Under the pieces are notes generated by a model. The model made no database searches. It had not been told where the DNA came from and was given only the letters and a program-made list of their open reading frames with translations. 47,395 nucleotides of DNA from Kamptonema formosum PCC 10802 (GTDB taxonomy: Bacteria > Cyanobacteriota > Cyanobacteriia > Cyanobacteriales > Oscillatoriaceae): assembly GCF_000332335.1 (NCBI RefSeq), contig NZ_KB235948.1, positions 3,510,042-3,557,436 of the forward strand. Reading direction: 5' to 3'. Position 1 is the stretch's first letter, and every line of letters starts with the position of its first letter. Shown piece after piece: positions 1 through 47,395 of the stretch. The translations under genes and the position numbers were made by a program.

Positions 1-1063
1 TCCCTTGTGGCCCTGATTTGGGGCCAGCCCACCGTTACAGGAAGATTTGTGTACCATTGGTACACAACTTGGGAAGCCAATGTGTCAAGTGAGCGCCGGC
101 TGCCGGTTGAATCCCATCCCTTGTGGCCCTGATTTGGGGCCAGCCCACCGTTACAGGAAGATTTGTGTACCATTGGTACACAACTTGGGAAGCCAATGTG
201 TCAAGTGAGCGCCGGCTGCCGGTTGAATCCCATCCCTTGTGGCCCTGATTTGGGGCCAGCCCACCGTTACAGGAAGATTTGTGTACCATTGGTACACAAC
301 TTGGGAAGCCAATGTGTCAAGTGAGCGCCGGCTGCCGGTCGAATCCCATACCTTGTGGCCCAGATATGGGGCCAGCCCACCGTTACAGGAAGATTTGTGT
401 ACCATTGGTACACAACTTGGGAAGCCAATGTGTCAAGTGAGCGCCGGCTGCCGGTCGAATCCCATACCTTGTGGCCCTGATTTGGGGCCAGCCAGCCGTT
501 ACAGGAAGATTTGTGTACCATTGGTACACAACTTGGGAAGCCAATGTGTCAAGTGAGCGCCGGCTGCCGGTCGAATCCCATCCCTTGTGGCCCTGATTTG
601 GGGCCAGCCCGCCGTTACAGGAAGATTTGTGTACCATTGGTACACAACTTGGGAAGCCAATGTGTCAAGTGAGCGGCGGCTCTCGGCTGCCGGTCGAATC
701 CCATCCCTTGTGGCCCTGATTTGGGGCCAGCCCGCCTTACAGGAAGATTTGTGTACCATTGGTACACAACTTGGGAAGCCAATGTGTCAAGTGAGCGCCG
801 GCTGCCGGTTGAATCCCATCCCTTGTGGCCCTGATTTGGGGCCAGCCCGCCGTTACAGGAAGATTTGTGTACCATTGGTACACAACTTGGGAAGCCAATG
901 TGTCAAGTGAGCGCCGGCTGCCGGTTGAATCCCATCCCTTGTGGCCCTGATTTGGGGCCAGCCCGCCGTTACAGGAAGATTTGTGTACCATTGGTACACA
1001 ACTTGGGAAGCCAATGTGTCAAGTGAGCGCCGGCTGCCGGTTGAATCCCATCCCTTGTGGCCC
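1..1063. repeat. Tandem array, nine 116-bp units with a perfect dyad
   Basis: Nine nearly identical units run from the window edge to 1050, followed by a 13-bp start of a tenth. Eight are 116 bp; the unit at about 617-738 is 122 bp because of a 6-bp insertion near 675. Each unit contains a perfect dyad: half-site TTGTGTACCA, one T, then TGGTACACAA. The dyads lie at 47, 163, 279, 395, 511, 627, 749, 865 and 981. Each unit also has a smaller GGCCC/GGGCC stem and a CCGGC/GCCGG stem. Because 116 is not a multiple of three, the overlapping short reading frames here are by-products of the repeat and were not called as genes. The array may continue to the left of the window. Function unknown. Confidence 0.97.
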
Positions 1064-1125
1064 AGAGTGGGGGTGAGCCCCGCCCCTAGAAGAAGGACTG
1101 GTAAGGGCCATCACCGGCACTGGCG

Positions 1126-1965
1126 TCAGGGAACCTGGAACGAAAGAATCATATAGCGGCTCAGCCCAAAACGGCTCAGCCACTCTTGACCCGCCGTTAC
1201 CTTGTCCATCTCTATTTCTCCAGCCTCCCGGTACAGTCGCCGTATGAGTGGGTAAGTCGGCAAAGTATTGCCGGTGATATCCTCTTCCCACAGGGGCAAA
1301 AATCCCGCCCCTTTGCCGAGATTCCGGTAATCCGCCAGGGTGCAATAACCTATCACATCGCCGTAGGTGCGAATTACGGAGGCTGTTGCGAATTGACTCC
1401 CGAATTTCATCAAAGGCAGAAACGCCCGCACCGGCACAAAGTCGCACAGGGCTAGTCTCCCTCCCTTTCGCAGCACTCGCCGCGCTTCTTGAAAAAAGCG
1501 CTCCCGGCTGGGAAAATGAAATATGCACTCCACCGCCAGCACCAGATCAAAGGAACCGTCCTCAAAAGGCAGCTGGCAGGCGTCTGCTTCCACAAACTCT
1601 ATCTGGTTGCCGGTGCGCGGCTTCACTTGCTCTCTGGCTCTTGCAATCTGGCGGGGATCAATATTCACCCCGACGAGTCCCACGCTGGAAAAACGCTCGT
1701 TCAGGCTGGCAATTGTGCCCCCAAAACCGCACCCGCAGTCGAGGATGCGCTGTCCATCACCGGCACCACCGGCATCACACACCCGCCGGCACAATCTCTC
1801 CGCAGCCGACGCAAAGTCCGCTACGGTCCCATCCGCCACCGCCGGATAATCCCAATACCCCCAGTGTGCGTGCCGCCCAAATGCCAGCAGCGCGTCTGGG
1901 TTGCCTTTGCGGAATTGCTCAAATAGCTTGTCGAAGTACGGCAGCTGAACGTTTGTTTTTGCCAT
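1126..1965 (-). CDS. Class I SAM-dependent methyltransferase
   Basis: A 279-residue protein with a Rossmann methyltransferase fold. The SAM-binding motif I reads ILDCGCGFGGT at about residues 73-83. An acidic residue follows beta-2 (GVNIDP), then VEADACQLPFEDGSFDLV (motifs II/III region) and LRKGGRLALCDF. This matches the Methyltransf_11/25 group that methylates small molecules such as tocopherol precursors, sterols or glycine derivatives. The substrate cannot be read from the sequence. The ATG start gives the MAKTNVQLPYF N-terminus. The 3' end lies about 60 bp from the tandem array, so the gene is transcribed toward the repeats. It appears to be a single-gene unit. Confidence 0.88.
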   Translation of the reverse strand: MAKTNVQLPYFDKLFEQFRKGNPDALLAFGRHAHWGYWDYPAVADGTVADFASAAERLCRRVCDAGGAGDGQRILDCGCGFGGTIASLNERFSSVGLVGVNIDPRQIARAREQVKPRTGNQIEFVEADACQLPFEDGSFDLVLAVECIFHFPSRERFFQEARRVLRKGGRLALCDFVPVRAFLPLMKFGSQFATASVIRTYGDVIGYCTLADYRNLGKGAGFLPLWEEDITGNTLPTYPLIRRLYREAGEIEMDKVTAGQEWLSRFGLSRYMILSFQVP

Positions 1966-2149
1966 GAGGGTGTTTTAAATTTGAGATGAAAATGGTTAAA
2001 CCTAACCAAAGAATAACTAATCAATCGGAATTTATGTCATTGCTTAACTTATAAGGCTTACGCGACAGCTTCTATAGGATTAAGTATGATAAAAATTCGG
2101 GTTGATTGCTTAAGGAAGTATCTTCGGGTTTTGGCAGGAATAAATTGCC

Positions 2150-3124
2150 CTATTCCAGCAAAAGGCCCTTGGCCGCCAGCCACTCCCGGCTGTACAGGCG
2201 CGACTGGTAGCGCGCGCCGCCATCGCAGAGGACAGTGACGATGGTGTGACCCGGACCCATTTGTTTGGCCAGCGCCACAGCCGCCCCGACGTTAATGCCG
2301 ACGGAACCGCCCATAAACAGCCCGTCTTTTCGCAGCAGCTGGTAAATTACTCGCACTGCTTCCCGGTCGTCAATCTGGATGGCGTCATCCGCCGGTGCCC
2401 CCTCCATATTGGCGGTCACCCGGCTGTTGCCAATGCCTTCAGTGATAGAATTGCCTTCTATTTTAATTTCTCCGGTTTTGACGTAACTGTAAAGCCCACT
2501 GCCGGTTGGGTCGGCGACGACGCATTTAATGTTGGGATTCTTTTCTTTCAGGAACATGGCCACACCGGCATAGGTGCCGCCGGTGCCGGTGGCGGCGACC
2601 CACCCGTCAACTTTGCCGCCGGTTTGCTGCCAAATTTCCGGCCCGGTGGTTTCGTAATGGGCCTGCCGGTTGGCCAAGTTGTCAAACTGGTTCGCCCAGA
2701 TGGCGTTCTCCATTTCAGCCGCCAGTCTGCCAGAGAGTTTGACATAATTGTTGGGGTCTCTGTAAGGCACGGCTGGGACAGTGCGCACTTCCACACCCAG
2801 GGTCCTCAGGGCGTCGATTTTCTCTTGAGATTGCGTGTCTGGAATCACAATCAGGCATTTGTAGCCCCTGGCGTTGCAGATGTGAGCTAAACCGATGCCG
2901 GTGTTGCCGGCGGTTCCTTCCACCACAGTCCCGCCCGGTTTGAGCGTGCCTTTTTCTTCCGCGTCTTTAATAATGTACAGCGCTGCCCGATCCTTGACGG
3001 AGCCGCCCGGATTGAGAAATTCCGCCTTACCCAGGATTTCGCAGCCGGTTTCCTCGCTGAAGCTGTTCAGCCGGATCAGCGGCGTGTTGCCAACAGTCCC
3101 TACAAACCCATCTTTGATATCCAT
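2150..3124 (-). CDS. cysK: Cysteine synthase A (O-acetylserine sulfhydrylase)
   Basis: 324 residues, the usual length for the CysK/CysM family of fold-type II PLP enzymes. It makes cysteine from O-acetylserine and sulfide in the cytoplasm. The N-terminus GNTPLIRLN is typical. The PLP lysine is K44 in GGSVKDR. The substrate loop is TAGNTG (71-76) where most family members have TSGNTG. The phosphate-binding loop is GTGGTYAG. The Ala-for-Ser change is seen in some cyanobacterial and CBS-like members, so the exact sulfur donor is less certain than the family. A second PLP beta-family gene, the TrpB2-type gene, lies 78 bp upstream on the same strand and the two could be cotranscribed. Confidence 0.93.
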   Translation of the reverse strand: MDIKDGFVGTVGNTPLIRLNSFSEETGCEILGKAEFLNPGGSVKDRAALYIIKDAEEKGTLKPGGTVVEGTAGNTGIGLAHICNARGYKCLIVIPDTQSQEKIDALRTLGVEVRTVPAVPYRDPNNYVKLSGRLAAEMENAIWANQFDNLANRQAHYETTGPEIWQQTGGKVDGWVAATGTGGTYAGVAMFLKEKNPNIKCVVADPTGSGLYSYVKTGEIKIEGNSITEGIGNSRVTANMEGAPADDAIQIDDREAVRVIYQLLRKDGLFMGGSVGINVGAAVALAKQMGPGHTIVTVLCDGGARYQSRLYSREWLAAKGLLLE

Positions 3125-3202
3125 TTGTATAGCCCCTAAGTGCCTCCCTAAACCAGATTATGCAATTTTAGGGATCAATTCAATCGAATGGGTGGCGCAA
3201 CA

Positions 3203-4577
3203 TCACCCCACTGCCGGCAGTCCCGCCAGCGCCATCGCCACTTCTTCAGCGCTGTATTCAGTATCGCGCAACTTCCCGGCCTGATAGTCCATATACGCCT
3301 GCAAGTCGAAGTGACCGTGACCGCACAAATTGAACAGGACAGTCTTGCTGGTGCCCTCCTCCTTGCAGCGCAGCGCCTCATCGATGGCGGCTTTGACCGC
3401 GTGGTTGGCTTCCGGTGCCGGCAAAATCCCTTCCGTGCGGGCAAAGGCCACACCGGCTGCGAAACAGTCCAGCTGGGTGTGCGCTCTTGGCTCTATCAAG
3501 CCTAGCTCAACAATGTGGCTGAGCAGCGGTGCCATCCCGTGGTAGCGCAGTCCACCGGCATGAATCCCTTGCGGGACGAAGGAACTGCCCAGGGTGTGCA
3601 TCTTGACAAGTGGCGTTAAATGTGCTGTGTCGCCATAGTCGTAGGCGTATTTGCCTTTGGTCAGGGTTGGGCAAGCGGCGGGCTCCACTGCGACAAATCG
3701 CACCGGCGGCGTCTCGTCCCGCAGTTGAGCGCCGATGAAAGGAAAAGCAATACCGGCTTTCGTTGCTGCCGCCGCCGGTGCACCCGACGATAATATCGGG
3801 GCAGTCCCCCGCAAGTTCGAGTTGCGCTAGGGTTTCTAAACCTATGACAGTTTGGTGCAGCAAAACGTGATTGAGGACGCTGCCGAGAGCGTATTTCGCG
3901 GTTTCGTCTTGCGCAGCAATTTCAACTGCTTCGCTGATAGCAATTCCCAAGCTGCCGGTGCTGTCGGGATGCTGTTTGAGAATCTCGCGACCGGCAGAAG
4001 TTTCGCCACTCGGACTCGCTACGACTCGCGCCCCATAAGCTTCCATAAGAGCGCGGCGGTAAGGCTTTTGCTGGTAGCTTACCTTAACCATATAGACGAG
4101 TATTTCTAAATTGAACAGTGCGCCGGCAAAAGCGAGAGAGGACCCCCACTGACCGGCACCGGTTTCCGTGGTCAGGCGCTTGACGCCTTCCTGTGCGCTG
4201 TAATAGGCTTGAGGGACGGCAGTGTTGGGTTTGTGGCTGCCGGCTGGGCTAACGCCTTCGTATTTATAATAGATTTTGGCTGGAGTGTCGAGGGCTTTTT
4301 CCAGCTGGCGGGCGCGATAAAGCGGTGCCGGTCGCCACTGCCGGTAAATGGATAGCACCGGCTCGGGTATTTCTATCCAGCGTTCCTGGCTGACTTCTTG
4401 CTCAATGATGGCGGCGGGGAACAGGGGCGCTAAATCTGCCGGTGCGATTGGCTGACCTGTACCCGGGTGAAGCACCGGCGGCACCGGCGCGGGCAGATCC
4501 GCTTGAATATTATACCACGCTGCCGGGATTTTGTCTTCTGGAAGGATGTATTTAACAGTATCTGTTGGCTGTCCCAT
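3203..4577 (-). pseudogene. TrpB2-type tryptophan synthase beta-like enzyme, frameshifted
   Basis: Two overlapping frames together spell one TrpB2-family protein of about 457 residues. The first 272 residues start [14 protein letters not shown], carry the PLP lysine K116 in GSHKPN and end in GCTGGGSN. The rest continues in another frame ([13 protein letters not shown] to the C-terminus at 3203). The switch falls at about 3757-3761, inside the phosphate-binding loop. Four bases (GAAA on the coding strand) stand where one codon is expected between GGGSN and AGIAFPF, so a single extra base explains it. Both halves are otherwise well conserved, so this is either a recent mutation or an assembly error. 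The canonical trpB at 28829 is intact, so loss would not by itself stop tryptophan synthesis. Confidence 0.85.
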
Positions 4578-4940
4578 TTGCGCCGCTCTTTACTCGATGT
4601 TCATCTATTTTAAATTACGGGGTGCCGGTCGGAGCCAGTTTATAAAGCAACTGTCAATCCGGATTTAGGCATCAACCCACCAGAACAGGACCGGGCTGCC
4701 GTCTGGCGGGCTGCGCCGGACTCAGCATTAGTAGGGCGGGGCTGTCGGAGATGTTGGCGGGAGACAGGAGATCTCGCGGTCCTCAGTTGGAGGAACTGTG
4801 GCCCAGAAAGCCGGAGTCTTAAAGAAACGGGGTTTCTCAGTACCTCACTAATAGGAGAAAGGCTATCTTGATAAACTAGCCCCCAGTCTTTTCTGCTATT
4901 AATATTATTTATATTTTTTTACGGTCTGAAACGATCAGTC
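4578..4940. other. Intergenic region, 363 bp
   Basis: This spacer separates divergent genes. It holds a short TCCTC/GAGGA hairpin near 4780-4795, one degenerate half of the GAAACCCGGTTTC palindrome near 4823-4836, and an AT-rich stretch (4895-4925) that probably contains the promoter of the small membrane protein. I see no further gene. Confidence 0.6.
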
Positions 4941-5222
4941 ATGTTCCAAATTTTATATCCTCTGATTCGCGCTGTCCAGCCGTTTTTGGTGCCGGTTTGC
5001 TTTGTCTCGGCTTGGGTATTAGTGCTTATGTTGGGTTGGGGCCTCTGGTCTGCAGTGGCGGACGGAGTGGCGCGCAGCAAGCGCATGCACCAAATTCCCT
5101 GCGCTAATTGCGCCTTTTTTACCAACGACTACCGGCTCAAATGCCCGGTGCGCCCCACGATTGCCCTGACTGAGGAGGCTATCGGCTGTACCGACTACCG
5201 GCAAAACAATAAAATTGCCTAA
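4941..5222 (+). CDS. Small cyanobacterial membrane protein with four-Cys motif
   Basis: 93 residues. Residues 1-40 form one hydrophobic helix rich in V, L and W. The cytoplasmic or lumenal tail carries C-x2-C-x10-C-x14-C, beginning CANCAFFTNDYRLKCP and ending GCTDY. The spacing suggests a bound metal or iron-sulfur cluster, but that is inference. I recognise the pattern as a conserved cyanobacterial protein of unknown function. The ATG start is followed at once by the hydrophobic segment, which supports it. It is divergent from the TrpB2-type gene and convergent with the alcohol dehydrogenase. Confidence 0.8.
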   Translation: MFQILYPLIRAVQPFLVPVCFVSAWVLVLMLGWGLWSAVADGVARSKRMHQIPCANCAFFTNDYRLKCPVRPTIALTEEAIGCTDYRQNNKIA

Positions 5223-5309
5223 ATCTCAAACCTGCCCAGAAACCGGGTTTCTTGTTATTTTGCCTGTTTTCCAGCTTTTCACCTGTCTGTGACCCGGTTT
5301 CTGAATCTA

Positions 5310-6272
5310 TCACTCGCTGGCATCTATTGCAAGTAAAACTTTCAACACTCCGGGGCTCCCGGCGAGATCGAAGGCTTCTAGCCCCTGACTCAGGGGGTAG
5401 AGGGCGTGAATTAGGGGGTTGACATTTATCTTGTTTTGTGCTAAGAGCTGGAGGGCGGCGGGAAAGGGACCGCAGCGGGAGCCAATTAAGGTGATTTCGT
5501 CTACGACGAGGGAGGAGGCGTCGAAGGTGAGATTGCCTTTGTAGGTGCTTTTGAGGACGAGGGTGCCGCGCGATCTCAAGGCGCGGCGGGCGATCGCAAA
5601 GCCTTCTGGGTTGCCGGTGCATTCGACTGAGATGTCGAATGCTCTGTCTTGCACTGCGTCTGCAAAGTCGGTTTTGATGCCGAGGGCTTCCAGGTTGGCG
5701 AGTTTGTCGCGGTGACGCCCGATCGCTAGCAAGTCGCAGCCGGTTAGCGCTAGGGTTTGGGCGACAAGCTGCCCCAGTTTGCCGTCCCCAACGACGAGCA
5801 CTCTGTCTGCAGGACTCACCGGGACTTGCTTTTGGATTTCCAGCGCTGCAGCAATGGGTTCAGTGAAGGTGGCTGTGTCTGTATCTATATTATCTGGCAC
5901 GGGGTGCAGGTTTACGGCGGGCAGGGTGAGATATTCGGCGAATGCGCCGTGCCGGTTGACGATGCCGAGTACGGTGCGGTTGAGGCAGTGGGTGGGGATG
6001 CCGGTGCGGCAAAACCGGCACTCGCCGCAGGCGGCGTTGATTTCTCCGACGACGCGCCGGTTGAGCAGGTGTTCGGGTCCGCTTTCGACGACGCCGACAA
6101 ATTCGTGTCCGAGGATGCCGGTGTAGGGGTAGTATCCTCTGAGCAGTTCTAGGTCGGTGTTGCAGATGCCGGCACGCAAGACTCGCACGAGCGCTTCGCC
6201 GGGTGGGGGAACGGGTGCCGGGATGCCGGTGCGCAGTTGCAGTTGGCTGTTTTCTAGCCAGAGTGCTTTCAT
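5310..6272 (-). CDS. Zinc-dependent alcohol dehydrogenase family (MDR)
   Basis: 320 residues from the ATG at 6272. An upstream in-frame ATG at 6317 would add 15 residues unlike the family, so the inner start is preferred. Catalytic zinc ligands are visible as C37 in GICNTD and H56-E57 in GHEFVG. The structural zinc lobe has four cysteines (C82, C85, C88, C96). The NAD(P)-binding turn is GDGKLG (162-167). The enzyme should oxidise an alcohol or polyol, or reduce the corresponding carbonyl, in the cytosol. The substrate is not evident. It is slightly short for the family. The 5' flank runs into a dispersed repeat (CCGCCAAGACGC type), so its promoter is not obvious. Confidence 0.9.
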   Translation of the reverse strand: MKALWLENSQLQLRTGIPAPVPPPGEALVRVLRAGICNTDLELLRGYYPYTGILGHEFVGVVESGPEHLLNRRVVGEINAACGECRFCRTGIPTHCLNRTVLGIVNRHGAFAEYLTLPAVNLHPVPDNIDTDTATFTEPIAAALEIQKQVPVSPADRVLVVGDGKLGQLVAQTLALTGCDLLAIGRHRDKLANLEALGIKTDFADAVQDRAFDISVECTGNPEGFAIARRALRSRGTLVLKSTYKGNLTFDASSLVVDEITLIGSRCGPFPAALQLLAQNKINVNPLIHALYPLSQGLEAFDLAGSPGVLKVLLAIDASE

Positions 6273-6544
6273 CAGGGGGTTGGGAGGGGTTATGTGTTTT
6301 TTTATTTTAACCGCCAAGACGCAGAGAGCGCCAAGGAAGAAAAGAGGGGGCTGTTTGTTCGGTAGGGGCGGGTTTAGCAGCGATCTTTGCTGTGCGGTTT
6401 GTGTTTCGGATGAACCGGCACCTGTAGTTGTGCCAGGGCGGGTTCAGTCATATTTTCTGTTGTGCCGGGGCGGGTTTAGTCATTTTTGACGCTGTGCGGT
6501 TTGTCCTTCGGGGGAACCCCTACCTACAGTTTATAAACTGGCTT
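6273..6544. repeat. Dispersed intergenic repeats upstream of the MDR gene
   Basis: The stretch starts with the AACCGCCAAGACGC...AGAGCGCCAAGGAAG repeat (6308-6345), related copies of which lie near 15097-15165, 20567-20620 and 31722-31760. It is followed by three degenerate GGGGCGGGTTTAG/CAG units around 6363, 6438 and 6468. No gene is seen. Confidence 0.6.
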
Positions 6545-7107
6545 TCAGTAAAACAAATTAGCTTTTTTTCCCTGTTTTGATAGCCGGCATATTGTTGGAA
6601 TTTATCGGATAGCCAAGTTTCTTCGCGTCTCGCCTTGGCGTCAAAAAAGGCAAACATCAGAACTGTCGCTATCAAGTGCGACAAGCTGAGTTGAAAGATT
6701 GCTCAACTGAATGCCGCCAAAATTATCCGGCTGTACAGCAGGTGGCGCACGACGCTTTCCGATGCCGATTTTAACAAGTTTGCCATCCTCTTTCGGGTGG
6801 GGTAAGGGTGTCAGGTTGCTTTATAAATCCAGGAATCCTTTACCGATGAGTGTCAGCGTCCCTAGCCCCAAAACTGCGATAGCGACCCAGATTATATACC
6901 ACAATTTGGAGTCATCGTCAAGAGTTATAGCAGCAGTCATATTGATTAGAACTATAGAAGCTTCGGGAGCGGAGGAGCAAGGGAGGCCGGAATGTCCGTT
7001 TCCTAAATGCTTACTGCTATATAGACGTAGGGCAGGCGTCCCGCCCCCCCTGAAGGTCTAATGTTCTAACCTAAGTGCATACTGCTATAATTGGGCGGGC
7101 CGGCACC
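6545..7107 (-). pseudogene. Decayed copy of the ICMT-like methyltransferase, split by a MITE
   Basis: Nucleotide-level match, with substitutions and small indels, to the intact gene at 8129-8647. The match starts at the same stop codon position (TCA on the plus strand at 6545) and runs to about 6925. A MITE then interrupts it, and the match resumes briefly at 7090-7107 (ATTGGGCGGGCCGGCAC). The reading frame is broken and the N-terminal part is missing. It is the first element of the decayed left copy of the segmental duplication. The sequence cannot encode a functional enzyme. Confidence 0.85.
6926..7089 (+). mobile_element. MITE family A, copy 1, with TA target duplication
   Basis: A 160-bp element (6928-7087) begins TAGCAG and ends CTGCTA, flanked on both sides by TA. 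The same element occurs inverted at 30976-31138 and 31526-31688. The paralogous intact ICMT region around 8510-8530 reads TTAATTGGGCGGGCC, which is the empty site: here the single TA is doubled around the insert. TA duplication is characteristic of IS630/Tc1-mariner transposases. There is no coding capacity, so it is non-autonomous. It also contains a GGCAGGCGTCCCGCC segment. Confidence 0.88.
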
Positions 7108-7154
7108 ATAAACCCGATTTCGTAGGGGCGCGTCCCGCCACGCCCCTACCGAGT

Positions 7155-7547
7155 TTATTCGGAACACACTAATGTGAGAACATCTATATTAAGATTAGTC
7201 TGATTGGGAGCTCTGACGACCTGGCAGGTGACGGAGCAAGGTACGACCACCTGGGAAAAGACGTATCTCACCGTCCTTGCGCCTGGGGGCTGCACCGAAC
7301 TCCCGCCGCTGGTGGGCCGGTACACGCGCACTGTGCTGCTGCTGTTAAGTGGCATTATCTCCTGCCCGTTAGGTGTCGAGGGAAGGTTCGCATAGGTGTT
7401 GTTGAGATCGAAGACTTTCATGCAGGTGTCGCCAGCCGGCGGGAGCGTCGCTTTCCCCCTCAACCTGGGCTGAGACGCTGCTTGAGCCGCAACACCGGCA
7501 TTCAGGGCAAGGATACCGGCAAATAGGGCTGTCAAGGGTTTTAACAT
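7155..7547 (-). pseudogene. Truncated, diverged copy of the SH3b secreted protein
   Basis: 130 residues in one open frame. It has a signal peptide (LTALFAGILALNAGVAAQA) nearly identical to the protein at 9378-9905 and one recognisable SH3b repeat (CMKVFDLNNTYANLPSTPNG). The second repeat has decayed into an unrelated tail. The aromatic and glycine positions that define the domain (GGWSWVQYP in the intact copy) have become GGSSVQPPG. It might still be expressed, but the pattern is of a duplicate losing constraint. It is the second element of the decayed left duplication copy. Confidence 0.75.
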
Positions 7548-7639
7548 ATGTCAATATCTGCGCTGTGTGTGAAAATTTGATAGGATTTCTATTATACAGG
7601 TACAGGCGGATGATTGCAATCCAAAAGTTCTGGGGGGAA

Positions 7640-8120
7640 ACAATTCTTTCCAGCCGGCAGTTGGGATGGCAGCAGGAGTTGCCATTCCTGATAACTTGGT
7701 AAAGGCAGTTTACCCACCCTTAAGTTAAAATCTAGCCTGGTGACGATATTTCTGCTGGGCGTGTTCCAGAAGGGGCTGGGGATGATGTCAGTCCTGACGC
7801 TGGGAGTGCTCAACCGGGTGATGATTGCAGAGCTGAGGGTGCCGGCACTAATGGCCACCGCCACTCTGGCTGCCGCTGATTTTGTCGCGCCGGCGCGCGT
7901 CTGGTTCGGGCAAATGTCGGACGCTAAACCCCTATGGGGCTATCACCGCACCGGCTATGTCTGGATGGGGGCGGCTGTGCTGTCCCTCAATTCCGTCCTT
8001 GCTGTGCAATTTGTGTGGGGGCTGGGAGAGAGTTTGCAAGCCACCGGCAGGACAGGCGAAACCACTGGGTGGGCAGTCCTGCTGGCATTGGTGTTCGCCC
8101 TGTACATTTTGGCGGTCTAA
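7640..8120 (+). pseudogene. 5' fragment of a PucC/BCH2-family carrier gene
   Basis: Matches the first third of the intact carrier at 10091-11527, including its 5' non-coding flank (7643-7712 matches about 10001-10075). About 75 bp around the start codon are deleted. The open stretch from the GTG at 7740 encodes family motifs such as LGVLNRVMI and WFGQMSDAKPLWGYHRTGY. It stops at 8118 just after the equivalent of LALVFALY. The break coincides with the junction to the right copy of the duplicated block, so it marks the duplication breakpoint. A 126-residue carrier fragment with four or fewer helices is unlikely to work. Confidence 0.85.
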
Positions 8121-8128
8121 ACCGGCTC

Positions 8129-8647
8129 TCAGTACAGCCAAGGAATTAGCTTTTTTACCCGGTTCTGATAGTCCGAATATTCCGGATATTTCTCGGTTAG
8201 CCAAGTTTCTTCGCGTCTCGCCTTGGCGTCAAGAAAGGCAAACATTAGAACTGCTGCTATCAGGTGCGACAAGCTGAGCTGAAAGATTGCCCAACTGAAG
8301 GCGGCCAAAATTATGCCGCTGTACAGCGGGTGGCGAACGATTCTGTAGGTGCCGGTTTGAACTAATTTGCCATCTTCTTTGGGGTGGGGTAAGGGTGTGA
8401 GGTTCTGTCCCAAATCCAGCAATCCTTTACCGATGAGTGTCAGCGCCCCCAGCCCCAAGATTGCGGTCGCACCCCAGATTACATACCACAATTGGGAGTC
8501 AATGTCAAGCCTTAATTGGGCGGGCCGGCACACCGGCAGCAAGACAAAGCCCAACAGCAGGGCACCCTGCAGCACCACCCAGTATTCTCCGCGCCGGTTA
8601 TTGCGCCACCCTTCGCGGGTGAATCCCCAATCTGTGAAAATTTTCAT
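8129..8647 (-). CDS. Isoprenylcysteine carboxyl methyltransferase-like membrane protein
   Basis: 172 residues with about four transmembrane helices. The C-terminal SAM-binding signature of the ICMT/PEMT family is clear: GTYRIVRHPLYSG at about residues 100-112, then EETWLTEKYPEYSDYQNRV and KKLIPWLY. Members methylate prenylcysteines, phospholipids or other membrane-embedded acceptors. Bacterial substrates are mostly unknown. A decayed tandem duplicate lies at 6545-7107. Start at the ATG giving MKIFTDWGFTREGWRNN. It is followed in the same direction by the remnant of an aldo-keto reductase. Confidence 0.9.
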   Translation of the reverse strand: MKIFTDWGFTREGWRNNRRGEYWVVLQGALLLGFVLLPVCRPAQLRLDIDSQLWYVIWGATAILGLGALTLIGKGLLDLGQNLTPLPHPKEDGKLVQTGTYRIVRHPLYSGIILAAFSWAIFQLSLSHLIAAVLMFAFLDAKARREETWLTEKYPEYSDYQNRVKKLIPWLY

Positions 8648-8705
8648 GCTCGTTTTATTGGCTGCAATATTATAGCAGTTTTCCGTTGGATGCAGTACGC
8701 CCCAG

Positions 8706-8737
8706 GAACCGGGTTTCTTAAAGAAACCCGGTTTCTA
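8706..8737. repeat. GAAACCCGGTTTC palindrome, full copy
   Basis: Two inverted arms of the ACCGGGTTTCT type meet at a TTAAA centre, forming a 30-bp near-perfect palindrome upstream of the ICMT-like gene. It belongs to a family of at least eight full copies in this window. Confidence 0.9.
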
Positions 8738-8788
8738 GCTGTCGGGGTGTTAGGGTGAATTATGCCGGTACACTCATTCCCCTACAAA

Positions 8789-9046
8789 CTACCGGCTGGA
8801 TTCTCCCAGACGGAGTATTTCTTGGGGGCTGAGTTCCCAGCCGAGGGCACCGGCATTTTCTTGCGCTTGTTTGGCTTTTTTTGCGCCGGGAATGGGAATT
8901 ACGCCGGATTGCGCCTGCAGCCAGTTGAGGGCGACTTGTGCCGGCGTGCGCCCGTATTTCTCTCCCAGCTGGCGCAGCAGCGACCCCACCGGCTCGATTT
9001 TCTGCAAGCCGGCGCGGCTAAAGCGCGAGTCTCACTGGCGCGTACC
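8789..9046 (-). pseudogene. 3' remnant of an aldo/keto reductase gene
   Basis: The minus strand encodes only the last 80 or so residues of an aldo/keto reductase: RFSRAGLQKIEPV, then GEKYGRTPAQVALNWL and the cofactor-binding segment VIPIPGAKKAKQAQENAGALGW. The usual 240 residues upstream are absent; beyond about 9046 the sequence no longer resembles the family. The barrel and catalytic tetrad (D, Y, K, H) are therefore missing. It sits between the ICMT-like and SH3b genes in the right copy of the duplicated block and is absent from the left copy. Confidence 0.85.
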
Positions 9047-9377
9047 TGCCGGTGTGGCGTTGGGCTCGATTTACGGGTCGGGGAGAGAGCAGCGCACTGG
9101 GTTCGCAGTATAATAATATCACAAGGCGGCGCGGGGTCTATTCGCTCAATCCCGGCAACGGGATTGAAAATCGAAAAAGGTGACACCGGCACTCACCGCC
9201 GCCGCTTCCCGCACCCCTCACTTTTCATTCGTTTAACTTGCATTCAAAATTGAGCCGTGCGGGGGTGCGGAAAGTTGGGCGAGTGCTTGAGGCGGCTATA
9301 TACAGGACAAATCAGCTTTCTCCCCCCTGAAAAACAGGGGAACCAGATTTAAGATTGGCAAATTAAATGCTTAACAC
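9047..9377. other. Gene-free stretch with a CRISPR-repeat-like hairpin
   Basis: About 330 bp without a supported gene. At 9146-9167 it carries a perfect stem TCAATCCCG / CGGGATTGA with a GCAA loop, followed by AAA. This resembles a solitary cyanobacterial CRISPR repeat, but there is no second copy or spacer pattern. Confidence 0.5.
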
Positions 9378-9905
9378 CTAGCGCCCGCAAGGCGCGAGAA
9401 ACTGGCTAAACATGTATCCGGAATCCGTTCTCACCCGGTCCCACTCACGCTCAGCCCAACTCCAGTCCCCAGACTGCGCGTACACATACACTCTGGTGCC
9501 GTTTGAAATTTGGGCCACCACCCGCCCATTTGGGGTCTGGCGCATGTTAACATAGGTGTCATTGGGATCTGCAACGACCATGCAGGTGCCGGTGCAAGGT
9601 ACGAGCAACTGGGAATAGACGTATCCCCCAGTCCTTGCGGCTGGGTACTGCACCCAGCTCCAGCCGCCGGCGCGCCCGTACACTCGCACTGTGCTGCCAT
9701 TGTTGAGTGGCATCATCACCCGCCCGTTGGGAGTTTCGCGCAAGTTGACATAGGTGTCTTTGGCATCGTAGACTTTCATGCAGGTGCCGCCTGCCTGCTG
9801 CGCCGTCGCTGCGCCCCTCCAGTTGGGCTGAGATGCAGCTTGAGCCGCCACACCGGCATTCAGGGCGAGAATACTTATAAATAGAGCGGTCAGACGTTTG
9901 AACAT
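9378..9905 (-). CDS. Secreted protein with two SH3b domains
   Basis: 175 residues. Residues 1-24 form a Sec signal peptide ending AQAA. Two SH3b-type repeats follow (about 40-95 and 105-165). Each starts with CMKVYDAKDTYVNLRETPNGR or the equivalent CMVVADPNDTYVNMRQTPNG, and each ends with a W-S-W and Y-x-S-Q motif. Paired cysteines in each repeat suggest disulfides, consistent with a periplasmic or extracellular location. Bacterial SH3b domains bind cell-wall peptides or act as adaptors. No catalytic domain is present. A decayed paralogue lies at 7155-7547. Its closest neighbour downstream of its promoter is the divergent PucC-like carrier. Confidence 0.88.
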   Translation of the reverse strand: MFKRLTALFISILALNAGVAAQAASQPNWRGAATAQQAGGTCMKVYDAKDTYVNLRETPNGRVMMPLNNGSTVRVYGRAGGWSWVQYPAARTGGYVYSQLLVPCTGTCMVVADPNDTYVNMRQTPNGRVVAQISNGTRVYVYAQSGDWSWAEREWDRVRTDSGYMFSQFLAPCGR

Positions 9906-10090
9906 GTCAAGACCTCCGCTGTAGGCTATAATTTTTTAAGCCTTTCTCCTTACCGATACAGACGGGCGCTCACCGGAAACAGCGTCTTTCTCGCAACAAT
10001 TCTTTACAGCCGGCAGCTGGGATGGCAGCAAGAGTTGCCATTCCTGATAACTTGGTAAAGGCAGTTTACATACCCTTAAGTTCAAACCCT

Positions 10091-11527
10091 ATGGCAACCG
10101 GTGATTTCTCTGGCACCCAGGGCGCTGGGGCGGAAAAAGACAAGCTCATCCCTAGAATTCCCCTGCTGACGGTGTTTCGGCTGGGAGTCTTCCAGATGGG
10201 GCTGGGGATGATGTCAGTCCTGACGCTGGGAGTGCTCAACCGGGTGATGATTGAGGAGCTGAAAGTGCCGGCGCTGATAGCGAGCGGCACTCTAGCTGCC
10301 GCTCAGTTTGTCGCGCCGGCACGAGTCTGGTTCGGGCAAATGTCGGACGCTAAACCCCTATTTGGCTATCACCGCACCGGCTATGTCTGGATTGGGGCGG
10401 CTGTGCTGTCGCTCAATTCCTTCCTCGCTGTGCAAGTTGTGTGGGGGCTGGGAGAGAGTTTGCAAGCCACCGGCCCGTCAGGCGCAACCACCGGGTGGGC
10501 AGTCCTGCTAGCTTTGGTGTTCGCCCTGTACGGTTTGGCGCTCTGCTGTAGCTCCACCCCCTATTCCGCCCTGCTTGTCGATGTCTCGGAAGAAGACAGC
10601 CGCTCAAAATTGGTGGGGATTGTCTGGTCAATGCTGATGGTGGGCATTATCCTCGGGGCAATTATTAGCAGCAGTTTGCTCAAGCAAATCTCCCTAAACG
10701 CCCCTATTGAAGAGTTGCGGGCTTCTATTAACCGGCTATTTCTTATCGTGCCGGCTGCAGTGTTTGGCATGGCGCTGCTGGCGGTTGCCGGTGTGGAGAA
10801 AAAATACTCCCACTACGCCACCCGTTCCTTTTTAGCAGACCGGGAAGATAAAATTACCCTGCGCCGGGCGCTGCGCATCCTGACGGCGAACCCCCAAGCC
10901 GGTTTATTTTTCACCTTCCTGCTGGTGATGACGCTCAGCCTGTTCCTGCAGGATGCAATTTTGGAACCTTATGGCGGCGAGGTGTTTGCAATGCCGATTT
11001 CCGAAACCACCAGACTGAATGCTATCACCGGCACCGGCACGCTGTTGGGGTTGAGTGCCACCGGCTTTTTGATTGTCCCTCGCCTCGGCAAACAAAAAAC
11101 GGTCAAACTTGGCTGTATAGCCGCTGCAATTTGCTTTGTCTTGCTAATTTTTGCCGGGTTCACCGGCAATCCGGCACTGTTCAAATCCGCTCTATTAATC
11201 TTCGGTTTGGCTAGTGGAATTCTGACCACCGGCGCTCTCAGTTTAATGCTAGATTTAACCGCAGCAGAAACCGCCGGCACGTTTATCGGCGCGTGGGGGC
11301 TGGCGCAAGCGCTGGCGAGGGGAGTGGCAACCGTGGCGGGCGGTGCGGTGCTCGATATCGGGCGGCTGCTGTTTGACGCGCCGGTGCTGCAGTACGGGCT
11401 GGTGTTTGCAATGCAAGTCCTTGGCATGTCTGTGGCAATTTGGCTATTGCGGCGCGTTAATGTTAAGGAATTCCGCGATAACGCCAAGGCTGCTATTATG
11501 GCTGCGATCGAAAGCAATCTAGATTAA
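10091..11527 (+). CDS. PucC/BCH2-family major facilitator (pigment-associated carrier)
   Basis: 478 residues from the ATG at 10091 (MATGDFSGTQG), the N-terminus expected for cyanobacterial homologues. An in-frame ATG at 10022 would add 23 residues. Twelve hydrophobic helices are apparent. Family motifs include FRLGVFQMGLGMMSVLTLGVLNRVMI, WFGQMSDAKPLFGYHRTGY and SSTPYSALLVDV. The BCH2/PucC group is linked to light-harvesting complex assembly or chlorophyll handling in phototrophs. Direct transport activity is unproven. It probably resides in the thylakoid or plasma membrane. A broken duplicate of its 5' third lies at 7640-8120. The inositol-phosphatase gene follows 17 bp downstream, so the two are probably cotranscribed. 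Confidence 0.92.
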   Translation: MATGDFSGTQGAGAEKDKLIPRIPLLTVFRLGVFQMGLGMMSVLTLGVLNRVMIEELKVPALIASGTLAAAQFVAPARVWFGQMSDAKPLFGYHRTGYVWIGAAVLSLNSFLAVQVVWGLGESLQATGPSGATTGWAVLLALVFALYGLALCCSSTPYSALLVDVSEEDSRSKLVGIVWSMLMVGIILGAIISSSLLKQISLNAPIEELRASINRLFLIVPAAVFGMALLAVAGVEKKYSHYATRSFLADREDKITLRRALRILTANPQAGLFFTFLLVMTLSLFLQDAILEPYGGEVFAMPISETTRLNAITGTGTLLGLSATGFLIVPRLGKQKTVKLGCIAAAICFVLLIFAGFTGNPALFKSALLIFGLASGILTTGALSLMLDLTAAETAGTFIGAWGLAQALARGVATVAGGAVLDIGRLLFDAPVLQYGLVFAMQVLGMSVAIWLLRRVNVKEFRDNAKAAIMAAIESNLD

Positions 11528-11544
11528 CCCCAACCCCCTAACCC

Positions 11545-12363
11545 ATGACAGATTTTTGGGACACAGTTTTAACCTTCGCCGAGACGACTGGCGCTAGAGT
11601 CGGCACTCAGCTGATGTCTGACTTTGGCGCTGTGCGAGCTTCGGAAAAGGCTGATGGCAGTTTGATTACCCGTTCCGACAAATGGGCGGATGAGGAAATC
11701 AGAAATGCCATTACCTCCACTTTCCCGTCACACGGCATCCTCAGCGAAGAGGGAGAGCAGGTTTTTCCGGAGAATGAGTGGTGCTGGATTATTGACCCCT
11801 TAGACGGCACCACCAACTTCGCTCGCGGCATTCCTGTCTGGGCAATCTCAATGGCGCTGCTTCACCGCGGGGCACCCGTCTTCGGATACGTTCACCTCCC
11901 CCCGATCCGACAGACGTTTCACGGGTTTTGGGGCGATCCCACCGGCACCCCCCCCACCGGCGCTTTCCTGAATCGCCGCCCGATCCATACAAATGAGGAT
12001 TCTCCCGGAAGCAATCATTTTTTCAGTTTTTGCTCCCGCAGCATACTTTGGATTCAGCATCCGTTCCCTTGCAAAGTCCGGATGTTAGGTGTCGCTAGCT
12101 ACAACTTCCTGACTGTAGCCGCCGGCTTTACGCTGGGCGGGGTGGAGGCGACGCCGAAGATTTGGGATCTGGCTGGGGTGTGGGCGATCGTGCGCGCTGC
12201 CGGTGGGGCTTGGGTGTCGATGCACCCTGAACCCCTGTTCCCCCTTACTGCCGGTAGGGATTACGGGAAGATATCTCTCCCCACCCTCGTCGCCAGCCAG
12301 GAAAAATGGGTGCCGGTGTTTCAGTCCAAGCTGGAACCTCTCAGTAAGTCTTCCCCCGGATAG
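11545..12363 (+). CDS. Inositol monophosphatase family protein
   Basis: 272 residues with the complete metal-binding set of the FIG/IMPase superfamily: SEEG (67-70), IDPLDGTTNF (83-92) and the C-terminal WDLAG with its metal-binding Asp. These Mg-dependent enzymes remove phosphate from inositol phosphate, histidinol phosphate, PAP or sugar bisphosphates. The subfamily cannot be fixed from motifs alone. The gene starts 17 bp after the PucC-like carrier, and this pairing suggests an operon. The ATG start gives MTDFWDTVLTFAETTGARVG. The 3' end is followed by inverted copies of the GAAACCCGGTTTC arm. Confidence 0.92.
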   Translation: MTDFWDTVLTFAETTGARVGTQLMSDFGAVRASEKADGSLITRSDKWADEEIRNAITSTFPSHGILSEEGEQVFPENEWCWIIDPLDGTTNFARGIPVWAISMALLHRGAPVFGYVHLPPIRQTFHGFWGDPTGTPPTGAFLNRRPIHTNEDSPGSNHFFSFCSRSILWIQHPFPCKVRMLGVASYNFLTVAAGFTLGGVEATPKIWDLAGVWAIVRAAGGAWVSMHPEPLFPLTAGRDYGKISLPTLVASQEKWVPVFQSKLEPLSKSSPG

Positions 12364-12405
12364 GTGGGGTGAGGGGTAAGATTATAAACAAACAGTGAAG
12401 TCACA

Positions 12406-12474
12406 AGAAACCGGGTTTCTTCTTGTGAGTCAGCCAAAAAATTCTGCTTGACAGCAGCAAGAAACCCGGTTTCT
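12406..12474. repeat. Split inverted pair of GAAACCCGGTTTC arms
   Basis: An arm at 12406-12420 (GAAACCGGGTTTC) and its inverse at about 12460-12474 are separated by roughly 40 bp, which would form a long-stem hairpin 3' of the phosphatase gene. It could terminate transcription, but there is no T-run. Confidence 0.75.
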
Positions 12475-12536
12475 GCCCCCACGCAGGTTTAACACATTAT
12501 TATATATGCCTCACCGGCACGCACCGCCGCAGACAC

Positions 12537-12827
12537 CTAACCCCACCTGTGCCGAGCTTCCTCGCACTCCCGCCGCGCTTGCAGCCAGTGCTCCTCCTCT
12601 TTCCCTTCAGGGCAGCCCTGAGTTTGCCAGATATAATACGCCCTTGTTTTAATATTAGCCTCCTCAATTGGACGGGGCGGCCAGAAGTATTCGCAGCTTT
12701 GGCTGGCGAAATTGTAAGGCGGCGAGCCAAAAAAATCCTGCCGGCCTAGCCGCTCCGCCGTGAAGCGATGGCAATTTTCTTTAATCGGGCAATCCCCGCC
12801 GGTGCAAACGGTTACGTCATAAGACAT
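12537..12827 (-). CDS. DUF2934-like cyanobacterial protein with N-terminal Cys cluster
   Basis: 96 residues. The N-terminal half has CTGGDCPIKENC followed by further cysteines, suggesting metal binding. The C-terminal part, IKTRAYYIWQTQGCPEGKEEEHWLQA, matches the DUF2934 pattern (RAY-x-W-x-x-G-x-P-x-G-x-x-x-x-HW). The function of that domain is unknown. The ATG start is followed by MSYDVTVCTGGDCP. It is convergent with the inositol-phosphatase gene. Confidence 0.8.
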   Translation of the reverse strand: MSYDVTVCTGGDCPIKENCHRFTAERLGRQDFFGSPPYNFASQSCEYFWPPRPIEEANIKTRAYYIWQTQGCPEGKEEEHWLQARRECEEARHRWG

Positions 12828-13450
12828 CTCTTTCCCCTAAAACCTGTAGGGTTTGGATTCGATTGCTATTTGAATTTTGGGCGGCACACCCGACAAGAAA
12901 TCCCTATCTGTCTTCGATCCCACCCCACCGATGCTGACAGTATAGCGTTTCCCGTCAGTCTGGCGCACATCCCGCCTCACTGATAAGCAAAACAAATCAA
13001 TCGAGCGCTTGAGTTTTAATTTTTGAATAGGTCGGGCTCCAGACCCGAAAAATAATTGAGAAAAATTTTTAGCTATCGAACGATTTTGCGCCGTTTGACA
13101 ATTTTGATAGATTTTGCTATCATATGTTTCACATGATAGAGTGGGGCGGATTCTGTCTTGTAAGGGAAATGGCGAGACCCCTCACCGCACTGTGCAGCTG
13201 GAATTCCTATTCTACCGTAACGGCTGCCGGCCTAAACCTGAATTTTTCCTGTAGTGCGGCTGCAGTATGAGATCGGGGTGACGCGCGAGTTTTTTTGGGA
13301 GGGGAGAGAAGCATTTCTTGTAGGCTGTTCAAAATCAGTGCCGGTGTGGTATAATCCGCCGCGGCTTTCCCACTTTTCTCGCCAACCCCAATCAACCGCC
13401 AACCCCAAACAACCCCCAACCCTAAGCCCTAACCCCCTAACCCCTAACCC
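12828..13450. other. Gene-free region, 623 bp, with an isolated promoter
   Basis: No convincing gene. It holds a near-consensus sigma-70 promoter with an overlapping dyad (listed separately) and, at 13375-13453, a degenerate CCCTAACCCC/CCAACCCC repeat run reaching the ChaN-like gene's stop codon. Confidence 0.6.
13095..13139 (+). promoter_or_regulatory. Sigma-70 promoter with overlapping operator-like dyad
   Basis: TTGACA at 13095-13100, a 17-bp spacer, and TATCAT at 13118-13123. The -10 is embedded in an inverted repeat, CTATCATATG / CACATGATAG with TTT between (13117-13139), nine of ten positions paired. This layout suits a repressor-controlled promoter. The only downstream frame is a 33-codon ORF at 13169 with no family signature, so the transcript may be a small RNA. 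Confidence 0.5.
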
Positions 13451-14389
13451 CTAAGAGCTAAACCAGAAGAAATCAGCCACCGGCTTATCGGTGCGGCAGG
13501 ACAGTTCAGGATCGGGATTGAGAAGAACCAGGCGCTGGAGGAAGTTAGCGCTGCTCACCCGTCTGGCGACGCGGCTGGGAATGCCGTAGCCGCAGACGAT
13601 GTGAGCCTGACCGGCAAGTGCGACAACCTGGTAATCTGGGTTAGCCGCGAGAAACTGGGCAATTTTCTCAGCCATTGTCTCATCCCAGAGGACTTGGGCG
13701 AGAAAAAACCGCTCGCTGTCAGCGGCAGAACCGTAACCGGCTCGCTGGTGCGCCTGAAAAGATTCTAGCACCATTTGGCGATATTCGGCACTGCCGGTGA
13801 GGATTTCAGAGATTGGGGGGATGTGCTGGCGCTGTTCGGGGGTGAGGCTTGACAGACCGGCGCGGGAGACTTGGCGCGTCACCTCGCTAGGGGTGTTCAG
13901 CGCCAGCACCGGCAGCCGGTTTTCCTTGGCAAAGCGGAGAATCGGGGCGTAATACTCCCAGGGAAAGCCCCACCGGCGCTCGTACTCTGTCCGCTCCACC
14001 AGCTCGCCTTCGGCAATCTTGCCGGCGAGATAGTCGTCAAGAGCGCCTTGATACGGGCGCTGGAACATTTCCATCGCAATGGCAATTTTAGGGGAAAGCC
14101 GGTGGAGTTCTTGGATAATCTGCAATTGCGCCAAGTGGTCTTCTGGGCTGTCGTGGGTTTCCCCCAAGTAGACGACATTTGCCGGCGCGAGGTGCTGTTG
14201 AACCTGCTGGCGCGTGAGTGCCTGCTGCGCCAGGGGGCTGGATATCTTTTCGGCGCTAGCCGGGAAGGCGCACAGCAACAGGATGCCGAGGGATGTGGCG
14301 CACAGTTTCCCGAACTGGCGGATATTTTTGAGCCAAACGCCAGGGCGAGATCGCTCAATTGCTGTCTGCGTGCGGTTTCCTGCCTTCAT
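13451..14389 (-). CDS. ChaN-family (Tiki/EreA-like) protein, exported
   Basis: 312 residues. The first 46 contain a basic segment and a hydrophobic signal (LCATSLGILLLCAFPASA). The ChaN/Haem_bd_uptake domain (DUF399) follows, with the hallmark GETHD (76-80), MEMFQRP in the middle and AGQAHIVCGYGIP near the C-terminus. The conserved His, Glu and Asp residues line a putative metal or haem site in this superfamily. The E. coli relative is a haem-binding lipoprotein. Here there is a signal sequence but no clear lipobox. Likely periplasmic. The stop codon abuts a CCCTAACCCC repeat. Confidence 0.87.
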   Translation of the reverse strand: MKAGNRTQTAIERSRPGVWLKNIRQFGKLCATSLGILLLCAFPASAEKISSPLAQQALTRQQVQQHLAPANVVYLGETHDSPEDHLAQLQIIQELHRLSPKIAIAMEMFQRPYQGALDDYLAGKIAEGELVERTEYERRWGFPWEYYAPILRFAKENRLPVLALNTPSEVTRQVSRAGLSSLTPEQRQHIPPISEILTGSAEYRQMVLESFQAHQRAGYGSAADSERFFLAQVLWDETMAEKIAQFLAANPDYQVVALAGQAHIVCGYGIPSRVARRVSSANFLQRLVLLNPDPELSCRTDKPVADFFWFSS

Positions 14390-14467
14390 GTCGGTGCCGG
14401 TGCAATTCCGCTGCCGGTTGGTAATAATACTTCACTATAGCGTTGATCTTCGAGTTGTGAGAGCATA

Positions 14468-14498
14468 GAAACCCGGTTTCTTAAAGAAACCGGGTTTC
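14468..14498. repeat. GAAACCCGGTTTC palindrome, full copy
   Basis: A perfect copy: arm GAAACCCGGTTTC, centre TTAAA, then the inverse arm. It lies 5' of the ChaN-like gene and 3' of the broken propeller gene. Confidence 0.92.
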
Positions 14499-14577
14499 TC
14501 GCCCCCGTAAAATCCTATCTCTTTTCTTCTCTTGGCGCTGCTTCAGGGGGACGGTTTGCCCAAAACCAGTCGCCTCT

Positions 14578-15090
14578 CTACAGGCCCCTCTGTGCCGGCT
14601 CCCAGTTAAGCGAGATGTCGAAAGCTGGGCAGTCTGTCAAGCGTGTGACATTGGAGCTACCGGCACCTATAAGATAGCTTTCGTAATTGCCATCTCGGTT
14701 AGAATAGAAGGCAATTTGCTTTCCGTCGGGGGACCTAGCTGGGGAGCTATCTTCTCCCGGGGAGTTGGTGATATTGGCGGGATTTCCCCCACAAGCAAAC
14801 AGCACATAAATTTTATAGTTACCCTCGCCGCGAGAGCAAAAAGCTATCCACTAGCCGTCGGTAAATTATGCCGGTTTAATGTCAGGCGCTGGGCTGTCTG
14901 TCAGAGCGGGGAGAGAGTTTCGCCACCGGCACTCATCAGGTAGATATCAAAGTTGACGGTGCGGAAAGAAGCGAAGGCAATTCGGGGTGCGGTTGGGGTT
15001 TGGGCGATAGCGGCTGTCACTGCCAGCAGCAGCGCCAGCACGCCAAGTTTTACCGGCAGGCATTTCTGATTGAGTCGGGAAAAGAATTTT
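14578..15090 (-). pseudogene. Broken TolB/PD40-type beta-propeller gene
   Basis: A signal-like segment (KLGVLALLLAVTAAIAQ) is followed by RIAFASFRTVNFDIYLMSAGG, a PD40/WD40-like blade. The frame then stops at about 14901. Translating on in the next frame restores family sequence (LTDSPAPDIKPA, then WIAFCS, GNYKIYVL, SPDGKQIAFYSNRDGNYESYL, TRLTDCPAFDIS) but with two in-frame stops near 14855-14870. At least one frameshift and two nonsense changes are visible, and later blades are missing. The intact parent would be an exported propeller protein of the kind linked to TolB or to surface proteins. Confidence 0.8.
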
Positions 15091-15464
15091 TTTACTAACC
15101 CGCCAAGACGCCATAGACGCGCCAGCGGCTTCCCGCAGGGTAGAGCGCCAAGGAAAGACAAGAGAGATTTTTTCACCTACCATTGAGAGCTGCTATCTAT
15201 CAGCTAGTAACGCTTATTTAGCTTAATATTTTATCTCCAGCCCCCTCAATTCTCCTCTGATATCAATTTGAGATTGCTAGGATTTCCCCCTAGGGCTGAA
15301 AAGGCTTTCCTGCCGCATTTACAATCTAAAATCCATGCTGACAAAATCCATGCTGACAAAATTGTCATGGGGCTACAGCACCGACTTTAAGCCAGAAACG
15401 CCTGACGCGCCAGCCGGTGCGACCGCCGTTTGTTTCAAATTGTAAATTTACAATCCCCGGGCGA

Positions 15465-15773
15465 TTAAGCTTCGTCGCGGGAGTCGCCGGTGAAACCGGG
15501 AGAGGAGTTGTAGAGGGCGTCCAGCTGCTCGCGGGCGTCCTCTACCGTCATGGAGCGCATCACCAAAAGGGGTTCATTGACAATATTGCCAGAATCGTCT
15601 AGAAATTCTGGGTGGGGCACAGCCTGAAGTTGGGAGCGATACCGGTTGGGCGAGGGTGCGCCGGCGTAGGAGCGCTGGGATTCCAAACCGAGAGTCAGCA
15701 GGGAGCGGAGTAAATTGCCGACGGCAAGGATTGCCAGGGTGGTAAAGGCAAGAATGTAAAGCAAGTGTAGCAT
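15465..15773 (-). CDS. DUF2973 cyanobacterial membrane protein
   Basis: 102 residues. The N-terminal 20 residues (LHLLYILAFTTLAILAVGNLLRSL) form a single transmembrane helix, followed by a polar tail containing LQAVPHPEFLDDSGNIVNEPLLVMRSMTVEDAREQLDALY. This is the conserved cyanobacterial DUF2973 pattern, of unknown function. It lies just 3' of a DUF2605 gene on the same strand, the pairing I would expect in cyanobacteria, which suggests a shared role. Confidence 0.85.
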   Translation of the reverse strand: MLHLLYILAFTTLAILAVGNLLRSLLTLGLESQRSYAGAPSPNRYRSQLQAVPHPEFLDDSGNIVNEPLLVMRSMTVEDAREQLDALYNSSPGFTGDSRDEA

Positions 15774-15932
15774 AGGGTTTTCCTCCAGGGAAGACAGAGA
15801 ATCTGCGTGTTACAAGAGACGTTTAAGAAGGTAATGGCTTGTTAAAAGGCCCAAAAAGCTCTGGTGAGCGAGCGAGTCCAGTCTTATTAATTTAAAGTCT
15901 GGCACGCCCTTTGCTCAACCCACCAGAGGGGC

Positions 15933-16256
15933 TCAGCCATGACCGGACTTCTCCATGCGGTGGCGAGCGGACACCTGCCAGCATTCCGTGAGCAGTTTGT
16001 GCCACGGCATCAAGACCTGCATTTCCACACCGGCTTGTCCATCTGTGAGTTTGAGCAGCGTCTGCGCCGCACTCACTTCCTGCTGCGCCAGCACCACCCG
16101 CTCTAGCAAGTCCGCTTGCCTCTGTGCCCCCAAGAAGGCGATTTCCTCCGTTTCCAGCAGTGTCCTCGATCGCCCAAACCAATACTGAAAGTCATCTAGC
16201 AGCGGCTCTAATACCGTCTTGAGCAGGTTGGGTTCCGGCAGATTTGGATTGAGCAT
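15933..16256 (-). CDS. DUF2605 cyanobacterial protein
   Basis: 107 residues, soluble and mostly helical. The core LLKTVLEPLLDDFQYWFGRSRTLLE is followed by a long helix with several Gln and Leu residues and then VLMPWHKLLTECWQV. This matches the cyanobacteria-specific DUF2605 family. No function is established. It is the upstream partner of the DUF2973 gene, with about 160 bp between them. Confidence 0.83.
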   Translation of the reverse strand: MLNPNLPEPNLLKTVLEPLLDDFQYWFGRSRTLLETEEIAFLGAQRQADLLERVVLAQQEVSAAQTLLKLTDGQAGVEMQVLMPWHKLLTECWQVSARHRMEKSGHG

Positions 16257-16513
16257 AAATGGAACGTCAGTGTCTGAGCTAACTTAATCTTAACGCGCTT
16301 TACAATTTGTAACATTTCGGGGCGCTTATTACAAGAGGCTGTGCCGGTGCTGCTCGCCAAAAGCTGCGGAAAAAACTTATTGACATTCTAACAAAAATGT
16401 GCTGGGAGTGGCGCGGCAGAAACAGGGGTGAGGGGCAGCAGGGGGGAAAGCGAACTCGCTAAGATAGAAAAACAGTCCAAACAGATTGATTAGCCATTAA
16501 AGGTGATGCGCCA

Positions 16514-18355
16514 ATGGTTCAGCAGCCGCTGCCACCCCAAGACTCTCCCGCTCCTGCCCAACCGCCCGAAAAAATCCACCTGCCCCGCACCAGCGAATCC
16601 GAGCAGCTGAAAAAGATCCGCCACACGACTTCCCACGTCATGGCGATGGCAGTGCAGAAGCTGTTCCCCAAGGCGCAAGTCACTATTGGCCCTTGGATTG
16701 AGAATGGTTTCTATTACGACTTCGACCATCCAGAACCGTTTGCGGAAAAGGACCTGAAAGCCATTCAGAAAGAGATGGTCAAGATTGTCAGCCGCAAACT
16801 GCCGGTGATTCGCGAAGAAGTCACCCGAGAGGAAGCCGAACGCCGGATTAAGGCAATTAACGAACCCTACAAACTGGAAATATTAGAAGGGCTTCAGGAA
16901 CCGATCGCCATCTACCACTTGGGGGACCAGTGGTGGGACCTGTGCGCCGGCCCCCATGTGGCCAACACCAGCGAGATCGACCCCAAAGCCATTGAGCTGG
17001 AAACCCTTGCCGGTGCCTACTGGCGCGGCGACGCCACCAAAGCCCAGCTGCAGCGAATTTACGGCACCGCGTGGGAAACCCCAGCGCAGTTGCAAGAGTA
17101 CAAGCGCCGCAAAGAAGAAGCCCTCAAGCGCGATCACCGCAAACTGGGCAGAGAGCTCGGCTTATTTATCTTTGCCGATCCCGTAGGACCGGGACTGCCC
17201 CTGTGGACGCCCAAAGGGACAGTCCTGCGCTCCCTGCTAGAAGACTTCCTCAAACAGGAGCAGATCAAGCGCGGCTACCTGCCGGTGGTCACCCCCCACA
17301 TCGCCAGAGTGGACCTGTTCAAAACCTCCGGACACTGGCAGAAATACAAAGAGGACATGTTCCCCATGATGGCGGAAGACGCCGACGCCGCCGCCGCCGA
17401 ACAGGGGTTCGTCCTCAAACCGATGAACTGTCCCTTCCACATCCAGATTTATAAAAGCGAGTTGCGATCCTACCGGGAACTGCCCCTGCGCCTAGCCGAA
17501 TTCGGCACCGTCTACCGCTACGAGCAATCCGGCGAACTGGGCGGCTTAACCCGAGTGCGCGGTTTCACTGTGGATGACTCCCACCTGTTCGTCACCCCAG
17601 AACAGCTGGATGACGAATTCCTCAGTGTCGTGGATTTAATCCTGTTCGTGTTTAACAGCTTGCAGCTGAAGAATTTTAAAGCCCGTTTGAGTTTCCGCGA
17701 TCCAGCTTCCGACAAGTACATCGGATCGGATGAGGCGTGGGAAAAAGCCGAAGGCGCTATCCGCCGCGCCGTGCAGCATCTGGGCATGGACTATTTCGAG
17801 GCACCCGGAGAAGCAGCGTTTTACGGGCCAAAATTGGATTTTATTTTCCAAGACGCCCTCGATCGCGAGTGGCAGTTGGGAACTGTGCAAGTTGATTACA
17901 ACTTGCCAGAGCGATTTGATTTGGAGTATGTGCCGGAAGATGGCACCCGCAAGCGCCCCGTGATGATTCACCGCGCACCGTTTGGCTCGCTAGAACGTTT
18001 AATTGGCATATTGATTGAAGAGTATGCGGGAGATTTCCCGCTTTGGCTCGCGCCGGTGCAGGTGCGCCTGCTGCCGGTGAGTGACGAGTTTCTGCCCTTC
18101 GCGCAAGAGGTGGCTCACCAGATGCGATCGCTCGGAATTCGCGCCGAAGCTGACACCAGCAATGAGCGCCTCGGCAAATTAATTCGCAATGCAGAGAAAG
18201 ATAAAATCCCCGTAATGGCGGTTGTGGGGGCGAAGGAAGTTGAGACGAAAACCCTCAGCATTCGCACCCGCGCGTCTGGCGAGTTGGGCGCGATGCCGGT
18301 GGCTGAGGCAATTGATAGGGTGAAAAACGCTATTTCGGATTACCGCAATTTCTAG
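16514..18355 (+). CDS. thrS: Threonyl-tRNA synthetase
   Basis: 613 residues. It charges tRNA-Thr in the cytoplasm. The editing domain is present (HTTSHVMAMAVQKLFP and the CAGPHVANTSEI segment), followed by the class II catalytic core with zinc-ligand motifs MNCPFHIQIY, DDSHLF and MIHRAPFGSLERL, and a C-terminal anticodon-binding domain (VRLLPVSDEFLPFAQEVA). The N-terminal TGS domain found in E. coli ThrRS is missing; only about 25 Pro-rich residues precede the editing domain. That matches shorter cyanobacterial forms and is not read as truncation. Five copies of the octamer TGCCGGTG lie inside the gene. No T-box leader was seen upstream. Confidence 0.97.
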   Translation: MVQQPLPPQDSPAPAQPPEKIHLPRTSESEQLKKIRHTTSHVMAMAVQKLFPKAQVTIGPWIENGFYYDFDHPEPFAEKDLKAIQKEMVKIVSRKLPVIREEVTREEAERRIKAINEPYKLEILEGLQEPIAIYHLGDQWWDLCAGPHVANTSEIDPKAIELETLAGAYWRGDATKAQLQRIYGTAWETPAQLQEYKRRKEEALKRDHRKLGRELGLFIFADPVGPGLPLWTPKGTVLRSLLEDFLKQEQIKRGYLPVVTPHIARVDLFKTSGHWQKYKEDMFPMMAEDADAAAAEQGFVLKPMNCPFHIQIYKSELRSYRELPLRLAEFGTVYRYEQSGELGGLTRVRGFTVDDSHLFVTPEQLDDEFLSVVDLILFVFNSLQLKNFKARLSFRDPASDKYIGSDEAWEKAEGAIRRAVQHLGMDYFEAPGEAAFYGPKLDFIFQDALDREWQLGTVQVDYNLPERFDLEYVPEDGTRKRPVMIHRAPFGSLERLIGILIEEYAGDFPLWLAPVQVRLLPVSDEFLPFAQEVAHQMRSLGIRAEADTSNERLGKLIRNAEKDKIPVMAVVGAKEVETKTLSIRTRASGELGAMPVAEAIDRVKNAISDYRNF

Positions 18356-18362
18356 TTTATGG

Positions 18363-18390
18363 GGTGCGTTTCGCTTCGGTGAAACGCACC
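18363..18390 (+). terminator. Hairpin 3' of thrS
   Basis: Perfect 10-bp stem GGTGCGTTTC / GAAACGCACC with an 8-base loop, starting 8 bp after the thrS stop. No T-run follows. The GGTGCGTT-type hairpin is also a common dispersed element in cyanobacteria, so it may be either a terminator or a repeat. Confidence 0.6.
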
Positions 18391-18407
18391 TTAATGGAGT
18401 AATAGTG

Positions 18408-18584
18408 ATGAGTGCCGCCAAAGAAGAAGTTAAATCTCTGCTGAACAAATTGCCCGACGATTGTTTTATTGAAGATGTGCAGTACCACCTGTATGTCATG
18501 GAGAAAGTGCGCAAGGGATTGGAAGTAGCCGGTGCTGAAGGAACGATCCCACAAGAGGAAACCGAACGGCGTTTGAGCAAATAG
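18408..18584 (+). CDS. Orphan antitoxin-like small protein
   Basis: 58 residues, MSAAKEEVKSLLNKLPDDCF and on to QEETERRLSK. The pattern (KEEVKSLLNKLPDD, then QYHLYVMEKVRKGLE) is that of small antitoxins common in cyanobacteria, usually followed within a few bases by a RelE/ParE-type toxin. No toxin frame follows here; the next 440 bp appear non-coding. It could be a solitary antitoxin acting in trans, or the survivor of a decayed module. The ATG follows the thrS hairpin closely. Confidence 0.7.
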   Translation: MSAAKEEVKSLLNKLPDDCFIEDVQYHLYVMEKVRKGLEVAGAEGTIPQEETERRLSK

Positions 18585-19031
18585 CTTATTAGGTAGTGGG
18601 GCATAAGCGGGAGAAAATTTAATAAGAGCGGCGATAATTTATAAGGTGCAAAAATCAGGAAATAATAAACCGCCCCCGAGAAAAATCGCCTAGGAAAGAG
18701 AGGGCAAAGCTTTGCCTCATTTAAATTGCTTTTTAAGCTGATAGCTATCGCTCACCAGACCTTCCTATAAAAGCAGTTATGGAGGCTCTGCATCTTATCG
18801 CACCTAGCAGATTAAAGGTATAACAGCTTAGAGGTTCTCACAAATGAATGAGAATAATATGTTGGGAATTACGCCGCATAATTAAGTCTTTTTTGCCACC
18901 GGATTGCCTGTGGGAGCCGGTTTCGGAAGTAACAAAAGGTTGGGAGGGCTGTAGCGCTGCCGGTGTGATAGAATAGTGAAAAGCACAGGGCAGTAGCTAG
19001 ACTGCAAGTAAGCTGAACAGGAGGTAAGTCA
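18585..19031. other. Gene-free region, 447 bp
   Basis: Contains a GGCAAAGCTTTGCC palindrome at about 18703-18716 and AT-rich DNA. No toxin gene and no RNA gene were recognised. The ribosome binding site of the DUF4058 gene (AGGAGG at 19019) is at the right end. Confidence 0.5.
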
Positions 19032-19817
19032 ATGCCCTCTCCTTTTCCCGGGATGAACCCCTATTTAGAAAATTCGGAATTGTGGCCACAGGTACACAAC
19101 CGGCTCATCGTGGCGATGGCTGATGCCTTGGTTCCACAAGTTCGTCCGAAATATCGGGTAGATATTGAAAAGCGGGTTTATTCGTTCGCCGGCGAAAATC
19201 CGATCTTAGTGGGAATTCCAGATGTAACTGTGGTGCGATCGCGCACTCAAACCCCTCCCCGCGAGTCGAATGTCGCTGTCGCCGCACCGGCAGAAACGGC
19301 TGTCCAGGTTAAAGTGCCGGTGCCGGTGGAATTTAGAGAGGCGTATTTAGAAATTAGAGACATGGCGAAAGGTGAGGTAATAGCGGTCATTGAAGTCCTA
19401 TTGCCAGCAAATAAGCGCCCCGGCAAAGGGCGAGAAATGTATTTACAAAAGCGAGAAGTAGTTTTTACAACTCACTCCCATTTGATAGAGATTGACTTGC
19501 TGCGTTCTGGGGAAACCATGCCGGTTCGGGGAAATGAAATAGAAGCAAATTATAGAATTCTGGTGAGTCGGGGTGACACCCGACCTAGAGCGGATTTATA
19601 CTTGTTTAATCTGCCGAATGAGATTCCTAAGTTTGCCCTGCCTTTGCGCTCAGAAGATGTCGAGCCGGTGGTGGATTTGCAGGCGCTGTTACATGGGGTA
19701 TATGAGCGAGCCGGCTATGATTATACCATAGATTACAGCCGCGAGCCGGTGCCGGCACTCTCAGAAGCAGATGCTGCTTGGGCGGACACCATTTTGCGGG
19801 AGAAAGGGTTGCGATAG
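19032..19817 (+). CDS. DUF4058 family protein
   Basis: 261 residues beginning MPSPFPGMNPYLE, the diagnostic N-terminus of DUF4058. The core has IGIPDVTVV-like text (GIPDVTVVRSRTQT), IEVLLPANKRPGKGREMYLQKR and a TTHSHLIEIDLLRSGE segment. These acidic and lysine-containing motifs resemble a nuclease-like fold, but no activity is established. Strong ribosome binding site AGGAGG about 8 bp before the ATG. The 3' end is followed by GGCATGG heptamer repeats. Confidence 0.88.
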   Translation: MPSPFPGMNPYLENSELWPQVHNRLIVAMADALVPQVRPKYRVDIEKRVYSFAGENPILVGIPDVTVVRSRTQTPPRESNVAVAAPAETAVQVKVPVPVEFREAYLEIRDMAKGEVIAVIEVLLPANKRPGKGREMYLQKREVVFTTHSHLIEIDLLRSGETMPVRGNEIEANYRILVSRGDTRPRADLYLFNLPNEIPKFALPLRSEDVEPVVDLQALLHGVYERAGYDYTIDYSREPVPALSEADAAWADTILREKGLR

Positions 19818-19823
19818 TGGGCG

Positions 19824-19853
19824 TGGGGCATGGGGCATGGGGCATGGGGCATT
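19824..19853. repeat. Short tandem repeat (GGCATGG heptamer)
   Basis: About four copies of a GGCATGG-type heptamer, a cyanobacterial STRR, directly 3' of the DUF4058 gene. Confidence 0.85.
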
Positions 19854-19914
19854 GGGTTAATAATCAGCTTTTCCCCTCAAATCTAGAGCGGTTTTCACCT
19901 GAGTGATGTACTGA

Positions 19915-19945
19915 GAAACCCGGTTTCTTTAAGAAACCGGGTTTC
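19915..19945. repeat. GAAACCCGGTTTC palindrome, full copy
   Basis: Perfect inverted arms around a TTTAA centre, between the DUF4058 gene and the DUF6717-like pseudogene; possibly a bidirectional terminator. Confidence 0.92.
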
Positions 19946-19990
19946 TGGCACTGAAAACCGCTATAACCTCTAAATCCTAAACCCTAACCC

Positions 19991-20489
19991 CTAAACCTTC
20001 TGCGCCTTGCAGTAGATTTTCTTTGGCGCTTCGCTGAAGTATTTAAACAGGGCAGGACACAGCCAGCCTTCCATATTTTTTCCTTCCCAGCGATACCAGT
20101 TCCCGCCATACTCCTGCGCCACCCAAACCAACTCCGCCTGATATCCCGGAAAAGGATTGGCTGAAAAACCTGAACCCTTTTTCCGCTTGAGGAATGTCTT
20201 TTACCAGTGCGTCAATCATTTCTGGGACCCCACTCACAAAGGGAGCATCCCATTTTTGTAATCCCCCTCACCCCCAACCCCTCTCCCACAAGGGGAGAGG
20301 GGAGAATTCTTGATTTTTCCCTCCTCTCCCGCCCTGGGAGAGGGGGGTTAGGGGGGTGAGGGTCACAGTCTTTGCAAAAACGGGATGCTCCCCTCACAAA
20401 TGGCTCCCGCACCAAACCGGCACTCTCATCGTCAAAGACCCAGGTGCGCTCGTGCCGGTAGGGAAAATCACCATCATGGCGTTAGACAT
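19991..20489 (-). pseudogene. DUF6717-like gene interrupted by a MITE
   Basis: Reading from the ATG at 20489 the minus strand gives MSNAMMVIFPYRHERTWVFD then ESAGLVREPFV. A 152-bp MITE intervenes. The gene resumes with VPEMIDALVKDIPQAEKGF, shifts frame by one base, and ends AELVWVAQEYGGNWYRWEG, NMEGWLCPALFKYFSEAPKK, stop at 19991. The pieces assemble into a protein of about 110 residues resembling the small DUF6717 family, whose function is unknown. Because of the MITE and the separate frameshift near 20178, no full-length product can be made. Confidence 0.8.
20233..20400. mobile_element. MITE family C with 8-bp target duplication
   Basis: A 152-bp element (20241-20392) has terminal inverted repeats GGGAGCATCCC(A/G)TTTTTG, at least 17 bp. 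It is flanked on both sides by CTCACAAA (20233-20240 and 20393-20400), an 8-bp target duplication. The interior is made of CCCTCTCCC/GGGAGAGGG palindromic text around GAATTC. There is no coding capacity. An 8-bp duplication differs from the TA of family A, so a different transposase moved it. A partial copy of the interior lies at 46998-47073. Confidence 0.88.
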
Positions 20490-20827
20490 CGCATCTCCCT
20501 TTCTCTTTGAAAATAGTGAGATTTTTATCTGCTAATATTATAGCATTTATCAAAGATTTGTGAGAGCCCTCCCTCTTTTCTTTCCTTGGCACATCTTGGC
20601 GTCTTGGCGGTTTCTAAAAAAAGTCCTGTTGATTAACTGAAATTAACAGCCAATGCCCCACTCCCGCCGCAATGCCCAGAAAGTAGTTGACATCCTTCCC
20701 CTCCCTAATCAAAGATGATTGGGGGGTTCCCCCACGCCCGGTGCTGGGCTTTCCTGCAGGGAGGGTTTCACCAGAAGCGGGGCTTCTGCCACCGGCACCC
20801 CCGGTTTTGCCCGATTAGGAATTTTTC
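20490..20827. other. Spacer with dispersed repeat and a putative IS200/IS605-type end
   Basis: Contains an inverse copy of the CGCCAAGACGCC...CCAAGGAAAG repeat (about 20567-20620). At 20690-20795 there is GTTGACATCCTTCCCCTCCCT, then a GATTGGGGGG/CCCCC hairpin and an AGAAGC/GCTTCT hairpin. In style this resembles the structured end of an IS200/IS605 element. No TnpA or TnpB gene is present. Confidence 0.4.
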
Positions 20828-21805
20828 ATGTGTTCTATCTCTAGTGTTACTGTTACTGTTCCCGCTACCACGGCTAACCTCGGGCCAGGTTTTGACTGCA
20901 TCGGGGCTGCTTTGACGCTTTATAACCAGTTTAAATTCACCCGTCTCGATTCCACCCAGGCACTGGGGGGGGAGGGAGTCAGCATCAGCGTCACCGGCAC
21001 TAATGCTGAGCGAGTCCAGACTGATGAGAGCAATCTAGCGTACCGGGCATTTGTAAAGTTATATGAACACACCGGCCAGTCGCCGCCACCGGCACGCATC
21101 GAGATTTCCCTCGGATACGCGCTGACGAGGGGGTTGGGGAGTTCGGCGACGGCGATTGTGGGCGGATTGGTGGGCGCAAACCAGCTTGCCGGTGCGCCGC
21201 TGTCGCAGCAAGAGGTGATGCAGCTGGCGATATCTATGGAAGGGCACCCAGATAATGTGGTGCCGGCACTGCTGGGAGGGTGCCGGCTGGCGGCAGTGGC
21301 GGAGGAAGACGATGCCAGCCAGCCCCATATTAATAAGGAGGGGCGTAGGAGTGGCTGGGAAATCTGCGAGATTCCCTGGCACTCGCATATTGTGCCGGTG
21401 CTGGCGATTCCGGATTTTGAACTTTCCACAGCCCAGTCGCGGCGGGCGCTGCCGGCGCAATACACTCGCGCTGACGCCATTTTCAACACCGCCCACCTGG
21501 GTTTGCTGGTGCGGGGGCTGGAAACCGGCACCGGTAGCTGGCTGCGAGTGGCCATGCAAGACCGCATCCACCAGCCCTACCGGCAGTCTCTGATTCCCGG
21601 GTACTCGGCGGTGCGGAAGGCGGCGCTGGATGCCGGCGCTTACGGAATGGCAATCAGTGGCGCTGGGCCAAGCCTGCTGGCCCTGGCCGATGGGCGCAGC
21701 GCACCGGCAGTGGTGCCGGCAATGGCTCAAGCTTGGAAGCAAGCGGGGGTGAGCGCCTCCGTGAGAGCCCTCTCCCTGGACACGCAAGGGGCAACCTGCG
21801 CCTAG
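20828..21805 (+). CDS. thrB: Homoserine kinase
   Basis: 325 residues, a GHMP kinase that phosphorylates homoserine with ATP, the penultimate step to threonine. The N-terminal motif PATTANLGPGFDCIG (12-26) and the ATP loop GLGSSATAIVGG (102-113) are intact, and the C-terminal motif 3 GAYGMAISGAGPSLLAL is present. Start ATG at 20828 (MCSISSVTVTVPATTANLGPG). It appears monocistronic. A Rho-independent terminator lies about 155 bp downstream. Confidence 0.96.
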   Translation: MCSISSVTVTVPATTANLGPGFDCIGAALTLYNQFKFTRLDSTQALGGEGVSISVTGTNAERVQTDESNLAYRAFVKLYEHTGQSPPPARIEISLGYALTRGLGSSATAIVGGLVGANQLAGAPLSQQEVMQLAISMEGHPDNVVPALLGGCRLAAVAEEDDASQPHINKEGRRSGWEICEIPWHSHIVPVLAIPDFELSTAQSRRALPAQYTRADAIFNTAHLGLLVRGLETGTGSWLRVAMQDRIHQPYRQSLIPGYSAVRKAALDAGAYGMAISGAGPSLLALADGRSAPAVVPAMAQAWKQAGVSASVRALSLDTQGATCA

Positions 21806-21828
21806 CAACACTTCTGAAGCACATGCCA

Positions 21829-21888
21829 GAAACCCGGTTTCTTAAAGAAACCGGGTTGCCCCTTCCATCCCAAGAAACCCGGTTTCTG
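21829..21888. repeat. GAAACCCGGTTTC palindrome plus extra arm
   Basis: One near-full palindrome (21829-21857, right arm imperfect) followed 15 bp later by a further single arm, 3' of thrB. Confidence 0.88.
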
Positions 21889-21960
21889 GCACTGCACAGG
21901 GGCAACCCCCGCTTCGTAACAATTCGTTAAGAATGCAGGAGTGGCCCTATTGCCTGCTTA

Positions 21961-21986
21961 ACGGTAGCGAAGGCTACCGTTTTTTG
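21961..21986 (+). terminator. Rho-independent terminator downstream of thrB
   Basis: Perfect 8-bp stem ACGGTAGC / GCTACCGT with a GAAG loop, followed by six T residues. It lies between thrB and ndhD, so it would end the thrB transcript. Confidence 0.85.
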
Positions 21987-22275
21987 TTGCGACCCTCTGC
22001 TTAACAAAACTTAATTTTTAGTTATCCGTATTATTAATTTTTTAAATATAAGAGAAAAATCAGCAGGGGTTTCAGTGGGTTTGGCTTCTAGCTTTGTAGC
22101 TGCAGATACATTTAAAAACTAATTAAACGTATAAAAGCAAATGGCCATGCCTGCAAGTCAGGTATTGACTCGCATTTATGGTGGTTGTGTGTTTTTTCTT
22201 GGGAAAAGTAGTTTGCAAAAGTTAACGTAACTTAATACAATAGACACAGAAGCAAATAGGTATATATCCTCAACC

Positions 22276-23901
22276 ATGCCTCCCATAGAATTTCCCTGGC
22301 TAACGACGATAATCCTGTTGCCCCTGGTGGCAGCCCTGGCCATTCCCGCGATACCGGATAAAAGTGGCAAAACCGTCCGCTGGTACGCCCTGGGGGTGGG
22401 GTTAACAGACTTGGCCCTGAGCGTGTGGGCCTTTTGGACTCACTACGACTGGCAAAATTCAACGCTGCAGCTGGCAGAGAGCTATTCCTGGGTGCCGCAG
22501 CTGGGGCTGAATTGGTCGGTGGCGGTGGACGGTCTGTCAATGCCGCTGATCGTGCTTACCGGCTTAGTCACCACCCTGGCGACTTTCGCGGCTTGGAACG
22601 TCAGCAACAAGCCGCGTTTGTTTTATTTCCTGATGCTGGCAATGTACAGCGCCCAGATAGGGGTGTTTGCGGCCCAAGACATGCTGCTGTTCTTCCTGAT
22701 TTGGGAACTGGAACTGGTGCCGGTGTACCTGCTGATCTCCATCTGGGGCGGACCGAAGCGCCAGTACGCGGCGACCAAATTCATCCTCTACACCGCACTG
22801 GGTTCGATTTTCATTCTGGTTGCCGGTCTAGCAATGGCCTTCTATGGCGATACCGTTACCTTTGACATGGCAGCGATCGGGCAAAAGAACTTCCCGGTGG
22901 CGTTCCAACTCCTCGCCTACGCCGGCTTCCTGATTGCCTTCGGCGTCAAACTCCCCATCTTCCCCCTGCACACTTGGCTTCCGGACGCCCACGGTGAAGC
23001 TTCAGCGCCAGTTTCGATGATTTTGGCCGGGGTGCTGCTGAAAATGGGAGGCTACGGGCTGATTCGCATGAATATCGAGATGCTCCCCGAAGCCCACGTC
23101 CACTTCGCGCCGGTGCTGGTGGTGCTGGGTGTGGTCAACATTGTCTACGGCGCTTTAACCGCCTTCGCTCAAGACAACCTCAAGCGGCGGCTGGCTTGCT
23201 CCTCGATTTCCCACATGGGCTTCGTTCTGATTGGCATCGCTTCCTATACAGAACTTGGCCTCAGCGGGGCAATGCTGCAAATGATTTCCCACGGGCTGAT
23301 TGCGGCGGCGCTGTTCTTCCTCGCTGGCGTTGCCTACGAGCGCACCCACACTCTGGCCATCGAAAAAATGGGAGGTATGGCCAAATATATGCCGAAAGTG
23401 TTCGCTCTGTTCACCGCCGGTTCGATGGCATCTCTGGCTTTGCCCGGAATGAGCGGATTTGTCAGCGAACTGACGGTGTTCTTGGGCTTGTCTACCAGTG
23501 ACGCTTACACCTCCAGCTTCAAAGTCGTGATGATTGTACTCGCTGCAGTGGGGCTGATCCTGACTCCGATTTACCTGCTCTCCATGCTGCGCGAAGTGTT
23601 CAGCGGCGCTGAGAATCCAAAACTGATGGCCGATCCTTGGGAGCTGGTGGACGCCAAGCCTCGCGAGATATTCATCACCGCTTGCTTGTTGCTTCCCATC
23701 ATCGGTATTGGCTTGTACCCCAAGCTGGCCACTCAAACCTATGACGTGAAGACAACCGCAGTGGCTGCGGAAGTTCGCCAAGCCCTGCCCCTGGTTGCGC
23801 AGCAGCGCCAAATTATGCACTCTGGCTTTATCGCACCGAAGTTGCCCGCTCCTGAAACTCCCGCGCTGCTCGGCGTTACTGAGCTCGGGAAAGGTGCGTA
23901 A
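22276..23901 (+). CDS. ndhD: NADH dehydrogenase-like complex subunit 4 (NdhD)
   Basis: 541 residues with about fourteen transmembrane helices, a proton-pumping antiporter-like subunit of the cyanobacterial NDH-1 complex in the thylakoid membrane. Characteristic motifs are [39 protein letters not shown] and [11 protein letters not shown]. The lysine in [13 protein letters not shown] and the glutamate in WELELVP are the expected proton-path residues. The length and text suit the respiratory/photosynthetic cyclic-flow form (NdhD1/D2) better than the CO2-uptake form, but I cannot separate D1 from D2. It is solitary here, without ndhF or other subunits. A clear terminator follows. Confidence 0.96.
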
Positions 23902-23960
23902 AAACTTTAATTTAGCAGAAGTAGGGCGGGCGCAGCTCCGCCCGCGGCCACACCACAAAC

Positions 23961-23995
23961 GAGGGGCGCTCTCTGGACGCCCCTCTAGTTTTTTT
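23961..23995 (+). terminator. Rho-independent terminator downstream of ndhD
   Basis: Perfect 8-bp stem GAGGGGCG / CGCCCCTC with a 9-base loop, then TAGTTTTTTT. It lies 60 bp after the ndhD stop. Confidence 0.82.
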
Positions 23996-24241
23996 CGGGT
24001 GGGTTCTGTGGTGGGAACCGCCCCCGTGAAGGGACGCTAAGGTTGAGTTGGTTCTCGGTGGGTTCGTCTGTAGCGGCATCCCGATTTGTGTCGGGACTGA
24101 GGCGGAAGGCACCCTACATCTGTCTTGAGGGTGCGGTTGATATGCTAGCCGCGTTAGGGGGTATTCTATAGTTGGTCAAAGCTTTGATGAATTACCCTTT
24201 CTTCTCCCTCACCCCTTAACCTTCAACAAGTCCGGCCACTC

Positions 24242-25543
24242 ATGTCAAAAATTCTCGTAATAGAAGATGATGGGGCAACCCGGTTACTTCTGAAAAGAGA
24301 CCTTCAATTAGAAGGGTATGAGGTAACAGTGGCCAAAGACGGGTTGCAAGGGCTGGAATGTGCGTCTAAAATCGAACCGGCGCTGATTGTTTGCGACTGG
24401 GTGATGCCTGAGATGGATGGGGTGGAGGTTTGCCGGCAGGTTAAGGCTGACCCAGAGTTGGCGAGGGCGTTCTTTATTTTGCTAACGTCTAAGGGCACGG
24501 TGGCTGACCGTGTGGCGGGACTGGATGCGGGGGCGGATGATTTTCTTTCTAAGCCGGTCGATCCTCTGGAATTGCAGGCGCGGGTGCGAGCTGGGCTTCG
24601 GGTTTACAACTACCAGCAGGAATTGAGCCGGTCTAACCAGCAATTGAGTCAAGCCCTGCACGATCTGCGCCAAACTCAGGCTCAACTGATTCACAGCGAA
24701 AAGATGTCTAGTCTCGGCAGGATGGTGGCTGGCATCGCCCACGAAATCAACAATCCTGTGAATTTTATTTCGGTGAATTTAACCTATATTCAAGAGTACG
24801 TTTCTGAGTTGATAAACTTTGCAGATCTCTCCCTGAAAGAGAGGCACTCACTCAGCCCGCACCTCCAGGCGGCTGCTGAAGAGATAAATCTCGAATTTTT
24901 GAGGCAGGATTTTCCTAAACTCCTGAGTTCGATGGGAGTGGGAACTGAGCGGATCTGCCAGATTGTTCTGTCTCTGCGCAATTTTTCTCGGCTGGATGAA
25001 GCTCAGAGAAAACGGGTGAATTTGCATGAAGGCATCGACAGCACTCTGTTGCTGCTGCAGCACCGCCTGACTGCCGGTGATGGCAAGGGGGATATTGAGG
25101 TGATTAAGGACTACGGGAATTTGCCGCCGGTTGAATGTTTTGCAGGGCAAATGAATCAGGTGTTTCTCAATATTTTGACCAATGCGATTGACGCCCTCAA
25201 GGCAAGTCCGAACTCCCCCAAGAGGATATCGATTCGCACTGAAATGGGGCGTGGGCAAGACAAGAGTTCGCATTTGCCCAGCGCCCAGTGCCCAGTGCCC
25301 AGTGCCCAATCATCTGTTGTGATTCGGATAGCGGATAATGGAATAGGGATGGTGCCGGCGGTTAAATCCCGCATCTTTGACCCTTTTTTCACGACTAAGC
25401 CGGTGGGTTCTGGGAAGGGGCTGGGGCTGTCTGTCAGCTACCAGATCGTTGTGGAGCAACACGGCGGTCAGTTGCTGTGCTCTTCTGAACAGGGATTGGG
25501 GGCGGAGTTCGCCATTGAAATTCCCCTGCGCCAAAGCCGGTGA
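24242..25543 (+). CDS. Hybrid response regulator / sensor histidine kinase
   Basis: 433 residues. An N-terminal receiver domain (1-120) has phosphoacceptor D52 (CDWVMPEMDG) and the conserved Lys in FLSKPVDP. A short coiled linker leads to the HisKA helix with H167 in GIAHEINNPVNF. The ATPase domain has the N-box NQVFLNILTNAIDA, DNGIGM (365-370) and GSGKGLGLSV. This REC-HK order is common in cyanobacteria; it receives phosphate from another kinase and relays onward. There is no membrane segment, so it is cytosolic. Oddity: residues 344-357 (HLPSAQCPVPSAQS) are translated from a CCCAGTG heptamer repeat inserted in the ATPase domain without breaking the frame. Confidence 0.93.
   Translation: MSKILVIEDDGATRLLLKRDLQLEGYEVTVAKDGLQGLECASKIEPALIVCDWVMPEMDGVEVCRQVKADPELARAFFILLTSKGTVADRVAGLDAGADDFLSKPVDPLELQARVRAGLRVYNYQQELSRSNQQLSQALHDLRQTQAQLIHSEKMSSLGRMVAGIAHEINNPVNFISVNLTYIQEYVSELINFADLSLKERHSLSPHLQAAAEEINLEFLRQDFPKLLSSMGVGTERICQIVLSLRNFSRLDEAQRKRVNLHEGIDSTLLLLQHRLTAGDGKGDIEVIKDYGNLPPVECFAGQMNQVFLNILTNAIDALKASPNSPKRISIRTEMGRGQDKSSHLPSAQCPVPSAQSSVVIRIADNGIGMVPAVKSRIFDPFFTTKPVGSGKGLGLSVSYQIVVEQHGGQLLCSSEQGLGAEFAIEIPLRQSR
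25278..25311. repeat. CCCAGTG heptamer repeat inside a coding region
   Basis: About five units of a CCCAG(T/C)G heptamer of the intergenic STRR type, located between the N-box and the DNGIGM motif of the histidine kinase gene. Confidence 0.85.
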
Positions 25544-25876
25544 TTTTGGATGGGGCATGGGGCATGGGGCATGGGGCATGGGGCATTGCTAATTCGCTCC
25601 GCCGGTGCGAGAATTTAGATTAATCAACCGGATATGATACTGGAGTTTAGACCGGCAATTCGCACGCAATCCAAATGCAATCTATCGACGTATATAAATT
25701 CTGTTTGAATAGTTTGTTTTTGTTTTGGGCCGGCAGGAGGGGGGCCCTTGCGGTCGCCCTGTCGCGAATTGAGCAGTCTTCGGGAGGCGGAGCCTCCTGC
25801 CAGGCGTTCCCGGGCGGAGCCCGGGAACGAGTTTAAAGGTTATTAATCAAACGGATAAGGGAAAATTTATCCGGGG
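25544..25876. repeat. Intergenic STRR and hairpin repeats
   Basis: GGCATGG heptamers fill 25553-25586. Two strong hairpins follow: GGAGGCGGAGCCTCC near 25783 and GTTCCCGGGCGGAGCCCGGGAAC near 25806. The latter could terminate both converging genes. No gene is seen. Confidence 0.75.
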
Positions 25877-26245
25877 TCAGCCGCCGCTGATTTTGGCTTT
25901 GTAGCCGAGGCCGGTGAGGAGCTGGAGGAGTTTCTGGGTGTGATCGCCTTGAATTTCAATGTCCTGGTCTTTAACAGTGCCACCGGCACCGCAGTGGGTT
26001 TTCAGCTGTTTGAGAAGGGAGGCGAGGGTTTCGGGTTTGGCTTGAAAGCCGGTGATAACGGTGACGGTTTTGCCGTTACGCCCTTTGCGGGATGCCTGGA
26101 TTCGGAGATTTTGCCCGGATGGGGGGAGTTCGGGGAGGGAGCGTTCCAGGGCGGCGGGGTTGGTGCTTGCGCCGAATTCTTGGTGGACAACCCGGTTGCC
26201 GGTGGGGGTGCTGGTGTCGGTGGGCTTGCGCTTAGAAGTGGCCAT
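25877..26245 (-). CDS. SUI1/eIF1-like translation factor
   Basis: 122 residues from the ATG at 26245 (MATSKRKPTDTS). An upstream in-frame start would add 11 residues not typical of the family. The C-terminal two-thirds is a SUI1 domain: LRIQASRKGRNGKTVTVITGF, LLKQLKTHCGAGGTVKD and IEIQGDHTQKLLQLLTGLGYKAKISG. The basic loop and the C-GAGGTV segment are the conserved marks. Bacterial YciH proteins of this group affect initiation fidelity. The protein lies convergent with the REC-HK gene. Confidence 0.92.
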   Translation of the reverse strand: MATSKRKPTDTSTPTGNRVVHQEFGASTNPAALERSLPELPPSGQNLRIQASRKGRNGKTVTVITGFQAKPETLASLLKQLKTHCGAGGTVKDQDIEIQGDHTQKLLQLLTGLGYKAKISGG

Positions 26246-26639
26246 AACAGGAGTGAAAAATAAAATAGAATGCAGCACTGGTGGCTGGCGGGTGCCGGCG
26301 AGTCAAGTTTGAAGCCCGCTGCCGGGATTCACTGTTACCCGAGCTGAGTGACTGGGAATTTTTATTTGCGCTGTTTGTTTGTTTCAATCGCTGGCTGAGA
26401 TTAACACAAACGACCGGGACTGCTTGTTTATAGAATAACACATTGCGGCGAAGCCCCATGCCCCATGCCCCATGCCCTATGGAGCGTCAAAGTCCATGAC
26501 TGGGGCCAGCATGAACCGGCAGTGCGCTCTGTGGCCTGCCGGCGGACATCCGGGCGCGGTAGGCTGTGGGAGTGACACGCACCGGTCAGATGTCGATGGC
26601 TTGATTAAAATAAGGAAAAACACTAAGGAAAAACACGGT
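26246..26639. other. Spacer with STRR, 394 bp
   Basis: Contains CCATGCC heptamers at 26454-26478. The open frame that begins there and leads into the receptor gene is a read-through of this repeat rather than a longer N-terminus. No other feature was seen. Confidence 0.55.
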
Positions 26640-27773
26640 ATGGTCGGCCAGAGAAAACTGAGCGAATATATTTGGATAATAGCAGCATTTCCGATTGCGG
26701 GCTTCATCGGAGTTATGGGGCTAGCAACCTTCCACAATTGGAGGGTGTCCGAGGCATTTCAGCGAGTGAGAGCGGCGCAGGAAGCGATTGTGGTAAAGGG
26801 AGCATCAGTCCAAGACCGAGAGGTGCTTGCGGAAGAAAACACTCGGGTAGAAGCGGCCCTGCAACTGGCCAGATCGTCGCTGGCAGCCGCCACCGTGTTA
26901 GAGCTAGTTTTGATTTGTGTTTCCGTCTATTTGATGGCGGAGGGAATTTCCAAAAAGGTGAGTCAGGTGCTGAGTCAAATTACTGCCTCTTCAACGGAAA
27001 TTGCGGTGACAATGGAGGAGCAGGAACGGATGGCGTCTCAGCAAGCTATTTCCGTAAATCAAACCACGAGCACAATCGATGAGTTGGGGGCGTCCTCAAC
27101 CGCTACAGCCCAGCAAGCGGAAACGGTTGCTGGCGGAGCCCGACAGGCGCGGCTGCTGGCGGAGGGGGGAACGCTGGCGGTGGGGAAAACGCTGGAGGGG
27201 ATGTCGGTTTTAAAAGAAAAAGTGGGTGCGATTGCCGAGCAAATTGTGCGGTTGAGCCAGCAGACGTCTCAGATTGGGAATATTGCCGCTTTGGTGAGCG
27301 ATTTGGCCAACCAGACGAATATGCTGGCGCTGAACGCAGCGGTTGAGGCTGTGCGTGCCGGCGAGCACGGCAAGGGATTTGCCGTCGTGGCGTCAGAGAT
27401 TCGCAAGCTGGCTGACCAAAGTCGGAAATCTACAGAGAAGATCAACGCCTTGGTGGCGGATATCCAAATGGCGATTAATTCCACAGTGATGGTGACGGAT
27501 GCCGGCACGAAAACAGTGGAGGAGGGATCTCGAATCGCTCAGGAAACAGCGGAAGCCTTCCGGGGGGTGACGGAGGCTATCAACGAGATTTCTCTGAGCA
27601 CTCAGCAAATTTCCCTGAGTGCCAAGCAGCAAGCGCTGGCTGTTCAGCAGGTAGTGGATGCGATGAATGCGCTAAACCAAGTAGCGGCGGAGACGGCTAA
27701 GAGTATCAGTCAAGTTAAGGTGGGCACCCAGAAGCTCAACGAAGCGGCGCACAGTCTGAAGAGCATTTCCTAG
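26640..27773 (+). CDS. Methyl-accepting chemotaxis-type receptor
   Basis: 377 residues from the ATG at 26640, preceded by AAGGA. Two membrane segments flank a short external region ([20 protein letters not shown] and [19 protein letters not shown]). The long cytoplasmic coiled coil ends in the conserved hairpin tip [30 protein letters not shown], which binds CheA and CheW. There is no recognisable HAMP or large ligand domain, so it is a compact form. In filamentous cyanobacteria such receptors serve gliding motility or phototaxis. No che genes lie nearby. An upstream in-frame ATG at 26472 begins in a heptamer repeat and was rejected. Confidence 0.93.
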
Positions 27774-27856
27774 AGTGCCGGCGGGTGAGAGCCCGGAAGC
27801 TTAAGTTGACACCGGCAGGCGGAGCGCCTGCCTGCGGGGGGGTGGGGGCTGTGACA

Positions 27857-27880
27857 GTTTCAATCCCCTTGCCGGGATTG
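27857..27880. other. Isolated CRISPR-repeat-like hairpin
   Basis: GTTTCAATCCC followed by CTTGCC and GGGATTG gives a 7-bp stem, a layout similar to cyanobacterial CRISPR repeats. It occurs once here, with no spacers, in the gap after the receptor gene. Confidence 0.35.
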
Positions 27881-28038
27881 GTGCTGGCCAAAAATCTTCT
27901 CCTCCTACCCCCTCCTGAAATCATTGTCGCATTGATATGGGCTTCTTTGCACAATCGGGATCTTCCCCGGCACGAACGCCGATAATAATCTAAAGTGAAT
28001 CAAAGTGAATCAAACAGACCTCGTGGGAGCGGTGGCAG

Positions 28039-28296
28039 ATGGAAGCGAAACGAAACCCAATGCAGCAGCAGGTAGAGGAGAGCAGACAGCAGGCGAAGGT
28101 TCATGCTGAGCGAATCAATCAACTGGCAGCCGAACTGGCAGAGGAAATACAGGCACTCAAGGGGCTGGCTGATGAAATCAGCCCCAGCTACTGGCAGGTC
28201 TATTACAAACCTTTCATCACCGGCTTCAAAAGCATCTCAGTGCCTTACGTCCGCTCGGATGGGGATGTTTGGACGATTTTCAACCGGGTGGTATAG
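28039..28296 (+). CDS. Small coiled-coil hypothetical protein
   Basis: 85 residues. Residues 1-48 form an amphipathic, Gln/Glu-rich coiled coil (QQQVEESRQQAKVHAERINQ, LAAELAEEIQALKGLADEI). The C-terminal part is SYWQVYYKPF and a closing SVPYVRSDGDVWTIFNRVV. I do not recognise a family. The ordered coiled coil and a sensible C-terminus argue for a real gene. A GGAGCGG ribosome-binding-like site is weak. It stands alone between the receptor gene and repeat-rich DNA. Confidence 0.5.
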   Translation: MEAKRNPMQQQVEESRQQAKVHAERINQLAAELAEEIQALKGLADEISPSYWQVYYKPFITGFKSISVPYVRSDGDVWTIFNRVV

Positions 28297-28310
28297 CTGC
28301 TATGCGTGGG

Positions 28311-28392
28311 GCAGCGTTAGTAGTTGGGCTTTAGCCCAAAAGTTCGCAGTTGGGCTAATGCCCAAAGGTTAGTAGTTGGGCTAATGCCCAAC
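28311..28392. repeat. TTGGGCTTTAGCCCAA hairpin repeats
   Basis: Three consecutive TTGGGCT(T/A)(T/A)(A/T)GCCCAA-type hairpins. A second cluster of the same family is at 38555-38632. Confidence 0.8.
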
Positions 28393-28465
28393 CGCCGCCT
28401 ATCCCCTAGCCAACCCCATCCAGGGATTAATTTTCACATCTCAAGAGGAGTTATACCTCTCATCC

Positions 28466-28533
28466 GATTAAAAGGTCTTTGGAAAACACGCCTGGAGACG
28501 GGTTTTGTAGGTATGCTTTCTTTCGGATCTTAT
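28466..28533. repeat. 73-bp repeat, degenerate copy c
   Basis: Similar to the copies at 31140-31212 and 31322-31394 (CCGATTAAA, AAAACACGCCT..AGAC.GGTTTTGTA, TATGCTTTC). It runs directly into the left end of MITE B. Confidence 0.65.
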
Positions 28534-28756
28534 AGCAATAGACAGCTCAGTAATGGAGAAGGCATCTCACTTGGCAGTCGGGATAGGGAAGGACGCGCAA
28601 CGCGATCCCGCTTCGCTATCGGAGGGAAGGCCTGTCCAACGTCCGTGCCCTAAGCAGATCCTAAGGGCAGGCGAGACGCCTGCCCTACGCCTATACTTCG
28701 TAGGAATTGTTTTCCCTCCAACGAGCGTGTCGATTACTGAGCTGTCTGTTGCTATA
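28531..28756. mobile_element. MITE family B with 25-bp terminal inverted repeats
   Basis: A 226-bp element with termini TATAGCAA(T/C)AGACAGCTCAG and beyond, matching over about 25 of 26 bases in inverted orientation. The outer TATAGCA matches the ends of MITE A, so the two may be moved by related IS630-type transposases at TA sites. No coding capacity. The interior includes GGCAGGCGAGACGCCTGCC. Confidence 0.82.
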
Positions 28757-28815
28757 ACCCGTAACCCCTAACCCGTAACCCCTAACCCGTAACCCCTAAC
28801 CCCTAACCCCCAGGA
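28757..28815. repeat. TAACCC(C/G) short tandem repeat 5' of trpB
   Basis: Seven or more units alternating CCCGTAA and CCCCTAA, ending about 14 bp before the trpB start codon region. Similar telomere-like runs lie at 13420-13453 and 19977-19996. Confidence 0.85.
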
Positions 28816-28828
28816 CATATAATGAACG

Positions 28829-30106
28829 GTGTCCACTAATTTTCCTGCTGTCGTGACCACCACTCCCCTGCCTCGCAGTCCGCAAGCGGCTGCTACTAGC
28901 ACTTCAGGCCCCGACGCCCTGGGACGCTTTGGGCGTTTCGGGGGCAAGTATGTGCCAGAAACCCTGATGCCGGCTCTGGCTGAGTTAGAAGCGGCGTACC
29001 AGCAATACCGCAACGACCCAGCTTTCGGGCAAGAACTCCAGCAGCTGCTGCGGGACTATGTGGGACGCCCCAGCCCCCTGTATTTCGCTGAGCGCCTCAC
29101 CGCCCACTACGCCCGCCCGGACGGCACCGGCCCGCAAATATACTTAAAGCGGGAAGACCTGAACCACACCGGCGCTCACAAAATCAACAATGCCCTGGCT
29201 CAGGCACTGCTCGCTGTGCGGATGGGCAAGCAGCGGATTATTGCGGAAACGGGTGCCGGCCAGCACGGAGTGGCCACGGCAACGGTTTGCGCTCGCTTTG
29301 GGCTGCAGTGTGTTATATATATGGGCGTACACGACATGGATCGGCAAGCTCTGAATGTGTTTCGCATGCGGCTGATGGGGGCGGAAGTGCGCCCAGTGGC
29401 AGCCGGCACCGGCACGCTGAAGGACGCCACCTCAGAAGCGATTCGCGACTGGGTGACTAATGTGGAAAACACCCACTACATCCTGGGCTCAGTGGCTGGC
29501 CCTCACCCCTACCCGATGATGGTGCGGGACTTCCACGCAGTGATTGGCCAGGAAACCCGGGCTCAGGCTCTGGAAAAATGGGGCGGAGTGCCGGATATCC
29601 TGCTGGCGTGCGTAGGGGGAGGGTCCAATGCGATGGGACTGTTCCACGAGTTTGTGGGCGAGCCGGCGGTGCGGCTGATTGGCGTTGAGGCGGCGGGTGA
29701 GGGCGTGGATACGGAGAAGCACGCCGCTACCCTGACGCAGGGGCGAATTGGCGTGCTGCACGGGGCGATGAGCTATTTGCTGCAAGATGAAGATGGGCAG
29801 GTGGTGGAGGCGCACTCGATCAGTGCCGGTTTGGACTATCCTGGCGTGGGTCCGGAACACAGCTATTTGAAGGATGCCGGTCGGGCTGAGTATTACAGCG
29901 TCACTGACAAGCAGGCATTAGAAGCGTTTCAGCGGCTTTCGCAGTTGGAGGGGATTATCCCAGCGCTGGAGACAGCTCACGCGATCGCTTATCTGGAAAC
30001 GCTCTGCCCGCAACTTGCCGGCAGTCCGCGCATTGTGATTAACTGCTCTGGGCGCGGCGATAAGGACGTGCAAACCGTGGCTAAGCTGTTAAATTCAGGT
30101 CAGTGA
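28829..30106 (+). CDS. trpB: Tryptophan synthase beta subunit
   Basis: 425 residues, cytosolic, condensing indole with serine in complex with TrpA. The PLP lysine is K118 in [10 protein letters not shown], the active-site loop AETGAGQHG is at 139-147 and the phosphate loop VGGGSN is at 262-267. The first 30 residues are a variable extension before [15 protein letters not shown]. The start is a GTG at 28829; the nearby upstream ATG runs into a stop at once. No trpA is adjacent, as is usual in cyanobacteria. This intact gene contrasts with the broken TrpB2-type paralogue at 3203-4577. Confidence 0.96.
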
Positions 30107-30180
30107 ATCTCTCGTAACTCCCCCTCCCCGTGTGCGGGGAGGGGGTAGGGGGGGGTGGGGTTCCCAACTTGTGCGACGCT

Positions 30181-30750
30181 GTGAAAAGAGCAAAATTTGT
30201 ATTAGGTTTGACGTTTTTACTGTTGGCAGCAGGCGCTGGCGGCTGCGTTTTTGTGATAGACACCGGCTCTCTGGTGCGACCGGCAAAACCGGCTGCAACG
30301 ACAGAGCAAAGGGCAGAGCCGGTGCCTGCCGAACCGAAATCCAATCCGCCTTCGGAGACTGTGGCGGCTTTGGAAAAGTCAGTTCACGAACAGGTGAATC
30401 AGTATCGCGCTCAGCGAAATTTGCCGGCGCTGAAACTTGACCCCCGGATTAGCGAGCAGTGCCGCGCTCACAGCGCAGCAATGGCCAGCGGTGGCGCTCC
30501 TTTTAGCCATGACGGATTTGAGCTGCGAGTCAAAGCAATTGGCAAGCAGATTTCCTACCGCTCGGCGGCAGAAAATCTCGCCTACAATTTTGGGTACAGC
30601 GATCCGGGGAAGCAGGCGGTTCAGGGCTGGATAAAGAGTCCTGGGCACCGCAAGAATATGGAAGGGCAGTTTGATTTAACCGGCGTTGGCATTGTTCAGA
30701 ATGCCAAGGGGGAGTATTACTTTACGCAAATTTTTATCCGCCGGTGGTAG
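30181..30750 (+). CDS. CAP-domain (SCP/PR-1-like) exported protein
   Basis: 189 residues from the GTG at 30181; an ATG at 30130 would add 17 residues translated from a GC-rich hairpin. The N-terminus FVLGLTFLLLAAGAGGCVF is a signal or membrane anchor with a possible lipobox Cys. A Pro/Ala-rich linker leads to the CAP domain (about 75-189). Hallmarks are HSAAMASGGAPFSHDGF, SAAENLAYN and GWIKSPGHRKNM, which supply the His and Glu residues of the family's cavity. The role is unknown; bacterial members are secreted. Confidence 0.9.
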   Translation: MKRAKFVLGLTFLLLAAGAGGCVFVIDTGSLVRPAKPAATTEQRAEPVPAEPKSNPPSETVAALEKSVHEQVNQYRAQRNLPALKLDPRISEQCRAHSAAMASGGAPFSHDGFELRVKAIGKQISYRSAAENLAYNFGYSDPGKQAVQGWIKSPGHRKNMEGQFDLTGVGIVQNAKGEYYFTQIFIRRW

Positions 30751-30875
30751 GGAAGAAGCACTGCTGCTGCACACTTCTATATTCTTACCTGTGCGAGAAA
30801 TATCTCGGCGCTCACCCGCCCCTACAGCGTCCCGCCCCAACAAGGATAGATAGGGCGTCTAAATCATGTAAATTT

Positions 30876-30910
30876 CAAAACCCCGGTTTCTTAAAGAAAC
30901 CGGGGTTTTG
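30876..30910. repeat. GAAACCCGGTTTC palindrome, extended perfect copy
   Basis: A perfect 35-bp palindrome from CAAAACCCCGG through a TTAAA centre, with one extra C/G pair in each arm compared with other copies. It lies 126 bp 3' of the CAP-domain gene and could act as its terminator. Confidence 0.92.
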
Positions 30911-30975
30911 GGGCACCAGCAGTTGCGCAAATCATTTAGAATTGATATATGCAAAAATGATGCAACAACAGAAGA

Positions 30976-31138
30976 TATAGCAGTATGCACTTAGGTTAGA
31001 ACATTAGACCTTCAGGCTCGGCGGACGCCTCCCCTACGCCTATATAGCAGTAAGCATTTAGGAAACCTACATTCCGGCCTCCCTTGCTCCAGAGCTTCCG
31101 AAGCTTCTATTGTTCTAACCAATATGACTGCTGCTATA
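30976..31138 (-). mobile_element. MITE family A, copy 2
   Basis: Inverted relative to the copy at 6926-7089 and about 90% or more alike by eye. Ends TATAGCAG and CTGCTATA. No coding capacity. Confidence 0.85.
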
Positions 31139-31139
31139 T

Positions 31140-31212
31140 CCGATTAAATGAGATTTGTAAAACACGCCTTCAGACAGGTTTTGTATATATGCTTTCAACC
31201 GGAGATTAGATA
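31140..31212. repeat. 73-bp repeat, copy a
   Basis: Begins CCGATTAAATGAGATTTG immediately after MITE A copy 2 and ends TTAGATA. It nearly matches copy b at 31322-31394 and contains a CAAAAC..GTTTTG stem. Confidence 0.85.
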
Positions 31213-31525
31213 ATTTGACCTGCCGGCACCCCCTTCTGTGGGGCCAATCGGCTGTTCGTGGCCCACTTTCGGGTGCCGGTGGCCGCTTTTCGGCAGGAAA
31301 TTGCCGTAAATGAGAGGGTTTCCGATTAAATGAGATTTGCAAAACGCGCCTTCAGACCGGTTTTGTATATATGCTTTCAACCGGATATTAGATAAGTTGC
31401 CGTGCGTGGGAACGGGCTGCGGCGGACAGATATCCTTCTTCTGTCACGTTGAGGCAATTTGACGAATTTGCGTCATTTCAGGCAACGAGAGATGGGGCTT
31501 TCACCCCGGTTTGACAGAAGAGGGA
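31213..31525. other. Repeat-bearing spacer including 73-bp repeat copy b
   Basis: Copy b occupies 31322-31394. The flanks (31213-31321 and 31395-31525) have short inverted GGTGCCGG/CCGGCACC and TGTGGGGCCAATCGG segments but no gene. Confidence 0.6.
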
Positions 31526-31688
31526 TATAGCAGTATGCACTTAGGTTAGAACATTAGACCTTCAGGCTCGGCGGACGCCTCCCCTACGTCTATATAGCAG
31601 TAAGCATTTAGGAAAGCTACATTCCGGCCTCCCTTGCTCCAGAGCTCCCGAAGCTTCTATTGTTCTAACCAATATGACTGCTGCTATA
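31526..31688 (-). mobile_element. MITE family A, copy 3
   Basis: Same orientation as copy 2 and nearly identical to it, 387 bp further on. Ends TATAGCAG and CTGCTATA. The copy pair brackets the 73-bp repeats. Confidence 0.85.
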
Positions 31689-31784
31689 ATATTGCGTAGG
31701 CGTGTCAGGTTTTTTTATAAACCGCCCCCGTGAAGGAACGCCAAGGAAAGAAAAAAGAGAGGGTTTGACACTCGGTGGCGAGGA

Positions 31785-32276
31785 TTATCCACCGCAGCTC
31801 CCAAAATCCAGGACACTGCAATCTGGAGCCGTACAATCCATCGCCCCACAGTCAATGCCATGCCAACCGGCACAGCCCTCGCCGGCACATCCGTCACCAG
31901 AGCTTCCCGCGCAGTCAATCGCTTCACAGCCAGCACTGGGGAAATCAAGGGGGGTGACAGGACACTGAGAGTTCGAGCTGTCGTCCGAGCTGTCCCCCCG
32001 GCGTTCTGGATCTTTTTCTGGATCTTCTTGTGTCTCCATCTGGCTCTTTAGCACAAGACTTGCGGATTTACAAGCTTGCAGCCGGTGGCGGGAAGTGCGG
32101 ACAGCCTCAATCAAACCCACCTCCAAGATGGTGCGTTTTATAAATTGAGAGCAGGACTCGCCCCCATGCAGCACCCGATACGCGCAGGAAAACCCTTTTC
32201 TGGGGGAGAGATGCTGCTGGTAGCCGGCAATCAAAGCGGCGGCTGACCGGCGAGTCAGGGCGTCAAAAGCTGTCAT
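31785..32276 (-). CDS. YidD-like protein with Cys-rich C-terminal tail
   Basis: 163 residues. Residues 10-70 resemble the YidD (DUF37) membrane-insertion efficiency factor: ALIAGYQQHLSPRKGFSCAYRVLHG then ESCSQFIKRTILEVGLIEA. A charged linker (METQEDPEKDPERRGD) follows. The tail (about 115-163) holds a dozen or so cysteines, in units such as GCAGEGCAG, DCGAMDC and PDCSVLDFGSC. YidD is normally about 70-90 residues, so the tail is an addition; it suggests metal or cluster binding. Start ATG at 32276. Confidence 0.75.
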   Translation of the reverse strand: MTAFDALTRRSAAALIAGYQQHLSPRKGFSCAYRVLHGGESCSQFIKRTILEVGLIEAVRTSRHRLQACKSASLVLKSQMETQEDPEKDPERRGDSSDDSSNSQCPVTPLDFPSAGCEAIDCAGSSGDGCAGEGCAGWHGIDCGAMDCTAPDCSVLDFGSCGG

Positions 32277-32759
32277 AGGAATTGGCGAGGGGAATTGGCG
32301 AGGTTGAGGAAAAGCTGTTCATCCAGCCGGCACCGCAGTCCGAGGTACTTTTAACAGAACGCTCGTCTTTTATAAAAACTATCAATAGATTGCAACTCTT
32401 GCCAATCCGGGAAGGCACCGAATTTAAAGGCTATTGCAATCCGGGGGAATCGCCGGCTCGAAGAATTGACCTCTGCGCCGGTGCGCCGGTGCCCCAAACC
32501 AGCCTTTGCTCAAGGGCGGTGTGGGGACACGGGCATGTCACGTCTCCCCACAGCCAGAGATCCCTCATGCAAAATTTCTAGTAGAGGAGTTGCGCCGGCG
32601 CTGTAGAGACGGGACCTCTAGCGCAACTCACATTAGTGAGTGCTGTTAAGCCCCTGCTTTCAAAGGGCGCGCCTCACTCAAATAATAATCGCTAGACCTG
32701 CTGGAAGCAATGCGGTGTTTGCGCAAGTCCTGTACTGTAAACTCTTTTGGAGAGGCTCG
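32277..32759. other. Gene-free region, 483 bp
   Basis: Contains a long inverted pair AGTTGCGC / GCGCAACT at about 32588-32627. I found no supported gene; the open frames are short and have no family signature. Confidence 0.5.
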
Positions 32760-33065
32760 GTGTTCAATAGAGATATACTCCTGATTTTTGCTTTGGGTTT
32801 AACGCCGCCGGTGCTGTCTTGGTGGCTGCGGCGTCAAGCCGAGGCGCGAGCTGCAGCCCGCTTGAGGGCGGCGAGGGAAGCTGCGGTATCCCGAGGACTG
32901 CAAAACCTTCCGCTCCCCCCAGACCTCTATGACTTCTCTCGTGGGGAGGGAGAAACAATAGGCGACCCAACCTGCCGGTTTAATGCCCGCTCTGCTTTAA
33001 TCCGCTGTGCGGTCAATCCCCAGGGTCCGTGTCAGGGGTGCCCGCACTACCAGCCACGGGAGTGA
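32760..33065 (+). CDS. DUF6464-like cyanobacterial protein
   Basis: 101 residues from the GTG at 32760, which places the membrane helix (DILLIFALGLTPPVLSWWL) at the N-terminus. A longer frame from 32640 adds text without family character. A basic helix (RRQAEARAAARLRAAREAA) is followed by the conserved core GDPTCRFNARSALIRCAVNPQGPC and CPHYQP. The four cysteines in that core suggest a metal site. Function unknown; the pattern is cyanobacterial. Confidence 0.8.
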   Translation: MFNRDILLIFALGLTPPVLSWWLRRQAEARAAARLRAAREAAVSRGLQNLPLPPDLYDFSRGEGETIGDPTCRFNARSALIRCAVNPQGPCQGCPHYQPRE

Positions 33066-33463
33066 GCGCCATTTCGTGAGATTTCGATTTGGAATTCAGC
33101 TATTGCGGGCGTTACGCTTTGAGATTCAATATTTTCAGGCAATGTAAAGTTTATTTTAAAACGATGCCATCAAACGTAAGTGAGCTGTAGCGCGGGCCGA
33201 GATGCCTGTGCCGTGCGGCAAGGAGTGCCGGGTGCCCCGCCCGCCCATTGGCCACACAGGAGAAACCGGCAGCCCGGAAACTCCAGAGCCAGACCGCTTG
33301 ACAAATAGCCTGCCAGTTGGCAACAATGGTAGATTGGCTGTCTGTAATGGCTCGGATCAGGTATGGCCCATTTGCCGGCTGCGCTAGCCGGCGCGGCAAA
33401 AGCTGGCAATCTGCGCATGAGCGGTAAGCCAGCTACCTGTACGGCAACTCACACAATAAATCC
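33066..33463. other. Leader region of rplU, 398 bp
   Basis: A TTGACA at about 33299 could be a -35 element, but no good -10 was seen at the right spacing. Several GCCGGC-type short stems occur. No gene or recognised L21 leader motif could be assigned. Confidence 0.4.
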
Positions 33464-33865
33464 ATGACTTACGCAATTATCGAAACCGGCGGCAAGCAAC
33501 TGCGGGTAGAACCGGGTCGCTTCTACGATGTGGAACTGCTTCCTGTGGAAGCCGAAGAGACAATAACAATAGACAAGGTGTTGCTGGTTGAGCACGACGG
33601 TGGCGTCAGTATTGGCCAGCCGTTTGTGGAGGGGGCGACGGTGGAAGCCCAGGTGTTGCGGCACCTGCGAGGGCGCAAAGTTATCATCTACAAGATGCGC
33701 CCCAAAAAGAAAACCCGCAAAAAGCGGGGGCACCGGCAGGAAATTACTCGCCTGATGATTAACTCCATCAGTCTCAACGGTTCCGCGCTCGGAGAGAAAC
33801 AGCAGTCGCAAGCGGCTGCGCCGGAAGCTACAGCAGAAGCAGCCCCCGAGACTCCTGCAGAATAA
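33464..33865 (+). CDS. rplU: 50S ribosomal protein L21
   Basis: 133 residues. The N-terminus [23 protein letters not shown] and the basic [17 protein letters not shown] segment are diagnostic. It binds 23S rRNA with L20. A 30-residue Ala/Glu/Pro-rich tail ([16 protein letters not shown]) extends beyond the conserved domain, as seen in other cyanobacteria. rpmA follows in the same direction after 224 bp, the conserved L21-L27 order, with a palindromic repeat placed in between. Confidence 0.97.
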
Positions 33866-33919
33866 TAAGTGGGGGCGGGCTCGCCGGCAGCAAAAGCTGA
33901 CCGCAGATAAGGGGACGGA

Positions 33920-33950
33920 GAAATCCGGTTTCTTTAAGAAACCGGGTTTC
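33920..33950. repeat. GAAACCCGGTTTC palindrome between rplU and rpmA
   Basis: A full copy with one mismatch (GAAATCCGG in the left arm), inside the ribosomal protein gene pair; if it terminates transcription it would separate L21 from L27. Confidence 0.9.
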
Positions 33951-34089
33951 TGGGGCGCACCTCACGCAACGGAAACTCCTATATATGAGCGAAAGCCGCC
34001 CCTAACAAGACCCGAACTGGGCAAAACCGGCGCAACCGGACAGCATATCAATTGAATTTCGGGAAGATCTCTCAGGAGGACACAGGAAA

Positions 34090-34395
34090 ATGGCTCATAA
34101 AAAAGGTACGGGCAGCACGCGCAACGGTCGCGACTCAAATTCCCAGCGCTTGGGCGTCAAGCGTTTCGGTGGCCAGGTTGTGAGAGCCGGCAATATTTTG
34201 GTGCGCCAGCGGGGCACCAAGCTTCACCCGGGCAACAATGTGGGAATTGGCAGTGACGACACCCTGTTTGCCCTCATCGATGGCGTTGTCACATTCGAGC
34301 GCAAGGGCAAAACCCGCAAGAAGGTGAGCGTTTACCCCACCGCTGCGGCTGCACCGGCTGTTGCTGCAGCTGAACCCGCTGTTGCTTCGGCTTAA
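34090..34395 (+). CDS. rpmA: 50S ribosomal protein L27
   Basis: 101 residues. [24 protein letters not shown] is the invariant N-terminus that reaches the peptidyl-transferase centre. [20 protein letters not shown] follows. An Ala/Val-rich tail of about 20 residues ends the protein. No N-terminal cleaved extension is present. A good ribosome binding site (CAGGAGGACA) lies about 13 bp upstream. Confidence 0.97.
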
Positions 34396-34401
34396 CCTTT
34401 A

Positions 34402-34431
34402 GAAACCGGGTTTCTTAGAGAAACCCGGTTT
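34402..34431. repeat. GAAACCCGGTTTC palindrome 3' of rpmA
   Basis: Full copy with a TTAGA centre, starting 6 bp after the rpmA stop; well placed to be its terminator. Confidence 0.9.
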
Positions 34432-34528
34432 ATCAAGAAATTTTACATAACGTTACTAAACTGTTTAGCCGAAGGGCAGTGACAGGTTTTAGACTGGATT
34501 TTGATATTTTCGATCCTTATTAGCCGCC

Positions 34529-35512
34529 ATGTTCCCAATCCACCGCCCCCGCCGCTTGCGCAGCCATCCCCAGCTTCGCCGTATGGTGTGCGAAAATCTT
34601 TTGACCGCCAGCGACCTGATTTACCCCCTGTTTGCCGTACCGGGAGAGGGCATCGCCAAAGAGGTGAAGTCCATGCCCGGGGTGTACCAGCTGTCGGTAG
34701 ACAAGATCGTGATAGAAGCGAAGGAAGTCTACGATCTGGGGATTCCGGCGATTATCCTGTTTGGCATTCCAGACGTTAAGGATGGGGATGCCACCGGCGC
34801 GTGGCACGATTGCGGAATTGTCCAGAAAGCCACGGCTGCAGTCAAAGCAGCGGTGCCGGATCTGGTTGTGATTGTGGATACTTGCCTGTGCGAGTACACC
34901 AGTCACGGACACTGCGGCTATTTACAGACCGGCGATTTGACGGGTCGGGTTTTGAATGACCCGACGCTGGAGTTGCTGAAGAAAACTGCGGTGTCGCAAG
35001 CAAAAGCCGGCGCTGATATTATTGCGCCGTCGGGGATGATGGACGGGTTTGTGGGGGCCATCCGCGCGGGGCTGGATGAGGCGGGGTATCAGGAGGTGCC
35101 GATTCTTTCCTACGCGGCGAAGTACGCTTCGGCTTACTACGGGCCATTTCGGGATGCGGCTGAGTCCACGCCCCAGTTTGGCGACCGCCGGACTTATCAA
35201 ATGGACCCGGGGAATGCGCGGGAAGCCCTTAAGGAAATTGAACTGGACATCGCCGAAGGGGCGGACATGCTGATGGTGAAGCCGGCTCTGGCTTATATGG
35301 ATATTATCTGGCGCGTCAAGGAAGCGAGTAACCTGCCGGTGGCGGCTTACAATGTCTCTGGCGAATATTCTATGGTCAAGGCTGCGGCCCTCAATGGCTG
35401 GATTGACGAGAAGCGGGTGGTTCTGGAAACGCTGACCGGCTTCAAGCGTGCCGGTGCTGACTTGATTTTGACCTACCACGCCAAAGATGCCGCCCGCTGG
35501 CTGCAAGGGTGA
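34529..35512 (+). CDS. hemB: Delta-aminolevulinic acid dehydratase (porphobilinogen synthase)
   Basis: 327 residues. It joins two 5-aminolevulinate molecules to porphobilinogen, feeding haem, chlorophyll and bilin synthesis. Active-site lysines are K198 ([15 protein letters not shown]) and K251 ([13 protein letters not shown]). The metal segment is [14 protein letters not shown] with C119, C121 and C129, the zinc-binding type rather than the Asp-rich magnesium type of plant chloroplasts. Full length for the family. An ATG start, 134 bp after rpmA. The spacer downstream holds a strong promoter and the candidate structured RNA. Confidence 0.96.
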
Positions 35513-35535
35513 GAGCAGGATTTAATCCTGGATTC

Positions 35536-35565
35536 TTGACGCAAAGCAGTAGGACACGGTATAAT
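35536..35565 (+). promoter_or_regulatory. Strong sigma-70 promoter 3' of hemB
   Basis: TTGACG at 35536-35541, an 18-bp spacer and a perfect TATAAT at 35560-35565. Transcription would begin near 35572. The next protein-coding gene starts 850 bp on, so this promoter points to a non-coding transcript. Confidence 0.75.
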
Positions 35566-35571
35566 GAGATA

Positions 35572-36000
35572 CGTTAGCGAACCGTGCCGACCGATCGAGT
35601 TGAAAATAGTGCTTGATTTCTTATCCGTCTTTGAGACTTCCGACACGGTTGCCAAGCGAAACAGGAAATTGAGCTTAAAGCAGCTGTCATCGGCGCTGAG
35701 CGTGAAAGCGCTCTGGGTTTAAGTAGTTGCCAAAACACCGACCTGAAACGTTCGCGTTCATAGTGCTTTCGGGATCTTCCTGAAAGCTTTGCGGGATACC
35801 GCCTCTATCACTTTTACGGGTGATAGTGCTATCGTTGCGTTGTCCGGGGTTATCCCGGATAATGTCGCGTAAATGTATCAGCTAAGGCTAGCAGCTCCTG
35901 ACCGGATCGATCCCTGGCCACAGGGGCGACCGCTGCGGTGGCCCTAAACAGGGAGCGAATCAGGGAAAAAGAGGGGAAAATTGCATCGATTGGCAGTTGA
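35572..36000 (+). ncRNA. Candidate large structured RNA, possibly HEARO/omega-type
   Basis: Between a strong promoter and a perfect terminator lie about 430 bp without a convincing gene but with ordered hairpins. These are a long-range AACCGTG/CACGGTT pair, CTTTC/GAAAG at 35766-35786, CTATCAC/GTGATAG at 35805-35826 and TCCGGG/CCCGGA at 35843-35859. A composite stem CCCTGGCCAC / GGTGGCC..CAGGG spans 35912-35953. The order of short GC-rich hairpins, the TATCAGCTAAGGC segment (35876 on) and GGGAGCGAATC near the end remind me of HEARO/omega RNAs that guide IscB/IsrB proteins. That resemblance is from memory. No IscB gene is in the window, so it would be a stand-alone copy. Confidence 0.5.
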
Positions 36001-36042
36001 GGGGCGTGTTGCCATGCGCCAGGGGCTAGGGCAACACGCCCC
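36001..36042 (+). terminator. Terminator hairpin of the candidate RNA
   Basis: Perfect 13-bp stem GGGGCGTGTTGCC / GGCAACACGCCCC with a 16-base loop, followed by TTGCTGTTTG. It closes the unit that begins at the promoter at 35536. Confidence 0.7.
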
Positions 36043-36127
36043 TTGCTGTTTGCGCTTAAATGTCAGGAAATCCTAACAAAAATGTGGGAAAAAACCCTAA
36101 AAAGTATTGTGCGTCTCTACGAAAACT

Positions 36128-36272
36128 TATAATATTTGATATTAGGCCGGCCCCTGCATCTAACGTTGGAGCCAAGGCGACTGACAGAGCAAACAGGGAG
36201 CGGCCACGGTTGAAGCTTTTGCTAGAAAGAAATGCGTAAAACGCATGATATGGGTCTTTTTGGGCCGCTCCC
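36128..36272 (+). other. Second promoter-plus-hairpin segment
   Basis: A perfect TATAAT at 36128-36133 precedes a long inverted pair GGGAGCGGCC (36196-36205) / GGCCGCTCCC (36263-36272). Between the arms is a nested perfect hairpin ATGCGT AAA ACGCAT. No clear -35. This could be a small RNA or a non-autonomous inverted-repeat element; no target duplication was seen. Confidence 0.4.
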
Positions 36273-36426
36273 ACTCTCAGATTCAAGAGGGCACCGGCAC
36301 TCTTCGACGACGGTTTCACGAGTGAAACCTACAAGAATTTCCCCCTAAAAATTCACTCTTTAGGGGGATGTGCGGATCGCTATTTGGTGTAAATTAAAGT
36401 TATCTTCGGCGCAGATTTAAGGAACA

Positions 36427-36912
36427 ATGAATTCAAAAACCACAGATTGCCGCCACATTCGGTTTTGCGACCGAAAGTCTGAGATTAACCTCAAGCAGCT
36501 GCAAGAACTGTTTCATTTAGCAGCGTTTTGGGCGCAGGACAGAAAGATTGAGGATTTGGCAATCGCTATCGCCAACAGCGAGCCGGTAATCAGTGTCTGG
36601 GATGGGGAGCAAATGATTGGGTTTGCTCGCGCGACTTCTGACGGGATCTACCGGGGTGCGATTTGGGATGTGGTGATTCACCCGGACTATCAAGGTGCCG
36701 GTTTGGGGCGCAAGCTGGTGCAGACAGTGCTCAGCCACCCCCGGATGAGCCGGGTGGAGCGGGTTTACCTGATGACGACTCGCCAGCAGAAGTTCTACGA
36801 GCGGATTGGGTTCGAGTACAACGCCTCTACGACGATGGTGCTGTACAATCCGCTGCTGGTGAGCCAGGTGCAGGAGAGCGAATTGCCACTGGAAGCGTAC
36901 ATTGAAGCCTGA
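36427..36912 (+). CDS. GNAT-family N-acetyltransferase
   Basis: 161 residues. The acetyl-CoA pyrophosphate loop is in motif A, VVIHPDYQGAGLGRKLVQTVL (Q-x-x-G-x-G). Motif B is FYERIGFEYN. The N-terminal half shows LFHLAAFWAQDRKIEDLAIAI, a substrate-side helix. Full length for the family, which transfers acetyl from acetyl-CoA to an amine. The substrate is unknown. The last 86 bp overlap the convergent histidine kinase gene, and both frames look real there. Confidence 0.9.
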   Translation: MNSKTTDCRHIRFCDRKSEINLKQLQELFHLAAFWAQDRKIEDLAIAIANSEPVISVWDGEQMIGFARATSDGIYRGAIWDVVIHPDYQGAGLGRKLVQTVLSHPRMSRVERVYLMTTRQQKFYERIGFEYNASTTMVLYNPLLVSQVQESELPLEAYIEA

Positions 36913-37792
36913 CGAACTCGCTGCCGGCTGCCGGCACCGGCACGATTTCCAAGATTTCCAAGCGCCCGCGCATCAGTTCGAGGAGCCGGCAATCCATCAG
37001 CAGGATCATTCCTGAGGACAGCTGGGGGTTCTCGTTAATCTGCCGCCCTTGAGCCACCGGCACTTGCTGCAATAAATCCACCGGCTCGCTCCAGGTAAAG
37101 GTGGGAGAGGGGACATCAATCCAGATGTGGCAGCACACATCCCCTCCTCCGTCTTCGGGGGAAAGGGGAAAAGTTGCGACAGAAATGCGGATGCTGCCCT
37201 CTTTCATATTGGCAAGGGCGGTGTCGGTGAGATTCACCAGCACCTGTAGCAGCCGAGGCCGGTCTGCTCGGACATACATTGCGGCATCTGGGGGATCTAT
37301 TTGGAGGCGCAGGTTGCGATCTGCAGCTTGCAGGTGGGTGAGGCGATAGACTTCCTCGAAGATTTCGGCGAGCTGGATTGGCTCAAGATTGATGCGCTGT
37401 TTGCCGTGCTCTATTCTGGCAACCTTGAGGATGTCATCGATCATGTCCACCATTTTGAGCGCCGAGGCGTGGGCTTTGGCGACAAATTCTCGCTCTTCGG
37501 CTGGATCGTCACACAGGTCCGCGAGGATTAACTGGTGGGCACCGATGATGCCATTGAGGGGGGAGCGCAGTTCGTGGCTCACCCGCGCCAGAAAACCGCC
37601 TTTGAACTGGCTGATCTGGGATGCCATCTGGTAAGCGAGCTGGGTTTCCTGCTGCGGCTGTGAGAGGGTTGGCGTGTCTGGGGTGGCGTCTGCTGGCGCG
37701 AAAAGCCGGCGGCGCAACCTGTCGGAGAGCCAAGTGCTCCCCACGCCCAGCCCCAAACCCACTGCTAAAGACACCCAATTGCTCCAGTCCAT
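36827..37792 (-). CDS. Membrane-anchored histidine kinase with degenerate ATPase domain
   Basis: 321 residues from the ATG at 37792 (MDWSNWVSLAVGLGLGVGS), which starts with a membrane helix. The HisKA domain is normal: FLARVSHELRSPLNGIIGAH with the phosphoacceptor His. In the ATPase domain the N-box, expected as NLxxNA, reads VNLTDTALANM, and the G1 (DxGxG) and G2 boxes cannot be found; instead there is WIDVPSPTFTWSEPVDLL. The protein probably cannot bind ATP in the usual way and may act as a phosphotransfer or regulatory pseudokinase. It overlaps the GNAT gene tail to tail by 86 bp. Confidence 0.85.
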   Translation of the reverse strand: MDWSNWVSLAVGLGLGVGSTWLSDRLRRRLFAPADATPDTPTLSQPQQETQLAYQMASQISQFKGGFLARVSHELRSPLNGIIGAHQLILADLCDDPAEEREFVAKAHASALKMVDMIDDILKVARIEHGKQRINLEPIQLAEIFEEVYRLTHLQAADRNLRLQIDPPDAAMYVRADRPRLLQVLVNLTDTALANMKEGSIRISVATFPLSPEDGGGDVCCHIWIDVPSPTFTWSEPVDLLQQVPVAQGRQINENPQLSSGMILLMDCRLLELMRGRLEILEIVPVPAAGSEFVRLQCTLPVAIRSPAPGSPAADCTAPSS

Positions 37793-37852
37793 ATTAAAGC
37801 TCAAACCTCTAATTTTGCCTGCGGGGAACCCCACCCCGCAACCCCTGCCCCG

Positions 37853-38488
37853 CTAGCGGGGAGGGGGGGAAGAGAAGAAAGGTTGATCCAACGGGCTGTG
37901 CGACTCTAATTTAACCGCTCCCTCCCGCAAGATTGCCCACCGGCTCTCTGTCCATTTTGCCACGGTGGAAGGGACGCCGGTGGCTGGAGGAGCAGGCGAG
38001 TTCTCGTCTGGCAGAAGTGTCAGGACTTCTGGAAACTGGGCGGCAATTTCTGCCAGCGACAGCACTGGCGGCTGTCCGCTGCGGTTGGCGCTGGTGGTGG
38101 CCATCGGGCCGGTGATCGCCAGGATTTGCCGCGCCACGGGGCTATCGGGGACTCGCACGCCGATGGTGGTGGGGTCCAGGGGGTTCATGGCCGGCGGGAC
38201 AAGGGGGCTGGCCGGCAGGACGAGGGTGAGGGCACCGGGCCAGTATTTGCGGGCCACTTGCTGCCAAATTTGCAACTCTTCCGGGGTGCCGGTGACATAG
38301 GGCCACAGGTCTTCTGGGGAGCCGGCCATTAAAATTAAGGGTTTGTCGGCGCTGCGCCCTTTGGCGGTGAAGATAAGCTCGGATTGGTCGGGCCGGCTGG
38401 CCAGTGCCGGCACGGTATCGGTGGGAAAGCTGACCAGTTTGCCTGCAATTGCGCCGGCGATTAGGGCGTCGGGGGAGACTTGTGGCAT
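37853..38488 (-). CDS. L-threonylcarbamoyladenylate synthase (Sua5/YrdC/YciO family)
   Basis: 211 residues. It makes the threonylcarbamoyl-AMP used for t6A at position 37 of ANN-decoding tRNAs. Family marks are FPTDTVPALA, KGRSADKPLILMAGS, KYWPGALTLVLPA, TTIGVRVPDSP and TSANRSGQPP. It has the YrdC-type catalytic domain without the long Sua5 C-terminal domain. Start ATG at 38488. Its 3' end is close to the kinase gene on the same strand (60 bp), so they may share a transcript. Confidence 0.92.
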   Translation of the reverse strand: MPQVSPDALIAGAIAGKLVSFPTDTVPALASRPDQSELIFTAKGRSADKPLILMAGSPEDLWPYVTGTPEELQIWQQVARKYWPGALTLVLPASPLVPPAMNPLDPTTIGVRVPDSPVARQILAITGPMATTSANRSGQPPVLSLAEIAAQFPEVLTLLPDENSPAPPATGVPSTVAKWTESRWAILREGAVKLESHSPLDQPFFSSPPPR

Positions 38489-38554
38489 GGAGAAGCTGTT
38501 AGGGGAATTAATTTTATTTTATTTTTACAAGACGTAGCACAGGCGAGACGCCTG

Positions 38555-38640
38555 TGCGTTGGGCTTTAGCCCAAAAGTTGCGCAGTATGGGCTTTAGCCC
38601 TATCTTAGTTCGTAGTTGGGCTTTAGCCCTGAATTTATTA
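38555..38640. repeat. TTGGGCTTTAGCCC hairpin repeats
   Basis: Three tandem GGGCTTTAGCCC hairpins, the same family as 28311-28392, preceded at about 38541 by CACAGGCGAGACGCCTGTG. Confidence 0.8.
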
Positions 38641-38699
38641 GTTCGTATTGTACCAGATTTTATGGGAGAGAACTTTAGCTAACAGGAATTCCCCTATCT

Positions 38700-39719
38700 A
38701 TGTCTTTTAAAAATAATTCTGTCATCTTTCTGGCTGTCCTAATTTTCACATCCATATCTATAGGATTGGGAAGTGGATTCAATCCCTCCAGAACAAACGC
38801 CCAAACCAAGAGAGGCCAGTTTTGTAATGTCCAAACCAATAGTGGGGGCTGGTGGTTTTGGAGAACTACCGACTTATCCACCAATCCTTGTGCCACTCTT
38901 CTCAGCCAGTATTGCACCTATCCCGATTGTAGGGTGGCGAGTTCCGGTACATACCTGTTAAACGGGAGAAACCAGGTTCAAGTTTCTTGTCAAAATTTTC
39001 AGGCTTCCTTTTCCGGGTTTGGTGGCGAGCCGTTCGATCGGGCATATGAAAGTGCAGCCACCCCATCCAAAGCTTCATGTCTTTTCACGGTGGCTAGTTC
39101 GGCGTCTGTTCCTACTCCCACATATATTCCTCTATTTCAGAAACCCTTTTCAGGTAATTTTGCTGCTGGGAACTCCTTCGATCACGACTTACCCGGCGCT
39201 CAGAACGGCTATGTGCTTACTTGGCAGGGAAAGAAACTGCGAGCAGGTATTCCCGGTGCCTACATTGATGGTCACTATGGTTATGATTTCGGTATGCCTA
39301 TTGGAACTCCACTTTTAGCTGTTGCTGATGGGGTAGTGGATTCTGCTGGTTGGCAGTCTTTTAACTGCCCCCCAAGAGGAATTGTACATCAATTAGATGT
39401 ATTCATAACCCATACCGCACCTGATGGCTCTCGTTTTAAAAGTATATATGGTCATCTCGAACGTGTGGATGTCAGCCAAGGACAGAGAGTGTATTCAGGA
39501 CAGGTAATCGGACGATCGGGAAACACTGGCTGTAGCAGCGGCCCTCACCTACACTTTGGCGTTCACAGATTAACAGATACTAATAACGGTCAAGCGACTG
39601 CGATCGATCCCTATGCTTGGTCTGGCAATGGAGTAGATCCTTGGTCTGTTCATCCTGACGGTGCTGTTAGTGTCTACCTGTGGCGAGAAGGACAAGCTCC
39701 GAGACTTATTGCCAAATAA
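38700..39719 (+). CDS. M23-family peptidase (LytM-like), exported
   Basis: 339 residues. A signal peptide (SVIFLAVLIFTSISIGLGSG) is followed by a Cys-containing region (about 40-140) with several paired cysteines, then the LytM/M23 domain (about 175-310). Zinc ligands are in HYGYDFGMPIGTP (H-x3-D) and HLHFGVH. SIYGHLERVDVSQGQRVYSGQVIG is the typical middle segment. It should cleave peptidoglycan cross-links in the periplasm, as a zinc endopeptidase. GC content looks lower than in the neighbouring genes, which hints at a different history. Start ATG at 38700. Confidence 0.93.
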   Translation: MSFKNNSVIFLAVLIFTSISIGLGSGFNPSRTNAQTKRGQFCNVQTNSGGWWFWRTTDLSTNPCATLLSQYCTYPDCRVASSGTYLLNGRNQVQVSCQNFQASFSGFGGEPFDRAYESAATPSKASCLFTVASSASVPTPTYIPLFQKPFSGNFAAGNSFDHDLPGAQNGYVLTWQGKKLRAGIPGAYIDGHYGYDFGMPIGTPLLAVADGVVDSAGWQSFNCPPRGIVHQLDVFITHTAPDGSRFKSIYGHLERVDVSQGQRVYSGQVIGRSGNTGCSSGPHLHFGVHRLTDTNNGQATAIDPYAWSGNGVDPWSVHPDGAVSVYLWREGQAPRLIAK

Positions 39720-39867
39720 CCTCAAAGAACCCTGAAAAAACAGTTATTAAGGTAGGAATCGTTAGCATAATCAGTGAAGCTGGCGTCTCTTGTCCCAATT
39801 TGTTTGTGGGGGCAATTCACTCATTGCCCCCACAAAGGACAAATAACCAATGACAAATGACAACCAA

Positions 39868-40037
39868 TTACACCGCGTCGGGGTCAATAGCCAATTCCCG
39901 CAGTTTTTCCGCGCTCGCGTTGGGCTCGTTGAGCTTCCATTTCGGCTCGCTGTTCTGCCATCTTTCGCTCGTTGTCCAATTCGATATAGGTGGCGAATTT
40001 CCGACCATCGGGGTAATAGATTTCTAAGCCTCTGGGA
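39868..40037 (-). pseudogene. 3' remnant of a Uma2 (DUF820) family gene
   Basis: The minus strand encodes only the C-terminal coiled tail of a Uma2-family protein: YYPDGRKFATYIELDNERKM, AEQRAEMEAQRAQRER, and in a shifted frame KLRELAIDPDAV with the stop at 39868. The nuclease-like core (PD..ExK-type) is absent; upstream sequence is repeat DNA (GGGACGCCTGTCCTACG twice, at about 40034-40090). A small deletion causes the frame shift near 39907. Confidence 0.8.
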
Positions 40038-40093
40038 CGCCTGTCCTACGCCTGGTTTAAATGGACATCTGGGACGCCTGTCCTACGTCGGGT

Positions 40094-40981
40094 TCAAATT
40101 CGATAAGCCAAGGCAAATCTCTGGACACCGGCTAAATCGGGCAAAATTTGAATACCGGCGTAACTCCCCTGCCGGCGCAGCAACTCAGCCACACTATCGG
40201 CTTGTCCCGCCATCATCTCAACCAGCCAGAAGCCACCGGCTTGCAGGTATGCCGGCGCGATTTCCACCAAATGCCGGATGCAGTCCAGCCCATCCTCACC
40301 ACCGGCAAGGGCCAGGTGCGGCTCGTGCAGGGCCACTTCTGGCTGCAGGTGCGGCACTGTGCCCGTGGGGATGTAGGGCGGGTTGGACACCACACCGGCA
40401 AGCTGCCCTTTCAGCGCTTCCAGTGGCTCAAACCAGGAACCGCGATAAAACTGAATTCTCTCGGCAAACCCCAGATCGCCGGCATTCTGCTGGGCAATCG
40501 CCAAAGCATCCGGGCTGCAATCTATAGCATGAATTGTTGCTTTTGTCAATACTTCTGCCAGACCAATCGCAATTGCGCCGCTGCCGGTGCCCAAATCCGC
40601 CCAGTGTCCGGTTTCTAGCTTGCTGTTGCCATGACAGGCGGCTTGGGCAAAGTCAACAATGGACTCGGTTTCGGGGCGGGGGATGAGGACTGCCGGCGTT
40701 ACCGCCAGGGAAAAACGACGCCAGGGTGTGCGCCCAGCGAGGTACTGCACCGGCACCCGCTCAGAGATGCGCTTGCGCCACAGTTCGGAGAGTTCGGCAA
40801 CAGACCGCTGCAGTGGGATGTGGGGCTGGTGTTTGAAGGACTGGAAGCGCAGCGCCAGCCGGTCCAAACCGGCAAGCTCAAGCAGCAGCCAGTCCACTTC
40901 TGCCGGTGCGATGCCGGCAGCTTGCGCTGAGGCTATCGCTTCAACGCGCCACTGCCACAGTTCTAACCCTGAAACTTGCAT
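40094..40981 (-). CDS. prmC: Release factor N5-glutamine methyltransferase
   Basis: 295 residues from the ATG at 40981 (MQVSGLELWQWR). It methylates the GGQ glutamine of peptide-release factors RF1 and RF2. An N-terminal helical region (LLELAGLDRLALRF) precedes the Rossmann domain with motif I ADLGTGSGAIAIGLA and the catalytic SNPPYIP. Also PVQYLAGRTPWRRF and RPETE, both diagnostic. A longer open frame reaching 41143 is translated from heptamer repeats and is not part of the protein. Confidence 0.95.
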   Translation of the reverse strand: MQVSGLELWQWRVEAIASAQAAGIAPAEVDWLLLELAGLDRLALRFQSFKHQPHIPLQRSVAELSELWRKRISERVPVQYLAGRTPWRRFSLAVTPAVLIPRPETESIVDFAQAACHGNSKLETGHWADLGTGSGAIAIGLAEVLTKATIHAIDCSPDALAIAQQNAGDLGFAERIQFYRGSWFEPLEALKGQLAGVVSNPPYIPTGTVPHLQPEVALHEPHLALAGGEDGLDCIRHLVEIAPAYLQAGGFWLVEMMAGQADSVAELLRRQGSYAGIQILPDLAGVQRFALAYRI

Positions 40982-40997
40982 GGAATTTTTTTGGGCA

Positions 40998-41126
40998 TAG
41001 GGTATGGGGCATGGGGCATAGGGCATGGGGCATGGGGCATTGCGCATAGGGAATTGAAGACAGCAATCAATCCAAAATCCAAAATCTAAAATCCATGCAT
41101 CCATGCATCCATGCATCCATGCATTC
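40998..41126. repeat. Two short tandem repeats upstream of prmC
   Basis: GGCATGG/GGCATAG heptamers at 40998-41041, and four units of ATGCATCC at 41093-41126. Each ATGCATCC unit contains the palindrome ATGCAT. Confidence 0.85.
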
Positions 41127-41149
41127 CCATGCCCAATCCCCAATACCCC

Positions 41150-41911
41150 TTAAGGCTTGGGTTGAGCGGAGCCTGGTGGGAGAGTGCGCAGGAATTCTAC
41201 GGTTTCGCGGGGCGGAACCAGCACAATTTGGTTGAGTTCCTGGTCGTTACTCTTTTGCAAAGTGTCAATCACACCTTCCAAATTCACAACTTTAATTTGC
41301 ACCTTAGCAGCTAAATCTGGCTGCTGCTGCTTAAACTTATCCAGCATCGCTTGCAAATCTTCCTTTTTGAAGAAGACAGGAATGACTTGCTCGTTACCCC
41401 GCTGAATCGTCAAGAAGCCATTTGCCGGGCCGCCGGTGGCCATAAACATGGGAACGCCATTAAATTGGTTCACTTGCTGGCCCTGCTGGCGCAGCAGCGC
41501 CACGGCTGAATCAACCTGCTGCTTCATGGGCACATAGGTGAAGTCCACACCTTCTGCCTTGCCTTCGTTGGCTTTATCCATCTTGTAGACCTCAGCCAGG
41601 GACACCGGCACCACCTTGACGGCTTGTGCCAGCTGGGGATTTTTCGTCTTCAGCTGCTCGACAAATGCCTTAGCGTCTTGCTGGCTGATAAAAACGCCCG
41701 CCACCGAAGTTTGCTTGCCCCCATTGGCCACGGACGCAATCAGTGGCGCTCCCTGAGCGTCTGTAATGGTAAACACCGGCACCGGTCGCAGCTTTTGCAT
41801 GATTTGCTCCTCGGTCAGAGCCAGCGCCTGCATGTTCCCGCTCAGTGTTGGGCCCAGCAAGGCGCTCCCCACCAGACCCAGCATAGCGCCCCAGCGGATT
41901 AATGATTTCAT
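41150..41911 (-). CDS. Tic22-like family protein
   Basis: 253 residues. A signal peptide (LIRWGAMLGLVGSALLGPTL, ending near residue 32) is followed by the Tic22 fold: VFTITDAQGAPL, GVFISQQDAKAFVEQLKTKNPQ, KVVPVSLAEVYKM, and a second half VPMFMATGG, GNEQVIPVFFKKEDLQAMLD. Cyanobacterial Tic22 sits in the periplasm and thylakoid lumen and is linked to outer-membrane biogenesis; the plastid homologue serves protein import. Full length. It ends with GSAQPKP. Confidence 0.9.
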   Translation of the reverse strand: MKSLIRWGAMLGLVGSALLGPTLSGNMQALALTEEQIMQKLRPVPVFTITDAQGAPLIASVANGGKQTSVAGVFISQQDAKAFVEQLKTKNPQLAQAVKVVPVSLAEVYKMDKANEGKAEGVDFTYVPMKQQVDSAVALLRQQGQQVNQFNGVPMFMATGGPANGFLTIQRGNEQVIPVFFKKEDLQAMLDKFKQQQPDLAAKVQIKVVNLEGVIDTLQKSNDQELNQIVLVPPRETVEFLRTLPPGSAQPKP

Positions 41912-42410
41912 GGTTCCTCCCAGTACGGTCTTGCAATAAACTTAGACGAAAAATGAGGCTAAGATCGTCTCAAAAACTGATTATTTTTTCTGGATTTATC
42001 TTGTCGCTCTCATGCAGGCCAATTCCGCCCCATTCCATCGCCGGTGGCAAATTCATCCTGACGCAGTACCTTGAGAGTTCTGCAATGTTGATTTACAGAC
42101 CGGGCTGGCTTCCAGAAGTGCTTTCAGGGGAATGAAGCTTGCCGAACCGTGACAGAACAGTCTGATTTAGCGTGCCGCAAGAGAGCCCCTCTTTCCCCGC
42201 CCTACTAGCTTAGCCTGCAGGAGAGGGTTGTGTGGCAATCTCGAACAGTTTCGAGTCTGGGCATGGCGCATGAGGCATGGGGCATGGCCCCAGGCGCATG
42301 GGGCATGGGGCATGGGGCATGGCCCATTGAGCCAAATAATCAATCCAAAATCCGGGCATCCAAAATCCCAGATCCCCAGCGCCCAATGGCCCTGGGGTGA
42401 GACATGTAAA
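41912..42410. other. Gene-free region with STRR, 499 bp
   Basis: GGCATGG heptamers at about 42262-42329, partly imperfect. Promoter sequence for the Tic22 gene is expected near 41940-41990 on the minus strand but no consensus was clear. No gene is seen. Confidence 0.5.
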
Positions 42411-42484
42411 TCGGGATGACAGGATTTGAACCTGCGGCTCCCGCATCCCAAATGCGGTGCGCTACCAAGCTGCGCTACATCCCG
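42411..42484 (-). tRNA. tRNA-Pro (anticodon UGG)
   Basis: On the minus strand CGGGATG...CATCCCG forms the acceptor stem. The D-arm, anticodon arm and T-arm (GCAGGTTCAAATCCTGT) fold into a cloverleaf. The anticodon stem CCGCA/TGCGG encloses the loop TTTGGGA, giving anticodon UGG for proline. The discriminator base is A. The CCA end is not encoded. Confidence 0.96.
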
Positions 42485-42770
42485 TTGCCGTAGTGTTCTA
42501 TTCTATGGCAGTTCGCGCCACGACACTACTTCTCGATTTCTCTTCTTATCTTAGCAGACGATGCGCCTCTGGAGACAAAATCTGCCACGGAAGATTTTTT
42601 TCCCCGGAGGGAGGTGATGGAAGTCCAAGGCGGGACAGTAGGCTTTGCCGCACCTCCCATGACAGTATAGCTTGCCGTGGGGTGAGAGGGGGCGACCGGC
42701 GGATCTGCAGGATCTGCCCCTATTTCCCCATTTCCAGCGAAACTGCCTTCAGCAGAGGGTTTCAGGCGTT

Positions 42771-43031
42771 TTAGCCATGCACTTTGATGCGCTTTTCCGG
42801 CTTCTGCTTCCTCACCCAAGAGAGGAATTTGGCCATCTGGGGCTCAGCTTTGAGCTTTTCCAGGGTGTTGAGCTCTTGGGCGAGGCGGGTGTTGTCGAAC
42901 AGGGTGTGGACTTGCCGGTGGCAAGCTGAGCAGATGTCAATCGTGGGCCCGTGAGTGCCCTTCTTCTGTTTCGGGATCAGGTGATGGACGGTCAAAAGTT
43001 CCATCTCTCTGTCACAGAGTTCGCACGGCAT
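42771..43031 (-). CDS. Small HNH endonuclease-like protein
   Basis: 86 residues. It has CELC at the N-terminus, the catalytic HHLIPKQKKGTHGP, and IDICSACHRQVH with the second Cys pair and the final His. These supply a zinc-held beta-beta-alpha-metal HNH fold. A basic C-terminal helix follows (FLSWVRKQKPEKRIKVHG). Small HNH proteins cut or nick DNA; the target is unknown. It lies between tRNA-Pro and the large restriction-modification gene, on the same strand as both. Confidence 0.85.
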   Translation of the reverse strand: MPCELCDREMELLTVHHLIPKQKKGTHGPTIDICSACHRQVHTLFDNTRLAQELNTLEKLKAEPQMAKFLSWVRKQKPEKRIKVHG

Positions 43032-43105
43032 GATGTTCTAAGTTACTTTCCTGTACTATTGTATAATACAAAATTCTGCTGCGCCACCTATATCTAAGCC
43101 CCCCA

Positions 43106-43217
43106 GAAACCGGGTTTCTGCGACAACTTTTGCCTCCCACCCGAAAGATTTATTCAGAAACCCGGTTTCTCCTCCCCCCAGAAACCGGGTTTCTTTATTG
43201 AGAAAGCCGGTTTCTCC
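43106..43217. repeat. Cluster of GAAACCCGGTTTC arms
   Basis: Four single arms in alternating orientations separated by CTCCTCCCCCCAG spacers, 3' of the restriction-modification gene and 5' of the HNH gene. Unlike other copies it is not a simple palindrome. Confidence 0.85.
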
Positions 43218-43252
43218 TCCCCCCAGAAGATCGAGCGATCTAGATTAACCTG

Positions 43253-46200
43253 TTATTCCAGAGGCCAACTCGGAATCAGCCGGTCGATTTCCGCCATAAT
43301 CTGCAGAGTTTCCTTGAGAGCGACCGCCACTCGCTGATAGTGCAGTATATCATCAAAAGACAAACAGCGACCGGCTTTTTTGCGGTCTTTCAGCCATTTC
43401 TCCAAAACTTGATAGCCCCCAACTAGAAACGCCCAGACTTCCGGGGGAATCCCTTCAAAATATTGCTGCGCATGGATATAAACCCGCTGCAGCACCGGCT
43501 TGTAGGTGACTGAGGTAACGGCATTGTCCCCACTCACCGGATATTTCGTGATGATCTTGTTAAGTTTTTTCGACTTCATCAGGTGCAGTCCCACCAATTC
43601 CTGCCCTTTTTCCGAGAGCGCTTGGAACAGCCGGCTATTGCTGGTTAAAGGCAAGCGGGGAAAGTCGATTTTCAGGAATTCAGCATAGCGCTGCCGGTAG
43701 GTGGGGCTGTGAAAGATGGCGTAGGCGTAGTAAAATATGTCTTCTGAGGTGGGTGTCGCGCTCAGCTTCTTCCGAATCGCACTCAGAAAATCTGGAGACA
43801 GGTTGGGGGTGCGGTGCGCGAACAAGTTCCCCTGCTCGTTCTCGGTGTCAGGATAGAGGTAGAGGGGGAAGATATAGCAGTTATCTTTACTGGAGAGGGC
43901 ATCTTTATTCACCGGCAGGTCAGAAACGAGGAAATGCTGGAATCTCTCCTCTCTAATCCCTCTCATCGTTAATAGCGCCAGATTGGGTTTCAGGAGGTGG
44001 CGCATTACTTCGATTCGCAATCTATCCGAGCAAGACGAACTGAAAAAAATATACCGCACATCAAAAGGCCGGTGCAGGACTCTCTCAATCAGGGATTCTA
44101 TGTTGAGACGCGCGACAGCCTTTCTTGCCGGTTCAACCTGCCAAGATGCGGACTCTTTTAACTTGTAGCGTTCCTTAATTTGCCGGTCGCTGATTGTTAA
44201 ATCCGCAAATCTTTCAATCCTTTCTTTCAGGGATTGCCGGTCAGCGTCAATCACAAACGCATCTCTGTGAGTTTTGATGCCGCTGGACTTGACCGGAAAA
44301 ATATCAGCAACAGACCAGGCGCTGCTATACTCCTCACTCAACTGAAATTGTTTAGGAGTGAAGAAATAATTCGGCGGAGATGGGCGCAGTTCTGACCACG
44401 CAACCGAATTCACATCAGAAGTATTCAGGAACTCATATTTAGCCTGCCGGCTGCCCCAGATATCATAATGAAAAACCTTTTTGCCGGCATTTTCTTTTCG
44501 GCGGGACACCGGCTCGCCCCGCTCCCCCAAATCTTTGACCGCTATCAAGATAGCTACACCTTGCTTAATATCAAACACATTTTGGTCAGCTCTCCCATCA
44601 GGAGGACTTTCCTGTAGCAAAGAGTTGCCGCGCAAATCCATCACATAAAGCCGGTCAAAAGTCTTGAGGAGATCCTCTCGCATCCCTCGGTGGATTAACC
44701 CATTAAGATAAGAGTGATTGGTGATAAATCCAATAATACCACAGCCGGTCTGTTCAATCCGGTGATGGGCAAAGCGGATAAACTTGATGTAATCGTCGCT
44801 GAGAGGCTGGAGATTTTTTTCCGCTCGCACAGCTTCCTTGTAGCGCTGCATCAAGGCTTCGATACATTCGCCCTTATTTGATGAGCTAACCGCATAAGGC
44901 GGATTCCCAATCACCACCATCACCGGCACATCCCGCTGAATTGCTGAAGCTTCACTGGCTTCCTGCGCGACAAACGGCGCGAACAGTACCTCTGATTTTT
45001 TCAGCGCTTCGTCTAAACTGCAGGTGAGATAAATTCCCAGCCGCTGTTTTTCCGCAAACTGATATCCCAGATTTTGCAGCTGCAAGCCGAGTTTCAGATG
45101 CGCGATGGCGCAGGGAGCCATCAGCAGCTCGAAGCCAAACAAACGCCCCAGCAAACTATCCCGCACATACTGATTCCAAGCGCCAGCCATCCCCATCTCT
45201 TCCAGATTTTGGTAAATCTGATTTACTCCCCTATAAAGAAACGTGCCGGTGCCGGCAGCCGGATCGAGAATCCGCACCCGTGGCTGCAGGGTGACTGCAT
45301 CTTTGCTACTGTCTGCTAATCCCAGGGGCAAATTAAAGCGCTCTTTCAGAATAGCATCCACAGAGCGGACAATAAAGGAAACCACCGGCTCAGGGGTGTA
45401 ATAAACGCCCCGACTCTTGCGCAGCGCCGCATCATAAGCCGTCAGGAAGGTTTCATAAAAATGCACAACCGCATCTTCTTGGCGGGTGCGCCGGCCAAAG
45501 TTTTCCAAAATGCCGCCCATATCGGCAAGCCCCAGCAATCCCACTAAATCGTCAACAGCCCAATTTATCTGGCTGATTGAGTCTGTGTCAGCAATGCTGT
45601 TAAACAGCCGGTTCAAAAATGAATTGGTGGCTGGAATGTACGTTCCTGCTGTGCGCCGGTGGAATGCGAAACCACGCGGATTTTGAGCGTGACCTACTCT
45701 CGCCGCAAATAACCCATAAGATACAGTCTGGGCGTACATATCTGCAAACTCTGAGTCATTGAGATCCGGGAGTAACATCTCATTAAACTCCCGTTTCAGC
45801 TGGCGAAGTTCCCCTCGCTCAGTTTCGGCTTTTAATGCTTCCTCAGTGGCGAGCCGGATTGTTCGCGTTCGCCGCGCCATCTGCTTGGCTAAGCCTTGGG
45901 GAGTGCTGATAGGGGTGCCGGTGGTGTTGAGAAAGCCCTGAATTAATGCCGCCACACCGGCAGTGTCACTGACTTTAATCTCATCTCCCCCCCGCTGAGC
46001 TAAGACGGCTTTTCGCCTTTGCTTACCCTCAACATACCAGCGAAACTCCAGATAATTTGTTAAAATTAGATTCCCATTTAAGGATTCCCGATAGCGCTGT
46101 AGCTGCTCTGTTTTTTCAGCCCCATCCAGATCCAGCCCAACATCTTTGGCTTCAATATAGCCAACCAGCAAATCCCGCCGCCTCACAGTCAAGTCGGGGA

Positions 46201-46348
46201 TGCCTGCCTTGTTGCCTTTCTCCTCAATGGCAGCTTCTATCCCTACAGCCGGCTCATCCAGTAGCGCCTTGAGTGCGGGATAGTGGAGTAGCTCACAACC
46301 CCGTTTCAGGTTTTTCTGGAGTGCCCTGATGTAAGCCTCAAAACGCAT
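43253..46348 (-). CDS. Single-chain restriction-modification enzyme (N6-adenine methyltransferase with PD-ExK nuclease)
   Basis: 1031 residues. An N-terminal nuclease domain has PD (51-52) and IEAK (65-68) in the PD-(D/E)xK pattern. A helical linker follows. The methyltransferase core shows GVYYTPEPVV (314-323), motif I ILDPAAGTGTF (360-370) and motif IV GNPPY (481-485). The C-terminal 450 residues resemble the target-recognition part of type ISP and type IIG/IIL enzymes. No helicase motor is visible, unlike true type ISP proteins, so a type IIG/IIL-like enzyme that cuts and methylates from one chain is the best reading. Start ATG at 46348. No separate specificity or methylase gene is needed. 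Confidence 0.9.
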   Translation of the reverse strand: MRFEAYIRALQKNLKRGCELLHYPALKALLDEPAVGIEAAIEEKGNKAGIPDLTVRRRDLLVGYIEAKDVGLDLDGAEKTEQLQRYRESLNGNLILTNYLEFRWYVEGKQRRKAVLAQRGGDEIKVSDTAGVAALIQGFLNTTGTPISTPQGLAKQMARRTRTIRLATEEALKAETERGELRQLKREFNEMLLPDLNDSEFADMYAQTVSYGLFAARVGHAQNPRGFAFHRRTAGTYIPATNSFLNRLFNSIADTDSISQINWAVDDLVGLLGLADMGGILENFGRRTRQEDAVVHFYETFLTAYDAALRKSRGVYYTPEPVVSFIVRSVDAILKERFNLPLGLADSSKDAVTLQPRVRILDPAAGTGTFLYRGVNQIYQNLEEMGMAGAWNQYVRDSLLGRLFGFELLMAPCAIAHLKLGLQLQNLGYQFAEKQRLGIYLTCSLDEALKKSEVLFAPFVAQEASEASAIQRDVPVMVVIGNPPYAVSSSNKGECIEALMQRYKEAVRAEKNLQPLSDDYIKFIRFAHHRIEQTGCGIIGFITNHSYLNGLIHRGMREDLLKTFDRLYVMDLRGNSLLQESPPDGRADQNVFDIKQGVAILIAVKDLGERGEPVSRRKENAGKKVFHYDIWGSRQAKYEFLNTSDVNSVAWSELRPSPPNYFFTPKQFQLSEEYSSAWSVADIFPVKSSGIKTHRDAFVIDADRQSLKERIERFADLTISDRQIKERYKLKESASWQVEPARKAVARLNIESLIERVLHRPFDVRYIFFSSSCSDRLRIEVMRHLLKPNLALLTMRGIREERFQHFLVSDLPVNKDALSSKDNCYIFPLYLYPDTENEQGNLFAHRTPNLSPDFLSAIRKKLSATPTSEDIFYYAYAIFHSPTYRQRYAEFLKIDFPRLPLTSNSRLFQALSEKGQELVGLHLMKSKKLNKIITKYPVSGDNAVTSVTYKPVLQRVYIHAQQYFEGIPPEVWAFLVGGYQVLEKWLKDRKKAGRCLSFDDILHYQRVAVALKETLQIMAEIDRLIPSWPLE

Positions 46349-46811
46349 CGTTTCACGGTAATTTTTATCTATTTTACCGCCTGAGAGCCGCTATGAGTTA
46401 CTTAAAAATATAAACTTATGCTAAGTAAAGTTAAGCGCACAGCTCCCACCGGCACCCGCGCACCGCCCAGATCCCAAGGGCGAGCCGGCGCAACAAAAAC
46501 TCCCACCCGGTCAACCCTGGCACCGGCTGGGAGATGCAAGATAAGCTTTCATACATTATAAATTGAATTTCGTCAATAAGTAATCCTCCGTCAGGGGGAT
46601 GGCAAACTGGCCAGCTCAATGCAGATTAAATTCATATTTATCCGGTTATTCACTGCATAAAACTTATCAGTTTTTACTTCAAATATAGGCTCTTAATTAT
46701 ACACTATACAAACGTATTTTATATGAAAGCTCTCCGAGAGTTGCGGCCCGCCCCACATCGGGCCATCTCAATGAAAAACCCGCCGATTGGGAGGGTTGCC
46801 AGTAGGGGATT
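46349..46811. other. AT-rich gene-free spacer
   Basis: Upstream of the restriction-modification gene. Contains AT-rich tracts around 46620-46720 but no clear promoter, RNA or coding frame. Confidence 0.5.
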
Positions 46812-46864
46812 GGCGGGGGCGGGTTTTGGGGGCGGGTTTTGCGGGCGGGTTTTGCGGGCGGGTT
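46812..46864. repeat. GGGCGGGTTTT tandem repeat
   Basis: Four units of about 13 bp (GCGGGCGGGTTTT). The related inverse AAAACCCGCC lies at about 46773. Confidence 0.8.
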
Positions 46865-46958
46865 GGTCGATCCGCTGAGTTGCGCCACTGTCGGCTGAAC
46901 CGACCCCTACAATTCACCGGCAGTCGGGGGCGGGTTTGTGGCAATTTCTAGCACCTTA

Positions 46959-46989
46959 GAAACCCGGTTTCTTTAAGAAACCGGGTTTC
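46959..46989. repeat. GAAACCCGGTTTC palindrome, full copy
   Basis: Perfect copy with TTTAA centre, immediately 5' of the partial MITE C sequence. Confidence 0.92.
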
Positions 46990-46997
46990 TCTGTATC

Positions 46998-47073
46998 TTT
47001 TTGTAATCCCCTCACCCTCACCGCCCGCACTTTGGGGAGAGGGGAGAATTCTTTATTTTTCCCCCCTCTCCCT
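46998..47073. mobile_element. Partial copy of MITE C interior
   Basis: TTTTTGTAATCCCC, GGGGAGAGGGGAGAATTCTT and TATTTTTCCC match the interior of the MITE at 20241-20392. The GGGAGCATCCC end is absent on the left, and the right half is missing where the IS4-type element begins. Confidence 0.65.
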
Positions 47074-47196
47074 TTATGGGCTATCCATTACCCACATTTT
47101 TCTTAACATAAAGTACATATTTCTTAAAAAATCCTGGAACATTGATGGGCTATAGTTTTAAGCATCCTGGGGCTAGAAGCGGGGAGCAATTAAGTT

Positions 47197-47395
47197 ATGC
47201 TTGAATGGGCCAGTAGTGAGCTACAATACGCTCAACTAGGAGATCAGCGACGCCACAAGCGCTTCATTCGGATTGTGGACGATTTGGTGAGCCAACCTGG
47301 GGCGAGCGTGCCACAGGCATCAGGAGATAAAGCGGCCACTACCGCCGCCTATGATTTTTGGAAGTCTCCCTATTTTAGTCCGGCTGATATCCGTC
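47197..47395 (+). CDS. IS4/Tn5-type transposase, cut by the window edge
   Basis: 66 codons are visible from the ATG at 47197. LEWASSELQYAQLGDQRRHK, then VDDLVSQPGASVPQASGD and AAYDFWKSPYFSP, match the N-terminal DNA-binding domain of Tn5-like IS4-family transposases. The DDE catalytic domain would lie to the right of the window. The left inverted repeat of the element is not identified with confidence; the region 47074-47196 is probably its 5' end. Confidence 0.85.
   Translation, partial: MLEWASSELQYAQLGDQRRHKRFIRIVDDLVSQPGASVPQASGDKAATTAAYDFWKSPYFSPADIR

Follow-up and report, generated by a model that had tools for sequence, protein, structure and literature searches.

The hemB-GNAT spacer in a 47,395-nucleotide stretch of the Kamptonema formosum genome (the window) contains a 366-bp mobile element (35516-35881) that is almost certainly a non-autonomous derivative, shortened by internal deletion, of a pro-Fanzor TnpB-type transposon from the IS607 family, with an reRNA-type right end. 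We consider it moderately probable that this derivative serves as a guide RNA in trans, by which TnpB would cut the empty site. The first-pass annotation had proposed a stand-alone omega RNA here; it came near in kind, as the element looks like a transposon-derived OMEGA-type guide RNA that lacks a nuclease gene, its stems show compensatory changes, and the genome has an open TnpB frame at another locus (L038), but it named the wrong family.

We searched the genome (8.59 Mb, nine contigs) with 35513-36426 as query and scored the best 40 of 72 first-look candidates, which yielded at least 45 matches. At least 11 of these, the window copy included, span query positions 1-369 or nearly so, and two other full-span copies are 99% and 98% identical to the window copy; copies at this level of identity sit between unrelated flanks. 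The remaining matches listed comprise one over query positions 1-225, 28 over approximately 253-369 or part of that range, and five small pieces, one of which is the 36000-36043 palindrome against itself. The limits of the element were set by comparing flanks between copies and by empty sites: the repeated sequence stops at 35881, and 35882-36042 has no second copy among the own-genome matches listed, the palindrome self-match aside. Right-end motifs number 48 in this genome, and in some longer copies the two ends found here are separated by 1.3 to 2.0 kb. The window copy carries neither tnpA nor tnpB; it is short, multi-copy, and non-coding, with ends common to longer coding elements, and is thereby a MITE in the broad sense, without terminal inverted repeats, as in IS607. 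Pfam gave nothing at E≤0.001 for a 52-aa open reading frame inside it (35564-35722), which ruled out a protein gene as the explanation of the locus and agrees with the earlier statement that no known gene family accounts for it. The 366-nt element had no match in plasmid and phage collections at E≤1e-5. The features are collected in Table 1.

Table 1. Features of the element and its surroundings, in window positions (A1 and A2 are the right-end alignments described in the text; percentages are shares of paired cells)
Feature	Position	Strand	Evidence
Target triplet GAG, also putative TAM; AG is the crossover dinucleotide	35513..35515	+	65 insertions, 4 empty sites
Non-autonomous IS607-type element (CAGG...TATCAG), 366 bp	35516..35881	+	Own-genome copies, flank comparison, empty sites
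Left end (LE), common to tnpA/tnpB-bearing copies	35516..35569	+	Copy alignment
Promoter-like TTGACG-18-TATAAT inside LE, ahead of the tnpA start in longer copies	35536..35565	+	Scan
Leftover tnpB fragment, broken frame	35597..35723	+	127-nt match, 69%, to L119 tnpB
Interior without match to tested tnpB donors (part of class-A interior)	35724..35764	+	Alignment to donors; no Rfam match
Right end (117 nt), putative reRNA scaffold that overlaps the 3' end and stop codon of the ancestral tnpB	35765..35881	+	A1, A2 alignments
Stem-loop A	35765..35787	+	91.5% (A1), 93.6% (A2); 4 and 5 double-change pairs
Stem-loop B, GCGG-GATA-CCGC	35791..35802	+	96.1% (A1), 97.7% (A2)
Loop GATA, possible pseudoknot partner of TATC 35876-35879	35795..35798	+	99.5% (A1), 99.2% (A2)
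Stem-loop C	35805..35826	+	91.0% (A1), 92.8% (A2); 2 double-change pairs in A2
Stem-loop D, long helix, variable apex	35833..35869	+	82.4% (A1), 81.0% (A2)
TATC, possible pseudoknot partner, just 5' of AG and guide	35876..35879	+	A1, A2, 65 insertions
Host sequence in guide position (CTAAGGCTAGCAGCTCCTGA)	35882..35901	+	Flank varies between insertions
Palindrome outside element, in hemB-GNAT spacer	36000..36043	+	O. princeps homologue without element, imperfect arm

The promoter-like pair described in the first-pass annotation is present; it lies inside the repeat and matches the consensus at 11 of 12 positions. A looser promoter class occurs at three sites in 34800-36700 (both strands) versus 1.3 in shuffles, and a -10-like box (at least 5/6 of TATAAT, with A2 and T6 required) is found in 58 of 65 left ends, a count made without shuffle comparison. 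The best-conserved core of the tnpB fragment lies at 35607-35662 (FLPTFETSN...VAK in L038; query positions 95-150 in other copies), and 35663-35723 still aligns weakly to tnpB.

Insertion sites were compared across 65 insertions from the same genome, its relatives, and named genomes in which both ends were recognised by left-end and right-end patterns (some are common to several species by descent, and L095 is counted twice). Directly 5' of the element the bases are AG in all 65 and GAG in 59, with a purine before it in 64. We also searched the joined flanks of six copies against two same-genus genomes, G001 and G002 (best 40 candidates per genome), whose loci have exact 60-mers in common with Oscillatoria sp. 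Prado101 and Oscillatoria princeps RMCB-10, respectively. An uninterrupted site was recovered in G002 for four of the six copies (L002, L003, L004, and L008) and GAG is present in every one, such that the empty site reads ...GAG|N... and its occupied counterpart GAG|CAGG...TATC-AG|N. There is no target duplication and exchange occurs over an identical dinucleotide, as expected for IS607; judged by these sequences, insertion in this family exchanges two bases (AG), in the manner of serine recombinases. The passages cited for IS607 itself likewise describe two-base exchange without target duplication, the pair being GG (PMC6188088). No empty site was found for L005 and L006 among the best 40 candidates in each of G001 and G002. 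The L006 flanks are unrelated, very abundant repeats with dozens of matches in both genomes. In G001, the L003 site has GAG with a different insert nearby (L126), and the L004 site is a junction without GAG (L124). The window copy lies immediately behind hemB, with its GAG target directly adjoining the hemB stop codon. In O. princeps the element is absent from this locus, where the junction between hemB and spacer carries 8 nt in excess of a clean removal, and therefore this empty site is not base-perfect; from 35977 onward the window aligns with the O. princeps sequence at 90.7%. A different size class of element lies just upstream of rpmA, the gene before hemB, in O. princeps (L054).

The longer copies identify the parent transposon. 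One of them (L032) has a MerR-type HTH open reading frame between its ends, and a Resolvase match with two stops at C3:5573136 belongs to the same element. TnpB is recognised by Pfam Cas12f1-like_TNB in L032 (3.3e-19) and by NCBIfam guided_TnpB in L038 (1.2e-38, cut-off passed), where the frame is open and free of N. In the tnpB copies of L032 and L121, repeated stretches flank a run of N that may be an assembly gap. At C3:712912 (L111:1330-2233) the IS607 TnpA gene is open (NF033518, 1.8e-62, cut-off passed); the tnpB of that element has lost everything from the middle of the gene up to the final 15 nt of the right end. The family thus has the TnpA of IS607, a serine recombinase with an N-terminal MerR-type HTH, and its parent TnpB carries the pro-Fanzor fingerprint DPG...ExxxxxxCxxC...CxxC...D with the rearranged glutamate (pattern as given in the part of PMC10711439 cited here). 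This fingerprint occurs without a stop in 14 locus rows, which represent four own-genome elements and four in relatives because the loci overlap, and the other tnpB remnants did not match the published pattern. TnpB-domain places in the genome number 23, of which 18 are above the cut-off, and Resolvase places 16, both counts including other elements. Among solved structures, the L038 protein scores best against TnpB-like protein L79 (9b0l; 95.8 bits), which we take to be the mimivirus Fanzor2, while the TnpB entries 8h1j and 8bf8 score about 30 bits, well below it. This ranking points to a possible position of the parent TnpB in the Fanzor clade, and IS607 TnpBs, primarily of cyanobacteria, have been reported as putative ancestors of Fanzors (PMC10711439).

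The last 117 nt of the element represent the 3' end of such a tnpB, as one frame reads FGIFLKALRDTASITFTGDSAIVALSG...NVA-stop, and they fold into four hairpins that end at the host junction. As in reRNAs, this structured right end overlaps the tnpB 3' end and has variable sequence directly 3' of it. The first-pass annotation had placed a guide at the 5' end; instead, the sequence that varies from copy to copy adjoins the structured end 3' of 35881, as in TnpB reRNAs. A four-hairpin, 40-pair model was drawn from the fold of the window copy and then counted on two alignments: A1, consisting of 52 of 57 right ends (omitting L111, which retains the tail only, two duplicates, L025, and the second L095 match, and with L058 replaced by the window copy itself), and A2, consisting of 33 tnpB-less copies hand-selected across size classes. 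In A1, 89.2% of cells are paired compared to 87.6% in shuffles, a share that leans towards the model because it was drawn from the window copy, and 14 pairs have double changes (35 such cells); 0 of 500 shuffles reached any of five measures, and slid structures were 32 to 50% paired. In A2, 89.7% of cells are paired and 11 pairs have double changes (39 such cells), with 0 of 500 shuffles reaching four of the measures and 29 of 500 reaching the fifth ("further standard pair types"); for both alignments, the relatedness of the copies to each other is a caveat on the covariation counts. The compensatory changes support the four hairpins, also in copies without tnpB.

Variation is unevenly spread over the hairpins. 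Stem-loop B is nearly invariant and therefore contributes little evidence of this kind. One pair of stem-loop C changes from AU to GC in 10 of 52 A1 rows and is unpaired in 13, and a one-base insertion in 7 of 52 A1 right ends also shortens this stem; one-base insertions break the tnpB frame in several MITE copies. Double changes affect 9 of 15 pairs of stem-loop D in A1 and 4 of 15 in A2, and some of its apical pairs are broken in most rows, one of them in 36 of 52. The clearest case for structure being kept at stem-loop A is the 316-bp class of Laspinema (L136 and L158), in which ten pairs form from different sequence and the frame at this position no longer reads as TnpB. The GATA loop and the TATC beside the guide may form a pseudoknot; both are practically invariant and therefore give no covariation evidence for it, and their position matches that of TnpB reRNA pseudoknots, in which guide-flanking bases pair with a loop (PMC10711439, in the part cited). 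Folding z-scores of the 33 A2 copies have a median of -4.0 and range from -7.6 (the window copy) to -1.4; for 10 of them, the fold of lowest energy differs from the four-hairpin model. The RNAalifold consensus on A1 is weak (-10.9 kcal/mol, 21 pairs, 7 with double change) and differs from the four-hairpin model.

TnpB is believed to maintain the transposon that encodes it. In the mechanism that we propose for the window copy, transcription from the left-end promoter would run through the scaffold into host DNA and yield an RNA in which the right flank from 35882 serves as the guide; TnpB from another copy would bind this RNA in trans and cut DNA in which (R)GAG precedes the guide sequence, that is, a chromosome copy that lost the element, and repair from the occupied sister chromosome would restore it. 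The occupied site would be spared because the guide match there is preceded by CAG instead of GAG. Movement itself would depend on IS607 TnpA acting in trans, for which the open gene at C3:712912 is a candidate source. We lean towards the scaffold RNA being made and used in trans by TnpB. A search of G000, G001, and G002 with GAG plus the first 14 guide nucleotides returned the window itself as the best match, with one mismatch (GAG read as CAG); the putative TAM is therefore absent at the occupied site, as the model requires. No other target with fewer than two mismatches was found in these three genomes, and places with two or three mismatches numbered 30 versus 11 for a reversed-pattern control in G000 (self counted), 15 versus 8 in G001, and 32 versus 20 in G002, an excess that counts against the model.

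The element could also be a plain MITE, an IS607 derivative moved by TnpA in trans whose right-end hairpins are an idle relic of the parent reRNA, and we regard this as a real possibility, albeit not a likely one. The near-identical copies between unrelated flanks and the open TnpA gene of the same family (L111) would be expected of such an element, and the fold is common to tnpB-bearing copies; the scaffold of the MITEs may simply be inherited, with the covariation descending from several tnpB parents, and transposition alone could explain why the right end is kept. We asked whether, within class A, the right end changes more slowly than other parts, and it does not: divergence is 0.133 in the right end, compared to 0.080 in the LE, 0.161 in positions 61-95, 0.096 in the tnpB fragment, and 0.146 in the middle, so that the right end is not the slowest-changing part and changes faster than the LE. 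The extent of the retained right end argues in the other direction. In a hand-picked set of 20 copies representing size classes between 192 and 536 bp, aligned to tnpB donors, tnpB homology began 113 to 127 nt before the end in 10, at 152 in 1, at 180 in 3, at 197 to 208 in 5, and at 422 in 1; none began nearer than 113 nt, and stem-loop A starts at 117. Right ends of several size classes thus stop at the edge of stem-loop A, and no fewer than three architectures look independent, namely class A together with the Laspinema 327-type, L039, and the Laspinema 316-type. In IS1535, the digestion stops bounding TnpA on the right end lie at RE 7 and RE 28 (PMC6188088, in the part cited), and more right end is therefore kept here than this precedent needs. 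The Laspinema copies in which stem-loop A arises from new sequence, and the frame there no longer reads as TnpB, likewise speak against an idle relic. L111 is an exception to the minimal right end, as it retains 15 nt only and still has an open TnpA gene.

Two readings that treat the locus as something other than an IS607 derivative fare far worse. Altae-Tran and colleagues reportedly described stand-alone omega RNAs for IscB in 2021, and a stand-alone HEARO/omega RNA for IscB/IsrB, as suggested in the first-pass annotation, would fit the general likeness of a hairpin-rich transposon RNA. An IscB-type gene does exist elsewhere in the genome: the search returned one RRXRR gene (C3:5677914) with a HEARO RNA alongside. 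That RNA (L202:1638-1873; 105.8 bits) lies just upstream of the RRXRR match, which is in an open 451-aa frame. With this positive control in the same genome, HEARO had no match at E≤10 in 35400-36440, the neighbouring open reading frames are hemB, GNAT, and a histidine kinase and not iscB or isrB, and the homology of the element runs to tnpB, which its longer relatives carry; we give this identity almost no credence. The idea of a transposon-derived guide RNA is common to both systems, and they differ in RNA family, nuclease, and guide end. Searches with 4227 Rfam families over the same interval gave no match at E≤10 to 6S, RNase P, or tmRNA either; the sole match at that threshold, to a miRNA model at 35981-36058 (E 1.2), lies beyond the element and falls well short of the cut-off. 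Of two sequence segments earlier taken as parts of the RNA, GGGAGCGAATC (35951-35961) lies outside the element and TATCAGCTAAGGC straddles the element/host junction (TATCAG|CTAAGGC).

It is also very improbable that the locus encodes a large regulatory RNA in its own right, started from its own promoter and terminated by the 36000-36043 hairpin. The promoter-like site and the low folding energy speak for it, and the claim of ordered structure held to that extent: 35570-36052 folds at -198.9 kcal/mol (z -5.06), with 0 of 100 shuffles as low. The supposed single unit from 35536 to 36042 does not exist as such, however, as the conserved repeat ends at 35881 and the sequence from 35977 onward is host DNA in O. 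princeps, where the element is missing. The terminator hairpin described earlier is a perfect palindrome (36000-36013/36030-36043, 14 nt, 100% complementary), but it was not called by a terminator scan, has no T-run, and lies outside the element; as the 3' end of the RNA it was rejected, being outside the repeat and host DNA in O. princeps.

The 117-nt right end has matches in 7 of 388 genomes of the class and a 370-nt query in 6 of 30 genomes (the own genome included in both), the latter over its whole length in G000 and G002 alone; in G001 a contig end truncates the single copy, and G004, G008, and G023 match at the right end only. An exact 21-mer of the right end occurs in 58 stretches of the named genome collection, all 58 with cyanobacterial titles (own genome possibly left out), including Oscillatoria, Laspinema, Arthrospira, Spirulina, Hassallia, Microcoleus, and others.

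Several described systems resemble this element in part; the comparisons refer to the portions of each source cited. The IS607 pro-Fanzor elements of cyanobacteria share the DPG motif and rearranged RuvC glutamate of the parent TnpB as well as IS607 TnpA (PMC10711439). ISXfa1 has a right-end guide RNA with stem-loops, a pseudoknot beside the guide, and exchange over a matching dinucleotide, but with GG/GGG where the family here has AG and the target (R)GAG, and the window copy is without tnpA and tnpB (PMC10711439). The ISFba1/RAGATH-18 reRNA is also an IS607 TnpB guide RNA at the right end, and its TAM, AGGAG, resembles RGAG (PMC11061315); RAGATH-18, whose model is expected in the library, was not among the Rfam matches at E≤10 in 35400-36440, and 97.8% of the strains in that study were Firmicutes (PMC11061315). 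IS607 and IS1535 share the absence of terminal inverted repeats and target duplication and the two-base exchange, but use (G)GG instead of GAG with an AG core, and the element here is non-autonomous (PMC6188088). Short non-autonomous repeats are also known as the archaeal SMN1 (PMC3718332), which is mobilised in trans by the ISC1733 transposase, and as the MITEs of Anabaena 90 (PMC3542288); a guide-RNA function is not described in the portions cited for either. We found no published report of IS607/pro-Fanzor MITEs with guide RNAs in the open-licence PMC literature.

If nuclease-less mini-elements keep working scaffolds, many elements without a tnpB of their own could be sustained by a single TnpB. 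We tentatively suggest, as a speculative extension, that in cyanobacteria dozens of nuclease-less mini-elements, each a promoter and a scaffold, feed guides in trans to one Fanzor-ancestor TnpB, such that a single nuclease maintains the whole non-autonomous population and the minimal right end was shaped by selection on the RNA as well as on transposition. Were this true, it would represent an early form of a guide-RNA set with a shared nuclease in the proposed bacterial ancestor lineage of Fanzor. The idea is directly testable, since copies are abundant, their guide-position sequences differ, and some empty sites are known in a sister species, O. princeps. For annotation, an apparent orphan large RNA becomes part of a mobile element.

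Some further observations concern the surroundings of the family. A tandem repeat with a unit like GCCGGCTCGTTCGTACC, open in several frames, occupies L111:729-1260 upstream of the tnpA element. Three element copies lie 7 to 9 kb apart in L026 (C4:693177-713121) and L047; two of the three have the same left flank, which is found also at an O. princeps copy, and the triple is probably a duplicated segment. Another IS607 element (L097:1429-3166) has an open TnpA and a TnpB with DPG and without the zinc-ribbon cysteines (EAYTSKTVSWTG). At gathering thresholds, the sole Rfam match of the whole window is a tRNA on the minus strand at 42411-42484.
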